A stretch of 64,000 nt of DNA from Geomonas agri (GTDB lineage Bacteria > Desulfobacterota > Desulfuromonadia > Geobacterales > Geobacteraceae), in assembly GCF_020179605.1 (NCBI RefSeq), contig NZ_JAINZO010000001.1, positions 1,462,799-1,526,798 on the forward strand, written 5' to 3'. Below are positions 1-64,000 of the stretch, in pieces (position 1 is the first letter of the stretch; every line of letters begins with the position of its first letter). Both the position numbers and the translations under genes were made by a program. The notes beneath the pieces are model-generated. The model was not told the DNA's origin, did no database searches, and saw nothing but the letters and a program-made list of their open reading frames with translations.

Positions 1-314
1 AAGGCATAGGCCGCGCCCCTGAAGTTGATGCCGACCAGAGCGACCACCAGTGGCGTCATGAGCGCGATGAACAAAGCGGCAAATCCGGCAGGAAAGGCGG
101 TGAAGAGCGTAACCACCACGAAAATGAGCCAGACATGGTTGGTCTCCCACACGGGACCAATTGCGTTGAAAAGCGCCTCGCGCTGTTCCCGTGCCCGTGG
201 GCCGAAGGCCAGCGCGGTCCAGATGCCACCTCCGAAGTCGGCGCCGCCGAAAAGCGCGTACAGCACCAGGGCAAGCGCTGCCACCAGCGCGGCCAGCGAT
301 ACCGGATCAAGCAT
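1..314 (-). CDS. cydB: cytochrome bd ubiquinol oxidase subunit II, N-terminal part
   Basis: This is the first ~104 codons of a gene that runs off the left edge. Subunit II stabilises the heme-bearing subunit I in the quinol:oxygen oxidoreductase of the inner membrane. The visible N-terminus begins MLDPVSLAALVAALALVLYA and continues into the family block with GGADFGGGIW at about residues 24-33, then an ETNHVW motif near residue 61 and a second hydrophobic segment. The ATG (minus strand, 314-312) overlaps the last 8 bases of the upstream cydA, the translational coupling normally seen for cydAB. The C-terminal two thirds lie outside the window, so integrity cannot be judged. Confidence 0.93.
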   Translation of the reverse strand, partial: MLDPVSLAALVAALALVLYALFGGADFGGGIWTALAFGPRAREQREALFNAIGPVWETNHVWLIFVVVTLFTAFPAGFAALFIALMTPLVVALVGINFRGAAYA

Positions 315-1626
315 GTCCCACCTCCTTACCGCCCGCCTCGTAACGCCCCCGGTGACGCAACAGCAGCTTCAACATCCCTGCAGTCAGGCAAAGATAGACA
401 ATGACGAAGGTGGTAAATACCGCGACCATGCCGCTGTTTGGGGTCACCGATTGCGAGGTGCGCAGGTATCCCTGCACCACCCAGGGCTGCCGGCCGAACT
501 CGGTCACTAACCAGCCGCTCTCGAGCGCAATTATGCCGAAGGGAGAGGCGAATATGAGGTACTTCAGCAGGCGCGGCTGATCCGGCACTGCCTTGCGGCG
601 CCAGTGTAGCCACCAGAACCATCCCAGGCCAATGGTCATAATGAAGAAAGAGCCCACCATCAGGTCGAAGAAGGGGTGTACCAGCCTCGGGTCAGGCGTC
701 GTCCCCTGCGGGAAGGCGTCCAGTCCCTGCACAACGGCATTGGGGTCGTCCTGGGCGAGAAGGCTCAGTAGCTTCGGGATGCGCACGGCGTACAAGACCT
801 GCCTGGTCTCCGGGTCCGGCCACCCTCCGATCACCAGTGGCGCAGCAGCGGAGGTTTTGAAGTGAGCCTCCATCGCCGCCAGTTTCGCCTTCTGGTACTT
901 GGCCACCGAATCGGCAGCCCAGTCCCCCGTTACCAGCATCAGTGGCGCGATTACCGCTGCAACGGCTAACGATAACGCCAGCGCTTTTTTCCCCTCGACG
1001 GTATCGCGCCCCTTGAGAATCAGGGCGGCATAGTAGCCTGCAACGGCAAATGAAGTGGCAACGTAGGCAGCGAGAGTGCCGTGCAGCGCCTCGTGCGGCC
1101 ATGCCTCGTTGGCGAAGGCACGTAACGGCAGTACGTCCGAAGGGGTACCGTTCACCATCCGGAAGCCGGATGGACTGTTCATCCAGCCGTTGGCGCTAAT
1201 CACGAATATGGCGGAAATGGCAGCCGCAAGGGTGAGGGGTATGGTGCAAAGGAAAAGACCACGCCTGGAAAGCCGTCGTTCACCGTAAAAGTAAAGAGAG
1301 AGAAAGATCGCCTCGGTGAAGAAGGCGAACCCTTCCATGGAAAAGGCAAGGCCGATCATGGCACCGCTGAAGGCCATGAAGCGCGGCCAGAGGAGCCCCA
1401 GTTCGAAGGAGAGGATAGTCCCGGATACGGCACCGATGGCAAAGACGACCCCGGCCGGCAGCACCCAACGCCTGGCGATCCGGTGCCAGCTCTCATCGCC
1501 GGTTTTGAGCGCCAGCCCCTCGGCCAGCATGAGCAAGAACGGCAGGCCGATCCCCAATGTGGCGTAGATGATATGAAAGACAAACGAAACGCCCATCAGG
1601 GCCCTGGCTGCGACAAGCTTGTCCAT
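307..1626 (-). CDS. cydA: cytochrome bd ubiquinol oxidase subunit I
   Basis: A 439-aa heme b558/b595/d-carrying subunit that oxidises quinol and reduces O2, allowing low-oxygen respiration or oxygen detoxification in an otherwise anaerobic cell. The family signature GRQPW is present (FGRQPWVVQGYLRTSQSVT), as are the N-terminal GHALHG-like region around the first heme ligand and about nine hydrophobic segments. At 439 aa it is clearly shorter than the ~520-aa E. coli protein and belongs to the short-Q-loop type. The start is set by GGCGGAGCAATC before the ATG. It is followed directly, with overlap, by cydB. A TTGACA hexamer lies near 1679-1684 on the minus strand but I see no well-spaced -10, so the promoter is unassigned. 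Confidence 0.95.
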   Translation of the reverse strand: MDKLVAARALMGVSFVFHIIYATLGIGLPFLLMLAEGLALKTGDESWHRIARRWVLPAGVVFAIGAVSGTILSFELGLLWPRFMAFSGAMIGLAFSMEGFAFFTEAIFLSLYFYGERRLSRRGLFLCTIPLTLAAAISAIFVISANGWMNSPSGFRMVNGTPSDVLPLRAFANEAWPHEALHGTLAAYVATSFAVAGYYAALILKGRDTVEGKKALALSLAVAAVIAPLMLVTGDWAADSVAKYQKAKLAAMEAHFKTSAAAPLVIGGWPDPETRQVLYAVRIPKLLSLLAQDDPNAVVQGLDAFPQGTTPDPRLVHPFFDLMVGSFFIMTIGLGWFWWLHWRRKAVPDQPRLLKYLIFASPFGIIALESGWLVTEFGRQPWVVQGYLRTSQSVTPNSGMVAVFTTFVIVYLCLTAGMLKLLLRHRGRYEAGGKEVGHA

Positions 1627-1850
1627 GATTGCTCCGCCTATGAATTAGAATATATTTAAGTGTGCTGATCGGCGGAGTCTTGTCAAGAAACGACGACGGG
1701 GGAATTCCCCCTCCCCTTGCGTCAGGGAACATCTCCTCCTGAACCAAACCCGCTCGCTGTCCCGCATCTTGCGCAAAAAGTCCTTCGGGACACTCGCAAC
1801 CAGAAAAGAAATGGGCGATAATGCGGCCATTCACTCAAGGAGGGAACGCG

Positions 1851-2621
1851 ATGAAGTTCATGCAACTGCGCAACGCCACATCCATCATCGAATATGCCGG
1901 AAGGAGGTTCCTGATCGACCCTGTCTTGGCCGACAAAGGTGCCTACCCTCCGTTTGCCGGAACTGTCAACGCGCACCTGCGCAACCCGCTGGTCGATCTG
2001 CCGGTCCCTGTCGAGATCTTGTGCGAGGTCGACGCCGTCATCGTCACTCACACCCATCTCGATCACTGGGACGAAGACGCTGAAAAGCTCCTGCCAAAAG
2101 GCTTGCCCCTATTCGCACAAAACGAGAAGGATGCAGCAAAGTTCCGCTCGGCCGGGTTTCTCCGCGTCACCGTCCTCACCGGGGAGACCACCTTCGAGGG
2201 GATAACCCTCAGCAAGACGCAGGGGCAGCACGGCAGCGACGAGACCATGGCCAAACTGGGGGACCGCCTGGGTGAGGTATGCGGGGTGGTATTACGACAT
2301 CCTGACGAGAAGACACTCTACCTGGCGGGAGATACGGTCTGGAACCGGCACGTTGCGGAATCCTTACAAAAGTACGCGCCCGAGGTGATCGTGGTGAACT
2401 GCGGCGATGCCCAGATCATCGGCTGCGGCTCGATCATCATGGGGAAGCGGGACGTTATGGAAGTGTGCCAAGCTGCGCCCGACGCGACCATCATAGCCAG
2501 TCACATGGAGGCGATGAACCACGCGGTGCTGACACGGAAAGAATTGCGTGACTACCTGGAGGGAAATGGCATGATGCGGCGAGTGCTGGTGCCCGAGGAC
2601 GGCGAAACCTGCGTGCTGTGA
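1851..2621 (+). CDS. MBL-fold metal-dependent hydrolase, UlaG-like
   Basis: A 256-aa metallo-beta-lactamase-fold protein. The metal-binding HxHxDH signature is visible as THTHLDHW near residue 68. Further candidate ligands are in GDTVWN near residue 162 and the SHMEAMNH segment near residue 216. The family includes L-ascorbate-6-phosphate lactonase (UlaG) and many unassigned hydrolases; no substrate can be read from sequence. The start at 1851 is chosen over an ATG at 1821 because a strong AAGGAGGG site lies just before it. It sits 39 bp upstream of a same-strand AraC-type regulator with which it may be co-transcribed. Confidence 0.85.
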   Translation: MKFMQLRNATSIIEYAGRRFLIDPVLADKGAYPPFAGTVNAHLRNPLVDLPVPVEILCEVDAVIVTHTHLDHWDEDAEKLLPKGLPLFAQNEKDAAKFRSAGFLRVTVLTGETTFEGITLSKTQGQHGSDETMAKLGDRLGEVCGVVLRHPDEKTLYLAGDTVWNRHVAESLQKYAPEVIVVNCGDAQIIGCGSIIMGKRDVMEVCQAAPDATIIASHMEAMNHAVLTRKELRDYLEGNGMMRRVLVPEDGETCVL

Positions 2622-2660
2622 CGGCCGGGCAGACAGATACTAGCGGAAAGCGAGGTGCAG

Positions 2661-3629
2661 ATGTCGATCCCTTCTGTCGCAGTTGTGGCATTCAACCGCT
2701 TCAGCCCCTTTCACTTCTCGGTGCCGTGCATCGTCTTCGGGGACGTATTGCCCGGCCACAGGCTCTTCGACCTCAGCATCTGCGCGGGGGAACCGGGTGA
2801 AATGCGCTCGCGCCAGGGCTTCAGCATCGAGACACCTTTCGGGCTGGAAGCGCTGACTCAGGCGGATATCGTCATCGTCCCCTACTGGCGCGACCCCGCT
2901 GAAAGGCCCAACCTGGAAATGCTCGACGCCCTGGTGGCGGCGCACAAGCGAGGCGCTGTGGTGGTAGGTCTTTGCCTTGGGACCTACGTGCTGGCTTACG
3001 CGGGCCTGCTGGATGGACACAAGGCTGGGACGCACTGGGAATTCGAGCAGGATTTCCTCACCCGCTTCCCGAACGTCCGCTTGGACACCAACGCGCTCTA
3101 CGTCGAGGATGACCGACTGGTCACCTCGGCGGGAACCGCGGCGGGGTTGGACTGCTGCCTGTACCTGGTGCACAGGGTGCACGGCCGGTCCATTGCCAAC
3201 AAGGTGGCCCGGCGCATGGTTATCCCGCCGCACCGCGAAGGCGGCCAGGCACAATTCATAGAGTACCCCCTCCCCGTTTCCACGCGAGACGCCAACATCA
3301 ATAACCTGCTTGACTACCTGAGAAACAACCTGGACAAGTCGCACACTCTGGACGAGTTGGCGGACTACAGCCTTATGAATCGCCGCACCTTCACAAGGCA
3401 CTTCCAAAAAGCCACCGGCAGGTCAGTGGGTACCTGGCTCATGGGGGAGCGCCTGCAGCGCAGCCAGGAACTCCTGGAGACCACCAGCCACTCTATCGAA
3501 CGCGTGGCGGAGTTGGTCGGTTTCCAGTCCGCCGCATCATTGCGTCAGCACTTCCGGGCCAGGTTCAACGTGACCCCCACCGAATGGCGCAGAACGTTTC
3601 AAGCTGGCGACAAGGTTGTGAAGCCGTAA
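2661..3629 (+). CDS. GlxA-like transcriptional regulator (DJ-1/PfpI domain plus AraC HTH)
   Basis: A 322-aa regulator with an N-terminal glutamine-amidotransferase-like (DJ-1/PfpI) domain, residues ~5-190, and a C-terminal AraC double HTH, residues ~215-315. The nucleophile-elbow cysteine is in GLCLGTY near residue 110 and a histidine follows in GTHWE. The AraC part contains a TLDELADYSLMNRRTFTRHF helix and the typical ERVAELVGFQSAASLRQHF second helix. Family members (GlxA, CdhR, FtrA) sense small metabolites; no ligand is predictable here. The start ATG at 2661 has GAGG five bases upstream; a GTG at 2655 in the same frame is the alternative. It may control the MBL hydrolase 5' of it or the gene that follows. 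Confidence 0.88.
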   Translation: MSIPSVAVVAFNRFSPFHFSVPCIVFGDVLPGHRLFDLSICAGEPGEMRSRQGFSIETPFGLEALTQADIVIVPYWRDPAERPNLEMLDALVAAHKRGAVVVGLCLGTYVLAYAGLLDGHKAGTHWEFEQDFLTRFPNVRLDTNALYVEDDRLVTSAGTAAGLDCCLYLVHRVHGRSIANKVARRMVIPPHREGGQAQFIEYPLPVSTRDANINNLLDYLRNNLDKSHTLDELADYSLMNRRTFTRHFQKATGRSVGTWLMGERLQRSQELLETTSHSIERVAELVGFQSAASLRQHFRARFNVTPTEWRRTFQAGDKVVKP

Positions 3630-3664
3630 GTCCTCATTGTGTTGCGAAGGTGTGAAAGGGTGTT

Positions 3665-3692
3665 ATGGTTAGCGAGAATTAATACTAACCAT
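3665..3692. promoter_or_regulatory. operator-like palindrome before the 3713 gene
   Basis: A perfect 8-bp inverted repeat, ATGGTTAG and CTAACCAT, separated by 12 bases (arms start 20 bases apart, about two helical turns), lies immediately before the AGGAGGT ribosome-binding site of the gene at 3713. Its geometry suits a dimeric DNA-binding protein; the AraC/GlxA regulator just upstream is the obvious candidate but this is inference. Confidence 0.4.
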
Positions 3693-3712
3693 TTCCGAAA
3701 AGGAGGTCGTCC

Positions 3713-4321
3713 ATGCCCCACAGCAACCTTCCCCATCCAGAGATGCTGGCGAAATCAGAGGAGATGCGTCAGATATGGACGCCTGAGCTGTACGCATATC
3801 TGCTCTCGCTTCTCGTGACACCGGAGAAGTATGGCGAACTGCATAACCGTTTCGAGAACAGTGTCACAGGTTTTCTTAAGGGTGACCCTGAGAAGGTCAA
3901 GGAATGCGAAGAGGCACGTGGCAATTTGGACAAGGCCATGTCTATCGTGCAGGGACTCGGTAAAGCCGTGAGCCCCATCGACCCGACCGTGCAGCATAAA
4001 TTCGGCGTCCCCCCACCCAAAGCCCCTTCGGCGGCTGCGGAATTGACCGCTGCCAAGGATTTGAGGTTGTTTTTTGACAAGAGCGGCCAGCCTTATTGCT
4101 CGGTGTCGAAGCTGGCCGGTGCCAAAGGGTACGACCTTTGGTTTTGTGAAGGGGAACCAAGCGTTGACAGCAACTGGAAATTATTGACATGGTCAAGCAG
4201 TTGCCAAGGGATCTACCTTAACGGATTGAACAGGACCAAAACGAACTATCTAAAGCTCAGGGGCAAGCGTGGCAACGAAGTTGGGCCGTGGTCCAACATG
4301 GTGATCTTACCCCCAGTATAA
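3713..4321 (+). CDS. hypothetical protein with Fn3-like C-terminal segment
   Basis: I do not recognise this 202-aa protein. It has no signal peptide or membrane segment, so it is probably cytoplasmic. The N-terminal ~95 residues are charged and helical in character. After a Pro/Ala-rich hinge (PPPKAPSAAAEL, residues ~102-113), the C-terminal ~85 residues look like a single beta-sandwich, with evenly spaced aromatics (YDLWF, NWKLLTW) and an ending GNEVGPWSNMVILPPV that resembles the last strands of fibronectin-type-III modules. An excellent AAGGAGGTCGTCC site supports the ATG. It is preceded by the palindrome at 3665 and followed by a tandem-repeat array. No partner is visible. Confidence 0.7.
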   Translation: MPHSNLPHPEMLAKSEEMRQIWTPELYAYLLSLLVTPEKYGELHNRFENSVTGFLKGDPEKVKECEEARGNLDKAMSIVQGLGKAVSPIDPTVQHKFGVPPPKAPSAAAELTAAKDLRLFFDKSGQPYCSVSKLAGAKGYDLWFCEGEPSVDSNWKLLTWSSSCQGIYLNGLNRTKTNYLKLRGKRGNEVGPWSNMVILPPV

Positions 4322-4407
4322 CCTCATTCTTGCGCCCCCCCTGGTGCGATCAAGGGGGGGCACCCTCTCGGAAGTCACTATCACTTCGTCGCATCCGCCC
4401 ACCAGCC

Positions 4408-4566
4408 AATTCGTCGAATCCAATCTCAATTCGTCGAATCCAATCTCAATTCGTCGAATCCAATCTCAATTCGTCGAATCCAATCTCAATTCATCGAATC
4501 CAATTTCAATTCGACGAATCCAATCCCAATTCGACGAATCCAATCCCAATTCGACGAATCCAAACC
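4408..4566. repeat. 20-bp tandem repeat array, eight units, each with an 11-bp palindrome
   Basis: Eight copies of a 20-bp unit run without gaps, their cores beginning at 4411, 4431, 4451, 4471, 4491, 4511, 4531 and 4551. Each core contains the interrupted palindrome ATTCG-N-CGAAT. The first four read TTCGTCGAA, the fifth TTCATCGAA (one arm broken), and the last three TTCGACGAA, which is the reverse complement of the first form; the flanking CCAATCTC drifts to CCAATCCC. Open frames cross the array in both forward phases but have no ribosome-binding site. The array is intergenic, 100 bp upstream of the promoter of the superoxide reductase gene. Confidence 0.95.
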
Positions 4567-4663
4567 AATTAAAGCATAAACCAGAGGGCTCGTTTTTTAT
4601 TGTGAGGCTCAGTCGGTATCCCCTACACAGCTCATTCCGCATTGCTGTTAGAGCAGACTCCTG

Positions 4664-4691
4664 TTGACTTGTCTCGACCAGCCATTAGACT
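4664..4691 (+). promoter_or_regulatory. sigma-70-type promoter of the superoxide reductase gene
   Basis: TTGACT at 4664-4669 and TAGACT at 4686-4691 are separated by 16 bases, about 50 bp before the ATG at 4745. Both hexamers differ from consensus by one or two bases. Confidence 0.55.
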
Positions 4692-4744
4692 CAGATCAGT
4701 TACAAAGTCAACAGACTAGTGGTAATGCCATGAGGAGGTACAAG

Positions 4745-5224
4745 ATGAACAGACGGGCTTTTCTGAAAACCACAGTTGCCGGGTCCCTTGTCGCAGGTTT
4801 CGCTGGAACGGTTGCGGCAGCAGAGCGCTATTTCCCGGATCAAGTGGACATGAAGCTCTTCGAGACAATCAACAGGGTGAAGGACCCAACTAAAAAGACT
4901 CCGCTTGAGAGAAGCCATGCGCCTGTAATCACCGCTCCTCCCTCAGTAACGGCCGGCAAACCTTTCACCGTGGAAGTATCGGTAGGGGAAACGCTCCACG
5001 GCATGGCACCTGCCCACTGGATAGGCTTTATCGAGCTGAGCCTTGGCAATGAACCGGCGGGGAGAGTGGACCTGCAGCCGCGTGGGTACCTAGCACCGAA
5101 AGTTGCTTTCACCGTTGTGGTCCCCAAAGAGGCCGCGCCGGCTGGGAAGGTGACCCTCGTTGCGAAACAGCACTGCAACCTCCATGGTCTATGGGAAGGT
5201 ACCCTCGATATCGCAGTGACCTGA
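4745..5224 (+). CDS. Tat-exported superoxide reductase (neelaredoxin/class II-like)
   Basis: A 159-aa protein that would reduce superoxide to peroxide at a mononuclear Fe(His)4Cys centre without releasing O2, a typical defence of anaerobes. The N-terminus MNRRAFLKTTVAGSLVAGFA is a twin-arginine signal (RRxFLK) with an AAA-E cleavage region, so the enzyme acts outside the cytoplasmic membrane. Expected iron ligands are visible: a His after the ERSHAPV segment, His in ETLHGMAPAHWI, and the C-terminal Cys/His pair in KQHCNLHGLWEG. There is no N-terminal desulforedoxin domain. The start at 4745 has GAGGAGGT upstream; a longer frame from 4664 would place the Tat signal internally and overlaps the promoter. 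It is transcribed alone and convergent with the kinase gene. Confidence 0.88.
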   Translation: MNRRAFLKTTVAGSLVAGFAGTVAAAERYFPDQVDMKLFETINRVKDPTKKTPLERSHAPVITAPPSVTAGKPFTVEVSVGETLHGMAPAHWIGFIELSLGNEPAGRVDLQPRGYLAPKVAFTVVVPKEAAPAGKVTLVAKQHCNLHGLWEGTLDIAVT

Positions 5225-5246
5225 TCACAGCAGATCAACTCTCGGG

Positions 5247-5300
5247 TCAGGCTTGCGTTAACTGCCAGTGCAATCAGGGATTGCAACTTCGCAAGCCTGA
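5247..5300. repeat. dispersed hairpin element, copy 1
   Basis: Perfect 11-bp arms TCAGGCTTGCG (5247-5257) and CGCAAGCCTGA (5290-5300) enclose a 32-base loop holding GATTGCAACTTCGCAAGC. The right half is nearly the same as the element at 8337-8407. It lies between the convergent stops of the superoxide reductase and kinase genes and could fold in either transcript, but no T-run follows, so it is not a standard intrinsic terminator. Confidence 0.7.
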
Positions 5301-5355
5301 TCCCAAATCCTCCAGATCCTCCTGTTTGCTTCAGACCCTCCCTGAATCGCCATCA

Positions 5356-8067
5356 CTAACTCAAGGAACTCATGCACGTCCCCTCAAGTCCTCCAGCAGG
5401 TAATAGTACTCGAAACCTGCTTCCCCTCCCAGGTTCGCTTTCGACCTGAATGGCTCCTTTGTGGCCCCGTACTATGCCTTGCACTGCGGGAAGCCCCAAC
5501 CCCCTGCCAGTAAACTTTGTGGTATAGAAAGGGTCAAATATTTTTCCCTGAGTCTCCTGGTCCATGCCGCAGCCACTGTCGGTTATCTCGAGCAGAACAT
5601 ACCGTCCTTCAGGAACTGATTCACTAAACTTGCTTCGCTCTAGGCATTGCAGATCACAGTCTTGCCAACTGGTAGTAACGTTAATGGTGCCAGCCTGATC
5701 TCCAAGAGACTCCGAGGCGTTGGCCACCAGGTTCGTGATGATCTGAGAGATTTGGTCGGGGTCTGCCTCTACCAGAGGAAGCGGCTTGGTCAAATCGAAT
5801 AGGAGTTCTGCCTTAGGAGAGACGGTAGAGCCAAGGACACCTGCCAGTTTTTCAATGGTCGAGTTTAGGTCCACCGGGGTAACGAAGAACCTTCCTTTCC
5901 CCGAGTAGGCCAACATCTTCCTGGCGAGGTCCGCGGCTCTTTCTGCGGATTTTTCGATACGCACCAGGTTCTCTCGAACGGAAGAATCGGTGTCCGAATG
6001 CAACAGCGCAAGTTCGACATTGCCGATGATGGCTGTGAGAATATTATTGAAATCGTGAGCGATGCCTCCCGCTAAAATCCCTAGGCTTTCCATCCTCTTG
6101 GCGTCTTGTAATTGGCGTTCCAGTTTCAGCCGCTCTTCCTGGGCGTTCCGACGCTCAGTGGTTTCAAGCAAGGTGAACACCAGGCCAATTACGCTGCCGT
6201 TATGGCCCTGGACAGGAATGAGCGACCAGTCCCAGTACGTTACACCGCGCTCGGGCTGATCAGGAAACTCGAATGGTCGTTCTCTGATGTACGCAGGAAC
6301 CCCCGTGTCCCTGACCTGACGGAAGAGATCCTCGACCTCCTCCCCAGGATAGAGTGCAAAGTGGTTCCGGCCAACCATATCCTCCGGCCGCATTCGACAA
6401 GTGGCAGCATACGCGTTGTTGACGGCAACGAAATTGAAATCTAAATCGAGATAAACCAGGCAGACATCCGTAGCATTAATGACTTCCGTCATCATGGCAT
6501 GTTGGCGATCTGCTTCATCTTGTACCTTTTTCAGTTGGGTAATGTCGATCCCAAGACCGCCAACGAAACGCTGCCCTTGAGCATCCTTGAACAGGAACTT
6601 CGTAGTCAGCCACCATGACGTCTCGCCGGTCATCTCCACCACCGGTTCTATGGTTTCCAGAGTGTTACCGCTGGCAAGAACCTGATGATCATTACGGCGA
6701 AACTCCTCTGCAATATCTTGGGGCCAAAGTTCGAAATCTGTCTTTCCTTGCCAGTCATTCGGTTGAGCGCTGAATCTCTTACAAAAGGTATCATTCCGAA
6801 AGACGTGCCGGCCTTCCTCGTCCTTCATCCAGGACACGATCGAACTGTTGCTGAGGTATGAGTGCAGCAGGCGTTCGGATGCTTTGCGACCGGCTTCAGC
6901 CTGGAACCTCTTGTTGCGGTTCCAGATCAGATAGAGAATGAGTACTGCCTCCCCTGAAATGAACAGCAAAGAGATAATCACGTATTTCCAGTACTGCTCC
7001 CAGAATCCCAGGCGGTAGTTGATCAGAACGCTACCTTTGGGGAGCCGGGATTTTTGAAGTCCCCACCGTTGCATTTCATTCCAGTCAAACATCGGCCCAT
7101 GACCGGTAAAACTGATTACGTGTTCCAGGTCTGCCTGCCCGGCTATAAGGGCGCCGGCCAGGCGCCCGGTCTCTTTACCCAACTTTTCGAAAGAAAGTAG
7201 ATCTCCCCCTACGATACCCGCCCCCAAAAGGGAGTCGTACAACCCGAACACGGGAGATGTCGATGATTGGGATACCTTGGCAAGGGCCGCGGTTGGAAGG
7301 TAGGTGTCACCGCTGGCATCTTTTATAAGGCGGGTATAAAGGATGATGGCGTGATCTCGTGCCTTGGCAACCTCCTTTACCACTTCCGGCAATGACTCGC
7401 TGGCAAGATACTTAACTGAAAGCTTCTTCTCGTAACTTTTAAGAGCGTCTTTGGCGTTTCCGAGATAAGGTGCATCGTCTTCGGTCGCGCCTGAAACGAC
7501 AAGAACCTCCCTGGTGTCGGGGAGTAATGCCAAGGCCATGTTGATTGTGCTGAACGCGTCTAAGCTGTAAACGAGTTGAACTATTCTCCTTTTTCCCTGC
7601 GGCATACTTTCCAACCGTTTTGATACAACAGCAACCATTGGCGTGTCGCTGAAAAGCTCGCGCCCTTCCGAGAGCATGAAATCTCCCGCATCTCTGTGAA
7701 GGGCGATGATGGCATCGAACCTCACACCCGAGTATTTAATTTTCAGAAACCGGGTCAATTCGCGCCGATAGTCAGGGTCGGGATGACGCGCAAGATCAAG
7801 GTACTCCTGATACTGGTAACGTTCATCGACACCGGCAACTTTCAATGCGGACAGCAACCCCTTGTTGATGGTTGTGTTGGATTGAAGATTACTCACCCTA
7901 CCATAAAGGATGAGGACAGTGGGCTGAGTCTGGGGGGGAGCATTGGAGGCAGATGCTTGGTGTACGGCTATCATAAGCATCGTCATAAGGAGCAGAAAAA
8001 CATTACAATAGCAGGGACGAAGAAAGGACAAAAAAACTGAAGGGTATTTGCACACCTTGCTGGTCAT
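5356..8067 (-). CDS. sensor histidine kinase with ABC-type substrate-binding sensor and two PAS domains
   Basis: A 903-aa membrane kinase. Residues ~15-40 are a signal/anchor segment. Residues ~48-340 look like a periplasmic ABC-transporter substrate-binding module (TVLILYGRVSNLQSN start, FDAIIALHRDAG, VFGLYDSLLGAGIVGG). A transmembrane helix near 365-385 follows, then two PAS domains (~395-520 and ~530-640), a HisKA helix with the phospho-acceptor in GGIAHDFNN near residue 670, and an HATPase_c domain with NLVANASE, DSGCGM and GRGLGLPAVQG boxes. No receiver domain or response regulator gene is adjacent, so its partner is encoded elsewhere. GGGGGAGG precedes the ATG. The gene is bracketed by the two hairpin elements at 5247 and 8337. 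Confidence 0.92.
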   Translation of the reverse strand: MTSKVCKYPSVFLSFLRPCYCNVFLLLMTMLMIAVHQASASNAPPQTQPTVLILYGRVSNLQSNTTINKGLLSALKVAGVDERYQYQEYLDLARHPDPDYRRELTRFLKIKYSGVRFDAIIALHRDAGDFMLSEGRELFSDTPMVAVVSKRLESMPQGKRRIVQLVYSLDAFSTINMALALLPDTREVLVVSGATEDDAPYLGNAKDALKSYEKKLSVKYLASESLPEVVKEVAKARDHAIILYTRLIKDASGDTYLPTAALAKVSQSSTSPVFGLYDSLLGAGIVGGDLLSFEKLGKETGRLAGALIAGQADLEHVISFTGHGPMFDWNEMQRWGLQKSRLPKGSVLINYRLGFWEQYWKYVIISLLFISGEAVLILYLIWNRNKRFQAEAGRKASERLLHSYLSNSSIVSWMKDEEGRHVFRNDTFCKRFSAQPNDWQGKTDFELWPQDIAEEFRRNDHQVLASGNTLETIEPVVEMTGETSWWLTTKFLFKDAQGQRFVGGLGIDITQLKKVQDEADRQHAMMTEVINATDVCLVYLDLDFNFVAVNNAYAATCRMRPEDMVGRNHFALYPGEEVEDLFRQVRDTGVPAYIRERPFEFPDQPERGVTYWDWSLIPVQGHNGSVIGLVFTLLETTERRNAQEERLKLERQLQDAKRMESLGILAGGIAHDFNNILTAIIGNVELALLHSDTDSSVRENLVRIEKSAERAADLARKMLAYSGKGRFFVTPVDLNSTIEKLAGVLGSTVSPKAELLFDLTKPLPLVEADPDQISQIITNLVANASESLGDQAGTINVTTSWQDCDLQCLERSKFSESVPEGRYVLLEITDSGCGMDQETQGKIFDPFYTTKFTGRGLGLPAVQGIVRGHKGAIQVESEPGRGSRFRVLLPAGGLEGTCMSSLS

Positions 8068-8336
8068 GACAAAGCCTCCCCCGCTATGAGGATTACTATA
8101 GCATTATCAGGGTGCACATCAACCGCTCCTTGGCATACATTGGCAATAAACACCTCGGAGTCAGGATAAGAAAGAAACAATGAGAGTAATATGCTGTGAT
8201 TGCGGTGAGAGACTTTTCGATACAGTCTTTACAGTGAGATGAAGCCATGGACGGGCCTTCACAATCTGTGGGGAAAGACGTTCAGAATGTTCTGGTTAGG
8301 ATAATGGACTGTTATACGGGTGACCTGGAGGTGCTT

Positions 8337-8407
8337 GGGGCAGGCTTGCAACGTTGCAATGTTCGGATGCGAGTGTAACAGAGATTGCAACTTCGCAAGC
8401 GTGCCCC
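8337..8407. repeat. dispersed hairpin element, copy 2
   Basis: Arms GGGGCAGGCTTGC (8337-8349) and GCAAGCGTGCCCC (8395-8407) pair with one mismatch in 13. The interior has the perfect palindrome TTGCAACGTTGCAA at 8346-8359, and GATTGCAACTTCGCAAGC shared with copy 1. It sits 47 bp downstream of the stop of the lipoprotein gene and about 270 bp upstream of the kinase start. The remaining bases of this 387-bp gap (8068-8454) hold no gene I can support. Confidence 0.65.
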
Positions 8408-8454
8408 CTTGTAATCCTCTCCTTCCCTTTTGCAGCAGCCCATTCCAAATGGCA

Positions 8455-10134
8455 CTAGTGGAAGAAAGCCGAGGAATCGTATAGATAGGGTGCAGCAGTT
8501 GCATCGGGAATAACCGTTGAGTAAAGGTAGTAGAGCGCTGCAGACGAGAAGTCGAAAGGTGTTCCGTCACTGTAGGTTCCAGACATAATCATTTTGCGAA
8601 GTTGAGTAAGTTTTGCTCTTTGTGCATCGGTAAGACTGGCGGATACCCGTGCCATTGCACTGGCATAATTGTAATTGTTCTCGCCATCGAGTTCGCCGTA
8701 CGTGGCGGAGAGCGCGAGGACTTGTTTTTTGACCGTTAACCCATCGTCAGTCCCCCCTGTTGCAATGAGGGAACGTAGGAGGATCGCTATCTCTCTGCGC
8801 AGTTGGACGATGCTGGTGCTTCCGGCATAGAGGTTGTTCCGTTGCAGATCAACAAGACTTGACATGATCGAAGCTTGCGACGCATCCACATAACCTGCGG
8901 AACTATCGCTCAGGGCCCTGCCTGCGCTCGCTGTTAGCTGTTCGTTGATGCTGTAGCCCTCGTGACCGATGGCAGGTGCGTCCTTGATGAAGAAAGAACC
9001 GTAATAGGTGCCGTGCCGCTCAGGGCAAAAGTACACATCAGCTTCGAGGGAGCCGTTGAACCAGCTATAGAGGTCACTGGCATAGGTCATAACTGCAACG
9101 GCAGTTCCTTGCGGCAGCGTGCGCATGCGTGCATCGACAGCCGACCGTATCGGGTCGACGGCGGTATCTGGCCAAGACTTCCACCCTTTGCCTTTCATGT
9201 TAGCCAAATAAGCCTTCTGACTGTCATTAAACGTGCTAAAGAGGACGGCATAGAGGACGGCACGGTCGTAGCTTATCTGCCCGTCGATGAGATAGAGGGA
9301 TCTTGACGCTCCCTTAACGGCATCCAGGCTCAAAGTCGTAGTACCGCCAGGAGGTGTGTTGTCAACTAACCTGCGGAATGCTGCCATCAATGGAAAACGC
9401 TGGTAACCGTACTGGTCGATCTGGGACTGCTGGCCAACGGCAAGCTCTTTGAGCTGGTTGAACTGCCGATCGTCAAGCAGATAGATGACGTTCTCGGCCA
9501 CCCGGGTCAGAAAGCTGGTGTTGTGCCCCATGTTGTCCGGATCATTGTCGCGCAAGTATTGAAACCCTGTGTAGTCTGCTACTTTGCCCGGCGGGAAGAA
9601 GGTTTGGGCCCCAAGGTTCCCCGTGATCATTGCCAGTGCAGAGAAGGCCAGCGTTGTTGACTGCGCCTGGTCAGAAAGGGTCTGCATCATGTTCATGGAT
9701 AGCCCTTTTGTATTGAGGGTCACTGTTCCCGCATCGGTGGTCACTCCTGCCGCGACGCTGACCAGTGCACTGGTCCCTTGAAATGCCTCATTACCTGCCG
9801 CATCGATCCCTTTGACTGTCACGGTTCGCTGGTCGCCGACCGGGACTCCGTTTATCAGGACTGAATCACCCGCTATGCTGGCGCTGGTGTAATCTTTCTG
9901 GATGGGATTAGCCATATCGGCCGCCGAAACAATCACCCTGACGATGGTCAGCCCCGCCGGGACGGCAGAGGCGGTCTTGGCTAGGCCTTGGGCTGGCCAT
10001 GCAAGTGCTACCCGTATTGAACCGCTGGGACCTAGTCCGACATTCCCACCGGCGTTGCCCCCACACCCTGCTATAAGGGACAGCAAACAGCAGATAACCA
10101 GCAGTGCTAAGCTCTTAAATGACAACCTTTTCAT
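8455..10134 (-). CDS. large lipoprotein with LTxxQ (CpxP/Spy-type) motifs
   Basis: A 559-aa exported lipoprotein; the signal peptide ends in the lipobox LIAGC (Cys at residue ~24). Residues ~37-145 form a Gly/Ala/Val-rich beta-type module that reads like a single Big/carboxypeptidase-regulatory-like domain. The rest is helical. Two segments carry the sequence pattern of the CpxP/Spy/ZraP family LTxxQ motif: FNDSQKAYLANMKG near residue 300 and LTDAQRAKLTQLRK near residue 500. The gene is divergent from a CpxR/CpxA-like pair and shares its CpxR-box region, as cpxP does in enterobacteria, so a periplasmic stress or metal-sensing accessory role is inferred. It is more than three times the length of CpxP. 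AAGGAGA precedes the ATG. Confidence 0.75.
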   Translation of the reverse strand: MKRLSFKSLALLVICCLLSLIAGCGGNAGGNVGLGPSGSIRVALAWPAQGLAKTASAVPAGLTIVRVIVSAADMANPIQKDYTSASIAGDSVLINGVPVGDQRTVTVKGIDAAGNEAFQGTSALVSVAAGVTTDAGTVTLNTKGLSMNMMQTLSDQAQSTTLAFSALAMITGNLGAQTFFPPGKVADYTGFQYLRDNDPDNMGHNTSFLTRVAENVIYLLDDRQFNQLKELAVGQQSQIDQYGYQRFPLMAAFRRLVDNTPPGGTTTLSLDAVKGASRSLYLIDGQISYDRAVLYAVLFSTFNDSQKAYLANMKGKGWKSWPDTAVDPIRSAVDARMRTLPQGTAVAVMTYASDLYSWFNGSLEADVYFCPERHGTYYGSFFIKDAPAIGHEGYSINEQLTASAGRALSDSSAGYVDASQASIMSSLVDLQRNNLYAGSTSIVQLRREIAILLRSLIATGGTDDGLTVKKQVLALSATYGELDGENNYNYASAMARVSASLTDAQRAKLTQLRKMIMSGTYSDGTPFDFSSAALYYLYSTVIPDATAAPYLYDSSAFFH

Positions 10135-10251
10135 GGCATGTCTCCTTCCCGGATGTGTCGTTACCGCAGGGATTGAACGGCGTGAGCATTCCTAGTGGTC
10201 TCAGCTTATCTTTTTGGAACGGTAAGGTGCGTTAAGGTGCTGGTGGTAAAT

Positions 10252-10296
10252 GTAAAGTTGTGTAAAGTATGAAAGACAAACTTTGCACATCTTTAC
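10252..10296. promoter_or_regulatory. palindromic pair of CpxR-type boxes
   Basis: GTAAA-N5-GTAAA at 10252-10266 matches the published CpxR consensus spacing exactly. A second copy on the opposite strand (GTAAA-N5-GCAAA, 10296-10282) mirrors it, so the 16-base arms GTAAAGTTGTGTAAAG and CTTTGCACATCTTTAC agree at 14 of 16 positions around a 13-base centre. A further GTAAA stands at 10246-10250. The site is ~120 bp from the lipoprotein start and ~135 bp from the regulator start, so it can serve both divergent units. The remaining bases of the 10135-10428 gap include the direct repeat GGTAAGGTGC/GTTAAGGTGC at 10221-10240 and no gene. Confidence 0.7.
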
Positions 10297-10428
10297 AAAC
10301 AACAGGGGCTCAATCCAGTTATAGTCATCACGCGAACCCTGCCGAATTAGTTCGCCATTGACATGCTTCAAAGACCAACGCATCTAAGATCGCCCTCCGG
10401 ATTCGGCTGAACCAGCAAAGGAGTAACC

Positions 10429-11169
10429 GTGGCATTAGAACCTGACGATGCTGCATCGGGAAAGATACTGATCGTCGACGACGATGAGGATCTCTGCTCC
10501 CTGTTGCGGGATCTATTTCACAGGGAAGGTTTTGCCGTCGAGGCGGTTCACAATGGCGCTGCCGGGGCTGAACGGGCTATCGCGGGAAGTCATGCGCTGG
10601 TCGTGCTCGACGTCATGCTCCCGGGTATGAGCGGGTTCGAAGTGCTGCGGCGCATTCGGGCTTCGTCACCGGTCCCGGTCCTCATGCTGACGGCGCGTGG
10701 CGAAGATGTGGACCGTATCGTGGGACTGGAGATAGGTGCCGACGACTATCTCCCGAAACCGTTCAATCCGCGGGAACTGGTGGCACGCATCCGCGCCGTG
10801 CTCAGGCGTACCGCGACCTCCCCCCCCTTAACCTCTCCTGGAGTGCCTCCCGAAGCTACCCGGCTTTCTGTAGGAGACGTGGAGTTGATAGGCCGTACCC
10901 GGACGGTACTTCGTGCAGGGGAGAAGATAGAACTGACGACGGTCGAGTTCGCTTTGCTGGAGGTATTGCTGCGACTGGCCGGACAAGTAGTAAGCCGGGA
11001 CGAACTGGTACGACAAGGCATGGGAAGAACGTTAAACGCCTACGATCGAAGCGTCGATGTGCACGTGGGCAGCCTCCGGCGTAAGCTTGGCCCCCTGCCT
11101 GGAGGAGGCGAGCGGATCAAGACGGTGCGCAACATCGGTTACCACTACTCGGTGGAGGATCCCCTGTGA
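10429..11169 (+). CDS. CpxR-like OmpR-family response regulator
   Basis: A 246-aa two-domain regulator. The receiver (residues ~12-125) has the acidic pair in IVDDDEDL, the phospho-acceptor Asp in LVVLDVMLPGMSGFE near residue 61, and KPF as the conserved lysine. The C-terminal winged helix (~150-240) follows the CpxR subgroup pattern: LTTVEFALLEVLL, VVSRDELVRQGMGRTLNAYDRSVDVH and RRKLGP. The start is GTG at 10429 with AAAGGAG upstream. Its stop overlaps the GTG start of the kinase gene (GTGA), so the two are coupled. It should bind the GTAAA-N5-GTAAA site upstream and so regulate itself and the divergent lipoprotein; this is inferred from family and site. Confidence 0.9.
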   Translation: MALEPDDAASGKILIVDDDEDLCSLLRDLFHREGFAVEAVHNGAAGAERAIAGSHALVVLDVMLPGMSGFEVLRRIRASSPVPVLMLTARGEDVDRIVGLEIGADDYLPKPFNPRELVARIRAVLRRTATSPPLTSPGVPPEATRLSVGDVELIGRTRTVLRAGEKIELTTVEFALLEVLLRLAGQVVSRDELVRQGMGRTLNAYDRSVDVHVGSLRRKLGPLPGGGERIKTVRNIGYHYSVEDPL

Positions 11170-12593
11170 TTAGGAAGCCGAATGTGCCCGCAATTGTCCC
11201 TATCCTTGCCCTGATCGCCGCAACTGCGGCCATTTTGTCACCTGAAACGGCCCTCTCCATCGAAGAACCACGGAAACGTCCTCCCAAGGCGGCCATTGAG
11301 GCTTGTGCAGGGAAACAGGAGGGTGATCAATGCACCTTCTCCCGTGGCAACGGCGAAATACTGGCAGGAGAGTGCCTCTCTGGTCCGGAATCAGCCTTTG
11401 CCTGTCGTCCCTATCGCGGAGTAAACGGCGAGGTGCGTCCCGCGGCGCCTGAGGGGCAGGCGCCTAAAGCAGATCCCAGCCATGAATCGGACCATGCCAC
11501 CATTTCCGGATCAGGTGGTCGCGACGGCACCCAGCCCAAGCTAGCTGCCCCTGCAGCTAAGAGGTTAGCCGTTCCGTCATCCACGGTCCCGGCAGCTCCC
11601 CTACCCTCCAATGTGCGGCAGGCACCGGACACGAGGGCCGCCGCACCAACCATTGCAGCGGTTTTTGCGGTGGGTGCAGTCGGTGTCGCCGCGCTCCTAT
11701 TGGCGGCCGTTCTGCTCTCATCCGGACTCACCTGGTATCTATTCTTCTACCGGTCCATCCTGCCGCTGCGCCGGTTGCGGCGGGTAACCCAGCAGCTTGC
11801 CGGCGGCAATCTCTCTGTCCGTGTGGGCGAAGGCCTCGTACACCGCCGCGATGAGATTGCCGACCTGGCTCGCGACGTGGACCGGATGGCTGAGCGGACG
11901 GAGAGTCTTGTGGGGGCTCACCGGCGGCTAATTCGTGACGTGTCGCACGAGTTGCGTTCCCCACTGGCTCGCCTCAACGTTGCACTGGAACTGGCCCGAG
12001 ATATTGCCGGCCCGGAGTTTGCCGCACCCTTTGAGCGGATCGAGCGGGAGTCGGACCGGTTGAACGAGCTGATAGCTCATCTTCTGATGCTGACCAGGCT
12101 GGAGAGCCCTGAGGGGATTGGGCAGAGAACCGGATTCGATCTTGCGGAACTGGTGAAGGAAGTGGCGGGCGATGTGGACTTTGAGGCGCGGAGCAGTGAC
12201 AGAAGAGTCGTCGCGTTGGTGACGGAGCCTATGCCGGTAACTGGCAACAGGGAGCTCCTCCGGCAGGCATTGGAAAACCTGGTTCGTAATGCTGCCCGGT
12301 ACACTGATGTCGGCACAGCGGTAGACGTTTCACTTAGAATGCGAGTATCCGGGGGGCAACAATGGGCTCACATAGAGGTTCTGGACCGTGGGCCGGGGGT
12401 GCCTGAGTCCGAACTGGTAAATATTTTCCGGCCATTTTACCGCGTCAGCGATTCCAGGGAACGCGAAAGCGGCGGCGCTGGTGTCGGTCTGGCTATTTCC
12501 GATCGGGCGGTGCGTCTGCATGGCGGGAATGTGCGAGCGTCAAACGCGCCGCCTGCCGGCCTGAAGATGGAAATGGATTTGCCGCTGCAGTAG
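11166..12593 (+). CDS. CpxA-like sensor histidine kinase with four-Cys periplasmic segment
   Basis: A 475-aa kinase. A signal/TM segment (residues ~8-30) is followed by a periplasmic stretch that is not the CpxA PAS fold. It is a short region with four cysteines spaced EACAGKQEGDQC ... GECLSG ... FACRPYRG (residues ~44-85), then ~75 residues of Ala/Pro/Ser linker. TM2 is ~157-195, HAMP ~195-248, HisKA with DVSHELRSPLARL (His near 260), and the ATPase has ENLVRNAARYT, DRGPGVP and GAGVGLAIS boxes. The last three match the CpxA/EnvZ class. The four-Cys segment resembles small secreted proteins of the ACxGKxxGDxC type. A redox or metal stimulus is plausible but unproven. It overlaps the upstream regulator by four bases. 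Confidence 0.88.
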   Translation: MIRKPNVPAIVPILALIAATAAILSPETALSIEEPRKRPPKAAIEACAGKQEGDQCTFSRGNGEILAGECLSGPESAFACRPYRGVNGEVRPAAPEGQAPKADPSHESDHATISGSGGRDGTQPKLAAPAAKRLAVPSSTVPAAPLPSNVRQAPDTRAAAPTIAAVFAVGAVGVAALLLAAVLLSSGLTWYLFFYRSILPLRRLRRVTQQLAGGNLSVRVGEGLVHRRDEIADLARDVDRMAERTESLVGAHRRLIRDVSHELRSPLARLNVALELARDIAGPEFAAPFERIERESDRLNELIAHLLMLTRLESPEGIGQRTGFDLAELVKEVAGDVDFEARSSDRRVVALVTEPMPVTGNRELLRQALENLVRNAARYTDVGTAVDVSLRMRVSGGQQWAHIEVLDRGPGVPESELVNIFRPFYRVSDSRERESGGAGVGLAISDRAVRLHGGNVRASNAPPAGLKMEMDLPLQ

Positions 12594-12685
12594 GATGTGG
12601 GGTAGGCTTGAGATATTGACCATCCCAATTTCCTATCAGTGGTATGGATAAGCGTCTTGATCTGTGGCCGTAACCTGCGGCTTGA

Positions 12686-13072
<387 letters not shown>

Positions 13073-13106
13073 AAAAAACTGCAGGTGTCGTCGTTGAGCA
13101 CAAAGC

Positions 13107-13144
13107 AAAAGAGCCTTCCGGCGTAACCGGAAGGCTCTTTTTGT
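13107..13144. terminator. bidirectional intrinsic terminator
   Basis: AAAAGAGCCTTCCGG and CCGGAAGGCTCTTTTT form a 15-bp stem with a 5-base loop. There is a T-run to the right for the VOC gene and an A-run to the left serving the minus-strand tRNA-Met. Confidence 0.9.
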
Positions 13145-13145
13145 A

Positions 13146-13222
13146 TGGTGGCGGTGCAGGGACTTGAACCCCGGACAACACGGATATGAGCCGTGTGCTC
13201 TAACCAGCTGAGCTACACCGCC
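13146..13222 (-). tRNA. tRNA-Met (CAT)
   Basis: A 77-nt cloverleaf on the minus strand with acceptor GGCGGTG pairing CACCGCC, an encoded CCA end, D-arm GTAGCTCAGCTGGTTAGAG, anticodon stem CACGG/CCGTG with loop CTCATAT, and T-loop GTTCAAG. U33 and the standard lengths are present. CAT could also be a lysidine-modified tRNA-Ile; the acceptor and D-arm look like elongator Met. Confidence 0.92.
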
Positions 13223-13381
13223 AAGCTCTTTAATCTAATGATGTCAAATACCTACTTCACTGACAGCAGCTCTATCGCGCCGCCTCAAGAGACACCCTTT
13301 ATATTCTAAAGCGCTTTTTTTGTCAATAAAAAACTCTGCTAAAAGTTTTTCATCTCTCACGGCTGCTAACTACGACATAAA

Positions 13382-14044
13382 CTACTTCACGATATCCAGA
13401 AGCTCGACTTCGAATACCAGTGTCGCATTGGCGGGGATGAGCCCGGAACCGCGCTCACCGTAGGCCAGGTCTGCAGGACAGATAAGCTGCGACTTGCCCC
13501 CTACCTTCATCTTCTGCAGTCCTTCGGTCCAGCATTTGATGACCTGGTTCAGCCCGAACTCGACGGGACGGCCAGAGGTATAGGAACTGTCAAATTCCTT
13601 ACCGTCGATCAGGGTGCCGCGGTAGTTGACCTTAACCTTGTCAGTGGCAGTCGGGCTGGCGCCGGTCCCTTCCCTGAGGGACTTGTAGATGAGGCCCGAC
13701 GGGGTCTTAACGGCATCCTTCTCTTTGGCCGCCTTCTCGAGGAATTCCCTGGTCTTCGCTGCCAGCTTCTCACCCTGCGCGTTGCGGCGCGCAAGAGCCA
13801 GTTGCTGAATCTTCGCTTTATAGGGCTCCAAGTCGAATCCCGGAGTCTTGTTTTCGACGCCGTCTTTGACTCCATTCATCACTTGGTCCAGCTCGTCTTG
13901 AGACATCTCAAAGATAGCAAGCTGGCGGGCCATGACCTGCCCGATCGCATAGAACGTCTTCTGCTCGTCCGCTTTCTTCTCGTCGGCCGCATAGGCCGGT
14001 AATGCAAAAAGCGCTACCAATGCAACAATCAAAAGCCTGCTCAT
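13382..14044 (-). CDS. FKBP-type peptidyl-prolyl isomerase (FkpA/Mip-like), exported
   Basis: A 220-aa periplasmic foldase. A signal peptide (MSRLLIVALVALFALPAYAA) is followed by an N-terminal helical dimerisation domain (residues ~25-115) as in Mip/FkpA, then the FKBP catalytic domain (~120-220) with VKVNYRGTLIDGKEFDSSY, the GLQKMKVGGK turn, PADLAYGERG and the C-terminal FEVELLDI strand. The active-site aromatic residues of FKBP12 (Tyr, Phe, Trp in KCWTEGL) are present. The start at 14044 is supported by AGGAGGAGT; a longer frame from 14080 would add residues before the signal. It acts on proline isomerisation of envelope proteins. Confidence 0.92.
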   Translation of the reverse strand: MSRLLIVALVALFALPAYAADEKKADEQKTFYAIGQVMARQLAIFEMSQDELDQVMNGVKDGVENKTPGFDLEPYKAKIQQLALARRNAQGEKLAAKTREFLEKAAKEKDAVKTPSGLIYKSLREGTGASPTATDKVKVNYRGTLIDGKEFDSSYTSGRPVEFGLNQVIKCWTEGLQKMKVGGKSQLICPADLAYGERGSGLIPANATLVFEVELLDIVK

Positions 14045-14131
14045 AGTACTCCTCCTGTCTGTTGTTATAAGAAGGTACAACTATACCAGTTATCGCACGG
14101 TGTGCATCGAACAGTTTGTCGGGTACAACCA

Positions 14132-14182
14132 AACGAAAAACAGCACCCCGACTGGAGGTGCTGTTTTGTGTCGATTGTACCC
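14132..14182 (-). terminator. intrinsic terminator of the MucR-like gene
   Basis: On the minus strand AAAACAGCACC (14167-14157) pairs with GGTGCTGTTTT (14147-14137) and runs into TTTTTCG. An outer repeat GGGTACAA/TTGTACCC (14121-14128, 14175-14182) can extend the fold. Confidence 0.8.
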
Positions 14183-14189
14183 GGTCGGC

Positions 14190-14780
14190 CTACTTCTTTG
14201 CCTTGGGCGCTGCAGCCTTAGGCGCTGCCGCCTTGGGAGCAGCCTTCGGTGCCTTGGCGGCCTTGGGCGCCTTGACAGCTTTTGCGGTTGCCGCTGCCTT
14301 GGCCGGTTTGGCTATTTTGGCCGCCTTGGCAGGCTTGGCTACGCCCTCTTTTTTGGCTTCTATGTTAGCCATGCGCACTTCACGTGCCTTGGCGAGATTG
14401 TCGGCAAGGCCGCGGTCCTGGGCCATCTTGCGACGCGCCTCGGAGTAGCTTTTTGCTGAGAGAGCCTGTTTGCTGGAAATACCGAACTGCTTTTTGTAAG
14501 CGCCGGGCTTCATGCCGTGGGCTGTGCTCAGGTGGCGTGCCAGGGTTTTGAAGCCCCCCTTGCCACAAAGAAGGCAGACAACTTCATTCTTCTTGAACGC
14601 CTCCTTGACTGAAACTGAAGGACGTGCTTCTTCGACACCTTCAATCGCCTGGCCGGCTTCGAGGTTTTTGAGTGCTGCATGTACTTTGGCTATTTCCGCA
14701 AGAAGCTCGTCCGACGTCATCGGCGTGCTGGAGGCGTGCGATGAGACGAGTTGTGCCGCTATTTCTACCAATGTCGCCAT
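14190..14780 (-). CDS. MucR/Ros-family zinc-finger regulator with histone-H1-like tail
   Basis: A 196-aa DNA-binding protein. The N-terminal ~60 residues are a helical oligomerisation segment. Residues ~70-125 are a Ros/MucR zinc finger: C-x2-C in VVCLLCGKGG, His ligands in LARHLSTAHG, then YKKQFGI and YSEARRKMAQDRGL, which match the family pattern closely. The last ~50 residues are a low-complexity tail of Lys, Ala and Pro (repeated AKAA/KAPKAA units) like the C-terminus of histone H1 and of some bacterial nucleoid proteins. MucR proteins act like H-NS on AT-rich DNA; the gene's own upstream region is strongly AT-rich, suggesting autoregulation. GAGGAGG precedes the ATG. Confidence 0.88.
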   Translation of the reverse strand: MATLVEIAAQLVSSHASSTPMTSDELLAEIAKVHAALKNLEAGQAIEGVEEARPSVSVKEAFKKNEVVCLLCGKGGFKTLARHLSTAHGMKPGAYKKQFGISSKQALSAKSYSEARRKMAQDRGLADNLAKAREVRMANIEAKKEGVAKPAKAAKIAKPAKAAATAKAVKAPKAAKAPKAAPKAAAPKAAAPKAKK

Positions 14781-14812
14781 TAATCATCCTCCTCGGTAAT
14801 ATGATTGAGTGA

Positions 14813-14840
14813 TTAATAGCAGAGACAAAAATATTGTCAA
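14813..14840 (-). promoter_or_regulatory. sigma-70-type promoter of the MucR-like gene
   Basis: On the minus strand TTGACA (14840-14835) and TATTAA (14818-14813) are separated by 16 bases, 33 bp before the start codon. The surrounding 100 bases are very AT-rich compared with the rest of the window. Confidence 0.6.
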
Positions 14841-15029
14841 TAATAAAATACAAATAATGTTCAGCTTCAATAAAGCTTTTCTAGAATAAGAATCATTCAG
14901 AATTGGAAAAAGGTGCTTCGATCGTGGTATCCATGCTTTGAGCTTTGCATTGATCTAAAGCTGTGTTGGAGTAAACAATGAAGGGGGGGACGGAAAAGAA
15001 AGTTATGCGAATACGATCGGTAACAAAGA

Positions 15030-16010
15030 TCAACGGGCGTAAAACGCCGCCCGCCCCGCACCGAGAAGAGCAGTATCCTCGTTGAGGATGACGTGTACCG
15101 GGATCGACTGTACCAGCGGGCTCAGTCTTCCCTTGGCAGTAAAGGCGACCATGAAGGTGGCACTCTTGAGCAGGTCGAGGATCTTGGGGGCGATGCCACC
15201 GCCCAGGTAGACGCCACCAGTGGCGAGGAACCTGAGGGCGGCATTTCCCGCCTCCGCGCCGTAGACGCCGATAAACAGGTCTACCGCTTTGGCGCACATG
15301 GGGCAGCTCCCCTTGAGGGCGGCACGGGTGATCACGGCGGGTGGATCCTGGCTCCCCATGGCTTCGACCACGGCGGGCTGCTCGTCGTAGTAGCGCCGAT
15401 CGCGCAGAAAGCGGTAGATGTCGTGCAGGCCGGGCCCGGAAAGGACCCGTTCGTAACTGACCCGGCCATGCTTGCCTTGCAGATATAGCAGCAGCTCCGC
15501 CTCCAGGTCGTTGCGTGCCGCGAAATCTGCGTGACCCGCCTCCGAGGGGAGCGGCCGGTGCGTATCGCCGTCCCAGTAGGCCAGCGATTCGCCCAGCCCG
15601 GTACCGGCGGAAACGACGGCGATGGTGCCATCGGGGCGAGGAGTCCCGGCGTTGAGGGTGAACAGGTCGTCCTGCTTCAGCGCGGCGATGCCGTAGGTGT
15701 TGGCTTCCAGGTCGTTGATCAGGCGCACATCGGAGATGCCCAGGGTTTGGACCAGATCGGAGCTGTCGATGCTCCAGGGGAGGTTGGGGGTGCGGACACG
15801 TCCCTCGATGATGGGACCGGCGATGCCGAGACAGGCGCGTTCGGCAACGATGCCGTGTTGCAGGGAAAAGTGGCGCAGTATCTCGGCAAGACTGCCGTGA
15901 GCCGTGCTTTTGTACTGTGCGTGATAAAGAACGGTGAGTCCGGCGGCGTCCGCCTCGAAATAGGCAAGTCGCGTCGTGGTCCCACCCACATCCCCTGCCA
16001 GGATCAGCAT
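15030..16010 (-). CDS. glk: glucokinase
   Basis: A 326-aa ROK-unrelated, Glk-type hexokinase that phosphorylates glucose with ATP. The phosphate-1 motif is LAGDVGGTTTRLAYFE near the N-terminus, LINDLEANTYG carries the catalytic Asp near residue 100, and AVVSAGTGLGESLAYW and PSEAGHADFAARN are the family's glucose-binding blocks (E. coli SEGGHVDFAP). GGVYLGGGIAPK is the adenosine motif. The start at 16010 has GGAGGCGGT before the ATG. It lies 60 bp downstream of pqiC and could be read through from the pqi operon, with which it has no obvious functional link. Confidence 0.93.
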   Translation of the reverse strand: MLILAGDVGGTTTRLAYFEADAAGLTVLYHAQYKSTAHGSLAEILRHFSLQHGIVAERACLGIAGPIIEGRVRTPNLPWSIDSSDLVQTLGISDVRLINDLEANTYGIAALKQDDLFTLNAGTPRPDGTIAVVSAGTGLGESLAYWDGDTHRPLPSEAGHADFAARNDLEAELLLYLQGKHGRVSYERVLSGPGLHDIYRFLRDRRYYDEQPAVVEAMGSQDPPAVITRAALKGSCPMCAKAVDLFIGVYGAEAGNAALRFLATGGVYLGGGIAPKILDLLKSATFMVAFTAKGRLSPLVQSIPVHVILNEDTALLGAGRAAFYAR

Positions 16011-16070
16011 ACCGCCTCCTTCCGGCTCAGCGCCGGGCACGCTTCAGCATACCATCACGTCCGGCAGGCG

Positions 16071-16664
16071 CTACTTGGCGCCGGCAGCCTCACTGCGCAC
16101 GCTCTTCGCCACCTCGGCGCTCAAACCGGCCAGGGCACGGCTGAATGCTGCGGCCACGGCCTCATAATCGGAACCGGCCACTTTTTCCCGAATCACGGCC
16201 CGCCCTTCCCTCCTGCCGTTCCCGGCGCCGCGCACCACCCAACCCGCCTCGATGGTGACACTGTCGCCGGGGACCGTGTCCAGGCGCACGATATCCACCA
16301 GTACGCGGTATTGTGCCGCGGCGGCGGATACTTGGTCGTAGGCGAAGACGCGGCTTGAGCCGAGCAGCGGAGAGAGGTCCTGCGCCAAGAGGCGCGGGAT
16401 CTCGTTTTTGAGCGGCTCTGCCCAGCGGTGCGATTCGAGGACGTCAACGCGGTTGGGCGCCAGGCGCACCACCAGTTGCGGCCGGTTGACCAGTTCCGGG
16501 ATAGTGACCGGGCCGACGGCGACGGCGCTGGAGAAGTTCTGCTGCACGGCGCCAGCAGCAGCCACGGGGGTCAGCGTGTAAAAGGTGACCCGCGGCGACC
16601 TGCTGCAGGCGGAGACAAGAAGCAAGGCGGCGACGAGGGCGAAGAAGGCTGATGTCCTGCGCAT
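16071..16664 (-). CDS. pqiC: outer-membrane lipoprotein PqiC (DUF330/ABC-type transport auxiliary)
   Basis: A 197-aa lipoprotein with signal peptide and lipobox LVSAC (Cys near residue 20), then the PqiC/YmbA fold: FYTLTPVAA near residue 28, VAVGPVTIPELVNRPQLVVR (residues ~49-68), a WAEPL motif near residue 82 and a C-terminal helix LSAEVAKSV. In E. coli PqiC anchors the periplasmic PqiB tunnel at the outer membrane for lipid traffic. It starts two bases after the pqiB stop, last in the pqi operon. Confidence 0.9.
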   Translation of the reverse strand: MRRTSAFFALVAALLLVSACSRSPRVTFYTLTPVAAAGAVQQNFSSAVAVGPVTIPELVNRPQLVVRLAPNRVDVLESHRWAEPLKNEIPRLLAQDLSPLLGSSRVFAYDQVSAAAAQYRVLVDIVRLDTVPGDSVTIEAGWVVRGAGNGRREGRAVIREKVAGSDYEAVAAAFSRALAGLSAEVAKSVRSEAAGAK

Positions 16665-16666
16665 GG

Positions 16667-18346
16667 TTACTTTTCCTCCTTTTTGCCGCGGATCAGCGCT
16701 TCCGGGTGCTGTTCAAGGTAATCCCCGAGCACCCGCAGAGACTGGGCCGCGCGGGACACCTCGCGCATGGTGTCGCGCAGATCGACCTGCACCGGGGCAT
16801 CGGCGGAGAGGACCTGGCTGGCCCCGCCCAAGGTGCCTCTGGCCTCGGTCAACGTCTTCCTGACGTCTTCAAGCGTAGTCCTGGTTTCGGTCAGCACCGA
16901 TTTTGCCTCCGGCACTAGCGAGCGATCCATGTTCTTGAGCAACTGGTCTGCGCTCTTTAGCGTGTCGTCCAGCGAACGCAGAGTATGACCGGCATCGCCG
17001 GCCAATTTCTCCAGGGGGAGTTTCTCTATTTTCTGGACGATCTCGGTCAGGTTCTTCTGCAGCTTCTCCATAGATCCGGGCACGGTCGGGAAGCGCGGCG
17101 GGGCAGCATTCCAGTCGATCCTGGCCGGGCGCGCGCCGGGGACAAAATCGAGGGCTACGTAGAGCTGACCGGTCAACAGGCTGCCGCTTTTGATCTGGGC
17201 CCGGAAACCGTGCGCCACCAGGTCGTCGAGAAGCTTGTGGGTCTGGACGCTGCCAGGAGACGGCAGCAGCCCTTCCCTCCCCGCGTGCAGATGGGAGAGC
17301 AGGTGTTCTGGATAAAACTGAATCTCGACCGCAACTGAAAAATCGGAGCGGGATCGATCCAGCGTCACGTCGATGTTGGTGACCTCACCCACGGTGACAC
17401 CGCGCAAATCGACCGGTGCGCCAACGGCAAGACCTCGCACCGATTCGCGGAACTGCAGCGCGAATTTCTCAGATACCACCGAGTTTTTCAGCGCCTCGTC
17501 ATGGGTCGCATAGAGGGTGTAGGCGGTATTGGCGGGCGCCGCCTGGGTTTCCGGCGCATTGGGGCGCTGTTCGAAAGAAATCCCCCCCAGGAGGACAGCC
17601 AGCATCGATTCCGTGTTGAGCTTGACCCCGTTGGGGGAGACGGAGAGATCGACACCGCTCGCGTGCCAGAAAAAGGTGTCGGTAGTAACGAAACGGTCGT
17701 AGGGCGAGCGGATGAAAATCCGGACGGAAACGCCCTTGCCGTCTTTGTCGAGGTCGGTGGCGATCACCTGGCCGACCTGCATGCGCCTGAAAAAAACCGG
17801 GGAACCGGTGTAGAGCGAGCCAACGTCGTCGGTGTGAAGCACGAACTGTCGACCGGGGACGTCCATGGAGACCGCCGGCGGGGACTCAAGCCCTACGAAG
17901 TGGTCACGCAGCTCGGTGGACGCACCCGCCTCGACGCCGATATAGGAGCCGCCCAACAAGGTGGTCAAACCGGTGACGTTGCCGCCGGAAATGCGGGCGC
18001 GCACAACCCAGAAACGGGTGTCCTTGACCATGAGTCCCTTGGCATCCTTGGAGACCTCGGCGGTGACCACGACGTGGGAGCGGTCGTTGGAGATGGCGAT
18101 GGATTTCACCTCGCCGATCATGACGTCTTTGTACTTCAACTTGGTCTTGCCGGCTTCCAGCCCCTCGCCGGTCTTGAAGGAGATGGTGATGGTCTCGCCC
18201 CGGTCGATCCAGGCCTTGGCGGCGATGGAAAGGCCGATGATGGCGGCCACGATGGGGATGATCCAGACCAGCTGGACCGAGAAGCGGCGTCTTGGTTCGC
18301 TAACCGCTTCCGGTATGTCCTGCATCTCATTGTGTCTGTCAGTCAT
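16667..18346 (-). CDS. pqiB: PqiB, three-MCE-domain periplasmic lipid-transport tunnel
   Basis: A 559-aa protein with one N-terminal TM helix (residues ~25-47) and three successive MCE/MlaD domains: ITISFKTGEGLEAGKTKLKY near 52, FVLHTDDVGSLYTGSPVFF near 165, and FALQFRESVRGLAVGAPVDL near 290. The C-terminal ~180 residues form a long helical, coiled-coil tail (LPLEKLAGDAGHTLRSLDDT) that bundles into the needle seen in PqiB hexamers. The domain count and length match E. coli PqiB (546 aa). Its start overlaps the stop of the second pqiA-type gene by eight bases. Confidence 0.93.
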   Translation of the reverse strand: MTDRHNEMQDIPEAVSEPRRRFSVQLVWIIPIVAAIIGLSIAAKAWIDRGETITISFKTGEGLEAGKTKLKYKDVMIGEVKSIAISNDRSHVVVTAEVSKDAKGLMVKDTRFWVVRARISGGNVTGLTTLLGGSYIGVEAGASTELRDHFVGLESPPAVSMDVPGRQFVLHTDDVGSLYTGSPVFFRRMQVGQVIATDLDKDGKGVSVRIFIRSPYDRFVTTDTFFWHASGVDLSVSPNGVKLNTESMLAVLLGGISFEQRPNAPETQAAPANTAYTLYATHDEALKNSVVSEKFALQFRESVRGLAVGAPVDLRGVTVGEVTNIDVTLDRSRSDFSVAVEIQFYPEHLLSHLHAGREGLLPSPGSVQTHKLLDDLVAHGFRAQIKSGSLLTGQLYVALDFVPGARPARIDWNAAPPRFPTVPGSMEKLQKNLTEIVQKIEKLPLEKLAGDAGHTLRSLDDTLKSADQLLKNMDRSLVPEAKSVLTETRTTLEDVRKTLTEARGTLGGASQVLSADAPVQVDLRDTMREVSRAAQSLRVLGDYLEQHPEALIRGKKEEK

Positions 18347-18977
18347 GAAACTCCTCTTTCTGCAGCGGGTCCCAAATCAGGCGAGGGTCAAACTCCATGG
18401 TGGCGAACATGGTGAGCACCACCACCGCACCGAAGGCCACCGCGGCAGGCCCGGCCTTGACCGTGGCCATGGAACCAAGTTGCACCAGCGCGGCTAGCAG
18501 GGTTACCACGTAGATGTCGAGCATGGACCAGCGCCCCACCGCCTCCACCAGCCGGTACAGGCGGGTACGCTGGCGCGGGCTCCAGGTCGAGCGGCGCTGC
18601 ACGGATATAAGCAGCAGGGTAAGCGAAAAAAGTTTCAAGAGCGGAATGGCCACGCTCGCTACGAAAACGATCACCGCGATCATCCAGGAACCGGTCCTCC
18701 ACAGGTGCACCACCCCGCTGACGATGGTGTCCTTGCGATAGCTGATCAGGGAGCCGGTTTCCATCATGACAAGGGCATTGGCCGGTATGTAGAGGATGTA
18801 TGACGCGATAATCAGCGCCCAGCAGCGCTGCACGCTGCCCGGTCTGCGGAAATGGAGCCGGGCGCCGCAACGCGGGCAGTGCGCCACCTGCGCCCGCTGG
18901 TCGCGTCGCGAGACCAGCTGGCAGACATGGCACGAGCACAGCCCCCGTGATGCCGCAATGGGAGCCGGTGCGGTCAC
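18339..18977 (-). CDS. PqiA-domain membrane protein, second half
   Basis: A 212-aa inner-membrane protein with a zinc-ribbon-like start (CHVCQLVSRR, then CPRCGARL) and four hydrophobic segments, corresponding to the C-terminal PqiA repeat of the ~417-aa E. coli PqiA. PqiA is the inner-membrane partner of PqiB in envelope lipid transport. Here the two PqiA repeats are separate genes whose stop and start overlap as ATGA. Both have intact zinc ribbons, so this is a stable split rather than a broken gene. It overlaps pqiB downstream by eight bases. Confidence 0.9.
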   Translation of the reverse strand: MTAPAPIAASRGLCSCHVCQLVSRRDQRAQVAHCPRCGARLHFRRPGSVQRCWALIIASYILYIPANALVMMETGSLISYRKDTIVSGVVHLWRTGSWMIAVIVFVASVAIPLLKLFSLTLLLISVQRRSTWSPRQRTRLYRLVEAVGRWSMLDIYVVTLLAALVQLGSMATVKAGPAAVAFGAVVVLTMFATMEFDPRLIWDPLQKEEFHD

Positions 18978-19606
18978 GGCTTAGCCTGCCCTTGCCACGT
19001 GGCGTCCAGTTGCGCCCACACGTCGCGGGCATTGAAGGATGCGGCCGCGGCAGCAAGAAGCAGGGTCAGGACGGCGAAGGACCAAAGCGCCATCCCGGGA
19101 ATGACGCGAAAGTTGTTGGTGAGCTTCACCAGCGAGACCAGAACCCCCAGCATGAGCACCTCCACCATGCCCCACGGCTGCAGAACCTGGAGCACGCGCA
19201 TGAACAGCGGATAGCTCGGGGGGACTTTGCCCAGCTTGAGCGGCAACAGCAGGTAGGTGATCGAGATCAGTTCCACGGCGGGGGCAACCATAGCGGTGAG
19301 GAACACGAGCAGCGAGATACTTTTCATATGCTGGTCCCACAGGGAAAGGACGGCCCCAAACAGGGTGATGGCGCTGCGGTCCCCCTGCACCTCGATGCTG
19401 AAGATAGGGAACACATTCGCGCCGAGGAAAACCATGGCCGCGGCCAGGGTGTAGGCGAGGGTGCGATCGACGCTGTCAGTGGCGTTGCGGTACAAAACGG
19501 CGCCGCAGCGCGGGCAACTGGCATAGCAGCCGGGGTTCAACTGTATATCGCGCTGCAACAAGTCACAGTCATGGCACGCGATGAGCTGCCGTGTATGATC
19601 GGTCAT
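18974..19606 (-). CDS. PqiA-domain membrane protein, first half
   Basis: A 210-aa inner-membrane protein, first gene of the pqi operon. It opens with a zinc ribbon (ACHDCDLLQRD, CPRCGAVLYR) then four TM segments, the N-terminal PqiA repeat. The start at 19606 puts the zinc ribbon at the usual distance from the N-terminus; the frame is open to 19708, but those 34 residues are unlike the family. The ribosome-binding site is weak (GGAG 11 bases upstream). Together with the next gene it reconstitutes one bacterial PqiA. Confidence 0.88.
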   Translation of the reverse strand: MTDHTRQLIACHDCDLLQRDIQLNPGCYASCPRCGAVLYRNATDSVDRTLAYTLAAAMVFLGANVFPIFSIEVQGDRSAITLFGAVLSLWDQHMKSISLLVFLTAMVAPAVELISITYLLLPLKLGKVPPSYPLFMRVLQVLQPWGMVEVLMLGVLVSLVKLTNNFRVIPGMALWSFAVLTLLLAAAAASFNARDVWAQLDATWQGQAKP

Positions 19607-19724
19607 CAGGAGAAAATCTCCATCGTTTGCCTCAGCAGCGACGCACGGAAAGACACGTGGCCACCAGGGGCGCCCTCGGGGCACTGACAAGTGATAAACA
19701 TACCACACTGTCGGTTAAAACTGA

Positions 19725-19805
19725 ATCAGCCACCGGGGAAAACTCCCGAGCGGCTGATAGAACTAGTCGATGCCGATTGAATTCGAAACCAGCACCAATC
19801 AGCCG
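19725..19805 (-). pseudogene. decayed tRNA-Pro-like 3' end with its terminator
   Basis: About 75 bases align at roughly 70% with the intact tRNA-Pro 3' half and terminator at 20985-21055. Shared blocks in the same order are CAGCCACC, TCCCGAG, GGCTG, GTCG, then ATTCGAA-ACCAGC-ACCA against the intact ATTCGAACCAGCGACCA. The anticodon half is absent. It is a possible relic of duplication or of integration at the tRNA 3' end. The rest of the 19607-20162 gap shows no gene. Confidence 0.4.
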
Positions 19806-20162
19806 GGCACATCTATGAGGCATGGGTAGTACGAAACAATGAAGTAGCACGTTACGCAAACCAGAGGGTGCCATACTCACCCCGTCGGGACTTGCGCTGC
19901 CTGCGATTAATCCCATTGCTGTTATCAGCGCAAGCAAGCACCTGTGCGCCGAATGCACGCCAGGGGAGCAAGATATACTTAGTACGATACATAGTCAACA
20001 GCAAGTTATGGAGCAATCCCCTCAAACATCACAAGGCGTCAGCAACAGGAAAGACAATAGGACATTGTGATAGTGCCAGCCTTACAAAGAAAGAACCAGT
20101 GGTGAACAAGAATGAATGTGCGGTAGGGTTACGAAGATGAGAAGGATGCAGAGTGAAGATTG

Positions 20163-20894
20163 TCACTGACTGCCAACACCGCGCAGGAGGTTGCTGAGGG
20201 TTCCGTCGTTCTTCATGGACTTCAAAGCACTATCCAGCTTTCGGACAGCTCCCATCCTGTCCTTGTGCAACAGAATATGCATAGAATACGTTCCCAGAGG
20301 GGGGCTGTGGACGTGCAGTTGGTGTGCAGGATCATACCTTTTAAGTGCAGGCATCAGCAGAAAATCGGTGCCGACGCCGAAATCGGCCCGATCCCGCAAG
20401 AGCATTTCTATGATCACAGGTTCACTGCCGGAGACCTCGGTATAGCTTCCCTTTCGGGATTTCCCGTTGAGCATGGAACTGGTCAAGCGCGACCCCAAGA
20501 CACCGACAACCCGTTCATCTTTCAAAGAGTCCCAGGTAACCGCCAGGTTACCTTTCGTTTTGCTGATGGCAATGATTTTAAGGGTCAGCAGCGGCTCAGG
20601 AACGAGTACCAGATTGGGATACAAGGGCAAGACTTCTTTTGCCCGCCCAAAGTCTCCGTCGGTTATTCCGTCGTTTGCGTACTGTATCGCCCGGGCCTGC
20701 GGCAGTTGCACGAACGTAATGCCGATGCCGGATCTCCTGGCAAGCTCAGCGCGGATCTTGGTGAGGACCGTGTACATGCGCGGGTTGGCTGAATCAAGCA
20801 ACGATTGTGCAACCGACAGACGCAGATCCTGGTCCTGGGAATGGGCTTGGGTCGAATAGAAGAGGAACAGCACAGCGAAAACTAGAGATTTCAC
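20163..20894 (-). CDS. periplasmic amino-acid-type solute-binding protein
   Basis: A 243-aa exported protein (signal [20 protein letters not shown]) with the fold pattern of family-3 solute-binding proteins: [20 protein letters not shown] near residue 52, DGDFGRAKE near 78, and [15 protein letters not shown] near 167. It lacks a nearby permease, and the short FVQLPQ/DGDFGR form is common among stand-alone proteins used as sensory domains or orphan binders. The start is GTG with GGAGGGG upstream. It is the only gene between the tRNA-Pro and its relic, so it may be an acquired passenger. Confidence 0.8.
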
Positions 20895-20984
20895 AGCCCC
20901 TCCATTAGTATGGAGATCATTTTAGTCAAAGTTGAAATAGAGTCAATCCGGAAGCAGGAAGGGAAGGAAGCTGCCAAAAAACAA

Positions 20985-21019
20985 AACAGCCACCCGGGAG
21001 ATGTCCCGAGTGGCTGTTT
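20985..21019 (-). terminator. intrinsic terminator of tRNA-Pro
   Basis: AACAGCCACCCGGGA and TCCCGAGTGGCTGTTT pair with one bulge around GATG; on the minus strand the hairpin follows the tRNA and ends in TTTTGTTTTTT. Confidence 0.85.
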
Positions 21020-21023
21020 AAAA

Positions 21024-21100
21024 TGGTCGGTGCGACTGGATTCGAACCAGCGACCACTAGACCCCCAGTCTAGTGCGCTACCAGGCTGCGCTACGCACCG
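21024..21100 (-). tRNA. tRNA-Pro (GGG)
   Basis: A 77-nt cloverleaf with acceptor CGGTGCG/CGCACCG, encoded CCA, D-arm TAGCGCAGCCTGGTAGCGC, anticodon stem CTAGA/TCTAG with loop CTGGGGG (anticodon GGG), and T-loop GTTCGAA. All standard invariants are present. Confidence 0.95.
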
Positions 21101-21114
21101 ATTAAACCTGATAA

Positions 21115-21453
21115 TTACAACTGATCCCTCAAACTGGTCAGTTCCAGCTTCACGTCATGAAGCAGCGCCGCAAGCGTTTCGCCGGAAAGGTCAGATTTTC
21201 GGTACTTTTTCTTCCCCTCCAGACGCTGCCTCGCCCCCTCTATGGTGAGCTTTTCAACGTACAGGAGTTCTTTGATCTGTGCGACCAACTCCACATCCTT
21301 CCTGGTGTAGAGCCTCTGGCCGCTGCTGCTCTTCTTGGGAGCCAGGGAGGAAAACTCGGTCTCCCAGAAGCGCAAGACCGAGGTGGGAAGTCCCGTCAGG
21401 GCGGAAACCTCGCCGATCCTCAGGTAATGCTTGTCCGGGATCCCGGTAATCAT
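21115..21453 (-). CDS. MerR-family transcriptional regulator
   Basis: A 112-aa short MerR protein. The winged HTH is at the N-terminus ([22 protein letters not shown], with the W-x2-E typical of the group), followed by [19 protein letters not shown] and a coiled-coil tail. There is no C-terminal effector domain, as in the HspR/RacA-like or 'MerR after ihfA' proteins conserved in deltaproteobacteria and other lineages. It starts two bases after the ihfA stop and is the last gene of the translation block, ahead of tRNA-Pro. Confidence 0.9.
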
Positions 21454-21455
21454 CG

Positions 21456-21734
21456 TTACTGGCTGTTGATCGCGCTCTTGAGAACCTGGCTCGGCTTGAA
21501 AGTGAGGATCTTGCGAGCCACGATGGTGATCTCCTCGCCGGTCTGCGGGTTCCTGCCACGACGATCGGACTTCTCTTTCACTACGAAGTTGCCGAACCCG
21601 GCAATCTTGATTTTATCGCCGTCTTCAAGAGTGGTTTTAATGAGGTCGAAGACCGTCTCAACGAGTTCGGCGGATTCTTTTTTGGAGAAACCGACCTTCT
21701 CATAAATTTTTTCTACGATGTCCGCTTTGGTCAT
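21456..21734 (-). CDS. ihfA: integration host factor subunit alpha
   Basis: A 92-aa HU/IHF-family DNA-bending protein. It carries MTKADIVEKIYEKVGFSKKE, FDLIKTTLEDGDKIKIAGFG, the DNA-arm sequence GRNPQTGEEITI and the C-terminal helix LTFKPSQVLKSAIN. The arm has the NPxTG turn whose proline intercalates into DNA. The position directly after pheT is the classic ihfA location in proteobacteria, and IHF assists sigma-54 promoters such as the candidate at 34696. Confidence 0.95.
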   Translation of the reverse strand: MTKADIVEKIYEKVGFSKKESAELVETVFDLIKTTLEDGDKIKIAGFGNFVVKEKSDRRGRNPQTGEEITIVARKILTFKPSQVLKSAINSQ

Positions 21735-21820
21735 AATCCCCTCAACAGGTGAAGCATTTCAGTGTGTTCTCAACAGCGGCTTAATCTAATACCATAGCGT
21801 TTTCGATTTCGCAACCGTTT

Positions 21821-24226
21821 TTATCTGAACGAAACATTTAATTTTTTCTGCAGCGCATCAATAACCCTCTGGTGCAGACGGGTCACTTCGTCGTCGGTCA
21901 GGGTCCTTTCCTTGGAGCCGTAACGGACGCGAATAGCGACACTCTTTTCATGAGACGCGATGTTGCCGCCCATGTAGAGATCGAAGATTTCCACCCCTTC
22001 CAGCTCCGGTGCCTTGACGCCATTGACGCAGGAAACCACGTCGGCAACCGGCAGTTCCCGGGGGAGCAGCATGGCGATGTCGCGGAAGGTGGACGGGAAG
22101 CGCGAAGGGACCTGGGCGGCACCCTGCTTCTTGCGGCAGGCAAGGAGCGCCTCGAAGTTGAGTTCGAGGTAGTACAGCGGCGTCGCGATGCCGTAGTTCT
22201 CCTGCACAGTCGGGTGCAGCTCTCCCAGGGAGCCCAGAACCTTCTTGCCGGAGAGGATGCGGCAGGACTTGCCCGGGTGGTAGTACGGGTCGAGATCCTC
22301 GGCGCTGAAGTTGACGCCTCCGACGTTAAGCTCGGCGAGGAGGTTCTCGGCGATCCCCTTCACGTCGAAGAAGTCGATCTCGTCCTTGCCCTGGTTCCAC
22401 CCTTCCAGGTCACGCCTGCCGGTTAAGAGCGCGGAGATGTAGAGCGGCTCTTGCGGCAGTTCCTCCCCTTCCACGGGGAGGTAGATGCGGCGCATCTCGA
22501 AGATGCGCAGGTTGAGCGTGCGGAAGCTCACGTTCTTGACCGCGGTATCCAAAAGGCCAGGGAGCATGGTGGTACGCATTACCGAAAGCTCGTCGGAGAT
22601 CGGGTTCAGGAGCACCATGCCGTTGCTGCGCAGATCCCCTTCCGGCAACAGGATCTTCTCGCAGGAGGACGGGGCGACGAAGCTATAGTTGATCACCTCG
22701 TTCAGGCCATGGGCAACCAGGAGGTCTTTCACCTTAGCGGCAAGACGCTGGGCGTCAGAGGGGAGATCGGAAAAGACCGAGGCCTGCGGCAGGGTGGCCG
22801 GGACCTTGTCGAACCCGTTCAGACGCACCACTTCCTCGACCAGGTCGATCTCGCGCTCCAGGTCGACGCGGAACAGCGGCACCTTGACCTGGAATACGCC
22901 CGGCTCGGCCTGGGTCACCTCGAACTCGAGGCGGCGGAAGATGTCCTCAACCTCGTCAGCACCAAGAGCGAGGCCGGATACGGCGTTGATGCGGGCCAGG
23001 CGCGCCGTGATGACGCGTGGCTCGACCGGCACCGGGTAGACGTCGATGACGCCCTTGGCCACCTTGCCGCCCGAAAGCTCGGCGATCAGCTGTGCGGCGC
23101 GATCAAGCGCACGGGTGAGGCCCGCGATGTCGGCGCCGCGCTCGAAGCGGTGCGAGGACTCGGTGTGGATGCCCAAGCGCTTGGAGGTCTTGCGGATGGC
23201 AGAGGGGTTGAAGTAGGCGCTCTCCAGGAGCACTTCGGTGGTCCCCTCCCCTATCTCGGAATTGCCGCCCCCCATGATGCCGGCCAGCGCAACAGCTTTT
23301 GCGCCGTCGCGGATGGTGAGGTCGGTGGCGGTAAGTTCGCGCTCCTGCCCGTCCAGCGTGCCGAACTTTTCACCCTCACCCGCAGCGGCGACCACGATCT
23401 TACCGCCAGCCAGGAGCTTGAAGTCGAAGGCGTGCAGCGGGTGCCCGTACTCAAGGAGCACGTAGTTGGTCACGTCAACGATGTTGTTGATGGAGCGGAT
23501 GCCGGCGGCCATGAGACGGTTGGCAAGCCAGGCGGGGGAATCTGCCAGGGTGCAGCCGGTGATGTGACGCGCAGTGTAGCGCGGGCAGAGTTCGGGAGCG
23601 AGGATCTCGACGCTGGCAATGCCGTCGATAGGGGCGCCGGTCTCGTCGACATCGAGTCCCGGGTAATGCACCTTCTTGCCCAGCTTGGCGGCGACTTCAC
23701 GGGCGATACCGACCACGCTCAGGCAGTCGGCGCGGTTGGGGGTGAGCCCGATCTCGAAGATGACGTCCTTGGTGCCGAGCGCATCGAAGAGCGGGGTGCC
23801 GATCTTGAAATCTTCGGGGAGGATCATGATGCCGGAGGACTCGGTGGAAAGCGCGAGTTCCTTCTCGGAGCAGAGCATGCCGCAGGACTCTTCGCCGCGG
23901 ATCTTGGAGCGCTTGATCTTGAAGTCGCCGGGAAGGGTCGCACCGATCTGGGCCAGGGCGACCTTGTCGCCTGCCTTGAAGTTCTGCGCGCCGCAGACCA
24001 CGTCGAGGATCTCCTTGCCGTTATCGACCTTGCACAGGGAGAGCTTGTCGGCGTTGGGGTGCTGGTTCTTCTCCACCACTTGCGCGACCACCACGTCGTC
24101 CATGCCGCCGCCCACCTCTTCCATGCGTTCGACCTCGAGGCCGAGCATGGTGAGCAGGTGCGACAGTTCCGCAGCCGGCAGGTCGCAATCGACGAATTCC
24201 TTGATCCAGTTATAGGTAACTATCAT
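21821..24226 (-). CDS. pheT: phenylalanine-tRNA ligase beta subunit
   Basis: An 801-aa beta subunit of the alpha2beta2 enzyme that charges tRNA-Phe. The domain order matches the family: an N-terminal tRNA-binding (EMAP/OB) domain ending near 150 with NADKLSLCKVD, the B3/B4 editing module (~210-380) with MRKTSKRLGIHTESSHRFERG-type residues, B5 (~405-475), and the C-terminal FDX-ACB anticodon-binding domain with PSRFPSTFRDIAMLLP and TDDEVTRLHQRVIDAL. The length equals the usual bacterial ~800 aa. It is separated from pheS by 117 bp that contain a dispersed hairpin repeat. Confidence 0.97.
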   Translation of the reverse strand: MIVTYNWIKEFVDCDLPAAELSHLLTMLGLEVERMEEVGGGMDDVVVAQVVEKNQHPNADKLSLCKVDNGKEILDVVCGAQNFKAGDKVALAQIGATLPGDFKIKRSKIRGEESCGMLCSEKELALSTESSGIMILPEDFKIGTPLFDALGTKDVIFEIGLTPNRADCLSVVGIAREVAAKLGKKVHYPGLDVDETGAPIDGIASVEILAPELCPRYTARHITGCTLADSPAWLANRLMAAGIRSINNIVDVTNYVLLEYGHPLHAFDFKLLAGGKIVVAAAGEGEKFGTLDGQERELTATDLTIRDGAKAVALAGIMGGGNSEIGEGTTEVLLESAYFNPSAIRKTSKRLGIHTESSHRFERGADIAGLTRALDRAAQLIAELSGGKVAKGVIDVYPVPVEPRVITARLARINAVSGLALGADEVEDIFRRLEFEVTQAEPGVFQVKVPLFRVDLEREIDLVEEVVRLNGFDKVPATLPQASVFSDLPSDAQRLAAKVKDLLVAHGLNEVINYSFVAPSSCEKILLPEGDLRSNGMVLLNPISDELSVMRTTMLPGLLDTAVKNVSFRTLNLRIFEMRRIYLPVEGEELPQEPLYISALLTGRRDLEGWNQGKDEIDFFDVKGIAENLLAELNVGGVNFSAEDLDPYYHPGKSCRILSGKKVLGSLGELHPTVQENYGIATPLYYLELNFEALLACRKKQGAAQVPSRFPSTFRDIAMLLPRELPVADVVSCVNGVKAPELEGVEIFDLYMGGNIASHEKSVAIRVRYGSKERTLTDDEVTRLHQRVIDALQKKLNVSFR

Positions 24227-24254
24227 AGCGATTCCTTAGAATGGAAAATCTAGT

Positions 24255-24334
24255 AACAGGGATAAAAGGGATGCAGGGGATAACGGCAAAAACTAAATAA
24301 GCTTTTCATCCCATTTATCCCTTTTATCCCTGTT
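24255..24334. repeat. dispersed ACAGGGATAAAAGGGAT hairpin, copy 1
   Basis: AACAGGGATAAAAGGGATG at the left and ATCCCTTTTATCCCTGTT at the right are inverted copies of one 18-base word, with extra partial copies between (CAGGGGATAA, CATCCCATTTATCCC). The element occupies nearly all of the pheS-pheT spacer and recurs at 40326-40400. Confidence 0.85.
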
Positions 24335-24343
24335 CAATGCCTT

Positions 24344-25790
<1,447 letters not shown>

Positions 25791-25982
25791 ACGAACTCCT
25801 TCTGGTTTTTAAATTAGCCGGATCCGCAAGGGGAGACGTTTCCTCACGGTTCTCGGACTTCGGTAAACCAGGGACAAAGGGCGACACGCTCCATCCATGG
25901 TCATAAGTGTTATTCAAGTCTCCGGTCCTAGTTCCCGGTAACCAGGTTAAGCTAGCCCCTAGTCCCTAGTCCCTGGCCCCAG
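25791..25982 (-). other. unusually long rpmI-rplT spacer
   Basis: 192 bp without a gene separate two ribosomal protein genes that are usually 20-60 bp apart. It contains the words CCAGGGAC (25869-25876) and GTCCCTGG (near 25969-25976), which are reverse complements, and three near-repeats of CTAGTCCC close to the rpmI end. It could fold as an RNA operator for L20; only the words and the length are seen directly. Confidence 0.4.
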
Positions 25983-26180
25983 TTACTTGTAGGGGATGAG
26001 GCAGCAGATGTTCTTGTGATCGGAAGCCGCTACGATGCCGCTTTTGCGGAGGTTGCGCTTGGTCTTCCTGGTCTTGGAGGTCAGGATGTGGCTGGTGAAG
26101 GCGTGGGCCATCTTGATTTTGCCTGTGCCGGTCTTGCTGAAACGCTTGGCGGCGCCCCTATGGGTCTTCATTTTAGGCAT
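25983..26180 (-). CDS. rpmI: 50S ribosomal protein L35
   Basis: A 65-aa basic protein, [20 protein letters not shown] start, [24 protein letters not shown] middle, typical of bacterial L35. It lies 28 bp after infC. Confidence 0.97.
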
Positions 26181-26208
26181 TGTTTTACTACTCCTTTGTT
26201 GGTGGTGT

Positions 26209-26727
<519 letters not shown>

Positions 26728-26738
26728 GACGCCACCTC

Positions 26739-28649
26739 CTATTTGTAGGTTTTGACTTCGTTTTCTATGAACGCGATGAACTGTTCGGGGGTCATCGCAT
26801 CGAGATTCTTGCCATCGCGGAAGCGCGGGGCGAGCAGGCCGGCTTCGACCTCCTTGTCACCCACGACCAGCATGTACGGTATCTTCTGCAGCTGCGCTTC
26901 GCGGATCTTGAAGCCCAGCTTTTCGTTTCTGAAATCCTTCTGGACCCTGACGCCCGCCGCGCGCAGCTTGTCGAACGCAGCCTGTGCGTAAGGGATCTGG
27001 TTGTCGGTAACCGTGAGAACGGTCGCCTGAACCGGTGCCAACCAAGTCGGGAAGTTTCCGGCGAAGTGCTCGATGAGGACACCGATGAAGCGCTCGATGG
27101 CGCCCAGGATGACCCTGTGCACCATGACGGGGCGCTTTTTCTCACCGTCCGCGTCCACGTAGGTGAGGTCGAAACGCTCCGGGAGGGTAAAATCGCACTG
27201 GATAGTAGCACATTGCCATCTTCTGTCAAGTGCGTCGCGCAGCTTGATGTCGATCTTGGGACCGTAGAAGGCGCCGTCACCCTCGTTGATTTCGTAGGGG
27301 CGGCCGGAGTCCTTGAGTGCGTTCAGGAGGGCGCTGGTGGCCATCTCCCACGCCTCGTCGGAACCGATCGACTTCTCGGGACGGGTGGAAAGTTCCATCT
27401 CGAACTCGAAGCCGAAGATCCCCATCACCTCGGTGACGAACTGGATGACGCCCTTGATCTCGGCGTCGAGCTGGTCCGGGGTGCACAGGATGTGCGCGTC
27501 GTCCTGGGTGAAGCCGCGCACGCGCAGCAGGCCGTGCAGAACCCCTGCCCTCTCGTGGCGGTGTACGGTGCCCAGCTCGAAGTAGCGCAGCGGCAGGTCA
27601 CGGTAGGAGCGAAGCTGCGAGCGGTAGATCATCATGTGGGCCAGGCAGTTCATCGGCTTGACGCCGTACCCCTGCTCGTCCACGGTGGTGAAGTACATGT
27701 TCTCGCGGTAGTTCTCGTAGTGACCGGAACGCTGCCAGAGCTCGGTCTTCAGGATCTGGGGTCCCAGAACGATATCGTAGCCGCGCTTCAAGTGTTCTTT
27801 GCGCTCGAAGTCCTCGAGGATGGTGCGCAGCATGGCCCCTTTCGGATGCCAGATCACCAGGCCCGCGCCGACCTCGTCGTTGAAGGAGAAGAGATCGAGC
27901 TCCTTGCCCAGCTTCCTGTGGTCGCGCTTCTTGGCTTCTTCGATGCGCTCCAGATAGGCGTCCAGCTCTTTCTTGTCGGCGAAAGCGGTGCCGTAGACGC
28001 GCTGCAGCATGGCGCGCTTCTCGTCACCGCGCCAGTAGGCGCCGGCGATGGAGGTAAGCTTGAACGCCTTGCAGAAGGAGGTCTTGGGGAGGTGCGGACC
28101 GCGGCAGAGGTCGGCGAAGTCGCCCTGAGTGTACAGGGAGACCTGGTCGGCACCGAGGTCCTCGATCAGCTCGACCTTGTAGTCTTCGCCCATCTTCTTG
28201 AACAGCTCGATCGCCTCGGCGCTGGAGAGCTCGGAACGCTCGATCTTGAGATCGGCCTTGGCAAGCTCGCGCATCTTGGCCTCGATCTTCTCGAGGTCCT
28301 CCGGGGTGAAAGGATGATCGACGTCGAAATCGTAGTAGAAACCGGTCTCGATGGCGGGGCCGATGGTCACCTTGGCCTGCGGGAATAAAGCCTTCACCGC
28401 CTGCGCCATGAGATGCGAGGTCGAGTGCCTGATGATCTCGAGCGCCTCAGGGCTTTTCTCGGTAATGATCTCAACCTTGGCGCCGTCGGCGAGCTTGGCG
28501 TTGAGATCGACCAGGTTGCCGTCGATTTTGCCGGCGATGGCAGCCTTGGCGAGACCCGCTCCGATGGAGGCGGCCAGATCGAAGATGGAGGAGCCTGCAG
28601 GCAAGGGCCTTTGGGAACCGTCCGGGAGCGTGACCTTAATCTCGTTCAT
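26739..28649 (-). CDS. thrS: threonine-tRNA ligase
   Basis: A 636-aa class II synthetase with the full domain set: TGS (residues ~1-63, [20 protein letters not shown]), editing domain with [11 protein letters not shown] and the HxxxH/CRGPHLP zinc-like motifs (~64-240), catalytic core with [23 protein letters not shown] (motif 2) and the zinc ligands Cys/His/His around MNCLAHM, motif 3 near [19 protein letters not shown], and a C-terminal anticodon-binding domain. First gene of the translation block, preceded by an attenuator-like hairpin; its stop TAG forms part of the infC ribosome-binding site. Confidence 0.98.
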
Positions 28650-28688
28650 GCAAGACCCCTTTTTGAAAAACTGTTGGCAAAACAGAAA

Positions 28689-28711
28689 GAGGCATCGAAA
28701 CTCGATGCCTC
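28689..28711 (-). terminator. hairpin between tRNA-Val and thrS
   Basis: GAGGCATCGA and TCGATGCCTC form a perfect 10-bp stem with a 3-base loop; on the minus strand it is followed by TTTCTGTTTT. It can end the tRNA transcript or attenuate thrS, which starts 40 bp further. Confidence 0.8.
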
Positions 28712-28743
28712 CGTCGAACCTCGTACTGAAGGTCTCTTTTGAT

Positions 28744-28818
28744 TGGTAGGCGCGGGCGGTTTCGAACCGCCGACCCCTAGCGTGTCGAGCTAGTGCTCTA
28801 CCCCTGAGCTACGCGCCT
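28744..28818 (-). tRNA. tRNA-Val (GAC) with C33
   Basis: A 75-nt cloverleaf with acceptor AGGCGCG/CGCGCCT, encoded CCA, D-arm TAGCTCAGGGGTAGAGC, anticodon stem CTAGC/GCTAG, loop TCGACAC and T-loop GTTCGAA. The anticodon read by position is GAC (Val). Position 33 is C where nearly all tRNAs have U. The stem is fully paired and the body intact, so it looks functional apart from that base. Confidence 0.85.
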
Positions 28819-28931
28819 GTTTTTGCTGCTGCTTCGTGGAACTTGGACGTTGTACCAATTCGCCATTTCAAAGTCAAGGCTTTTGTTTCGTGCACATGAA
28901 TTTTTCTCATTGGAGAATGTCCGGGATGACC

Positions 28932-30008
28932 TCACTCTTCCCTAAGCATCTGAATTAGCGCCCGAGCCACTTCTGCGGGATCGGCGTCGATACAGCTCCC
29001 CTCGTGGGCGCAGGGGGGGATGGTGCCCCACTTGGCGCAGGGGGCACAGGGTAGTGAGGAGGCAAAAGCGCGGTGGCCCTCCCCTTTAGGAGCCCATTTC
29101 ACGGCATCGCTGGGGCCGAAGAGTGACAAGGTCCGCGTGCCAAGTCCTGCTGCGATATGCAATAGCCCGGAATCGCCGGTAAGAAGGACTTTGGCGGCCG
29201 CGATCACCGCGGCTGTCTCGGCAAGGCTCGTGCGACCTGCCAAATTAATGGCACCGGTGGCCCGGGCGATGGCGTCGGCGACGTCATCATCCTCTTTTCC
29301 GCCAACGACGACCGTTGCGTGTCCCGCCAACGCAACAGACGCTGCTACCTGGCGAAACCTCACTCCACCCCACTCTTTGCGCTGCACGCTGGCTCCGGGG
29401 AAAATGGCGACGAATGGTTGCTCGCCGAGACGGGCCAAAAGGGCCCCGGCGCGCTCCTGTGCTGCGGCAGGGATGTCGAGAAAGGGGACGGCAATCTGAC
29501 CCGGCGCCGGAATCCCCAGGGGGGCCAGCAGCCGGAAGAAGGAAAAGGCTTCATACTCCCCCAGGTCGTAGGGGACGGCATCTGTGAAGAGCCGCTTGCG
29601 CTCGTTGGTAGCAAAGCCGATGGAGCGGCGGCAGCGTATCAGGCGTGAGACCAACGCGGAAAGCCGGTACCACTGTTCGGTGTCGATCACCAGGTCATAG
29701 CGGTTCTTAAGGACGGCACGCAGTTCGCCAGGTTCGTCGTAGCAATGGACAGCATGGAGCCCGGGGCTGAATTCGAAGGCGGCGGAATTTCTACGCTCAG
29801 CGAGGATGTCGATGCGGTACAAGGGATAAGCGTCCTGGAGAGCACGCAGCATGGGGATGAGCAGGACAGCGTCGCCGATACCGCCGGGACGGATGATAAG
29901 GGCCGAACCGGGAGCCACGGCCGTGGCGGGCTTTTTCCGGCGCGGCAGAAGCCGGGCGAGCAGCGGACCGGCAAGTGAGTCTAGACGTTTCAGATGTTTG
30001 GCCTGCAA
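28932..30008 (-). CDS. glycosyltransferase family 9 (heptosyltransferase-type)
   Basis: A ~358-aa GT-B enzyme of the ADP-heptose:LPS heptosyltransferase family, expected to act on lipopolysaccharide core at the inner membrane face. The N-terminal block ALIIRPGGIGDAVLLIPMLRAL, the central AIFPGASVQRKEW and the C-terminal LLTGDSGLLHIAAGLGTRTLSLFGPSDAVKWAP are the family motifs; the last holds the nucleotide-heptose-binding Asp/His. The frame is open to an ATG at 30062 with no ribosome-binding site. TTG at 30008 follows AGGGGGG and is preferred. The Cys-rich ending (CAPCAKWGTIPPCAHEGSC) is a typical feature of GT9 proteins. Confidence 0.88.
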   Translation of the reverse strand: MQAKHLKRLDSLAGPLLARLLPRRKKPATAVAPGSALIIRPGGIGDAVLLIPMLRALQDAYPLYRIDILAERRNSAAFEFSPGLHAVHCYDEPGELRAVLKNRYDLVIDTEQWYRLSALVSRLIRCRRSIGFATNERKRLFTDAVPYDLGEYEAFSFFRLLAPLGIPAPGQIAVPFLDIPAAAQERAGALLARLGEQPFVAIFPGASVQRKEWGGVRFRQVAASVALAGHATVVVGGKEDDDVADAIARATGAINLAGRTSLAETAAVIAAAKVLLTGDSGLLHIAAGLGTRTLSLFGPSDAVKWAPKGEGHRAFASSLPCAPCAKWGTIPPCAHEGSCIDADPAEVARALIQMLREE

Positions 30009-30118
30009 GACAAGGCCCCCCTGGAAAGTATTTCCGGCGGCACACGCTGCCGGCAAGCACATCTATTATCAGAAAGTGAGGGGTGTTTGCAATGGTGGGT
30101 GAAGCCCCCCCTCCCAAC

Positions 30119-30225
30119 CTCCCCCCTCCGGGGGGAGGAGTTAATGGGCGGAGTTAGGACGGAGAAGAGGACAAGTTTAAGAGAGATGACCGGCGCGACG
30201 TCCCCTCCCCCGGAGGGGGAGGGAC
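30119..30225. repeat. G/C-run palindromes after the sigma-54 regulator gene
   Basis: Two compact palindromes, CCTCCCCCC-TCC-GGGGGGAGG (30119-30137) and TCCCCTCCCCC-GGAGGGGGAGGGA (30201-30225), lie between the regulator stop and the glycosyltransferase gene. They resemble dispersed intergenic repeats and may terminate transcription; no T-run is present. Confidence 0.7.
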
Positions 30226-30239
30226 AGGGAGGGGGAAGA

Positions 30240-31775
30240 CTACCGGCCGGGAAGATCCAGCTCCTTCATCTTCCTATAGAGCGTATTGCGCGCAATGCCG
30301 AGGGCCTTGGCGGCTTCGGTGATGTTGCCGTCGTACTGGGCCAGCGCCTCCTTGATGGTCTCGGCCTCAGAGTCCTTCAGGGCATGTAGCGGCGGCACGA
30401 TCTTCTTCTTGCGCATCACCGCAAGCAGGTTGGACTGAGCCTGGCGCAGAGAGGCCAGCATTCCGGTCAACTCGTCCGCACCCAGACGGTCCAGGCTGTC
30501 ACAGCTTCTGCACTGCTCGAGGAGGTCGGTCCCGGTCGGGGACGACTGGGGCTCGGCAAAACGCTGCGCCGGCTGGGCGGACGAACGAACCGTAGCGGAG
30601 GGTCCCGCCAGGAAGGTCCCCCCCAGGTGCTCGGGAAGGATGGTGTCGCCGTTACAGATAACCACCGCGCGCCGCATTACGTTAGCGAGCTCGCGGATGT
30701 TGCCCGGCCATGAGTACCCCTGCAACAGGCGCACGGTGGCGGGTGACAGCCTGAGTTCACGGTTCAACTGCTGCACGAAGTGCTCGGCCAGAAGCGGGAT
30801 GTCCTCGTGACGTTCGGCAAGGGACGGTATCTCCAGGCGCACCACATTGAGGCGGTAAAAGAGATCCTCGCGGAAGGTCTTCTCCTTGATGGCCTGCTCC
30901 AAGTCGACGTTGGTGGCGGCTATCACCCTCACGTCGGTCTTGATGGGGCGTTCCCCCCCTACCCTCATGAACTCTCCGGTCTCCAGTACCCGCAACAGCT
31001 TCACCTGGATCTGCGGGGTGGCGTCGCCAATCTCGTCCAGAAGCAGAGTACCGTTATTGGCCAACTCGAAGATGCCGCGCCTGGTCTGGTTGGCACCGGT
31101 GAAGGCGCCCTTCTCGTGACCAAAGAGCTCGCTCTCCAACAGGTTCTCGGGAAGTGCGCCGCAGTTGACCGGGATGAAGGGTTGTCCTGCCCGCGCGGAG
31201 GCGGCATGAATGAAACGCGCCAGCACTTCCTTGCCGGTGCCGGTCTTCCCCTGGATCAAGACGGAGATATCCTTGCCGGCCACCTTGTAGGCCAGCGACA
31301 CCATGCGCTTCATGGGCGGAGATACCCCGACGCGGAAGCCTACCCCCTGGGCGACCTCGGCCCACTCGTCGGCTGCGGCGAGACCCCGGCCGAGCACGGC
31401 GCCCGCCCCGGCGGCCCGCTCGATCATCGCTTCGATCTGGTCGATGTCGTCGAAGGGTTTTTCGAGGTACTCGTAGGCGCCCAGTTGCATGGCGGTGACC
31501 GCGGTCTTGACCGTCGAGTAGCCGGTCATGATGATCACTTCGCAGGAAGGCTGCCTGGCCTTGATGATCTCAAGGAGCGTGATGCCGTCCGTGTCCGGAA
31601 GCTTCAGGTCGACCAGGGCGACACTGAAATGCTCCGCCTCCAGCGCCGCCAGGGCCTCGGGCTCGTTGGCCGCGGTGACCACCTGGTACCCTTTGCGCGT
31701 CAGAAGGCGCCGAAAAAAGGTGCATACGTCCCGTTCGTCGTCAATTATCAGGATTTGCATTTGAGATTCTGTCAC
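30240..31775 (-). CDS. sigma-54-dependent response regulator (NtrC-type)
   Basis: A ~511-aa activator with a receiver (residues ~5-120; IIDDERD, phospho-Asp in ALVDLKLPDTDG, KPF), AAA+ domain (~145-385; GKTGTGKEV Walker A, ELFGHEKGAFTGA with the sigma-54-contacting GAFTGA loop, LLLDEIGD Walker B, REDLFYRLNV) and a C-terminal Fis-type HTH (EAETIKEALAQYDGNITEAAKALGIARNTLYRKM). The linker before the HTH holds a CRSC pair. The start is placed at the GTG at 31775, with GGGAG upstream; 31808 is possible but overlaps the kinase. Last gene of the alcohol dehydrogenase-kinase-regulator operon. Confidence 0.93.
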   Translation of the reverse strand: MTESQMQILIIDDERDVCTFFRRLLTRKGYQVVTAANEPEALAALEAEHFSVALVDLKLPDTDGITLLEIIKARQPSCEVIIMTGYSTVKTAVTAMQLGAYEYLEKPFDDIDQIEAMIERAAGAGAVLGRGLAAADEWAEVAQGVGFRVGVSPPMKRMVSLAYKVAGKDISVLIQGKTGTGKEVLARFIHAASARAGQPFIPVNCGALPENLLESELFGHEKGAFTGANQTRRGIFELANNGTLLLDEIGDATPQIQVKLLRVLETGEFMRVGGERPIKTDVRVIAATNVDLEQAIKEKTFREDLFYRLNVVRLEIPSLAERHEDIPLLAEHFVQQLNRELRLSPATVRLLQGYSWPGNIRELANVMRRAVVICNGDTILPEHLGGTFLAGPSATVRSSAQPAQRFAEPQSSPTGTDLLEQCRSCDSLDRLGADELTGMLASLRQAQSNLLAVMRKKKIVPPLHALKDSEAETIKEALAQYDGNITEAAKALGIARNTLYRKMKELDLPGR

Positions 31776-31788
31776 GGCCTGCTCCCAA

Positions 31789-33456
31789 CTAATTATCGTT
31801 ACTTTCATCTACCGGCAGTACGAGACTGAAACGACTCCCCTGCCCCAAGGTGCTCTCCACCTCGATGTCACCGTGGTGCGATTCGGCGATGCCCAGGCTG
31901 ACCGAGAGACCGAGTCCGGTCCCCTTGCTTGCTTCCTTGCTGGTGTAAAACGGGGTAAAGATCTTGGAGACGTTCTCGGGCGCGATACCGATGCCGTTGT
32001 CGCTGACGCTCAGGATGGCCCAGCGCCGCGTGCCATCCACCCGCAGCGACGTTGACACCTCGATCACCTTCTCCTTGCCGTCCACCTCGGTGAGCGCGTC
32101 CCGAGCATTGATCAGGAAATTGGTCAGCACCTGCTGGATCTGCGGGCCGTTGGCGTTGATCTTGGGAAGGTCCCGGTCGAAGTGCTCGAAGATCGCTATC
32201 TGGCTACGGTTGATCTGGTACTGAATCATGTCGAGAACCCGCTCCGCCTCGGCGTTCAAGTCCACCGGCGAGAATGGGGCCTGGTCCTGGCGCGAGAAGG
32301 TGAGCAGGTTCTGGATGATGCGCTTGCAGCGCAGACCGCAGTTGATGATATCGGAGAGGGCCTCGGCGTGTTCGGAATCCTCCTCACCCTGCAGGTCCCG
32401 GGCGAGCATCTGCGCCGTACCGATGATGACGGTCATGGGGCTGTTCAGCTCGTGCGCCACGCCGGCAGCCATGACGCCAAGCGCCACCATCTTGGCCGAC
32501 TGCACCAGCTGCGCCTCCATCTTAAGTTTCTTGGTCACGTCCTTCATGATGATGGTGACCGCGGCGAGCTGCTTTTCCTCGTTGAAGACGGGGTAGTAGG
32601 AAAGTTCGAGAAACTCTCCTTCTGGGGTATTCCACTGCTGGAACACCGGCTTGCCGGTCTCCTTGATCTCCTGGATCGGGCAGTTCTGGCAAGGCTCGGT
32701 GCCGCCCCTTAGCTTTGCGAAGCACTTGTTGCTGATGGCCTGGTTAAAGGCGTCGCTCATGCCGGGGGGAAGCTGACCGTTGTGCAGCAGCACGTTATAG
32801 TCGGTGTCGATCAGGAAGATGGGATCGGTCACGGCCCGGAAGGTAGCTTCCCATTCTTTCTTGGCGCGGGAGACCTGTTTGTACAGCCGGGCGTTTTGCA
32901 TGCTGATGGCAAGCTGGTCGGCCAGGTGCTGCACGAAGTTCAGTTCGGCACGGGCGTAGGCCGCGTCGATGGTGCTCCCCAGGAGCAGCAGGCCGGTCAC
33001 CGAGGAGCGCTCGAACAACGGAGCCGCGGCAAGGGAGCGCAACGGCTCCACGTGTTTTTTGGTGACCTGCGCCAGGCAGAGCGGATCCAGCATCGGGTTG
33101 TAGCTGGTGGCCCCCTTGTCCCGGAAAGCGTTCCAGAGGATGGACTGCTTCGGGATGTAGCCGAGGTCCGTGAAGTCGCGCGGGGCGACGGCGATCAGCT
33201 TGAGCTTCCCATCCGTCAACTTGGCCAGCGCCAGGAAGTCGCAGGGTAATGCCTCGGGAAGCTTTCGGAAGGCCCTCTCGATAATGTCACCGATGGACAT
33301 GTCGATGTTGATGTCGCGGGTCAGCTGCTGCAGTATCTCCAGGCGACTGTTTTGTTTCAGCACGTCCTGGTTCCTCTTCTTAAGCTCAACGTAGTAGTTG
33401 AGCTTGGAGGAGTCGACGCCGGTCAGCTGTTCGAGGAGTTTGCCCCTGTTTTTCAC
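31789..33456 (-). CDS. cytoplasmic sensor histidine kinase (GAF-PAS)
   Basis: A 555-aa soluble kinase with no TM segment. An N-terminal coiled coil (residues ~15-45) leads to a GAF domain (~50-195), a PAS domain (~205-315) containing CFAKLRGGTEPCQNCPI, a cysteine cluster often seen in PAS sensors of anaerobes, a HisKA helix with VAAGVAHELNSPMTV (His near 345) and HATPase_c with NFLINARDA, DNGIGI and GTGLGLSV. It lies 24 bp after the alcohol dehydrogenase stop and 13 bp before the sigma-54 regulator, so they form one operon and a cognate pair is very likely. The cysteines suggest redox or metal input. Confidence 0.92.
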   Translation of the reverse strand: MKNRGKLLEQLTGVDSSKLNYYVELKKRNQDVLKQNSRLEILQQLTRDINIDMSIGDIIERAFRKLPEALPCDFLALAKLTDGKLKLIAVAPRDFTDLGYIPKQSILWNAFRDKGATSYNPMLDPLCLAQVTKKHVEPLRSLAAAPLFERSSVTGLLLLGSTIDAAYARAELNFVQHLADQLAISMQNARLYKQVSRAKKEWEATFRAVTDPIFLIDTDYNVLLHNGQLPPGMSDAFNQAISNKCFAKLRGGTEPCQNCPIQEIKETGKPVFQQWNTPEGEFLELSYYPVFNEEKQLAAVTIIMKDVTKKLKMEAQLVQSAKMVALGVMAAGVAHELNSPMTVIIGTAQMLARDLQGEEDSEHAEALSDIINCGLRCKRIIQNLLTFSRQDQAPFSPVDLNAEAERVLDMIQYQINRSQIAIFEHFDRDLPKINANGPQIQQVLTNFLINARDALTEVDGKEKVIEVSTSLRVDGTRRWAILSVSDNGIGIAPENVSKIFTPFYTSKEASKGTGLGLSVSLGIAESHHGDIEVESTLGQGSRFSLVLPVDESNDN

Positions 33457-33480
33457 GGCATTTCCTTTGCGGCCCCAGGC

Positions 33481-34629
33481 CTACATTGCGTTGCGATAGA
33501 TCTGTTCGATCTGCTCGCGGGTTGCATAGCGCGGATTGGTGACCAGGCAGGCATCCTTGGTGGCATTCTCGCTCAACAGCGGGATGAACTCCTCCTTGAG
33601 TCCGAGTTCCGAAAGCCCCTTGGCGAGCCCGATGTCCTCGATCAGGCGCTGTACCGCCACGATGGAACGCTCGGCGGCAGCGGTAACGTCGAGACCGGTG
33701 ACATCCTCACCCATGGCAACCGCGATGTCGCGGAAACGCTCGGGGCACGCCTGGAGGTTGAAGCGCATCACGTGCGGCAGGATCGAGGCGTTGGTTTCGC
33801 CGTGGTGCTGGTCGAGCAGGCCATCGACCTGGTGGGTCATGGCGTGGGCGGCGCCGAGGATGGCGTTGGAAAAGGCCAAGCCTGCAGTAAGGCTTGCCAT
33901 GGCCATATTGGTGTTGGCGTCCATATCGCTTCTTTCACTAACGGCCCGTCTTAGGTTCTGCGAGATGAGGGAGATCGCCTTCAGGGCGTGAATATCGGTG
34001 AGCGGCGTTGCGGCCAGCGACACGTAGGACTCGATGCCGTGGGTAAGTGCATCGACCCCGGTGGCGGCTGCCAGCTTGGCGTCCTTGGTCTTAAGCAGCT
34101 CCGGATCGACTATGGCGATGTCAGGTATGAGGGAGCGCGAGATGATCGACATCTTGAGCTTGCGGTCAGTGTCGACGATGATGGTGAACTGGCTCACCTC
34201 GGAACCGGCCCCCGCCGTCGAGGGGACGATGACCATGGGAGGAAGCGGGGTGGAGATTTTGTTGATCCCCTCGTAATCCTTGAGGCGCCCGCCGTTGGAG
34301 GCGATGGTGGCGATAGCCTTGGCCACGTCGGTGGGGCTCCCCCCGCCGACCGAGACGATGCCGTCGCAGCCGGAGGCGAGGTACTTGGCCGCCCCTTCGG
34401 TGACTTCGCAGTCCTTGGGGTTGGTGGTGAGGCTGGAAAAGATGACCGTGTCGAGCCCTGCAGCACGGAGGTAATCCACCGCGGTATCGACCCACCCCGC
34501 CGAAATGACGTCGTTGTCGCTGACCAGGAAGACCTTGGAAACGCCAAGACGGACGACGCTCTCCCCGATCTGGCTCAGGGAGCCACGGCCAAAGATGATT
34601 TCGGGTGCTACGAACTTACTGATTTCCAT
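33481..34629 (-). CDS. iron-containing (group III) alcohol dehydrogenase
   Basis: A 382-aa NAD(P)-dependent alcohol dehydrogenase of the Fe-ADH family. NAD-binding region GGGSPTDVAKA is near residue 100. The metal ligands fall in DALTHGIESY near 200 and in GAAHAMTHQVDGLLDQHHGETNA near 265, the family His/His signature. The C-terminal YRNAM is usual. The substrate cannot be read from sequence; 1-butanol, ethanol, lactaldehyde and methanol enzymes all belong here. A -24/-12 promoter candidate at 34696 and the NtrC-type regulator in the same operon imply induction through sigma-54. Confidence 0.93.
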   Translation of the reverse strand: MEISKFVAPEIIFGRGSLSQIGESVVRLGVSKVFLVSDNDVISAGWVDTAVDYLRAAGLDTVIFSSLTTNPKDCEVTEGAAKYLASGCDGIVSVGGGSPTDVAKAIATIASNGGRLKDYEGINKISTPLPPMVIVPSTAGAGSEVSQFTIIVDTDRKLKMSIISRSLIPDIAIVDPELLKTKDAKLAAATGVDALTHGIESYVSLAATPLTDIHALKAISLISQNLRRAVSERSDMDANTNMAMASLTAGLAFSNAILGAAHAMTHQVDGLLDQHHGETNASILPHVMRFNLQACPERFRDIAVAMGEDVTGLDVTAAAERSIVAVQRLIEDIGLAKGLSELGLKEEFIPLLSENATKDACLVTNPRYATREQIEQIYRNAM

Positions 34630-34695
34630 AGTACTGTGACTCCTGAAACTGGTTCTACACCGGTGCTGTTGCGCCGGCTGATACCGTATACACAG

Positions 34696-34711
34696 GCAAG
34701 ATCGATACCAA
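34696..34711 (-). promoter_or_regulatory. candidate sigma-54 (-24/-12) promoter
   Basis: On the minus strand the sequence TTGGTATCGATCTTGC has GG (34709-34708) and GC (34697-34696) separated by exactly 10 bases, with TTGG and TTGC contexts. It stands ~67 bp before the alcohol dehydrogenase ATG. The -24 half departs from TTGGCAC at two places. Confidence 0.55.
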
Positions 34712-34823
34712 AACCGGCACGAAAGGACCTCCGGGCGGCAAGATTTCTAATGAGGAATACGGGTATCCCGTTGAATACAAAACAATGAGACACTTTTTTA
34801 CGAGATGCGAAAAAAGACGACTC

Positions 34824-34917
34824 GATTTGGAACAGTGCGCCGCCCCACCGCGCGAGAATGTCACTATATCTAACAACTGTGCCATTTTGGAACAAGAAAA
34901 ACGTCTTATTTTGTAAC
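34824..34917. promoter_or_regulatory. three GTTNCAAAAT sites, possible activator sites
   Basis: Minus-strand words GTTACAAAAT (34917-34908), GTTCCAAAAT (34893-34884) and GTTCCAAATC (34833-34824) lie ~115-220 bp upstream of the -24/-12 candidate, the usual range for NtrC-type activator binding. Spacings are 24 and 60 bases. A further palindrome ACGGG-N3-CCCGT stands nearer the promoter at 34757-34769. The rest of the 34630-35072 gap shows no gene. Confidence 0.35.
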
Positions 34918-35072
34918 ACTACCGGTTTTTAACAGCGGCATCGCATGTGGAACTGGATGACAAAGCTTCGAGAGTAAGGGTGTTTAGGCAGTTTGGCAGG
35001 AGCAGAGAGACACTCCACAGCCCGTCAGGGCGGGAGCATTCTATTCAGGTGTAAACAAGGGGGACGGGAGGA

Positions 35073-35672
35073 TCAGTTCTGTTTGTTTTTTATCTTCAGG
35101 TGCGGTTTGAACTCCCAGGGGGGCTGAGGGCTGCCTTGGCTCCAGAGGCCGTTGTGTTTGGCGCGTGCCATGCGCTCGATGCCCATGTAGTGCGGATGAT
35201 CACTTCTGCTGAGCAGCCTGCGGTAGGCCCATGCCCAGCCGTCGTTGAGCATCTCAAGGTTGATGTTGCGACCGTCAAGGTAGACCACGGCAACGGCGAC
35301 CTGGGTGGGTTCGGTCTTGAATACGAGGGTTTCCCGGATCTCTATGCGCACTACCTGGTGCAGTACCTTCAAGGAGAGAGCCCGGAAGGCATCGTCGGCG
35401 TAGGGTTGGCCCGGCCTGTACCAGCCGGTAAACTTGTCGATCTTTGCGGTCTGGGGAGCGGCGATGCCATAGAGCCGGACCGGTATTTCGGTGCCGTAGG
35501 AATTGACGGTGATGCGATCGCCTTCGCTGACACCCACCACCAGCCCTTCTATGATATGAGGATCATGATGGGGATCGTTCTGGGCCCAGGCCGGCACTAC
35601 CAAAAGGAGCAGGCACGACCAGAACACCAATAAACAGCCAGCTTTTTTCAACAACAGCCCCCTTCCCACCAT
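35073..35672 (-). CDS. exported staphylococcal-nuclease-fold protein, probably non-catalytic
   Basis: A ~199-aa protein with a signal peptide (KKAGCLLVFWSCLLLLVVPAWA) and an SNase-like beta-barrel: GLVVGVSEGDRITVNSYGTEIPVRLYGIAAPQ, then VVYLDGRNINLEMLNDGWAWAYRR. The first catalytic Arg (VRLYG) is kept. However, the Asp-x-Pro-Glu of the calcium/catalytic loop is A-x-P-Q (IAAPQ), and the region that normally reads YGR (Arg87) is PTQV. Loss of Glu43 and Arg87 equivalents argues against nuclease activity. Start codon is uncertain: ATG at 35672 or TTG at 35654 after GGAAGGGGG. It lies close after the NrfD gene. Confidence 0.75.
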   Translation of the reverse strand: MVGRGLLLKKAGCLLVFWSCLLLLVVPAWAQNDPHHDPHIIEGLVVGVSEGDRITVNSYGTEIPVRLYGIAAPQTAKIDKFTGWYRPGQPYADDAFRALSLKVLHQVVRIEIRETLVFKTEPTQVAVAVVYLDGRNINLEMLNDGWAWAYRRLLSRSDHPHYMGIERMARAKHNGLWSQGSPQPPWEFKPHLKIKNKQN

Positions 35673-35735
35673 CACCACCGGTTGATTTGCAAATGCGTGC
35701 GTCATGTTAACAAAAGAGAGTGGGCAAAGCAATGC

Positions 35736-36989
35736 TCAATAGCGCGCCTGCTGCGCAGGGAGCGGAGGAAGAAACTTGATCAGCAACTGGTAGGCGAGGA
35801 TTTCGAGGGAAACAATGCCGACTGCGATCATGACTTCGGCAAAAGAAGGGAAGTAATGCCAGCCGTTGCCCGGATTAAACCCGATCAGATAGACGTTGAA
35901 ACGGTACAGTCCGCCCCCAACGAGCATAACCACCGCGGCGAGAAACAAACGGCGCGGCGAGTGCCTGGTACCGACCCCGAAAAATGGAATGGCCCCGATC
36001 CCCATCAGGAAGCACTCGGCCAGAAAGAAGATGGAGTAGAAGTCGCCATGAAAGACGGCGGGGACCTGGTCGCGGCGCATGACGTCGCCGATGCGGATCA
36101 CTAGCCAGGCCGTGGTGAGCCAGGGAACGATCCTGCCCACCGCAGCGAGTTGGGCGTTGTAAAAACCGCGCTCAAGGACGAAGGAAGAAAGAACGGAAAC
36201 GAAGATGACGATGGCGTACCCGAAATAGATGCAGTTGATCAGGAATAGCAGGGGAAGAAAAGGGCTGTGCCAGAGCGGATGCAGTTTCGTGGAGGCGATC
36301 AGCATCAGTGACCCGAGCGCGGACTGGTGCATGGTGGGCAGGATGATTCCGGCCACGGCCGAGCAGATCAGGGTGCGGTTGATAATGGTCGCCAGCCTGG
36401 CAGATGCGACCGGCCTGCTCCCCTCCCCGTCAGGTTGCCAGGAGAGTAGGCCCTTGCGCAGGAGGGTATTGAACACGATGGTGCGCAGGGACGTGGGTCT
36501 GCCGCACCCAATGAACGCGAGCAAGTTAGGGAGATACTCCAGGCACAGCGCGATAAGGTAGCCGAAAAGGCAGAGCATGAGTTCGAAAAAGGCGGACTTG
36601 GGCTGCCAACTGGTGGCGGAGATAAGTCCGTGGGCGTTCCAGGGACGGCCGATTTCGACGACGATGGAGGAGGCAGCCAGGAAGGAGCCGAACAAGCTGG
36701 TCAGTATGGCGGACTTGACCAAGGTGTGGTAGCGGCCGCGGTTGATTATGTAGCTTAAGAGGGCGACTGTGTATCCGCCGCAGGTGACGCCGGTGCCGAT
36801 GGCGACGTCGTAGGCGACCCAGATTCCCCAGGGGTAGCCATCGCTGAGATTGGAGACAGCTCCGATCCCCTTGGCAAAGCGGACCACCGTGAAGAAGATG
36901 CCGACGAGGGATAGGACAGACAGGACGAAAAAGGATTTCGTTAAGATTTTTCCGTTGCCGCCAGGATGGCGTGTACTGTCACCGATCAT
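35736..36989 (-). CDS. NrfD/HybB-type integral membrane quinone protein, orphan
   Basis: A 417-aa protein with about ten hydrophobic segments and the NrfD/HybB family pattern (GYPWGIWVAYDVAIGTGVTCGGY, LEYLPNLLAF, MHQSALGSLMLIA, HPLWHSPFLPLLFL). Such proteins are the membrane quinone module of hydrogenase-2, polysulfide/nitrite reductases and other oxidoreductases. No iron-sulfur or catalytic partner gene is adjacent, so its electron partner is encoded elsewhere. It lies directly upstream of the nuclease-fold gene on the same strand. Confidence 0.88.
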   Translation of the reverse strand: MIGDSTRHPGGNGKILTKSFFVLSVLSLVGIFFTVVRFAKGIGAVSNLSDGYPWGIWVAYDVAIGTGVTCGGYTVALLSYIINRGRYHTLVKSAILTSLFGSFLAASSIVVEIGRPWNAHGLISATSWQPKSAFFELMLCLFGYLIALCLEYLPNLLAFIGCGRPTSLRTIVFNTLLRKGLLSWQPDGEGSRPVASARLATIINRTLICSAVAGIILPTMHQSALGSLMLIASTKLHPLWHSPFLPLLFLINCIYFGYAIVIFVSVLSSFVLERGFYNAQLAAVGRIVPWLTTAWLVIRIGDVMRRDQVPAVFHGDFYSIFFLAECFLMGIGAIPFFGVGTRHSPRRLFLAAVVMLVGGGLYRFNVYLIGFNPGNGWHYFPSFAEVMIAVGIVSLEILAYQLLIKFLPPLPAQQARY

Positions 36990-37173
36990 CTCTGTCCCTG
37001 TCGTCTTACGCTGATGGAGCGTCGCAAGTGTAAGGGGAGGAAGGGGTAACTGTCAACAGTTGCGTATACCGGGAGCACTAGATTCAATCCCGACTCCCCT
37101 GCCCTTCATTGAGGTTCTCAAGAAAGCCCAGCAAGAGCTCATTGCTGTTCACGAAGCGCAGCACAGGAACTAA

Positions 37174-37213
37174 GCAAATCTCCCCTGCCCCCCTTCGCAA
37201 AAGGGGGGCAGCG
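37174..37213. repeat. dispersed CCCCCTTCGCAAAAGGGGGG repeat, copy 1
   Basis: GCAAATCTCCCCTGCCCCCCTTCGCAAAAGGGGGGCAG includes a hairpin of six C and six G with a TTCGCAAAA loop; about 38 of 40 bases match the element at 60054-60097. It accounts for much of the 36990-37311 gap; a palindrome AACTGTCAACAGTT is at 37048-37061 and the rest has no clear gene. Confidence 0.8.
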
Positions 37214-37254
37214 TTCCACCACTCAACCACTCCCCGACATATCTACAGGATGGA

Positions 37255-37283
37255 CAAAAAAAGCCCCGGGGGGAACCCGGGGC
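37255..37283 (-). terminator. intrinsic terminator of cysK
   Basis: On the minus strand GCCCCGGG and CCCGGGGC form an 8-bp GC stem with a 5-base loop, followed by seven T. Confidence 0.88.
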
Positions 37284-37311
37284 GAGGGACAGACTTGAGG
37301 TTGTGTGACGG

Positions 37312-38265
37312 TTACGCTTCTTCGAAGAGTGCTGTGGAGAGGTAGCGCTCGGCGAGGTCCGGAAGGATGACCACGATGGTCTTGCCGGCAAATTCATCGA
37401 GGTTGGCAAGGCGCACGGCGGCAGCCACGGCGGCGCCGCTCGAGATTCCAACCAGGAGTCCTTCCTCCTTGGTCAGACGCTTGGCGAATTCGAGCGCCTC
37501 GTTGCTGTCGACCTGCTCGACGCGATCGACTAGGGAGAGGTCGAGGGTTTCCGGGATGAAGCCGGCACCGATGCCCTGGATCTTGTGCGGACCGGGCTTG
37601 AGCTCCTGTCCGGCCAGTTTCTGGGTAATAACCGGGCTTTCCTTCGGCTCGACAGCGACGGCGATGACCGGTTTGCCCTTGGTGTGCTTGAGATACCTGG
37701 CGATGCCGGAAATGGTACCGCCGGTTCCGACGCCCGACACGATGACATCGACGGCGCCGTCGGTATCCGCCCAGATTTCCGGGCCGGTGGTCTTCTCGTG
37801 GATAGCCGGGTTGGCCGGGTTCTTAAACTGCTGCGGCAGGAAATAACGTGCGGGATCAGAAGCGGCAATTTCCTCAGCCTTGGCAACAGCGCCTTTCATA
37901 CCGGCGGAGCCAGGGGTAAGGATCAGGTTGGCGCCCAAAGCGGCCAGTACCCTGCGACGCTCGATGCTCATGGTCTCCGGCATCGTCAGCGTAAGCTTGT
38001 AGCCGCGCGCGGCGGCGACGTAGGCGAGAGCGATACCAGTGTTGCCGCTGGTCGGCTCGACGATCTCAACCCCAGGCTTCAACACGCCACGTTCCTCGGC
38101 GTCCCAGATCATGTTGGCGCCGATACGGCACTTGACCGAGTAGGCAGGGTTGCGCCCTTCGACCTTGGCAAGGACAGTTGCCTTGGCCCCCTTGGTCACG
38201 TGGTTCAGCCGCACCAACGGTGTGTTGCCAATGGATTGGGAGTTATCTTGGTAGATACGGGACAT
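37312..38265 (-). CDS. cysK: cysteine synthase (O-acetylserine sulfhydrylase)
   Basis: A 317-aa PLP enzyme that exchanges the acetyl group of O-acetylserine for sulfide to give cysteine. The Schiff-base lysine is in [11 protein letters not shown] near residue 43, the substrate loop [13 protein letters not shown] near 68, phosphate loop [16 protein letters not shown] near 180, and the C-terminal [15 protein letters not shown] serine region. Length is the family's usual ~310 aa. AAAGGAGA precedes the ATG. It is divergent from the sulfur-carrier/ThiF/JAMM/sulfite reductase genes to its right; CysK/CysM-type enzymes are the acceptors in carrier-dependent cysteine synthesis. Upstream, GTTGGC-AAC-GCCAAC (38299-38313) is a perfect short palindrome in the leader. 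Confidence 0.95.
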
Positions 38266-38884
38266 GTTGGTTGTTCTCCTTTCGGGTGGATGACCTTCGT
38301 TGGCAACGCCAACTTTAACATCTGCGAAATTCTCGGCAATCTCTCAGGGTTTCGCTAATTTTTATATTTAACCTGCAACATTGTCAACTATTTTATTTTA
38401 GTACTTGATCATAGCTATGTGTTTTATCCAAATTCGAGACGCATCACCTCTCGATACAGCAGACATGTCGCCCGGAAAAAGGTAACACATCCGGCGGCCA
38501 CGACGTTCGCATTCTCGCACGACCTGGTCAATAACGCCTCCACACTTACCTGCCGCAGTGGGTTCGTCCGTTCGACGACAGCACCTAACCAGTCGAAAAC
38601 TTGGTTTTTTAATAAACTAGCAGCGGTCGTGACACAGGTGGGGGCGGCTGCATCTGCAGCAGCCACACGCCCCACCCTGACCAAGAACGCACAACACATA
38701 CAACACACAACAACTGTGACAATAGTTATTTATTTCTTGACAAAATAACTTTCAAAAATTACCCTCCCGCATCAATTGGAACAGTGATCACACCGGACTT
38801 TGCCGGTTTGCCGTGCATGGGTAAACCGTGTTTAAAGGCTGTTTTTTGCCAATCATCTATGCTACTAAACTACGAGCACATCTA

Positions 38885-39094
38885 ATGAATCTTACGGTGA
38901 ACGGCAAGCCCGCACCATCGCCGAGGTGACTCCTGTCTCGCGCAACTACCTGCCCGATGCCCTCAAGGCGGAGCAGCGCAAGTATGTCACCGTGGAATTG
39001 AACGGCGATACCAGATCGCGGTGATTTCGAGACGACTACAGTCACAGTCGGCGACAGCATCGAATTTCTCTATTTTATGGGCGGAGGTAGATAG
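38885..39094 (+). pseudogene. frameshifted ThiS-like sulfur-carrier protein
   Basis: Three successive frames join into a ~70-aa ubiquitin-fold carrier: MNLTVNGKP in frame one, TIAEVTPVSRNYLPDALKAEQ and KYVTVELNGD in frame two, and GDFETTTVTVGDSIEFLYFM then GGGR in frame three. The first break is one base lost in a C-run (CCCGCACC against the expected CCCCGCACC, near 38909). The second is in ACCA near 39008-39014. Each part matches ThiS/CysO/HcyS-type carriers whose C-terminal Gly-Gly is adenylated and thiocarboxylated. The ending has an extra Arg after GGG. The stop overlaps the GTG of the adenylyltransferase. Real pseudogene or sequence error cannot be distinguished here. The rest of the 38266-39093 gap has no other gene I can support. 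Confidence 0.8.
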
Positions 39095-39906
39095 TGAAGC
39101 TCACCGAAGAGCAGATTAACCGCTATTCCCGGCACATCCTTCTCAAGGAAGTCGGCGGCAAGGGGCAGTTGAAGCTGATAAACGGCAAGGTGCTGGTGAT
39201 CGGCGTCGGCGGCCTCGGTTCTCCCATCGCCCTCTACCTTGCCGCGGCAGGGGTAGGCACCATCGGCATTGCGGACGCCGACCAGGTCGACCTCTCCAAC
39301 CTGCAGCGCCAGATCATCCACAGCACCCCGGACGTGGGCAAGGCAAAGGTGCTCTCAGCCAAGGAGAAGATGCTTGCCATCAACCCAAAACTGAACGTGG
39401 TAACCTACGAGACCTGGGTCAACGCGGACAACATCCTGCCGATGATCGCCGACTACGACTTCATCATCGACGGCACCGACAACTTTGCGGCCAAGTTCCT
39501 GATCAACGATGCCTGCGTTCTGGCTGGCAAGCCCTACTCCCACGGCGGCATCCTGCAGTTCGACGGGCAGACCTTTACCGTGGCCCCGGGCGAGTCCCCG
39601 TGCTACCGCTGTGTCTTCCCGGAGCCGCCGCCCAAAGAAGTCATCCCCACCTGCTCGCGGGCTGGCGTGATCGGCGTCCTCCCCGGCGTTATCGGCACCC
39701 TGCAGGCCACGGAGGCGATCAAGTTCCTTCTTGGCGCCGGCGACCTGCTGCACGGTCGGCTGCTCACCTACAGCGCGTTGCGCATGCGCTTCCGCGAGGT
39801 GCCCATCCGGAAAAACCCGAAGTGCCCGATCTGCGGCGACAACCCGACCATCACCGAACTGAAGGACGAACTCGATGCCCTGACCGTCTGCGATCTTGGG
39901 CACTGA
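39094..39906 (+). CDS. ThiF/MoeB/HcyF-family carrier adenylyltransferase
   Basis: A 270-aa E1-like enzyme that adenylates the C-terminal glycine of a sulfur carrier. The nucleotide loop is GVGGLGSPIALYLAAAGVG (residues ~34-52), with conserved Asp in IGIADADQVDLSNLQRQIIH, R-x5-K in NLQRQ...GKAK, and DGTDNFAAKFLINDAC near 120. Zinc cysteines are CYRC near 170 and CPIC near 245. GTG start with GGCGGAGG upstream; that site lies inside the last codons of the broken carrier gene, so the two would be co-translated. It is followed after one base by the JAMM gene and is the second step of the protein-thiocarboxylate route. Confidence 0.93.
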   Translation: MKLTEEQINRYSRHILLKEVGGKGQLKLINGKVLVIGVGGLGSPIALYLAAAGVGTIGIADADQVDLSNLQRQIIHSTPDVGKAKVLSAKEKMLAINPKLNVVTYETWVNADNILPMIADYDFIIDGTDNFAAKFLINDACVLAGKPYSHGGILQFDGQTFTVAPGESPCYRCVFPEPPPKEVIPTCSRAGVIGVLPGVIGTLQATEAIKFLLGAGDLLHGRLLTYSALRMRFREVPIRKNPKCPICGDNPTITELKDELDALTVCDLGH

Positions 39907-39907
39907 G

Positions 39908-40309
39908 ATGCTGGAGATCCCTAGGGAGGTACTGGTCGCGGTGATCGCCCAGGCGCAGGAGGGCTTCCCGTTGGAAGTGTGCGGGCTCATGGGAGGTACC
40001 GGGAACCGCGTGGCGTCCCGCTACCCGATGACCAACACCGATGCGAGCAACGAGCACTTCATGATGGACCCGAAGGAGCAATTCGCCGCGGTTAAGGCGA
40101 TGCGTGCCGCTGGCGAGGAGATGCTAGCCATCTACCACTCGCACCCGGAGTCCCCAGCCCACCCCTCGCTGGAGGACATCCGCCTCGCTCTGACCCCCAA
40201 CGTATGCCACCTGATCCTGTCGCTGGAGAACCGTGAAGAGCCGGTGGCCAGGGCGTTCAGGATCAGTGCTGGCAACGTGGAGCCGGTGGAACTGATCATA
40301 GCAGGGTGA
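39908..40309 (+). CDS. JAMM/MPN+ metalloprotease (Mec+/HcyD-like)
   Basis: A 133-aa zinc-dependent peptidase of the JAMM fold. The catalytic Glu is in FPLEVCGLMGG near residue 21 and the metal motif is HSHPESPAHPSLEDIR near residue 78 (HxHx7Sx2D). In the CysO and HcyS pathways such enzymes remove a C-terminal residue to expose Gly-Gly and then release cysteine or homocysteine from the carrier. The ATG at 39908 starts one base after the ThiF stop; a TTG at 39896 is an alternative. Its substrate would be the carrier ending GGGR. Confidence 0.9.
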   Translation: MLEIPREVLVAVIAQAQEGFPLEVCGLMGGTGNRVASRYPMTNTDASNEHFMMDPKEQFAAVKAMRAAGEEMLAIYHSHPESPAHPSLEDIRLALTPNVCHLILSLENREEPVARAFRISAGNVEPVELIIAG

Positions 40310-40325
40310 ACCCAAAGGCATTCGA

Positions 40326-40400
40326 ACAGGGATAAAAGGGATACGGCAACATTGGGAACCTATGTCCCGGTTTTGTCCCTGGTATCCCTTTTATCCCTGT
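40326..40400. repeat. dispersed ACAGGGATAAAAGGGAT hairpin, copy 2
   Basis: A perfect 19-bp inverted repeat, ACAGGGATAAAAGGGATAC (40326-40344) and its reverse complement (40382-40400), with a 37-base interior. The same word flanks the element between pheS and pheT. It divides the JAMM gene from the sulfite reductase gene. Confidence 0.92.
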
Positions 40401-40427
40401 AAATGTTTTTGATTCAGGAGAGAAAAC

Positions 40428-41378
40428 GTGGCTGAACCGAAGATTGATCTGAAAAACCTGAAGGCCGGCGGTTTCATCAAGGAGCGCGGCAAGGACCTGT
40501 TCACGGTGCGCCTGCGCGTGCCCGGCGGCAGGATGTCAGTGGACCGCCTGGCAAAGATCGCAAGGGTTGCACAAAAATTCGGTAAAGGATACGTGCACCT
40601 GTCGGTGCGCCAGTCCATCGAACTGATCAACATAAACTTCGCAGATTTCGACGCGGTGGTCGCCGAACTGGGCGAGGAACAACAGAAAGTCGCCTCCTGC
40701 GGTGCACGCGTGCGCGTCCCCACCGCCTGCGGCGGCTGCGAATACAACCCCAACGGCCTTGTCGACACGCAGAAGTCCGCGCTAGAGGTGGATCAGAAGC
40801 TGTTCGGGACTGCCACCGGCCACCACAAGTTCAAGGTCTGCTTCGCAGGCTGCCCCTTCGACTGTCCTAAGTCGGCCATTAACGACGTCGGTTTTCAGGG
40901 TGCGGTCTGGCCCAAACTCGATGTCGACGGCTGCATCGGCTGTGGCCTGTGTGCCAAGTCCTGCACGGAGGGGGCGCTCAGCATGGGCGCGGACAAGAAG
41001 CCGGTCTTCGATGCGGTCAAGTGCATCTACTGCGGCGACTGCATCAAGGTCTGCCCGACGGGCGCATGGAGCGCTGAGAAAAAGGGGTACACGGTAAGAA
41101 TCGGCGGCAAATGGGGGCGTCGTCCCTTGGTCGGGACCCTCTTCGCCACCTTCGTCCCCGAAGAGCGCGTGGTGGACTTCATCACCTGCGTCCTCACCTG
41201 GTACCAGGAGAAGGCGGAGGGAGCCGGGCGCGTGCGCTTGGGAGACATCATCATCCGCGAAGGGTGGCAGTCTCTGTTGGAGCGCCTGCGTAGCGAATTC
41301 CCTCAGTACGTGGTTCAGCAAACTATTGCTCCGCAAGTCATCCAAACTCAGCTGCCGCTGCCCGGCCAGCAGGCTTAA
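40428..41378 (+). CDS. siroheme sulfite/nitrite reductase with ferredoxin domain
   Basis: A 316-aa enzyme expected to reduce sulfite to sulfide in the cytoplasm. The N-terminal half is the sulfite/nitrite reductase ferredoxin-like domain (VRLRVPGGRMSVDRL, GKGYVHLSVRQSIEL); siroheme/cluster cysteines appear in TACGGCEYNPNG and VCFAGCPFDCPKSA. Two [4Fe-4S] ferredoxin motifs follow, CIGCGLCAKSC and CIYCGDCIKVCPTGA, near residues 165-210. The size is that of small dissimilatory-like or low-spin assimilatory sulfite reductases of anaerobes. GTG start with AGGAGAG upstream. In the HcyS pathway, sulfite reductase supplies the bisulfide for the carrier, which fits this location. Confidence 0.88.
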   Translation: MAEPKIDLKNLKAGGFIKERGKDLFTVRLRVPGGRMSVDRLAKIARVAQKFGKGYVHLSVRQSIELININFADFDAVVAELGEEQQKVASCGARVRVPTACGGCEYNPNGLVDTQKSALEVDQKLFGTATGHHKFKVCFAGCPFDCPKSAINDVGFQGAVWPKLDVDGCIGCGLCAKSCTEGALSMGADKKPVFDAVKCIYCGDCIKVCPTGAWSAEKKGYTVRIGGKWGRRPLVGTLFATFVPEERVVDFITCVLTWYQEKAEGAGRVRLGDIIIREGWQSLLERLRSEFPQYVVQQTIAPQVIQTQLPLPGQQA

Positions 41379-41399
41379 AGCAAAAAACGAGGAAACAGC

Positions 41400-41624
41400 A
41401 TGCAAACCATTGACCTCAGGGGTGTTACTTGCCCTACCAACTTCGTCATGGCTAAGCTGGAACTGGAGGACATCGAGACGGGCACCACCATCGAATTCCT
41501 GCTGGACGACGGCGAGCCGGCCAAGAATGTCCCCAGGAGCCTGAAGGACGAAGGGCACAAGCTGCTCGGCTTACAGGAAAGGGATGGGTACTACGTGCTC
41601 ACGCTGGAAAAAGGCGAGGATTAA
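41400..41624 (+). CDS. tusA: TusA-family sulfur transferase
   Basis: A 74-aa sulfur-relay protein. The active cysteine and hallmark are in DLRGVTCPTNFVMAKLEL (CPxx, Cys near residue 11), and the C-terminal strand reads GYYVLTLEK. TusA passes persulfide sulfur to tRNA thiolation and molybdopterin pathways; here it lies between sulfite reductase and mnmA and could link the two. It begins 21 bp after the sulfite reductase stop. Confidence 0.92.
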   Translation: MQTIDLRGVTCPTNFVMAKLELEDIETGTTIEFLLDDGEPAKNVPRSLKDEGHKLLGLQERDGYYVLTLEKGED

Positions 41625-41664
41625 CTGGTTTGTCCTCGCTGAGAGTAGAAGTGGTCCGTCCCCA

Positions 41665-41770
41665 TCGCCCTCCAGGAGAGGGTGCCCGAAGGGCGGGTGA
41701 GGGAAGCGCCACGGAGTGAGACATTCGTCTGATGCACAGTGCCCTCACCCCGCCCCTCTCCCGGAGCGTG
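41665..41770. repeat. inverted pair of dispersed intergenic repeats
   Basis: GCCCTCCAGGAGAGGGTGCC...GGCGGGTGAGGG on the left and CCCTCACCCCGCCCCTCTCCCGG on the right are inverted relatives of a widespread dispersed-repeat type. They fill the tusA-mnmA gap. Confidence 0.65.
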
Positions 41771-41833
41771 GACAGGCGATATATGAATGATTCGGCGTTG
41801 TGCGCTAGGATCCGGATCGACGGGAAAAGAAAA

Positions 41834-42904
41834 ATGTCAGGTAAAAAACGAGTTATTGTGGCAATGAGCGGCGGCGTCGATTCATCGGTGACCGCCGCTC
41901 TTCTCAAAGAACAGGGACACGACGTCATCGGAGTCTCACTCCAGCTCTACGAGCGCCCCGAAAAGACGCCATCCGGCGGCAAAACCTGCTGTTCCCTAAC
42001 CGACGTCATGGACGCCGCCCGCGTCGCCAAACGCCTCGGGATCCCATTCCAGGTAGTGGACCTGCGCCAGCGCTTCAAGGAACTGGTGATCGACGATTTC
42101 GTCTCGGAATACCAGGCGGGCAGAACCCCGAACCCCTGCGCACGTTGCAACGAGAGGATCAAGTTCGGCCTGCTCCTGGAGATGACCGCCTCCTTCGACG
42201 CCGACCTCCTCGCCACCGGGCACTACGCCCGCATCGAGCAGGACGCGACCAACATCTACCGGCTACGCAAAGGACTGGATCCCCGCAAAGACCAGACCTA
42301 CTTCCTGTTCGGCATGAACCAGCAGCAACTGGCGCGCACCATCTTTCCTGTGGGACACCTGGAGAAGCCAGAGGTGCGGCAGCTCGCCACGCGCTTCAAC
42401 CTCCCCGTGGCCCAAAAGCAGGAAAGCCAGGAGATCTGCTTCATCCCCGACAACGACTACGTCCGCTTCCTGGAAGAAAGCGGCGTCTCGCCGCGCGAAG
42501 GCGAGATCGTGGACCACGACGGCAAAGCGTTGGGGCACCACGACGGTATCCACCGCTACACCATCGGGCAGCGACGCGGATTGGGCATCGCCTGGAAGGA
42601 ACCGCTCTACGTCACTGGTCTCGATCCCGCGAAGGCGCAGGTTGTGGTCGGGCCGAAAGAGGAACTGCACCGGAGCCACCTGCTGGCCAACCAGCTCACC
42701 TGGACCGACACCCCCATCACCGGCAGTTTCCGCGGCACCTGCAGCATCCGCTACCGGCAACAGCCGGTGCCTTGTCGTGCCGAACTGTGCCAGGACGGCA
42801 GGCTGCGGGTCGATTTCGACACGCCGCAGACAGGGGTGACCCCGGGGCAGGCCGTAGTTTTCTACGACGGCGACAGCGTGGCAGGCGGCGGCTGGATCCT
42901 CTAA
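41834..42904 (+). CDS. mnmA: tRNA-specific 2-thiouridylase
   Basis: A 356-aa PP-loop ATPase that thiolates U34 of Lys, Glu and Gln tRNAs. P-loop AMSGGVDSSVTAALLK is near the N-terminus, the first catalytic cysteine in PNPCARCNERIKFG near residue 100, GHYARIE, DQTYFLFG near 155, and the second catalytic cysteine in QEICFIPDNDY near 200, followed by the C-terminal beta-barrel (HRYTIGQRRGLG). Start chosen at 41834 (MSGKKRVIVAMSGG); an upstream ATG in frame at 41783 adds residues unlike the family. Sulfur would come through a persulfide relay, and tusA is adjacent. Confidence 0.94.
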   Translation: MSGKKRVIVAMSGGVDSSVTAALLKEQGHDVIGVSLQLYERPEKTPSGGKTCCSLTDVMDAARVAKRLGIPFQVVDLRQRFKELVIDDFVSEYQAGRTPNPCARCNERIKFGLLLEMTASFDADLLATGHYARIEQDATNIYRLRKGLDPRKDQTYFLFGMNQQQLARTIFPVGHLEKPEVRQLATRFNLPVAQKQESQEICFIPDNDYVRFLEESGVSPREGEIVDHDGKALGHHDGIHRYTIGQRRGLGIAWKEPLYVTGLDPAKAQVVVGPKEELHRSHLLANQLTWTDTPITGSFRGTCSIRYRQQPVPCRAELCQDGRLRVDFDTPQTGVTPGQAVVFYDGDSVAGGGWIL

Positions 42905-42916
42905 TCAGCCGCCAAT

Positions 42917-43972
42917 TCAACTAAGGCGGCGGAAGGAAGAGGCCTTGATGACCGCGTAAACTTGGGTTCTCGCCTGGATAGCAAGATCATCAGCTGCCTG
43001 AACCACCACTTCCGCGATCAGCGTTTCGTGCCCACAACGCAGCTCAACACCCACCTTGTTTCCTGAGGGAAAGGTGTCCATCACGGTGCACTTAAGGAGG
43101 TTGCGGGCGCTGACCGCCTCGGGATGCCTGGTGAACAGGATGATGTCCCGCGAGGAAAGCTCGAACACCGCCATCGGCTCGTCGTTGCCCGCAGAAACAA
43201 AGATCTCCTCCATCCCCCACCGGTACACGTACAGCCCCCCCATCTTGCGCAGTTTCTCTACCTGCAACACGTTGATATAGCCCACCTGGCTCTGCCCCAT
43301 CCGTTCGCGGGCCAGTTGTTCAGGCGTAGTCTGCCCGAGCACCCTCCCGCCCCCCATGGCCAGCACCTGGTCGGTCAAAAGCCGTATCTCCAGCAGGGAA
43401 TGAGAAATGAAAAGGTAGGGAATCCGGAATCTTTCACTGGCACGTTTCAAGTAGTGGATGATCTGCAACTTGAGGGCGTCGTCGAGCGCGGACAGGGACT
43501 CGTCCATGAGCAACAGGCGCGGATTGGAGAGTATCGCCCGCCCCAAGGCGACCCGCTGCTTCTCGCCGCCGGAAAGACGGTTCACCCCGCGGTCAAGCAA
43601 ACCGTCCAGTTTGAGCACGGAGACCAGTGCCTTGACGTCGATCTGCCGGTGTCGGGACGGACAGCGCCGGTAGCCGTAGAGCAGATTTGCCTCAACGCTA
43701 AGGTGCGGAAACAGGCAGCTGTCCTGGAACACGATGGCAACCCGGCGTTCCTGCGGGGGGAGGTTGATGCCGCGCTCGCTGCTGAACAGGCAGGTACTGT
43801 CGAGGACGATCTCCCCCTGGTCAGGCTCGAGCAGCCCGGCGATCAGGCTGACCAGGGTTGATTTGCCGCTCCCGGAGACACCGAAGACGCCAACCTGCTC
43901 CCCCGTCACGGTAAAGTCCGTGTTCAGGTCGAAGGCCCCGAAGTCCTTGGCAACCGCCATACTCAATTCCAT
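42917..43972 (-). CDS. modC: molybdate ABC transporter ATP-binding protein
   Basis: A 351-aa ATPase with Walker A GVSGSGKSTLVSLIAGLLEP near residue 35, Q-loop, signature LSGGEKQRVALGRAIL, Walker B LLLMDESLSALDD and a C-terminal Mop/TOBE domain (NLLKCTVMDTFPSGNKVGVELRCGHETLIAEV). The TOBE domain and pairing with a ModB-like permease indicate molybdate or tungstate import. The start ATG follows the modB stop by one base with AGGAGG upstream. The gene supplying the binding protein (modA) is not next to it. Confidence 0.92.
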   Translation of the reverse strand: MELSMAVAKDFGAFDLNTDFTVTGEQVGVFGVSGSGKSTLVSLIAGLLEPDQGEIVLDSTCLFSSERGINLPPQERRVAIVFQDSCLFPHLSVEANLLYGYRRCPSRHRQIDVKALVSVLKLDGLLDRGVNRLSGGEKQRVALGRAILSNPRLLLMDESLSALDDALKLQIIHYLKRASERFRIPYLFISHSLLEIRLLTDQVLAMGGGRVLGQTTPEQLARERMGQSQVGYINVLQVEKLRKMGGLYVYRWGMEEIFVSAGNDEPMAVFELSSRDIILFTRHPEAVSARNLLKCTVMDTFPSGNKVGVELRCGHETLIAEVVVQAADDLAIQARTQVYAVIKASSFRRLS

Positions 43973-43973
43973 A

Positions 43974-44657
43974 TCACTGCCTCCTGGCAAGCTTCCTGGT
44001 AAGGCTCTCGTGCACCAGCAGTACGAGTACCGAGAGGACGATGGCAATGGCACACAGCACCAGCGCGGCCTGCTCGCCTCCCGGGGAACCGGCATAATCG
44101 TAGATGGCAAGCGGGATGGTGCGGGTAATACCGGGTATGTTCCCGGCAACGATGACAGTCGCCCCGAATTCGCCCAAGCTGCGCGCGAACATGAGCGACG
44201 ATCCGGCCACGACGCCGTTCCGGGACAAGGGGAGGATGACGGTCAGCAGCGAGTCCAGGGAGCCGGCGCCCAAGGTGCGCGATGCCTGTATCAGGCGGGT
44301 GTCGATCGATGACATGGCAAGGCGAATGGAGCGCACCAGCAGGGGGAAGCCTACCAGCGCAGAAGCCAGGACGGCTGCCTTCCAGGTGAAGATGAGGCGC
44401 ACGCCGAGAGGCTCCAGCACGGGGGCAAGCAGGCCGTTGTTACCCAAGGCCACCAGGAGCAGGTAGCCCATGACCACCGGGGGCAGCGTGAGCGGGAGGT
44501 TCACCAGCACTTCGAGGAGCACCTTCCCCCTGAACTGGAAGAAGGTCATCAGATAGGCGTAGAGGAAACCGAACGGGAGACTGAGCAGGGTCGCGGTGAA
44601 GGCGACCTTGAGGGAGAGGCTGATAGCATCGAAATCGGGACTGCTCAGAACCGGCAT
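43974..44657 (-). CDS. modB: molybdate ABC transporter permease
   Basis: A 227-aa inner-membrane permease with about five hydrophobic segments and the permease signature around EFGATVIVAGNIPGITRT (EAA-like loop). Length and order (modB-modC) match ModB. It starts with MPVLSSPDFDAISLSLKVAF and ends just before modC. No modA is found upstream: the 324-bp gap before it (44658-44981) has only a dispersed repeat and no ORF with a binding-protein signature. Confidence 0.92.
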   Translation of the reverse strand: MPVLSSPDFDAISLSLKVAFTATLLSLPFGFLYAYLMTFFQFRGKVLLEVLVNLPLTLPPVVMGYLLLVALGNNGLLAPVLEPLGVRLIFTWKAAVLASALVGFPLLVRSIRLAMSSIDTRLIQASRTLGAGSLDSLLTVILPLSRNGVVAGSSLMFARSLGEFGATVIVAGNIPGITRTIPLAIYDYAGSPGGEQAALVLCAIAIVLSVLVLLVHESLTRKLARRQ

Positions 44658-44840
44658 GGCTCACCTCGCTGTGATGTCATCCCGGTAGCAGGTTTTGTTC
44701 CAGATACGGTAAACGGCGCAAGTGGCGGGGGAATGGGAGGTTTGGTCGGGATGGTGTGGGGGAAACGCAGCGTGTTCAGGCGGGACTGCTCAAATTTGGG
44801 GCAGGTTTGGGTGAGGTGCAGGCAGAAATAGCCAAAGCAG

Positions 44841-44870
44841 ATCCCCCTCCCCCCGCGCTAAGGGGGGTGA
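44841..44870. repeat. G/C-run repeat before modB
   Basis: CCCCCTCCCCCC-GCGCTAA-GGGGGG is a variant of the hairpin at 37174 and 60054, in the gap between modB and the CpsB-type gene. Nothing else supported in this gap. Confidence 0.55.
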
Positions 44871-44981
44871 CGCCCGTGCCGGTGAACAGGGATGAGGCAT
44901 TTAGGGGCGCAGCTTTAGATGTCAGCAAACATTCGCTAGCTACAGTCTGTGAAGAGAGGTGAGGAAGGGGGGTGCAAAAGG

Positions 44982-45761
44982 TCAGGCCCCGTTGGCAAGG
45001 GGGACGCCGCGCATCAACTCGCCGGTCTCTGTTTCGCCCAGAACCGATTCGATGGCGGCGTATCCAGCCACCAGCATCTCCCACAGCTTCTCGCTGCGGT
45101 GTCCGTCGCTGCCAACGCAGGAATACAGGCCGTGCCTGAGAAACAGTAGTGCGCGTTCGCGCACCTCGTAACCGTAGTACCCGGCGAAACTGCCGATATT
45201 GCCCTGGAACCGACAGCCCAGTCGCTTGAGTTCCACGATCTCTGCATGCTCCAGGTCGAGTTCGGGCTCTTTGCCGAGCACCAGGGAAAGCACGCCGCGC
45301 AGCCCCACTGCCGGCCGAACCGGGTCGAAGGCGCTGCAACGCTCGGGGTGTGCGATGAGTGGGGAGAGGCCGTGTCCGGCGAAGGTTTGCACCATGGGCC
45401 GCAGCAGGTCAGGACCGGAATGGAATGGAACTTCAACCAGCAGGTAGCGGGAGCCCCCGGCCCTGAGCGCCTTCGGGAGCATCTCCGGCAGGTACTGGTC
45501 CAGGTAGTGTTCGTTGCCGGGAACAAGGCGCAGGGAGATTCCCTCGTCATCAAGCCGCCGCTGCATGAGGTGCACGGCGCGGACAACGCGACCCGGATCA
45601 TTCTCATAGCCGCCGCGAATGAGGTGCGGCGTGCAGTGCACCGTACCGAAGCCGAAACTTGAGAGTGTGCGCGCCATGTCAAGCGACTCTTTCACATCGA
45701 CAGCGCCGTCATCGAGCGCGGGAAGCAAATGGCAGTGATAATCAACGAAGTCTGACCCCAT
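44982..45761 (-). CDS. CpsB/CapC-type tyrosine-protein phosphatase (PHP superfamily)
   Basis: A 259-aa metal-dependent phosphatase. Metal motifs are DYHCHLLPALDDGA near residue 7, HCTPHLIRGGY near 43, a Glu in EVPFHSGPD near 108, HPERC near 137 and a final SDGHR near 226, the PHP pattern. Family members dephosphorylate bacterial tyrosine kinases that drive capsule or exopolysaccharide export; no kinase or polysaccharide gene is adjacent. It diverges from the hydrogenase operon. Confidence 0.87.
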   Translation of the reverse strand: MGSDFVDYHCHLLPALDDGAVDVKESLDMARTLSSFGFGTVHCTPHLIRGGYENDPGRVVRAVHLMQRRLDDEGISLRLVPGNEHYLDQYLPEMLPKALRAGGSRYLLVEVPFHSGPDLLRPMVQTFAGHGLSPLIAHPERCSAFDPVRPAVGLRGVLSLVLGKEPELDLEHAEIVELKRLGCRFQGNIGSFAGYYGYEVRERALLFLRHGLYSCVGSDGHRSEKLWEMLVAGYAAIESVLGETETGELMRGVPLANGA

Positions 45762-45914
45762 GCAACATTCTGTAACACCTGTACGTCAGTAAGTCAAAGC
45801 AGGGTTCAATTACAAAGCTTTAAAGGTATCCGTCAGCAGTGAGAGTATTCCCTTCCCCACGCCTTGCCATCAGCGGCGCCCCCGGTAGAATTGTTTCTTG
45901 TGCAAGGAGGTATT

Positions 45915-46880
45915 GTGGCTGACAACTTCCTGAAGACCTCACGACTGGACCAGTTCCTGGAGACCCTACGTCTCTTCGGTGAGCTGCACGCCCCCACCAT
46001 ACTGGAAAGCGGGGTGGTCTCTTTCGCACCACTTGACGACCCCACCCAGCTGCACCTCGACTACCGCCGCACCCAGATCCCCCCCAAGAAATACCTGCTC
46101 CCCTTCAGGGAAGAGATCCTGCACTGCCACGGCGGCAACTACCGTGAAGGTCAATCGGATGCCGGCGACACGGTGCTTTTCGGCATCCATAGCTGCGACC
46201 TGGAAGGCATCGCCTACCTGGACCGGGTCTTCATGGCCGACGCGGCCGATCCAAGCTACGCCGCGCGTAGGGCCCGCCTGACACTGGTCGGGGTCTCCTG
46301 CGAGCCAGACGACTTCTGTTTCTGCCCGGAAGGGATGCAGTCCACCTCCTGCGACCTATTCCTTAACGCCTGTGCTGATGGGTTCCATCTCGCCGGCTAC
46401 AGCGCGAAAGGGCAGGCGCTGCTGTCCGCAGCGGCGCACCTGCTGGAAACAGGGGAGCCTGTTCCGCCACCTGCCCTCTCAGCCGTCTGCCGCGCCCCTG
46501 AGGACCCCGAGCTGCGCTTTTCCGACCATCCGCTTTGGCAAAAGTACGCCTCCACCTGCGTCTCGTGCGGGGCCTGCTCGGTCTGCTGCCCCACCTGCTA
46601 CTGCTTCGACGTGCGCGAATACCCTGTACTTTCGGGGGGGGGAACGCGAATCAGGGAGTGGGACAACTGTCTGTTCGCCAGCCACGGCGAGGTATCCGGC
46701 GCCAACTTCCGCCCGGACCGGCTGGATAGACTGCGCTACCGCTTCCTGCACAAGTTCTGCGGCTTTACGCCGCTGCAGGGAGTCAACTCCTGCGTCGGCT
46801 GCGGCCGGTGCAAGGCGGTCTGCCCGGTGGGCATCGACCTGCGCGAACTGACCGTCGCGCCCGAACAGGTGCAGCCATGA
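45915..46880 (+). CDS. hydB: sulfhydrogenase/NAD(P)-hydrogenase beta subunit, [4Fe-4S] protein
   Basis: A 321-aa electron-transfer subunit of a soluble group-3b NiFe hydrogenase, carrying electrons from the delta subunit to the flavin. The ferredoxin motifs are CVSCGACSVCCPTCYCFDV near residue 215 and CVGCGRCKAVCPVG near 298. GVSCEPDDFCFCPEG and HSCDLEGIAYLDRVF are family blocks. GTG start with AAGGAGG upstream at 45915; the frame is open to 45864. Its stop overlaps the gamma start as ATGA. Symbol follows the Pyrococcus hydBGDA naming. Confidence 0.92.
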   Translation: MADNFLKTSRLDQFLETLRLFGELHAPTILESGVVSFAPLDDPTQLHLDYRRTQIPPKKYLLPFREEILHCHGGNYREGQSDAGDTVLFGIHSCDLEGIAYLDRVFMADAADPSYAARRARLTLVGVSCEPDDFCFCPEGMQSTSCDLFLNACADGFHLAGYSAKGQALLSAAAHLLETGEPVPPPALSAVCRAPEDPELRFSDHPLWQKYASTCVSCGACSVCCPTCYCFDVREYPVLSGGGTRIREWDNCLFASHGEVSGANFRPDRLDRLRYRFLHKFCGFTPLQGVNSCVGCGRCKAVCPVGIDLRELTVAPEQVQP

Positions 46881-47728
46881 GAGAGCACCGCCACTCGCCC
46901 CACGTTCCCTACGCGGCGCAATTGATCGATCGTCGCGACCTCTCCGAGGACACGTCACTGTTCCGCATCGCGCCAGAGGCGAGCGCGCTGGCCGAGCTTG
47001 CCTCCTTCGTTCCCGGGCAATTCGTGCAACTTTCGGTCCCCGGCGCGGGTGAAGTCCCGATTTCACCGGCGGACCTTCCCGCCGCGGATGGAACACTGGA
47101 GTTATGCGTGCGGCGCGTTGGGCACGTCACCGAACTGCTGCACAAACTAAAGCCTGGAGCCCGACTCGGGCTGCGCGGCCCCTTCGGCTGCGGGTTCCCG
47201 CTTGGCGACATGGCCGGCCGACCGGTCCTGCTTCTCGCCGGGGGGCTGGGGATAGCCCCCTTGCGATCGCTGCTCATACACCTTTTGCGGCAGCGAGACC
47301 GGTACGGGGACATCACGCTGATGTACGGCGCCAAGCAGCCCAGGCTCATGCTGTTCCGCGAAGAACTCGCTGCACTTGCGGCCGGCGGCGGCATGAGGCT
47401 CTACCTGACCGTCGATTTCGCGCCGGAGCAGCAGGAGGGAGACTATTCCTGCGCCGTCGGTTTGCTGCCCGACCTCCTGAAGGGATTCCGCTTCGATGCA
47501 GCCGCCACCTATGCCGCACTCTGCGGACCGCCTCCCCTGTACCGTTGCCTGGTCGCCGACCTGGAGCGCGCCGGGGTCGCGGCGGAACGTATCCTGCTGA
47601 GCCTCGAACGCAGGATGCGCTGCGGCGTGGGCCGCTGCTGCCACTGCGCGATCGGGCAGAAACTTTGCTGCATGGACGGCCCGGTGTTCCGTGCCAGCGA
47701 CCTTAAAGGGATACCGGAGGCACTGTGA
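46877..47728 (+). CDS. hydG: sulfhydrogenase gamma subunit, FAD/NAD(P)-binding
   Basis: A 283-aa flavoprotein of the ferredoxin-NADP reductase type. The FAD motif is near residue 60, the NAD(P) site is GGLGIAPLRSLLIHLLRQR near 122, and CGPPPLYRC near 213. The C-terminal [2Fe-2S] cysteines are in MRCGVGRCCHCAIGQKLCCMDGPVF (four ligands). It couples H2 oxidation to NAD(P). Starts at 46877 (ATGA overlap) and overlaps the delta subunit start by four bases (GTGA). Confidence 0.93.
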   Translation: MREHRHSPHVPYAAQLIDRRDLSEDTSLFRIAPEASALAELASFVPGQFVQLSVPGAGEVPISPADLPAADGTLELCVRRVGHVTELLHKLKPGARLGLRGPFGCGFPLGDMAGRPVLLLAGGLGIAPLRSLLIHLLRQRDRYGDITLMYGAKQPRLMLFREELAALAAGGGMRLYLTVDFAPEQQEGDYSCAVGLLPDLLKGFRFDAAATYAALCGPPPLYRCLVADLERAGVAAERILLSLERRMRCGVGRCCHCAIGQKLCCMDGPVFRASDLKGIPEAL

Positions 47729-48483
47729 AACCGATGAAAGTTGCCATAACCGGCCTCACTGCCTGCTCGGGGTGTCAGTTGACCCTCTTGAACTGCGAGG
47801 ATGAACTCCCCGAACTGCTCGCCCTGTGCGAACTGGTCTACTTCCCCCTCGCTGAAAGCGGCAACGTGCTTGACGTGCAGTTTGACGCCGCCATAGTGGA
47901 GGGGGCCGTTTCCACTCCCAAGGACCTGGAACTATTGTTCAAACTTAGAAACGCCAGTAGTGTGCTGGTCGCCTACGGGACCTGTGCGCTCTTTGGTGGC
48001 GTCGCCGCCATGAACAACACCACGAGCGCCAGGACAGACCTGCTGCACACGGTGTTCGGGGATGCGCAGAAGATGCCGGACAGCTTCGCCCCCGCCCCTT
48101 TGCACAACTACGTCAGCGTCGATGCGGCAGTCACCGGGTGCCCGCCGGAAAAACAGGAGATCCTGGAGATGGTGGCGGCGCTCGCAGCGGGCACAACTCC
48201 TCCTACCCGATCCTATCCCGTCTGCACCGAGTGCCGCAGCCGCGAGAACCTCTGTCTTTTGCTTGAAAAAAAGGAACTCTGCCTGGGTCCCGTGGTGCAG
48301 GGCGGCTGCAACGCGCGTTGCCCCGCCACCGGGATCGTCTGCGAGGGGTGCCGGGGTCCGGTGCGCGAGGCCAACGTGGCCCAGGAGCTTGAACTGTTGC
48401 TGGAGCGGGGTTTCGGCAGGGATGAGATCGAACGCAGGATGAGCCGTTTCAAGCCGGAGTGGAATTATGGGCAGCGTCGTTGA
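47725..48483 (+). CDS. hydD: sulfhydrogenase delta (small) subunit
   Basis: A 252-aa small subunit with the proximal/medial iron-sulfur clusters. It begins with KVAITGLTACSGCQLTLLN (first CxxC), has AYGTCALFGG, a TGCPP cysteine near 140, and CTECRS, LGPVVQGGCNARCPATGIVCEGCRGPV for the others. GTG start, overlapping the gamma stop. Its own stop overlaps the alpha gene by 17 bases. The whole operon beta-gamma-delta-alpha is the classic sulfhydrogenase order. Confidence 0.94.
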   Translation: MKPMKVAITGLTACSGCQLTLLNCEDELPELLALCELVYFPLAESGNVLDVQFDAAIVEGAVSTPKDLELLFKLRNASSVLVAYGTCALFGGVAAMNNTTSARTDLLHTVFGDAQKMPDSFAPAPLHNYVSVDAAVTGCPPEKQEILEMVAALAAGTTPPTRSYPVCTECRSRENLCLLLEKKELCLGPVVQGGCNARCPATGIVCEGCRGPVREANVAQELELLLERGFGRDEIERRMSRFKPEWNYGQRR

Positions 48484-49738
48484 GATAGCGCCTCTTACCA
48501 GGCTGGAAGGTCACGGCAGGCTCCGGGTCTACCGCGAAGGTGGGCGGGTCGAACGGATCGAGCTGCAGTTCGTCGATTCGCCACGCCTCTTCGAGGCCCT
48601 CCTGGTCGGCAAGGGTTTCGCCGAGGTGCCGGAAATTGTCTGTCGCATCTGCGCGCTCTGCTCCACGGTGCACAAGGTGACCGCGCTCCTCGCGGTGGAG
48701 GACACCTTCGGTGTCGAGGTGTCGGAGGTGACCGCGCTCACCAGGGAACTCGTGCTGCAAGCCGGCATGATCCAGGACCACGCACTGCACCTGTACTGTC
48801 TGGTGCTACCCGATCTCCTCGGCGTGCGGGGGGTGGCCGAACTGGCACGGGTCGCGCCGGAACTGCTGAAGACCGGTCTGGCGATCAAGAAGGCCGGCAA
48901 CATGATCCTGGAAACTGCCGGGGGACGGCTAATCCACCCGGTCAACATCTGCCTCGGTGGGCTCGGTCGCTGCCTCAACAAGAAGGAGCTGACGCGGTTG
49001 CGGGACGAACTGCACAAGGTGCTCCCGGCAGCGCAAGAGGCGCATCGCCTGTTCAGCACCCCCTTCCCCTTCCCCGAACTCCCCAAGCCCGATTTTCTCG
49101 CCCTACAGCCATCCGAACGCCCGCTCGCAGGGCGTCTGTGCCAGATGGCCGACGGATCCTCCTTTCCGCTGCCGGAGTACCGCCAGCACATTAAGGAGAC
49201 GGTGCTCGACTACTCCAACGCCAAGCTCTCACGCGTGCTGGGCAAAGAGGCCACTGTGGGCGCGCAAGCCCGACTTCACCTTGCCCCGGACCTGGAGCCG
49301 TTCGCGGCACAGCTTTTCAGCGCCCACCGGCACGAGCTGATCGGCAAGGACATGCGAGGCAACAACCTGGCCCAAGCGATCGAGATGTGCCACGCAACGG
49401 AACGAGCCCTGAGTTTGGTCGACCGCCTTATCGAGCTTGGACCGCAGCGCGCGGAGGCGCCGCAAATCCACCCGCGTGCCGGCACCGGTTGTGGCGCCTG
49501 CGAGGCACCGCGCGGCACCTTGATCCACAGCTATTCATTCGACCCGCAGGGGATATGCACCAGGGCCGACGTGATCACCCCGACCGCGCTGAACCAGGGG
49601 GCCCTGGCCCGCGATCTCTTCGCCTTGGCACGCGGCATGGAGGGAGAAGAAACAAACCGCATGACCACGGCGCTGGAACGGCTGATCCGCTGTTACGATC
49701 CCTGCATATCCTGCTCGGTCCATATTCTGTCACTCTAG
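48467..49738 (+). CDS. hydA: sulfhydrogenase alpha (NiFe catalytic, large) subunit
   Basis: A 423-aa large subunit that binds the NiFe site. The N-terminal nickel motif is EIVCRICALCSTVHK near residue 62 (the usual R-x-C-G-x-C has Ala in place of Gly), and the C-terminal motif is DPCISCSVH at the end, four Cys in total. Only four residues, ILSL, follow the final His. Group-3b large subunits have very short tails: the archaeal homologue loses four residues by a dedicated protease. Here too a specific maturation protease is expected, but none is in the window. AUG start overlaps the delta stop. Confidence 0.94.
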   Translation: MGSVVEIAPLTRLEGHGRLRVYREGGRVERIELQFVDSPRLFEALLVGKGFAEVPEIVCRICALCSTVHKVTALLAVEDTFGVEVSEVTALTRELVLQAGMIQDHALHLYCLVLPDLLGVRGVAELARVAPELLKTGLAIKKAGNMILETAGGRLIHPVNICLGGLGRCLNKKELTRLRDELHKVLPAAQEAHRLFSTPFPFPELPKPDFLALQPSERPLAGRLCQMADGSSFPLPEYRQHIKETVLDYSNAKLSRVLGKEATVGAQARLHLAPDLEPFAAQLFSAHRHELIGKDMRGNNLAQAIEMCHATERALSLVDRLIELGPQRAEAPQIHPRAGTGCGACEAPRGTLIHSYSFDPQGICTRADVITPTALNQGALARDLFALARGMEGEETNRMTTALERLIRCYDPCISCSVHILSL

Positions 49739-50012
49739 CAGGGCAACCCGCTATCCAACCATCACACTACCTGGCCGGCATCGCGTACCTCAATGTGGCA
49801 ACTTTCGTTGCACCTGCCCTCCTCAGTGCACCTGAAGAACGAAAGGCAACTGTCATACCAACAATCAATAAAAGTGGTCAGACAGGCTTGTGGCAGGGAT
49901 CACTGAACCCTGCGAAACAGGCGAAATGACAGCAGCTTTGCGAGGCTGATAAAACAAATAAAGCTGCTATTTTTCAACACGTTAGATCAGATGAAATTAA
50001 TTTCATGTCTGT

Positions 50013-50470
50013 CTTGACAGTCATAAGCAGGTTGCTAGACTTGGGTCAAGCTTTAGCATGTCAATGCGAGCGGCTCTGGAATACTCGTTGCGCATCTGTT
50101 TGGGTCCCTGACTACCTTATTTATCAAGATGTCCCTGGTTTCAGTCGTGGTGAGCAAGCCCTCAACAAGGCAGAGGGAAGCCTAAAGCGTCTTACCGGGG
50201 TATGTTGCGACACCGGTCAGTAATCCAATCTTCCTCGTGGCGGTATTCCGGAGCAAAAAAAATTGGCGTTACTCGGGACAACGCTGAAAGCGACTTATCT
50301 CATCCGCCAGGCGCCCGCGCTTGAAAAAGGGAAGCCGACCGGTACACGTTGCGAGGAGGCACCGACCACGCAGCACCCGGCCGTGAAGCTTTACCGACGG
50401 ATTGGAAGAAAGTGCCCCGATCTAACGCCAATGCAGGGAAAAGGCCCATGGAATCCATGGGCCTTTTTTA
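50013..50470 (+). ncRNA. candidate non-coding transcript, function unknown
   Basis: Within a 1,072-bp gene-free stretch (49739-50810) a TTGACA hexamer (50014-50019) and TAGACT (50036-50041, spacing 16) could start a rightward transcript that ends at the strong hairpin of 50439. Frames inside (72 aa at 50005, 81 aa at 50263) lack ribosome-binding sites and have no family resemblance. Around 50326-50345 AAAAAGGGAAGCC, and GCAGCACCCGGCCGTGA downstream, recall the cobalamin-riboswitch core but the key GCCACTG box and a downstream gene are missing, so I do not call a riboswitch. Confidence 0.3.
50439..50469. terminator. strong hairpin terminator
   Basis: AAAAGGCCCATGG and CCATGGGCCTTTTTT form a 13-bp stem with a 3-base loop and six Ts on the right, an intrinsic terminator for rightward transcription. 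Confidence 0.88.
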
Positions 50471-50648
50471 GTGTCCGTAAAAAGCTGGCAGCGGCGCACT
50501 TCTCATAAAGCACCCAATTTCCAGCTATTGCAGCAGTTGACTCTCATTGTGTGGCGGCGCTGGCAACCTGCCGAACGTACGCTCGAAAGACATTGTCTAA
50601 CTACTTATATTGTTGAGATAAATAATGTCAGCGGTCTTCCACAAGAGC

Positions 50649-50669
50649 TGTGGATAACTCTGTGGGTAA
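50649..50669. other. two DnaA-box-like sites
   Basis: TGTGGATAA (50649-50657) is the exact complement of the consensus box TTATCCACA and TGTGGGTAA (50661-50669) differs by one base; they stand 12 bp apart, followed by an AT-rich stretch. Not adjacent to dnaA or dnaN, so any origin role is speculative. Confidence 0.4.
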
Positions 50670-50754
50670 CGCCCCTTGTAACGGAAAAAACCAGTGTGGC
50701 GATCGCTAATGATAGCGTTTTGCTCATTTTTTAGGCAGCTTTGATTTTGGCAAT

Positions 50755-50780
50755 AAAAAAGGCGTGACAGACGCCACGCC
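50755..50780 (-). terminator. intrinsic terminator for the hsp20 remnant/epimerase strand
   Basis: On the minus strand GGCGTG and CACGCC form a stem with an 8-base loop, followed by TTTTTT. Confidence 0.85.
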
Positions 50781-50810
50781 CCTTCCCTTTCGCACCGCCC
50801 CAGGTAATGA

Positions 50811-51089
50811 TCATTCCACCTGCAGCTTCCTGAACCGGTCCTTAATCACCTCTGTTTTCTTGAGCGCCCGCACCTCGAGGATGCTGTCCCTGAAGCTCGC
50901 CCTTGAGGTATCGGTAAGGATCGCCACCGGAAGCCGGCAGGTCCTGACGAACGAGCCATAGGAGCGCTCCATACGGTAGTAATCGCTCTGGTCGATGCGC
51001 TGCTCCTTGCTCTTTTGCCCGGAGATGGTGATGCTCTCCGGGGAGAGCTGCACGTCGATGTCTTCCAAATTGTCAAGAACGCGCAGCTT
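50811..51089 (-). pseudogene. 5'-truncated Hsp20 (alpha-crystallin) gene
   Basis: About 85-92 residues cover only the C-terminal half of a small heat-shock protein: EDIDVQLSPESITISGQKSK, YYRMERSYGSFVRTCRLP and SFRDSILEVRALKKTE are the end of the alpha-crystallin domain. The N-terminal strand that usually reads ...YETDDE-VKAELPG is missing; an in-frame TGA at 51092-51090 precedes KLRVLDN. Without it no start with a ribosome-binding site remains (TTG at 51068 is possible but weak). It lies 18 bp from the epimerase stop. The truncation likely came with a deletion between this gene and the epimerase. Confidence 0.72.
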
Positions 51090-51106
51090 TCAGGCGAGCA
51101 GCTTTA

Positions 51107-51949
51107 TCAACCCTTGAGCCCGGCCTCCAGGTTGGGGTAGAGCAGCGTGATGCCCAGGTCCTTGAGCATCTTGTTGCTGTCGACGATGCGCCCCTCGGAG
51201 AAGTAGGAGATCATGAGCGGGGTCATGAGCTGGCGCGCCTCTGCCATGGTCACCTGCCGGGGCCGGGGGAGCCCGAGCTTGTCAGCCGCTGCGTTGAAGT
51301 ACGCGGTCATGGTACTAGGGGAGCCGTCGCTCACGTTGAAGACGGCGCCGTCCTTGCCACGCTCCAGCGCCGCCAGGCAGATGCGGGAAAGATCGTCGGC
51401 GTGGATCCTGTTGCTGGGGAGGCATTGCTCTTCCAGGAGCACCGGCTGCCCGGTAGTGAGCTGTGTGACCGGCAGGCGGTCGGCCGCATAGATGGCAGTA
51501 ACCCTGAGAACGACCACGGGGACCCCGCGCTCGCGCCCCCACGCCTGCAGCAGACGCTCGGCATGCAGGCGCCTCTTGCCGCGCGCCGTCTGCGGGTCGG
51601 GTTCGGTCTCCTCGGTTACCACTTCACTCCCCCCACCGTAGACGCCGCTGGTACTGATGTAGACCACCTTGGCGGGCTCATCCGCGGCGGCAATGCTGGC
51701 CAGGAAGTTGCGCATCCTGGAGTCTTCGTGGCCGCCTCCCGGCGGGGGAGCGAGATAGATCACCCCCGCGCCGCGAGTGGGGAGCCCGTGCAGCGTGTCA
51801 GGTTCATCCAGGTTGCCGGCATGGTGTGTCACACCGGCCAGCGGGGCTTCCCCCCTGTTGAAGGTGCAGACGCTCGTTCCCTGTGCAAGTGCCAGTGCGG
51901 CTACCCGACGGCCGACGGCGCCACAGCCGATGATCAGTAATGGTTGCAT
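51107..51949 (-). CDS. NAD(P)-dependent epimerase/SDR (YeeZ-like)
   Basis: A 280-aa Rossmann-fold protein. The dinucleotide loop is IIGCGAVGRRVAALALAQG at residues ~6-24; the middle has a YISTSGVYGGG segment with the Tyr/Ser-type active-site region near 107. RIHADDLSRICLAAL and NVSDGSPSTMTAYF are shared with extended SDR epimerases. No sugar or lipid partner is adjacent. Start at 51949 with GAGAGGG upstream; a frame from 52018 adds 23 residues without family similarity. Confidence 0.86.
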   Translation of the reverse strand: MQPLLIIGCGAVGRRVAALALAQGTSVCTFNRGEAPLAGVTHHAGNLDEPDTLHGLPTRGAGVIYLAPPPGGGHEDSRMRNFLASIAAADEPAKVVYISTSGVYGGGSEVVTEETEPDPQTARGKRRLHAERLLQAWGRERGVPVVVLRVTAIYAADRLPVTQLTTGQPVLLEEQCLPSNRIHADDLSRICLAALERGKDGAVFNVSDGSPSTMTAYFNAAADKLGLPRPRQVTMAEARQLMTPLMISYFSEGRIVDSNKMLKDLGITLLYPNLEAGLKG

Positions 51950-52126
51950 GTAGAAGCCCTCTCGCCATGGAGTTGCGCTGCTGCAGGCGCGGCAGCCTTC
52001 CTTTTCTACCAGAAACACCGCCTCGATGTCAGCAAAAAACCCGGAAGAACTGTTCGTCTTTGAGTCACCTTTTTTTGTAAAAATAATTTAATATGCTATG
52101 TTTTTGCTTTCCACGGAGGAGAGCCT

Positions 52127-52693
52127 ATGAGATACCGCACCGGCACCTGCGTTGCGCTGTTGCTGTTCACAGGATTGGCTACCGGTGGGCTGATCCCTAA
52201 GCAGCAACCGATCCACATCGAACAGGAGGAATACCTGGAAGCCGACGACTGGTTCCAGGCCGGGGTGGAACTGAACAGCGAAGGGAACTACCTGGAGGCC
52301 ACCGAGGCGTTCAGCAGGAGCGTATCGATAGCGCCGGGCAATGCCCTTGCCTGGTTCAACCTGGGCACATCCCAGGCGCTTACCGGTGACTATATACGCG
52401 CCATCGATTCTCTCAAGAAATCGGTGCTGTTGGACAATTCGCTGGCGCTTGCCTATTCCAATCTTGCTGAAGTCTGCTTCAAGGCTGACAGGTACCAGGA
52501 AGCTGCCGATGCCTACGTCACCTTGCTTAAACTGTGGCCGGGCAATGCCAATGCGCTGTACAAACTGGGACTGACACACGTGTTGCTTGACCAGAAGGAA
52601 AAGGCACAAGGAGAGTATCTATCGCTTAAAATAGTGGATCCCGAACTGGCGGAAAAACTGCGTCGTGCGATAATTCAGGGTGCTGGTAATTGA
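52127..52693 (+). CDS. exported TPR-repeat protein
   Basis: A 188-aa protein with a signal peptide (MRYRTGTCVALLLFTGLATG) and three to four tetratricopeptide repeats from residue ~40: WFQAGVELNSEGNYLEATEAFSRSV, AWFNLGTSQALTGDYIRAIDSLKKSV, AYSNLAEVCFKADRYQEAADAYV and ALYKLGLTHVLLDQKEKA. TPR repeats act as scaffolds; no partner is identifiable. GGAGGAG before the ATG. The gene precedes pncB by 12 bp. Confidence 0.85.
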   Translation: MRYRTGTCVALLLFTGLATGGLIPKQQPIHIEQEEYLEADDWFQAGVELNSEGNYLEATEAFSRSVSIAPGNALAWFNLGTSQALTGDYIRAIDSLKKSVLLDNSLALAYSNLAEVCFKADRYQEAADAYVTLLKLWPGNANALYKLGLTHVLLDQKEKAQGEYLSLKIVDPELAEKLRRAIIQGAGN

Positions 52694-52705
52694 AGGGAGG
52701 GCACC

Positions 52706-54136
52706 ATGCGTTATTCGGCGCTGCTTACCGATCTCTACGAACTCACCATGCTGGCGGGATATCATGACCAGGGGATGCACGAGCGTCCTGCAGCCTTCGA
52801 CCTTTTCTTTCGTCACAATCCGTTTCGCGGCGGCTACGCCGTGTTCGCCGGACTCGACACCGCCCTCTCCTTCCTCGAGGAACTCTCGTTCAGCAGCGAA
52901 GAGCTTGCCTACCTGGACAGCCTGAAAATCTTTAAGCCTCCATTTCTCGATTACCTGTCGCAGTTCCGGTTCAAGGGAAACATAACCGCCCCTCCGGAGG
53001 GGACAGTCGTCTTCGGCAGAGAGCCGCTGCTCACCGTGGAGGGTGGGCTCGCCGAGGCCCAGTTCGTCGAGACGGCACTTCTTAACATAATCAATTTCCA
53101 GACCCTGGCGGCGACCAAGGCTGCGCGCATCAAGGTCGCGGCCGGTGATGCAACGGTGCTCGAATTCGGCCTGCGCCGCGCTCAAGGGCCCGACGGGGGG
53201 CTTTCCGGCGCCAGGGCCGCTTTCATCGGCGGCGTACGCTCCACCAGCAACGTGCTAGCCGGCATGCGCTACGGCATCCCCGTGCGCGGCACCCATGCGC
53301 ACAGCTGGATCATGGCTTTCCCCGACGAACTCACCGCCTTTCGGGTTTACGCCAAGGAATTCCCGGACAGCTGCGTCCTTTTAATCGACACCTACGACAC
53401 CTTAAAGTCCGGGCTCCCCAACGCGCTCATCGTGGCGCGCGAACTCAAAGAACGCGGCCATGCCATGGTCGGCGTCCGCATCGACTCGGGCGACCTCGCC
53501 TACCTCTCCCGCCAGGTGCGTGCCGCCTTCGACGAGGCAGGCTTCCCCGAGGTCAAGATCGTCGCCTCCAACGAACTGGACGAAAACGTGATCGAGTCCA
53601 TGCGCCGCGAAGGAAGCCGGATCGATATCTACGGCGTCGGCACGCGCCTGGCTACCTGCGCCGGAGAGGGAGGGGGCGCTCTGGGTGGGGTGTACAAGCT
53701 GGTGTGCATGGATGGTGAACCGAAACTGAAGCTCACCAGCGACGTTGCCAAGGCCACGCTGCCTGACCGCAAAAAGGTTTTGCGCGCCCTTGCCCCGGAC
53801 GGGTCCTTCATCCTGGACCTGATCGCGTTGCAGGACGAGGAGATCCTGCCCGGGGCGGTGGTCTTCGATCCTGCCAACCCGGTGCAGCACGTCCGAATCC
53901 CGGACCAGGCGCGACTGGTCGACCTGCGGTGCATGGTGATGAAAAACGGTAGCAGGTGCACTCCTACGCCGGACCTCGAGTCCAGCGCGGACCTTGCCTC
54001 CCAGCAACTGAAGCTATTGCCGGATGGGTGCCTGCGACTGGTGAACCCTCATATCTACAAGGTTTCCATCAGCGCCGGTGTCAATACGCTGCGCCTGAAG
54101 CTGATGAACCGGGTCCAGAGCAAATACCGCAGTTAG
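52706..54136 (+). CDS. pncB: nicotinate phosphoribosyltransferase
   Basis: A 476-aa enzyme that condenses nicotinate with PRPP in NAD salvage. It begins RYSALLTDLYELTMLAGYHDQG, contains the catalytic-His-bearing GTHAHSWIMAFPDEL (residues ~192-206), VLEFGLRRAQGPDGG and the PRPP-loop region with GVRIDSGDLAYLS near 268, and VYKLVCMDG. This is the longer bacterial/archaeal form with a C-terminal domain of ~100 residues. ATG start with GGAGGG upstream. It is followed by pncA in the same direction. Confidence 0.94.
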   Translation: MRYSALLTDLYELTMLAGYHDQGMHERPAAFDLFFRHNPFRGGYAVFAGLDTALSFLEELSFSSEELAYLDSLKIFKPPFLDYLSQFRFKGNITAPPEGTVVFGREPLLTVEGGLAEAQFVETALLNIINFQTLAATKAARIKVAAGDATVLEFGLRRAQGPDGGLSGARAAFIGGVRSTSNVLAGMRYGIPVRGTHAHSWIMAFPDELTAFRVYAKEFPDSCVLLIDTYDTLKSGLPNALIVARELKERGHAMVGVRIDSGDLAYLSRQVRAAFDEAGFPEVKIVASNELDENVIESMRREGSRIDIYGVGTRLATCAGEGGGALGGVYKLVCMDGEPKLKLTSDVAKATLPDRKKVLRALAPDGSFILDLIALQDEEILPGAVVFDPANPVQHVRIPDQARLVDLRCMVMKNGSRCTPTPDLESSADLASQQLKLLPDGCLRLVNPHIYKVSISAGVNTLRLKLMNRVQSKYRS

Positions 54137-54181
54137 CGCCGGGCGCCGCACCAAGGCGGGAACCGGCACAGGAGGTACGCG

Positions 54182-54814
54182 ATGCAACGCAGAGCCGCCC
54201 TGCTCGTGGTCGACGTACAAATCGATTTCTGCCCCGGAGGTGCCCTCGCCGTACCGAATGGCGACCAGGTGGTTCCCCTGCTGAACCGCTACCTCGAACT
54301 CTTCAACCAGCGGAGCGCGCCCGTCTTCGCTTCCCGTGACTGGCACCCGGAGCAGAGCAAACATTTCAAAGAACAGGGTGGAATCTGGCCCGTGCACTGC
54401 GTACAGGGAACTGCCGGTGCGGATTTCCATCCCGGCTTGAGGCTCCCAGAAGGGACCATCCTCATCTCCAAAGGGATGACCAACTGGGACAACGGCTATT
54501 CGGCACTGCAGGGGGTGACTGAAAACGGGACGCCGCTGGCCATGCTATTGCGTCGCATGGAACTGGACCGCCTGTACGTCGGGGGGCTGGCCACCGACTA
54601 TTGCGTCAAGGAGTCGGTACTGGATGCACTCAAGGAGGGGTTCACGGTGACCGTGTTGACCGATGCCATACGCGGGGTCGAGGTGCAGGCGGGAGACTCG
54701 GAACATGCGCTGCAGGAGATGCTGGCGGCCGGCGCCGGGCAGGCGACCTTCGCCTCGGTGCGCAGCACACTTCAGGCCGAAGGTGAAGCCCACCTACCGG
54801 CGCGAACGGGGTGA
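54182..54814 (+). CDS. pncA: nicotinamidase
   Basis: A 210-aa isochorismatase-fold amidase that hydrolyses nicotinamide to nicotinate, feeding pncB. Catalytic triad: Asp in LVVDVQIDFCPGGALAVP near residue 11, Lys in ILISKGMT near 100, and nucleophilic Cys in GGLATDYCVKESVLDALK near 142. Zinc ligands Asp/His are in SRDWHPEQSKHF near 57. With pncB it forms a two-step NAD salvage pair. Start ATG with ACAGGAGGT. Confidence 0.94.
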   Translation: MQRRAALLVVDVQIDFCPGGALAVPNGDQVVPLLNRYLELFNQRSAPVFASRDWHPEQSKHFKEQGGIWPVHCVQGTAGADFHPGLRLPEGTILISKGMTNWDNGYSALQGVTENGTPLAMLLRRMELDRLYVGGLATDYCVKESVLDALKEGFTVTVLTDAIRGVEVQAGDSEHALQEMLAAGAGQATFASVRSTLQAEGEAHLPARTG

Positions 54815-54861
54815 ATGGTCAGTTTTTGTTCGGTTTTTTATACCTGCACCATACAAAAATA

Positions 54862-54900
54862 TGCTCCCGGCAAAATTCAGTGCCGCCGGGGCATTTTTTT
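54862..54900 (+). terminator. intrinsic terminator of pncA
   Basis: TGCTCCCGGC and GCCGGGGCA form an imperfect stem around AAAATTCAGTGCC, followed by nine T, then directly the -35 of the aroF promoter. Confidence 0.8.
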
Positions 54901-54929
54901 TTGACAGCGTCCGGGAAACGCGCTAGATT
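54901..54929 (+). promoter_or_regulatory. sigma-70-type promoter of aroF
   Basis: TTGACA (54901-54906), 17-base spacer and TAGATT (54924-54929), 36 bases before the ATG at 54965. The best promoter match in the window. Confidence 0.75.
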
Positions 54930-54964
54930 ACGCAACATTAAAACCTGCTAGCGCGGAGCCTACC

Positions 54965-56032
54965 ATGATTAAGACGAACAATCTCAAGGTAAAAAGCATC
55001 ACCCCGATCATTGCACCGAGCGATCTGCGGCAGGTCTTCCCGATCTCGGAGCAGTCCAGCGCCTGCGTGAGCGAAAGCCGCGCGGCCATCTCCAGCATTT
55101 TGAGGGGCGAGGACAAGCGGCTCATGGTCGTGGTCGGCCCCTGCTCCATCCATGACCCGAAGGGCGCACTCGAGTATGCCGAGAAACTTGCTGCCCTGGC
55201 CAAGGAAGTTTCCGAAGAACTCCTCTTGATCATGCGCGTCTACTTCGAGAAGCCGCGTACCACCATCGGCTGGAAAGGTCTCATCAACGACCCCGGCATG
55301 GACGGCACCCACCTTATCTCCAAGGGACTAGGCATCGCCCGCGGCCTGTTGTGCAAGGTGACCGAGATGGGGCTCCCCGTCGCAACCGAGATGCTCGACC
55401 CCATCACGCCGGAGTACTTGGCCGACCTCCTCTCCTGGGGGGCCATCGGGGCAAGGACCACCGAGTCCCAGACCCACCGCGAGATGGCCAGCGGCCTCTC
55501 CTTCCCGATCGGTTTCAAAAACGGCACCGACGGCAACCTCCAGATCGCCATTGATGCAATGAAGGCCGCGCTGCACCCCCACAGCTTCCTGGGCATCAAC
55601 CGGGACGGTCTCACCTCCATCCTCCAGACCACCGGCAATCCGGACGTGCACATGGTGCTGCGCGGCGGCAATAAGAAGCCCAACTATTCGCCGGAGGATA
55701 TCGCCAAGTCGGAGGAGATGCTCGCCAAGGCTGGGCTCAACCCGACCCTGATGGTGGACTGCAGCCACGGCAACTCCGAGAAGAAGTTCGAGCGCCAGAC
55801 GGAAGTGCTGAAAAGCGTGGTCGACCAGATCGTCGCCGGCAACCGTTCCATCTCAGGCGTCATGATCGAGAGCTATCTGAAAGAGGGGAACCAGCCTATG
55901 CCGAAAAACCTCTCAGAGCTCACCTACGGCGTCTCCATCACCGACAGCTGCATCAGCTGGGAGACTACCGAAAAGGCGCTGCGCGAGGCGCACCAGAGGC
56001 TGAAGGCGTGCGGCGGAAGGAAGATCGGTTAG
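54965..56032 (+). CDS. aroF: 3-deoxy-7-phosphoheptulonate (DAHP) synthase, class I
   Basis: A 355-aa type-I (AroF/G/H) enzyme that condenses PEP and erythrose-4-phosphate in the first committed step of chorismate synthesis. Core motifs are VVGPCSIHDPKGALEYAEKL near residue 58, RVYFEKPRTTIGWKGLINDPG near 90, GARTTESQTHREMASGLSFPIGFKNGTDG near 160 and SHGN near 262 (metal/PEP sites). It supplies the trp genes nearby. Isoenzyme-specific feedback type cannot be assigned. Start ATG with GCGGAGCCTACC upstream. Confidence 0.95.
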   Translation: MIKTNNLKVKSITPIIAPSDLRQVFPISEQSSACVSESRAAISSILRGEDKRLMVVVGPCSIHDPKGALEYAEKLAALAKEVSEELLLIMRVYFEKPRTTIGWKGLINDPGMDGTHLISKGLGIARGLLCKVTEMGLPVATEMLDPITPEYLADLLSWGAIGARTTESQTHREMASGLSFPIGFKNGTDGNLQIAIDAMKAALHPHSFLGINRDGLTSILQTTGNPDVHMVLRGGNKKPNYSPEDIAKSEEMLAKAGLNPTLMVDCSHGNSEKKFERQTEVLKSVVDQIVAGNRSISGVMIESYLKEGNQPMPKNLSELTYGVSITDSCISWETTEKALREAHQRLKACGGRKIG

Positions 56033-56100
56033 CCCGGAACGCAAAGGAAACCGAGGTCCGCGAAGGATACAGAGGTAAACCGAACCATCCATTGAATACA

Positions 56101-56133
56101 AAAAGGCCCCCGAGCTTGCGCCGGGGGCCTTTT
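56101..56133. terminator. bidirectional terminator between aroF and serA
   Basis: AAAAGGCCCCCG and CGGGGGCCTTTT pair over 12 bp with a 9-base loop; A and T runs on each side suit both convergent genes. Confidence 0.9.
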
Positions 56134-56157
56134 CTTGTCCTGCTTTTTTATCCTGCC

Positions 56158-57753
56158 TTACTTGGCGGTAACCAGGTAGAGCGGTTTGACGAAGGTGGCA
56201 TCGGTGGCTGCCCTCACCTCTTCCACCACGTCCGCGGGGACGGCGGAGTCGAGGGAGAGGATGACCATCGCCTCGCCTTTCTTCTCGCGACGGCCGAGGT
56301 TCATGGCTGCGATGTTAATCTCGTGCTTGCCGAGGATGGTGCCGATCTTGCCGATGATGCCCGGACGATCGCCGTAGGCCAGCAGCAGCATGTGCTCTTC
56401 CGGACGGAAGTCCATCTGGTAGTCACGCAACTTGACGATGCGCGGTACCCCTTCGAACACGGTGCCGGAGATGAGGCGCTTTTCGCCCGGGCCTTCGATG
56501 GTCACGGTGATCAGGTTGGAGAAATCCTCAGACTGGGTGGACTTCACCTCTTCGATCACGATGCCCATATTGTCGGCCACGAGCTGCGCGTTGACCATGT
56601 TCACTTCCTGCTCCACCCTGCGGTTCAAGAGCGACGCCAGGCCGCACACGGTAATGGGGGTGCAGTCGTACTGCGCCAGGCCGCCGGTGTAGGTGAAAGT
56701 GATCTTGTTCAGGTTGGTGTCGGCCAACTGGATGATGAAGTCGGCCAGAACGTTCACCAGGTTCAGGTAAGGACGCATCTGCCCCATGAGAGAAGCGTCG
56801 AACTTGGGGATGTTGATGGCGTTCTCGATGGGCTGCTCGTCCATGTAACGCAGGATTTCCTTGGCGACGTCGACGGCGACATTCACCTGCGCCTCGAAAG
56901 TGTTGGCCCCAAGGTGCGGGGTAACCACCATCTTCTCGTGGCCGATGAGCTTTTTGAGGATTTCGGAGTCGGGCGGTTCCTGGCTCCAGACGTCGAAAGC
57001 GGCGCCGGCGACGCGGCCGGAGTCGAGGGCTTCCAGCATCGCCTCTTCGTTGATGATGCCGCCGCGGGCGGCGTTGATGATGATGACCCCGTCCTTCATG
57101 GCGGCCAGTTCTTTCTTGCCGATCATGTTCTGGGTCTCGCTGGTGAGCGGGGTGTGGACGGTGATAATGTCGCAGTTCTTTATGATCTCGTCGAGGGTGA
57201 CCAGCTTGACGCCGAGGTCATGGGCGCGCTTCTCGGCGATGTACGGGTCGCAAGCGAGTACTTCGCACTCGAATGCCTTGAGGCGAGTGGCAACGCGACC
57301 GCCGACCTTGCCCAGGCCGATGACGCCAGCGGTCCTACCCTTGAGCTCGTAGCCGGTGAAAGGAGCACGCTTCCAGGCGCCGCCCTTGAGGGAGCCGTTG
57401 GCCTTGGTTACGTTCCGGCAGAAAGAAAGCAAAAGCGCCATGGCGTGCTCGGCTGCGCTGTTGGTGTTGCCGAAAGGTGCGTTGACCACGATGACGCCCT
57501 TGGCGGAGGCGTAATCCACGTCGACATTGTCGACGCCGACGCCGGCGCGGGCGACGAGCTTCAAGTTGGTCGCATGGTCGAGCAGGGGCTTGTCCACGGT
57601 GGTGCCGCTTCTGGTGATGATAACGTCGTAATCACCAATGATCGAGTAAAGCTCCTCTTTCTTCAGTCCCAGCTTGATGTCCATCTGCACGCGCGGGTCG
57701 CGCTGCAAAATTGCCAGTCCTTCCTGAGCCACCTCATCGGTTACGATAATCTT
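56158..57753 (-). CDS. serA: D-3-phosphoglycerate dehydrogenase
   Basis: A 531-aa long-form enzyme catalysing the first step of serine biosynthesis. Catalytic domain with GRTAGVIGLGKVGGRVATRLKAF (NAD loop, residues ~138-160), Arg in LINAARGGIINE near 225, Glu and the His in VVTPHLGANT near 278; an ASB (allosteric substrate-binding) domain (~300-450) and a C-terminal ACT domain (~455-531) ending LDSAVPADVVEEV. Start at 57753 has AAAGGAG; a longer frame to 57798 lacks similarity. Serine feeds the TrpB reaction and the cysteine pathway. Confidence 0.95.
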   Translation of the reverse strand, partial: KIIVTDEVAQEGLAILQRDPRVQMDIKLGLKKEELYSIIGDYDVIITRSGTTVDKPLLDHATNLKLVARAGVGVDNVDVDYASAKGVIVVNAPFGNTNSAAEHAMALLLSFCRNVTKANGSLKGGAWKRAPFTGYELKGRTAGVIGLGKVGGRVATRLKAFECEVLACDPYIAEKRAHDLGVKLVTLDEIIKNCDIITVHTPLTSETQNMIGKKELAAMKDGVIIINAARGGIINEEAMLEALDSGRVAGAAFDVWSQEPPDSEILKKLIGHEKMVVTPHLGANTFEAQVNVAVDVAKEILRYMDEQPIENAINIPKFDASLMGQMRPYLNLVNVLADFIIQLADTNLNKITFTYTGGLAQYDCTPITVCGLASLLNRRVEQEVNMVNAQLVADNMGIVIEEVKSTQSEDFSNLITVTIEGPGEKRLISGTVFEGVPRIVKLRDYQMDFRPEEHMLLLAYGDRPGIIGKIGTILGKHEINIAAMNLGRREKKGEAMVILSLDSAVPADVVEEVRAATDATFVKPLYLVTAK

Positions 57754-57868
57754 CATTGCCACTCCTTTGTTTAGGTTGGAAACCGGTTCTGCGTTCAACG
57801 TTCACCGTTGTACGTACTCATTACTGATTGCTGCTATGTCGTTGCCTCGTAGAAACTTGTCTTGTGCT

Positions 57869-58489
57869 TCAGACCGGGTGCGGGTGTTTGGCCAACTGGA
57901 TGAAGCGGCGCATTTTGTCGGGATCCTTCTTGCCGGGCGACGCTTCAACGCCGCTGGAGACGTCGACCCCGTAGGGGCGCACCCGAAGCACCGCTTCGGC
58001 GATATTGTCAGGCGTAAGCCCGCCCGCCAGGACGATGCGTCCGTGTTCCTTGGCGGCGATGGCGCAGTCCCAGTCGAACACCTCGCCAGTCCCGCCGTAG
58101 GCGTGGGGCGAATAGGCGTCGAGCAGGTAGGCGGAGACCTGGTATTCGGCAAGCGGGGTCAGGCTTTCCGGCCCGCGCACGCGGAACGCCTTCATCACCC
58201 TGCGGTTAACCAGCCGGCAGTATTCCGGGCTTTCCTCCCCGTGCAACTGGACGATGTCCAGGCCGCAGCAGTCGGCGGTACTGTTGACGACGTCGATATC
58301 GGCGTTGACGAAGAGGCCGACCACCTGGATGAAAGGGGGAAGCTTGGCGATGATCTTCTGCGCGGCGTCCGCTCCGATGAAGCGGGGGGACTTGTCGAAG
58401 AACACGAAGCCCAGCGCATCAGCACCGGCGTCGACGGCCATGAGAGCATCGTCCACCGACGTTATGCCACAAATCTTCACCTTTGTCAT
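57869..58489 (-). CDS. trpF: phosphoribosylanthranilate isomerase
   Basis: A 206-aa TIM-barrel enzyme converting PRA to CdRP. MTKVKICGITSVDDALMAVD opens strand 1 with the catalytic Cys (KICGIT, Cys7), GFVFFDKSPRFI is strand 2, and the catalytic Asp near residue 125 is in LLDAYSPHAYGGTGEVFDWD. The last strands end in GVEASPGKKDPDKM. Last of the trp genes in this cluster, 155 bp downstream of the trpB-like gene. Weak ribosome-binding site. Confidence 0.95.
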   Translation of the reverse strand: MTKVKICGITSVDDALMAVDAGADALGFVFFDKSPRFIGADAAQKIIAKLPPFIQVVGLFVNADIDVVNSTADCCGLDIVQLHGEESPEYCRLVNRRVMKAFRVRGPESLTPLAEYQVSAYLLDAYSPHAYGGTGEVFDWDCAIAAKEHGRIVLAGGLTPDNIAEAVLRVRPYGVDVSSGVEASPGKKDPDKMRRFIQLAKHPHPV

Positions 58490-58644
58490 GCGCGTATACC
58501 CTTAGATTTATTAAACTTCCAAAGCAAAACCGTTAGCCACGCAGAGAATCTGGGGACTTCGGAGAGAACCAGAAAGCTATAGCCCTGGGGAAAACCAGCG
58601 GCGGTCTCTCTCTTTGCCCTCCGTTAGCCGGAATCGCCTTTCTG

Positions 58645-60000
58645 TTACAGGCTCACCTTCGGCAGACGCTCCAGGGATTGACGGATCAGCTCTTCGGGGT
58701 ACTCGAAGTCTTCGAGACGACCGGAGAGATAAGCGTCGTAGGCGCCCATGTCGAGCTGGCCGTGGCCGGAGAGCCCGAACAGAATGGTCTTCTCCTTCCC
58801 CTCTTCCTTGGCGAGCACCGCCTCGTCGATGGCCGCACGCAGCGCATGGGAAGACTCAGGCGCGGGGACGATCCCCTCGGTCCTGGCAAAGAGGAGCGCG
58901 CCCTCGAAGCAGGCGTTCTGCTTGTAGGACTTCGCCTCGATCTCGCCGGCGTGGTAGAGCTGCGAGATAAGCGCGGACTCCCCATGGTAACGAAGACCGC
59001 CGGCGTGGATCCCCGGCGGCATGAAGTCGTGCCCCAGGGTGTACATCTTGGTAATGGGCGCAAGTTTCGCAGTGTCGCCGTAATCGAACGCGTAGACCCC
59101 CTTGGTGAGGGTCGGACATGAGGCGGGCTCGACGGCCAGGCAGCGCACCTTCTTGCCATTGGCGCGGTCCGACAGGAACGGGAAGGCAAGGCCGGCGAAG
59201 TTGGAACCACCACCGCAGCAGGCGATGACCACATCGGGGTAATCCTGGGCCAGCGCCATCTGCTCCTTCGCCTCGAGGCCGATCACGGTCTGGTGCAGGC
59301 AGACATGGTTCAGCACGCTGCCGAGTGCGTAGTTGGTGTCGTCATGGGTGGCGGCGTCCTCGACTGCCTCGGAGATGGCGATGCCGAGACTCCCCATGTT
59401 GTCGGGGTCGTGAGCCAGGATGCTGCGCCCGGCGTTGGTGAACTCCGACGGCGACGGGATCACGGTCGCGCCCCAAAGCTGCATCATGCTCTTGCGGTAC
59501 GGCTTCTGGGTGCAGGAAACCTTCACCATGTAGATGGTGCACTCCAGGCCGAACATGGAGCAGGCCAGGGCCAGGGAACTCCCCCACTGCCCGGCACCGG
59601 TCTCGGTGGCCAGTCTGCGGATGCCGGCCTGCTTGTTGTACCAGGCCTGCGGGATGGCGCTGTTGGGCTTGTGGGAGCCCGCCGGGGAAACACCTTCGTA
59701 CTTGTAGTAGATCTTCGCCGGCGTCTGCAGCGCCTGCTCCAGCCTGTGCGCCCTGAACAAGGGGGACGGACGCCAGATCCGGTACTTCTCGCGCACTTCG
59801 TCAGGGATGTCGATCCAGCGCTGGGTGGACATCTCCTGCTCGATGAGGGACATCGGGAAGATCGGGGTCATGTCCTCCGGGGTGACCGGCTTCAGGGTCG
59901 CCGGGTTGATCACCGGATGCAGCGGCCCCGGCATATCAGGAATGATGTTGTACCACTGTTTCGGGATGCGGGACTCGTCAAGCAAGAACTTGGTGTTCAT
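58645..60000 (-). CDS. trpB: TrpB2-type tryptophan synthase beta subunit
   Basis: A 451-aa PLP enzyme joining indole and serine. The Schiff-base lysine is in [17 protein letters not shown] near residue 110 and the phosphate loop [16 protein letters not shown] near 240. The sequence [18 protein letters not shown] and the N-terminal extension ([24 protein letters not shown]) belong to the TrpB2 subgroup, which does not need TrpA in many bacteria. At 451 aa it is longer than classical TrpB (~400). Start ATG at 60000 with AAAGGAG upstream; a GTG at 60006 is in frame. No trpA is found in the window. Confidence 0.93.
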
Positions 60001-60053
60001 AGCCACTCCTTTGTCAGTTGGAACATTTCAAAATTTGGCCTGTTGGGCAGAGA

Positions 60054-60097
60054 GGCAAATCCCCCCTGTCCCCCCTTCGCAAAAGGGGGGGACGTTA
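60054..60097. repeat. dispersed CCCCCTTCGCAAAAGGGGGG repeat, copy 2
   Basis: GGCAAATCCCCCCTGTCCCCCCTTCGCAAAAGGGGGGGACG lies between trpC and trpB. About 38 of 40 bases match the element at 37174; the variant at 44841 has a changed loop. Confidence 0.85.
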
Positions 60098-60176
60098 GGG
60101 CGCGTGCGGCGGATGGCAGCAACCTTTTGTATGGTACCGCCCGGTGCAATGCACGTTTGCGGAGGCGCGGCGCCTC

Positions 60177-60977
60177 TTACCCTAGCAGCTCGGACAGTTT
60201 CGCTCCTACGTCGGGCTCGCGCATCATGGACTCCCCGATCAGGAAGGCGTGCAGGCCTTTCTCAGTGAGACGCACGATCTCATCCCGGGTGTTGATGCCG
60301 CTCTCGGCGACGATGATCCGACCGGCGGGGATCTGGGCGGCCAGGCGCTCGGAGGTCGCGATGTCGACCTGGAAGGTGCGCAGGTCGCGGTTGTTGATGC
60401 CGATCATGCTGCAGTCGGTTTGCAGCGCCATCTCCAATTCCTTCTCGTCGTGCACCTCGAGAAGCACGTCCATGGAGAGTTCCTTGGCCAGACTATGGAA
60501 GTCACGCAACTGCGGCACGTCCAGCATGGCGGCGATGAGCAGGATGGCGTCGGCACCGGCAGCGCGGGCCTGGTAAATCTGGTAAGGATCGAAGATGAAA
60601 TCCTTGCGCAACAGCGGCAGCGATACCTGTTCGCGGATCAGCGCAAGGTAACTCAGGTGCCCCATGAAGAAGTGCTCGTCAGTAAGAACCGACAGACAGG
60701 TGGCGCCGTTATCCTGGTAGGTGATGGCAATCTGCAGCGGATCGAAGTCGGCGCGGATCAGTCCCTTGGAGGGCGAGCCCTTCTTTACTTCAGCGATGAT
60801 GGGGGTCCAGCTGGAACCAAGGGAGTTGAGGATGGCATTCTGGAAGCCGCGCGGGGTGTCTTCGATGTCAGCGAGGCGGTCCATGATCTCGTTGAGCGGA
60901 ACCGCCCGCATAGCCTGCTCGAGTTCGCCCTGCTTATAGTCGACAATCTTCCTGAGTACGTCGGGAACCTGGGTCAT
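60177..60977 (-). CDS. trpC: indole-3-glycerol phosphate synthase
   Basis: A 266-aa TIM barrel ring-closing CdRP to IGP. PIIAEVKKGSPSKGLIR near residue 56 carries the catalytic Lys/Glu pair, ATCLSVLTDEHFFMGHLSYL near 91, LPLLRKDFIFDPYQIYQARA near 117, MIGINNRDLRTFQVDI near 190, and IIVAESGINTRDEI near 217. It follows trpD by 3 bp. GAGGTG upstream of the ATG lies across the trpD stop. Confidence 0.96.
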   Translation of the reverse strand: MTQVPDVLRKIVDYKQGELEQAMRAVPLNEIMDRLADIEDTPRGFQNAILNSLGSSWTPIIAEVKKGSPSKGLIRADFDPLQIAITYQDNGATCLSVLTDEHFFMGHLSYLALIREQVSLPLLRKDFIFDPYQIYQARAAGADAILLIAAMLDVPQLRDFHSLAKELSMDVLLEVHDEKELEMALQTDCSMIGINNRDLRTFQVDIATSERLAAQIPAGRIIVAESGINTRDEIVRLTEKGLHAFLIGESMMREPDVGAKLSELLG

Positions 60978-60980
60978 CTG

Positions 60981-62039
60981 CTATTGCACCTCGTTGGTGA
61001 GCGCGACCAGCCGCTCCAGTTGCTGTAAGCCCCGCCCCGAATCGATGGTCTCAGCAGCGAGCTTGATACCTTCCTGAACGTCGGACACCTTGCCGGTGGC
61101 CAAGAGGGCGAAGGCGGCGTTCAGGAGGACGATGCGACGTTTGGCGCCGTCCTTGCCGGCCAAAATATCGCGGACGATGACGGCGTTGCCCTGGGCGTCG
61201 CCGCCATGCAGTTCCGTGAGGGGAGCGCGCTCCAGGCCGAACTGTTCCGGGGTTATCTTGTAGACCTTGACGCCATCGGCACTGACCTCGCCGATGGTGC
61301 TCTCGCCGGTCAGGGTCACCTCATCCATGCCGTCACAGCCGTGCACTACGTATCCGCGGCGGCAGCCGAGCTTTTTGAGAACCAGGGCCAGCTTTTCGAC
61401 CAGTTCTTCGCGATAGACGCCAAGCACCTGGCAATCCGCACTGGCGGGGTTGGTAAGCGGTCCGAGGATGTTGAAGATGGTACGGACGCCGATCTCGCGG
61501 CGTGGACCGATGGCGTGCTTCATGGCGCCGTGCAGCGCGGGGGCAAACAGGAAGCCGATACCGATCTCGGAGATGCACCGTTCCACGGTCTCAGGGGTCA
61601 CGTCCAGGTTTACGCCCAGCGCCTCGAGGACGTCGGCGGAGCCACAGGAAGAGGAGACGGCGCGGTTGCCGTGCTTGGCGACCTTGACGCCGCAGGCGGA
61701 AACGATGAAGGCTACGGTGGTGGAGATGTTGAAGGAGTTGGTGCCGGAACCGCCGGTGCCGCAGGTATCGAGGATGGTCTCACGGTCGAGGTTGATGTCG
61801 TCGCGGTCGATGCCGAGGACGCTTTTGCCAACCCGGATCGGGAAGGCCCGATCGCGCATGACCCGCGCTGCGCCGGTGATCTCGTCAACCGTCTCGCCCT
61901 TCATCCTGAGCGCAGTGATAAAGGCCGCGATCTGGGCCGGGGTGGCCCCGCCGGACATGATCTGGTCCATCACCTCGATCATCTCCGCTTCGCTGAGGTT
62001 CTCCCGCTCCACAACACGTGCAATGGCCCTACGAATCAT
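60981..62039 (-). CDS. trpD: anthranilate phosphoribosyltransferase
   Basis: A 352-aa enzyme adding the phosphoribosyl group to anthranilate. It carries [17 protein letters not shown] near residue 85 (PRPP/Mg site), [21 protein letters not shown] near 112, and [10 protein letters not shown] near 170. Start ATG at 62039 with GGAGCTGCT; the frame extends to 62054. This is the separate TrpD, not fused to TrpG, which precedes it at 62193. Confidence 0.96.
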
Positions 62040-62087
62040 AGCAGCTCCTTCCAAACAGAATTCAAAGACACAATAGGCCAGAAGCCA

Positions 62088-62179
62088 ACCACAGAGGACT
62101 CAAGGGAGCACAGAGGAACACAGAGTACAATCACTCTTTTCCTCTGGGAACTCTGCGGACCTTGGTGACCTCTGTGTTC
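62088..62179. repeat. imperfect CACAGAGG palindrome repeat
   Basis: AACCACAGAGGACTC...ACACAGAGT on the left and CTCTGGGAACTCTG...CTCTGTGTT on the right are inverted, loosely matched copies of a CAGAGG-rich word common in dispersed intergenic repeats. A half copy (CGCAAAGG...ACAGAGG) is near 56037-56075. Confidence 0.6.
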
Positions 62180-62192
62180 AAGCTTTTGGTTG

Positions 62193-62765
62193 TTACTGCC
62201 GGGACATCTTCAAGAAGTTACGCAAAAGATCCATGCCCCCCTCGGTAAGGATCGACTCGGGGTGGAACTGCACCCCCCAGATTGGTAGCGTGCGATGGCG
62301 CATCCCCATAATCTCTCCCTCTGCGACCCACGCCGTTATCTCCAACTCGGCCGGCAGCGTGTCGCGCTCGACAATCAGGGAGTGGTAACGGGTCGCAGCG
62401 AACGGGTTGGGGAGCCCCTCGAAGAGCCCCTTGCCATCGTGCAGGATCGGCGAGGTCTTACCGTGCATCAGCGTGGCACTCTTGACGATGTTGCCGCCAA
62501 AAGCATAGCCGATGGACTGGTGCCCCAGGCAGACGCCGAGAATGGGTATCTTGCCGGCGAAGTGGCGCACCACCTCGACCGAGATGCCAGCCTCCTCCGG
62601 TGAGCAGGGGCCGGGGGAAATCACGATGCGGTCGGGAGCGAGCGCTTCGATCTCAGCAATCGTGATCTTATCGTTGCGGAATACCTTGACCTCCTCACCT
62701 AATTCGCCCAGGTACTGAACGATGTTGTAGGTAAAGGAGTCGTAATTGTCGATCATCAGGAGCAT
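62193..62765 (-). CDS. trpG: anthranilate synthase glutamine amidotransferase component
   Basis: A 190-aa class I glutamine amidotransferase that supplies ammonia to anthranilate synthase (or to PabB). [21 protein letters not shown] begins strand 1. The catalytic triad is Cys in [16 protein letters not shown] near residue 80, His and Glu in [15 protein letters not shown] near 172. [14 protein letters not shown] is the oxyanion strand. Start at 62765; the frame is open to 62981 but the added residues have no similarity and overlap the promoter. The synthase component (trpE) is not in the window. Confidence 0.95.
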
Positions 62766-62847
62766 AGCTGGGGACCCGCTGGCATCGGGTGGAGGGCCGG
62801 AAAAGCGACCGGAACCCCACCCTTTTGCTGTTAATTGGAAAGGGGAA

Positions 62848-62876
62848 AATATATAGGTTTCGCGGCAAAAACTCAA
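62848..62876 (-). promoter_or_regulatory. promoter of the trpGDC operon
   Basis: On the minus strand TTGAGT (62876-62871) and TATATT (62853-62848) have a 17-base spacer, ~83 bp before trpG. No leader peptide with Trp codons is visible between. Confidence 0.65.
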
Positions 62877-62955
62877 GAAAATCCGACAGGAAAAGCAGAA
62901 AAAGGGAGGAGATTCGGAGGCCGCTGGCTGTAAAAACGGCATTACCCCAGCTGCA

Positions 62956-62979
62956 GGGGAGGAAATATTTATCCTCCCC
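62956..62979 (-). terminator. hairpin after the response regulator gene
   Basis: GGGGAGGA and TCCTCCCC form a perfect 8-bp stem with an 8-base loop just after the regulator stop. A T-run is absent, so termination efficiency is unsure. Confidence 0.55.
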
Positions 62980-62998
62980 AAAAGAATATTTACCGAGG

Positions 62999-63445
62999 CT
63001 AGCTCGTCGGGCGCCTGTTCCAGGCGAGCCAGTAGAAGCCGAGGTCGCGCAACAGGTTGCTGAAGGAGTCGAAATCGACCGGCTTGGTGAGGTAGCTGTT
63101 GGCGTAGTGGTTGTACGCCTGGGCGAGGTCCCGCTCCGCGGCGGAGGTGGTCAATATCACGACGGGAATTGACTTCAACTGCTCGGACGCCTTTACCTGC
63201 TTCAGTACCTCGATGCCGTCCACCTTGGGCAGTCGCAGGTCCAGCAGCACCAGGTGGGGGCGCGGGTAGGCGTTTTGGTCGGCATACCGGCCGCGGTTGT
63301 TGAGGTAGTCGAGAGCGGCCTCGCCGTCCTCAACGTGGAACAGGTTGTTGACCAGCCCGGCATCGCTCAGGTTGCGGATCGCCAGTTCGGCATGGTCCGG
63401 ATTGTCCTCAACCAGCAATATGCACAGCGGTTCGCCGTCTACCAT
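62999..63445 (-). CDS. single-domain response regulator (Rcp1/CheY-like)
   Basis: A 148-aa stand-alone receiver with no output domain. Acidic pocket [10 protein letters not shown], phospho-Asp in [14 protein letters not shown] near residue 69, Thr/Ser switch LTTSAAERD and Lys in SYLTKPVDF. The longer loop [16 protein letters not shown] before the Asp strand is typical of Rcp1-type partners of phytochrome-like kinases. The upstream kinase (63544-64000) is its likely partner. Confidence 0.9.
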
Positions 63446-63516
63446 CTTCGCTCCTTTCAGAAGATCCGAGTATTAAAAACTGCGGTTCAAAGGGATTGTT
63501 AAAAGAACACCTTCAA

Positions 63517-63536
63517 AGTGTCTTTTATCCCTTTTA
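63517..63536. repeat. half copy of the ACAGGGATAAAAGGGAT repeat
   Basis: CTTTTATCCCTTTTATCC matches the right arm of the elements at 24255 and 40326, in the 98-bp gap between the response regulator gene and the kinase gene. Confidence 0.6.
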
Positions 63537-63543
63537 TCCAAGT

Positions 63544-64000
63544 TCAAGCCGGTTCAGGTGGCCGGGTGCCGAGGGTAAAGCAGAATGTGCTCCCCTGCCC
63601 TGCACCGTCCGACTCGACCCACAGCTTGCCGGCATGGAATTCCACGATGCGCCGCGCCAGGGCAAGGCCGATACCGGTCCCCTCGGAGCGCGCGTCCAAC
63701 TGGTTAAAGAGCCCGAAGATGGTCTCGTGGTACTGGGCGGGAACCCCGATGCCATTGTCACGCACCGTGAAGACGGGCCCTTCGTCACCCTCGCGCACAC
63801 CGATCTCGATGCGGTTTTTTTGCTGGTCGCCCCTGTACTTGACCGCATTCTCCACCAGGTTCTGCAGCACCTCGCCGATGCGGGGCTGATCCCCCCACAC
63901 CTTTGGGAGGCCTGGTTGAAGCGTCACTTCCACCCCGGCCTGCTGTATCGGCCCAGAAAGCTGTGCGAGCACATCTTTCGCAAGCAGGTTCATGTCGATC
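63544..64000 (-). CDS. sensor histidine kinase, C-terminal part
   Basis: The last ~152 codons of a kinase that runs off the right edge; only the HATPase_c domain is visible: LQNLVENAVKYRGD (N box), FTVRDNGIGVPAQ (G1), IFGLFNQLDARSEGTGIGLALARRIVEFHAG (F/G2) and a STFCFTLG end. The order resembles bacteriophytochrome-type and other PAS/GAF kinases that pair with Rcp1-like receivers. It ends 98 bp before the receiver gene start. Sensor domains are outside the window. Confidence 0.88.
   Translation of the reverse strand, partial: IDMNLLAKDVLAQLSGPIQQAGVEVTLQPGLPKVWGDQPRIGEVLQNLVENAVKYRGDQQKNRIEIGVREGDEGPVFTVRDNGIGVPAQYHETIFGLFNQLDARSEGTGIGLALARRIVEFHAGKLWVESDGAGQGSTFCFTLGTRPPEPA

Follow-up and report, generated by a model that had tools for sequence, protein, structure and literature searches.

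A broken sulfur carrier gene before constrained partner genes in Geomonas agri, and a candidate link between a JAMM peptidase and ThiS

Among the sulfur-assimilation operons described by Iyer, Burroughs and Aravind (2006, PMC1779556), class 4e combines a ThiS/MoaD-like protein, a JAB protein, an E1-like enzyme, SirA and a sulfite reductase; the passages on this class name Geobacter metallireducens and Wolinella succinogenes among its members. Thiocarboxylate-dependent cysteine synthesis is described for Mycobacterium tuberculosis in passages of PMC6225789. For Thermus thermophilus, the relevant passages of PMC3980101 report that a single E1-like enzyme, TtuC, serves TtuB, MoaD and ThiS, and that TtuB conjugates were aberrant once a JAMM homologue had been deleted.

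The locus studied here lies in a genome of 4.68 Mb in 7 contigs, within a stretch of 64,000 nucleotides (G000:C1:1462799-1526798) to which we refer as the window. Its features are:

37312..38265, minus strand: CysK, O-acetylserine sulfhydrylase, divergent and upstream (TIGR01139 464.9 bits, cut-off 350.95)
38885..39094, plus strand: probable pseudogene of a ThiS/HcyS-type sulfur carrier, with a 1-base and a 2-base deletion, a stop at codon 15 and a readable MGGGR end
39083..39087, plus strand: GGAGG, the likely ThiF ribosome-binding site, inside the carrier's Gly codons and identical in 15 of 15 aligned sequences
39094..39906, plus strand: ThiF/MoeB-type adenylyltransferase, 270 aa, GTG start (Pfam ThiF 284.8 bits)
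39908..40309, plus strand: JAMM/JAB metallopeptidase, 133 aa (Pfam Prok-JAB 88.2 bits)
40428..41378, plus strand: siroheme sulfite reductase-like protein (Sir, AsrC-like), 316 aa (NIR_SIR and NIR_SIR_ferr)
41400..41624, plus strand: TusA/SirA-type sulfurtransferase, 74 aa (Pfam TusA 72.8 bits)

In the Wolinella pathway the carrier residue after GG is reportedly removed by a JAMM peptidase and the carrier adenylated by a ThiF homologue; the window differs in that its carrier is broken and the neighbouring gene is CysK, not homocysteine synthase. With the CysO-Mec+-CysM set of M. tuberculosis, which works with MoeZ, the locus shares the combination of carrier, JAMM and cysteine synthase. The JAMM of that organism releases cysteine from the carrier, whereas a trimming role would be assigned here from the tails of carrier proteins. 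Like class 4e, the window has in one gene run an E1-like enzyme lacking a rhodanese domain, a JAB protein, a sulfite reductase and SirA/TusA. It departs from the class, as those passages of PMC1779556 describe it, in having no functional ThiS/MoaD-like carrier; in 16 of 18 same-genus relatives the carrier has an open frame. The Thermus system is similar in that one adenylating enzyme serves several carriers, including ThiS, and differs in that carrier loss is absent from the system as reported in those passages (PMC3980101), whereas the carrier has been lost in the window.

The carrier gene and its lesions

Between 38885 and 39094 three frames jointly give a ThiS-like protein ending MGGGR. This had been noticed in an initial annotation made from the letters alone, and it is confirmed here: the read-through scores above the cut-off of the NCBIfam thiS model TIGR01683 (39.9 bits, cut-off 37.45) and just below that of Pfam ThiS (21.5 bits, cut-off 22.5). 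The open orthologue from one relative (G011) reaches 67.4 bits on TIGR01683, and it matches structure 2k5p/3cwi, filed as ThiS, at 1.2e-24; this structure is that of a homologue of the carrier. Alignment with 14 relatives and column comparison with four of them place a 1-base deletion in codon 10 (38912/38913) and a 2-base deletion in codon 44 (39013/39014), neither of them within a long homopolymer. The annotation had proposed a C lost from a run of Cs and a second shift near 39010; the one-base loss holds, at a CC pair rather than a long C-run, and the second shift is present and can now be specified as the loss of two bases. The first frame ends at the TGA at 38927-38929, codon 15. As the net loss is three bases, the last third of the carrier returns to the first frame. 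The window carrier thus has no single open reading frame to the C-terminal GG, and the stop and the two shifts point to a pseudogene rather than a working ThiS-type member.

The ribosome-binding site and GTG start of ThiF had been placed inside the carrier's last codons, and they are indeed found there; the GTG overlaps the carrier stop and, like the GGAGG, is identical in 15/15 aligned sequences (the window and 14 relatives). The last 48 carrier bases, which hold the binding site, show 2/42 private changes compared with 17/142, a difference that is not significant (p = 0.25); private changes are those unique to one lineage among the window and four relatives.

In the 16 same-genus relatives with an open carrier, the frame immediately precedes ThiF; G004 and G016, which make up the 18, have no carrier at the locus. 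Searching with a carrier C-terminal pattern retrieved 30 loci, 29 of them open and the window's alone broken, and neither window deletion occurs in any of the 14 aligned relatives. In a further genome, G149 (L356:2539-2802), a second, diverged carrier-like ORF that lacks the GG end directly precedes the open carrier.

The window carrier has accumulated 8 nonsynonymous and 10 synonymous private changes in its 67 codons. For the five partner genes the same lineage shows 16 and 121 in 1110 codons (Fisher p = 0.0017 against the carrier), and for all 19 genes counted in frame 119 and 672 (p = 0.0033), the gene at 42917 being excluded from the totals. All 8 nonsynonymous changes fall at positions identical in the four relatives, and they include changes to Arg, Pro and Lys. 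The excess of amino-acid changes rests on this small number, and the carriers of the four relatives taken together, with 3/10 private changes, do not differ significantly from the 8/10 of the window (p = 0.28).

Read accuracy was assessed by comparing five relatives with the window over 51.5 to 60 kb each. Of 307 ORFs of the relatives, 155 matched the window in one frame along 90% of the ORF; the others, made up of short matches, spurious ORFs and genes that the window lacks, are uninformative on errors, and the matches may include antisense ORFs. ORFs matching in single frames cover 45,820 window bases, compared with two deletions inside the 210 bases of the carrier. The five comparisons gave 10 apparent splits, none assignable to a gene body. 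Translations were inspected for seven of these, with one region aligned, and the remaining three were judged from coordinates alone. Start extensions, a break in the relative G007 itself, or ORFs opposite or between genes seem to account for the seven, which were rejected as candidate frameshifts. Two of the three judged from coordinates lie opposite the Sir-TusA end and the other is a 60-aa ORF. The split at 26 kb presumably lies opposite infC-rpmI-rplT.

The window carrier is therefore most probably a genuine pseudogene of fairly recent origin, and its partner genes appear constrained and still in use. Loss, replacement and sequencing error had all been offered as explanations by the annotation, and an uninterrupted frame in related genomes was to count as a sign of error. 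The uninterrupted frame is there in the relatives; the conclusion of error is nevertheless disfavoured by the excess of amino-acid changes in the window copy, and the evidence favours loss in this species. That the breaks are sequencing or assembly errors, and that the living strain has an intact carrier, seems to us very unlikely. Close relatives do have the single open frame, a net loss that is a multiple of three could come from compensating errors, and some of the private changes could be ordinary divergence; but dropped bases would not explain why amino-acid changes are in excess at sites that are the same in four relatives, the single-frame matches extend over 45.8 kb with no further break that could be placed in a gene body, and long homopolymers are absent from both sites. 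Harder still to credit is that the carrier continues to be made through programmed frameshifting. Although the MGGGR end and the ThiF binding site are conserved, such a mechanism would have to supply two separate shifts, neither of which is found in any of the 14 relatives, in a protein whose core has undergone non-conservative changes, and no Rfam family reaches its gathering score within 37000-42000.

Partner enzymes and other carriers

That the partner enzymes are intact, as first annotated, is borne out by their pattern of change: they are as constrained in this lineage as in the four others (16/121 and 41/307, p = 1.0). The window ThiF passes the MoeB subfamily model NF004281 (278.7 bits, cut-off 266) and lies below the cut-offs of both the ThiF and the MoeB equivalog models, with 254.2 bits on TIGR02356 thiF (cut-off 275.25). 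It matches E. coli ThiF (1zfn) at 7.7e-54, and in this alignment the nucleotide-binding motif, NLQRQ, the two CxxC pairs and the Cys region, which we take to be the residues that matter, are all present. It is 91-97% identical to the ThiF of named Geomonas, with 3 nonsynonymous and 27 synonymous private changes.

Aligned with 2kks, 2kcq and JAMM1 chains, the JAMM has the Glu and the H-x-H-x7-S-x2-D sequence that we assume to be the JAMM metal-site motif; by position and fold family it would be HcyD/Mec+-like. It is the sole Prok-JAB above cut-off in the genome, two further matches, at 17.1 bits, falling below. Its private changes (6/13) give the highest ratio of any partner, a value that does not differ significantly from the 10/37 of the other lineages (p = 0.53). 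Sir scores 158.1 bits on TIGR02912, below the cut-off of 324.1, and CysK has 0 nonsynonymous changes private to the window lineage. The genome also encodes two O-acetylhomoserine sulfhydrylase-like proteins (TIGR01326, 698 and 626 bits, cut-off 495).

Five ThiF-like genes are present in the genome, and the window's alone passes a curated MoeB/ThiF cut-off. One of the others is TcdA-like, its 180 bits falling below the cut-off of 304. The remaining three occur alongside or close to MoaD-like carriers, and in two of these cases aldehyde ferredoxin oxidoreductase genes are adjacent. Pairings of MoaD-like carriers with nearby ThiF-like enzymes were seen at L003, L004, L005 and L010. Five further carriers score above the ThiS cut-off, four of which end exactly in GG and are MoaD-like by sequence, with weak NCBIfam MoaD-family matches for two and none for the other two. 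The fifth is the ThiS encoded beside ThiG and ThiE, which ends GGGAGRG; no thiF lies beside it within the 3.2 kb examined. The annotation had called for a search for another ThiS/HcyS-like carrier ending in GG and one more residue. No second carrier of the same HcyS-type subtype was found in the genome, and what the search did bring up was this thiamine ThiS, with four residues after its GGG.

Passages of PMC1779556 state that ThiS and MoaD hold sulfur on the terminal glycine after adenylation. Because sulfur is loaded there and the ThiS of this genome is tailed, ThiS should first need trimming. The JAMM is the obvious candidate for this step, and with ThiS ending in GGG and extra residues, ThiF and JAMM have a likely remaining client.

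ThiS tails and JAMM across genomes

The ThiS end was read in 123 genomes of the class, a sample that is not random: of 200 genomes, 48 were unmatched by the ThiS pattern and so unread for tails, as were some that matched. A genome was scored as having JAMM from 75 bits upwards, and weaker Prok-JAB matches were disregarded; G139, where a contig end truncates the JAMM, and G020, where only its C-terminal part is present, were scored as lacking it. One tailed ThiS was enough for a genome with two to be scored as tailed (G030 has a tailed and an untailed one); for G109 and G111 one of two ThiS was read.

Tailed ThiS occurs in 29 of the 123 genomes, and the residues after GGG vary between genera. 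JAMM at this threshold accompanies 28 of the 29 tailed ThiS, compared with 24 of the 94 untailed. Since 17 of the 29 tailed genomes are Geomonas, shuffles were done within strata. Among 93 genomes of the same order, the observed overlap of tail and JAMM was reached in 0 of 20,000 shuffles within families and in 169 of 20,000 within genera. The association thus comes largely from Geomonas and is weaker within genera.

Leaving the window genome aside, 49 genomes yielded an HcyS-type carrier end, and all 49 have JAMM at 75 bits or more. The carrier frame was read in 34 of them and is open, with at least one residue after GGG, in every case; the other 15 are known from the C-terminal pattern alone, a pattern that missed at least G024 and G186. 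The 52 JAMM genomes in which the ThiS end was read comprise 47 with the carrier, 2 with tailed ThiS only and 3 with neither. A tailed ThiS and a JAMM without a working carrier were found in the window genome and in G004, where no HcyS-type carrier was found. The operon of G004 is split (L214, L215), with JAMM and Sir at one site, ThiF and TusA at another, and no carrier at either. In G016 and G020 ThiS is untailed and the carrier absent, and ThiF, Sir and TusA are kept. G016 has no JAMM, and the operon JAMM of G020 is recognisable only over residues 77-131 of 133 (the last 55); G020 has a second, different Prok-JAB elsewhere (48 bits).

There are exceptions. The ThiS of G136 ends GGGR, a one-residue tail, in a genome with no Prok-JAB match at E <= 1e-5 (L350, G136:C1:1744675-1751000). 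Conversely, G140, G141 and G145 have JAMM, but their ThiS is untailed and they yielded no HcyS-type carrier; G139 may be a fourth such genome. These exceptions, and the second Prok-JAB of G020, indicate that JAMM has other uses or that other peptidases can trim. The overall pattern, exceptions included, fits a peptidase that is kept where a tailed carrier needs trimming.

Several arrangements were seen in passing. A carrier was found in none of the ThiF-JAMM-TusA gene runs of G140, G141 and G145 (L345-L349; three runs in G141), and each of these genomes has a second ThiS-like carrier, ending WFVGGG. In G017, which has JAMM, no stop separates ThiS from ThiG, and the ThiS frame continues past GGG and on into ThiG (L157, G017:C233:21386-21583 and on).

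Possible sharing of ThiF and JAMM with ThiS

We propose that the carrier was lost recently, that its loss is tolerated through the use of free sulfide, and that ThiF and JAMM were shared and now serve ThiS; we put the probability of this reading at roughly 60%. In relatives, by analogy with the named homologues from which the chemistry of the intact system is taken, a carrier ending in GGG and one or two residues would be trimmed by the neighbouring JAMM, exposing the C-terminal glycine, and then adenylated by ThiF. Sulfur from sulfite, reduced by Sir and relayed by TusA, would be loaded on it as a thiocarboxylate and delivered to an amino-acid synthase, with cysteine or homocysteine as the most likely product. 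Deletions would have inactivated the carrier of this Geomonas species recently, a loss presumably tolerated because CysK and the two O-acetylhomoserine sulfhydrylase-like enzymes could use free sulfide. The thiamine ThiS, tailed and with no adjacent ThiF gene, would take the same trimming by JAMM and adenylation by ThiF, and this sharing would keep both enzymes under selection. Support for JAMM as a candidate carrier-trimming peptidase of the HcyD/QbsD type, and for its action on ThiS, is correlative.

A more general version of this proposal, to which we give somewhat less than even odds, is that a sulfur-assimilation JAMM has turned into a maturation enzyme for ThiS. If JAMM cuts after GGG, a ThiS in its presence may lose its normal stop and gain arbitrary tails or a run-on into ThiG. 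ThiS would come to depend on JAMM, and the original carrier would become dispensable, as in the window genome and perhaps in G004. If true, this would be a ratchet by which a second pathway captures an enzyme.

The partners might instead be awaiting the fate of the carrier, the whole operon being on its way out with the carrier as its first casualty. We think this rather unlikely, while recognising what speaks for it: the loss looks recent, the carrier ratio of 0.8 lying below the fully neutral expectation (itself an estimate), the JAMM ratio is the highest among the partners, and G016 and G020 have lost the carrier together with all or most of the operon JAMM. In those same two genomes, however, ThiF, Sir and TusA persist without a carrier, and in the window lineage neither the partners as a group nor JAMM by itself shows relaxation. 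It is less probable again, and by some way, that ThiS or a MoaD-like protein has taken over from the carrier, so that protein-bound sulfur still reaches CysK or homocysteine synthesis. Candidates exist in the five other carriers above the ThiS cut-off, and precedent can be found in other organisms both for redundant carriers (PMC11323500) and for one E1-like enzyme serving several carriers (PMC3980101), but the genome yielded no other carrier of this subtype and none of its sequences gives a sign of interaction with CysK. Sharing of ThiF and JAMM with ThiS is the reading that we prefer.

The operon class and its parts are already known, and a carrier lost from a single species is in itself a minor event. 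Among the matches listed in searches of the open-licence literature, in which 'ThiS' is inseparable from 'this', there was no paper on JAMM trimming of thiamine ThiS and none on the carrier pseudogene of the window. A passage of PMC1779556 states that the thiamine pathway has no JAB proteins; the correlative evidence given here suggests a link between JAMM and thiamine ThiS that runs against that statement. A freshly lost carrier whose enzymes have been kept is a natural knock-out and asks what else these enzymes do. A dead carrier is not sufficient to call its operon dead, and a ThiS that carries extra residues at its C terminus may be a precursor. For the Geobacterales, the locus suggests a connection between a JAMM peptidase and vitamin B1 synthesis that can be put to the test.
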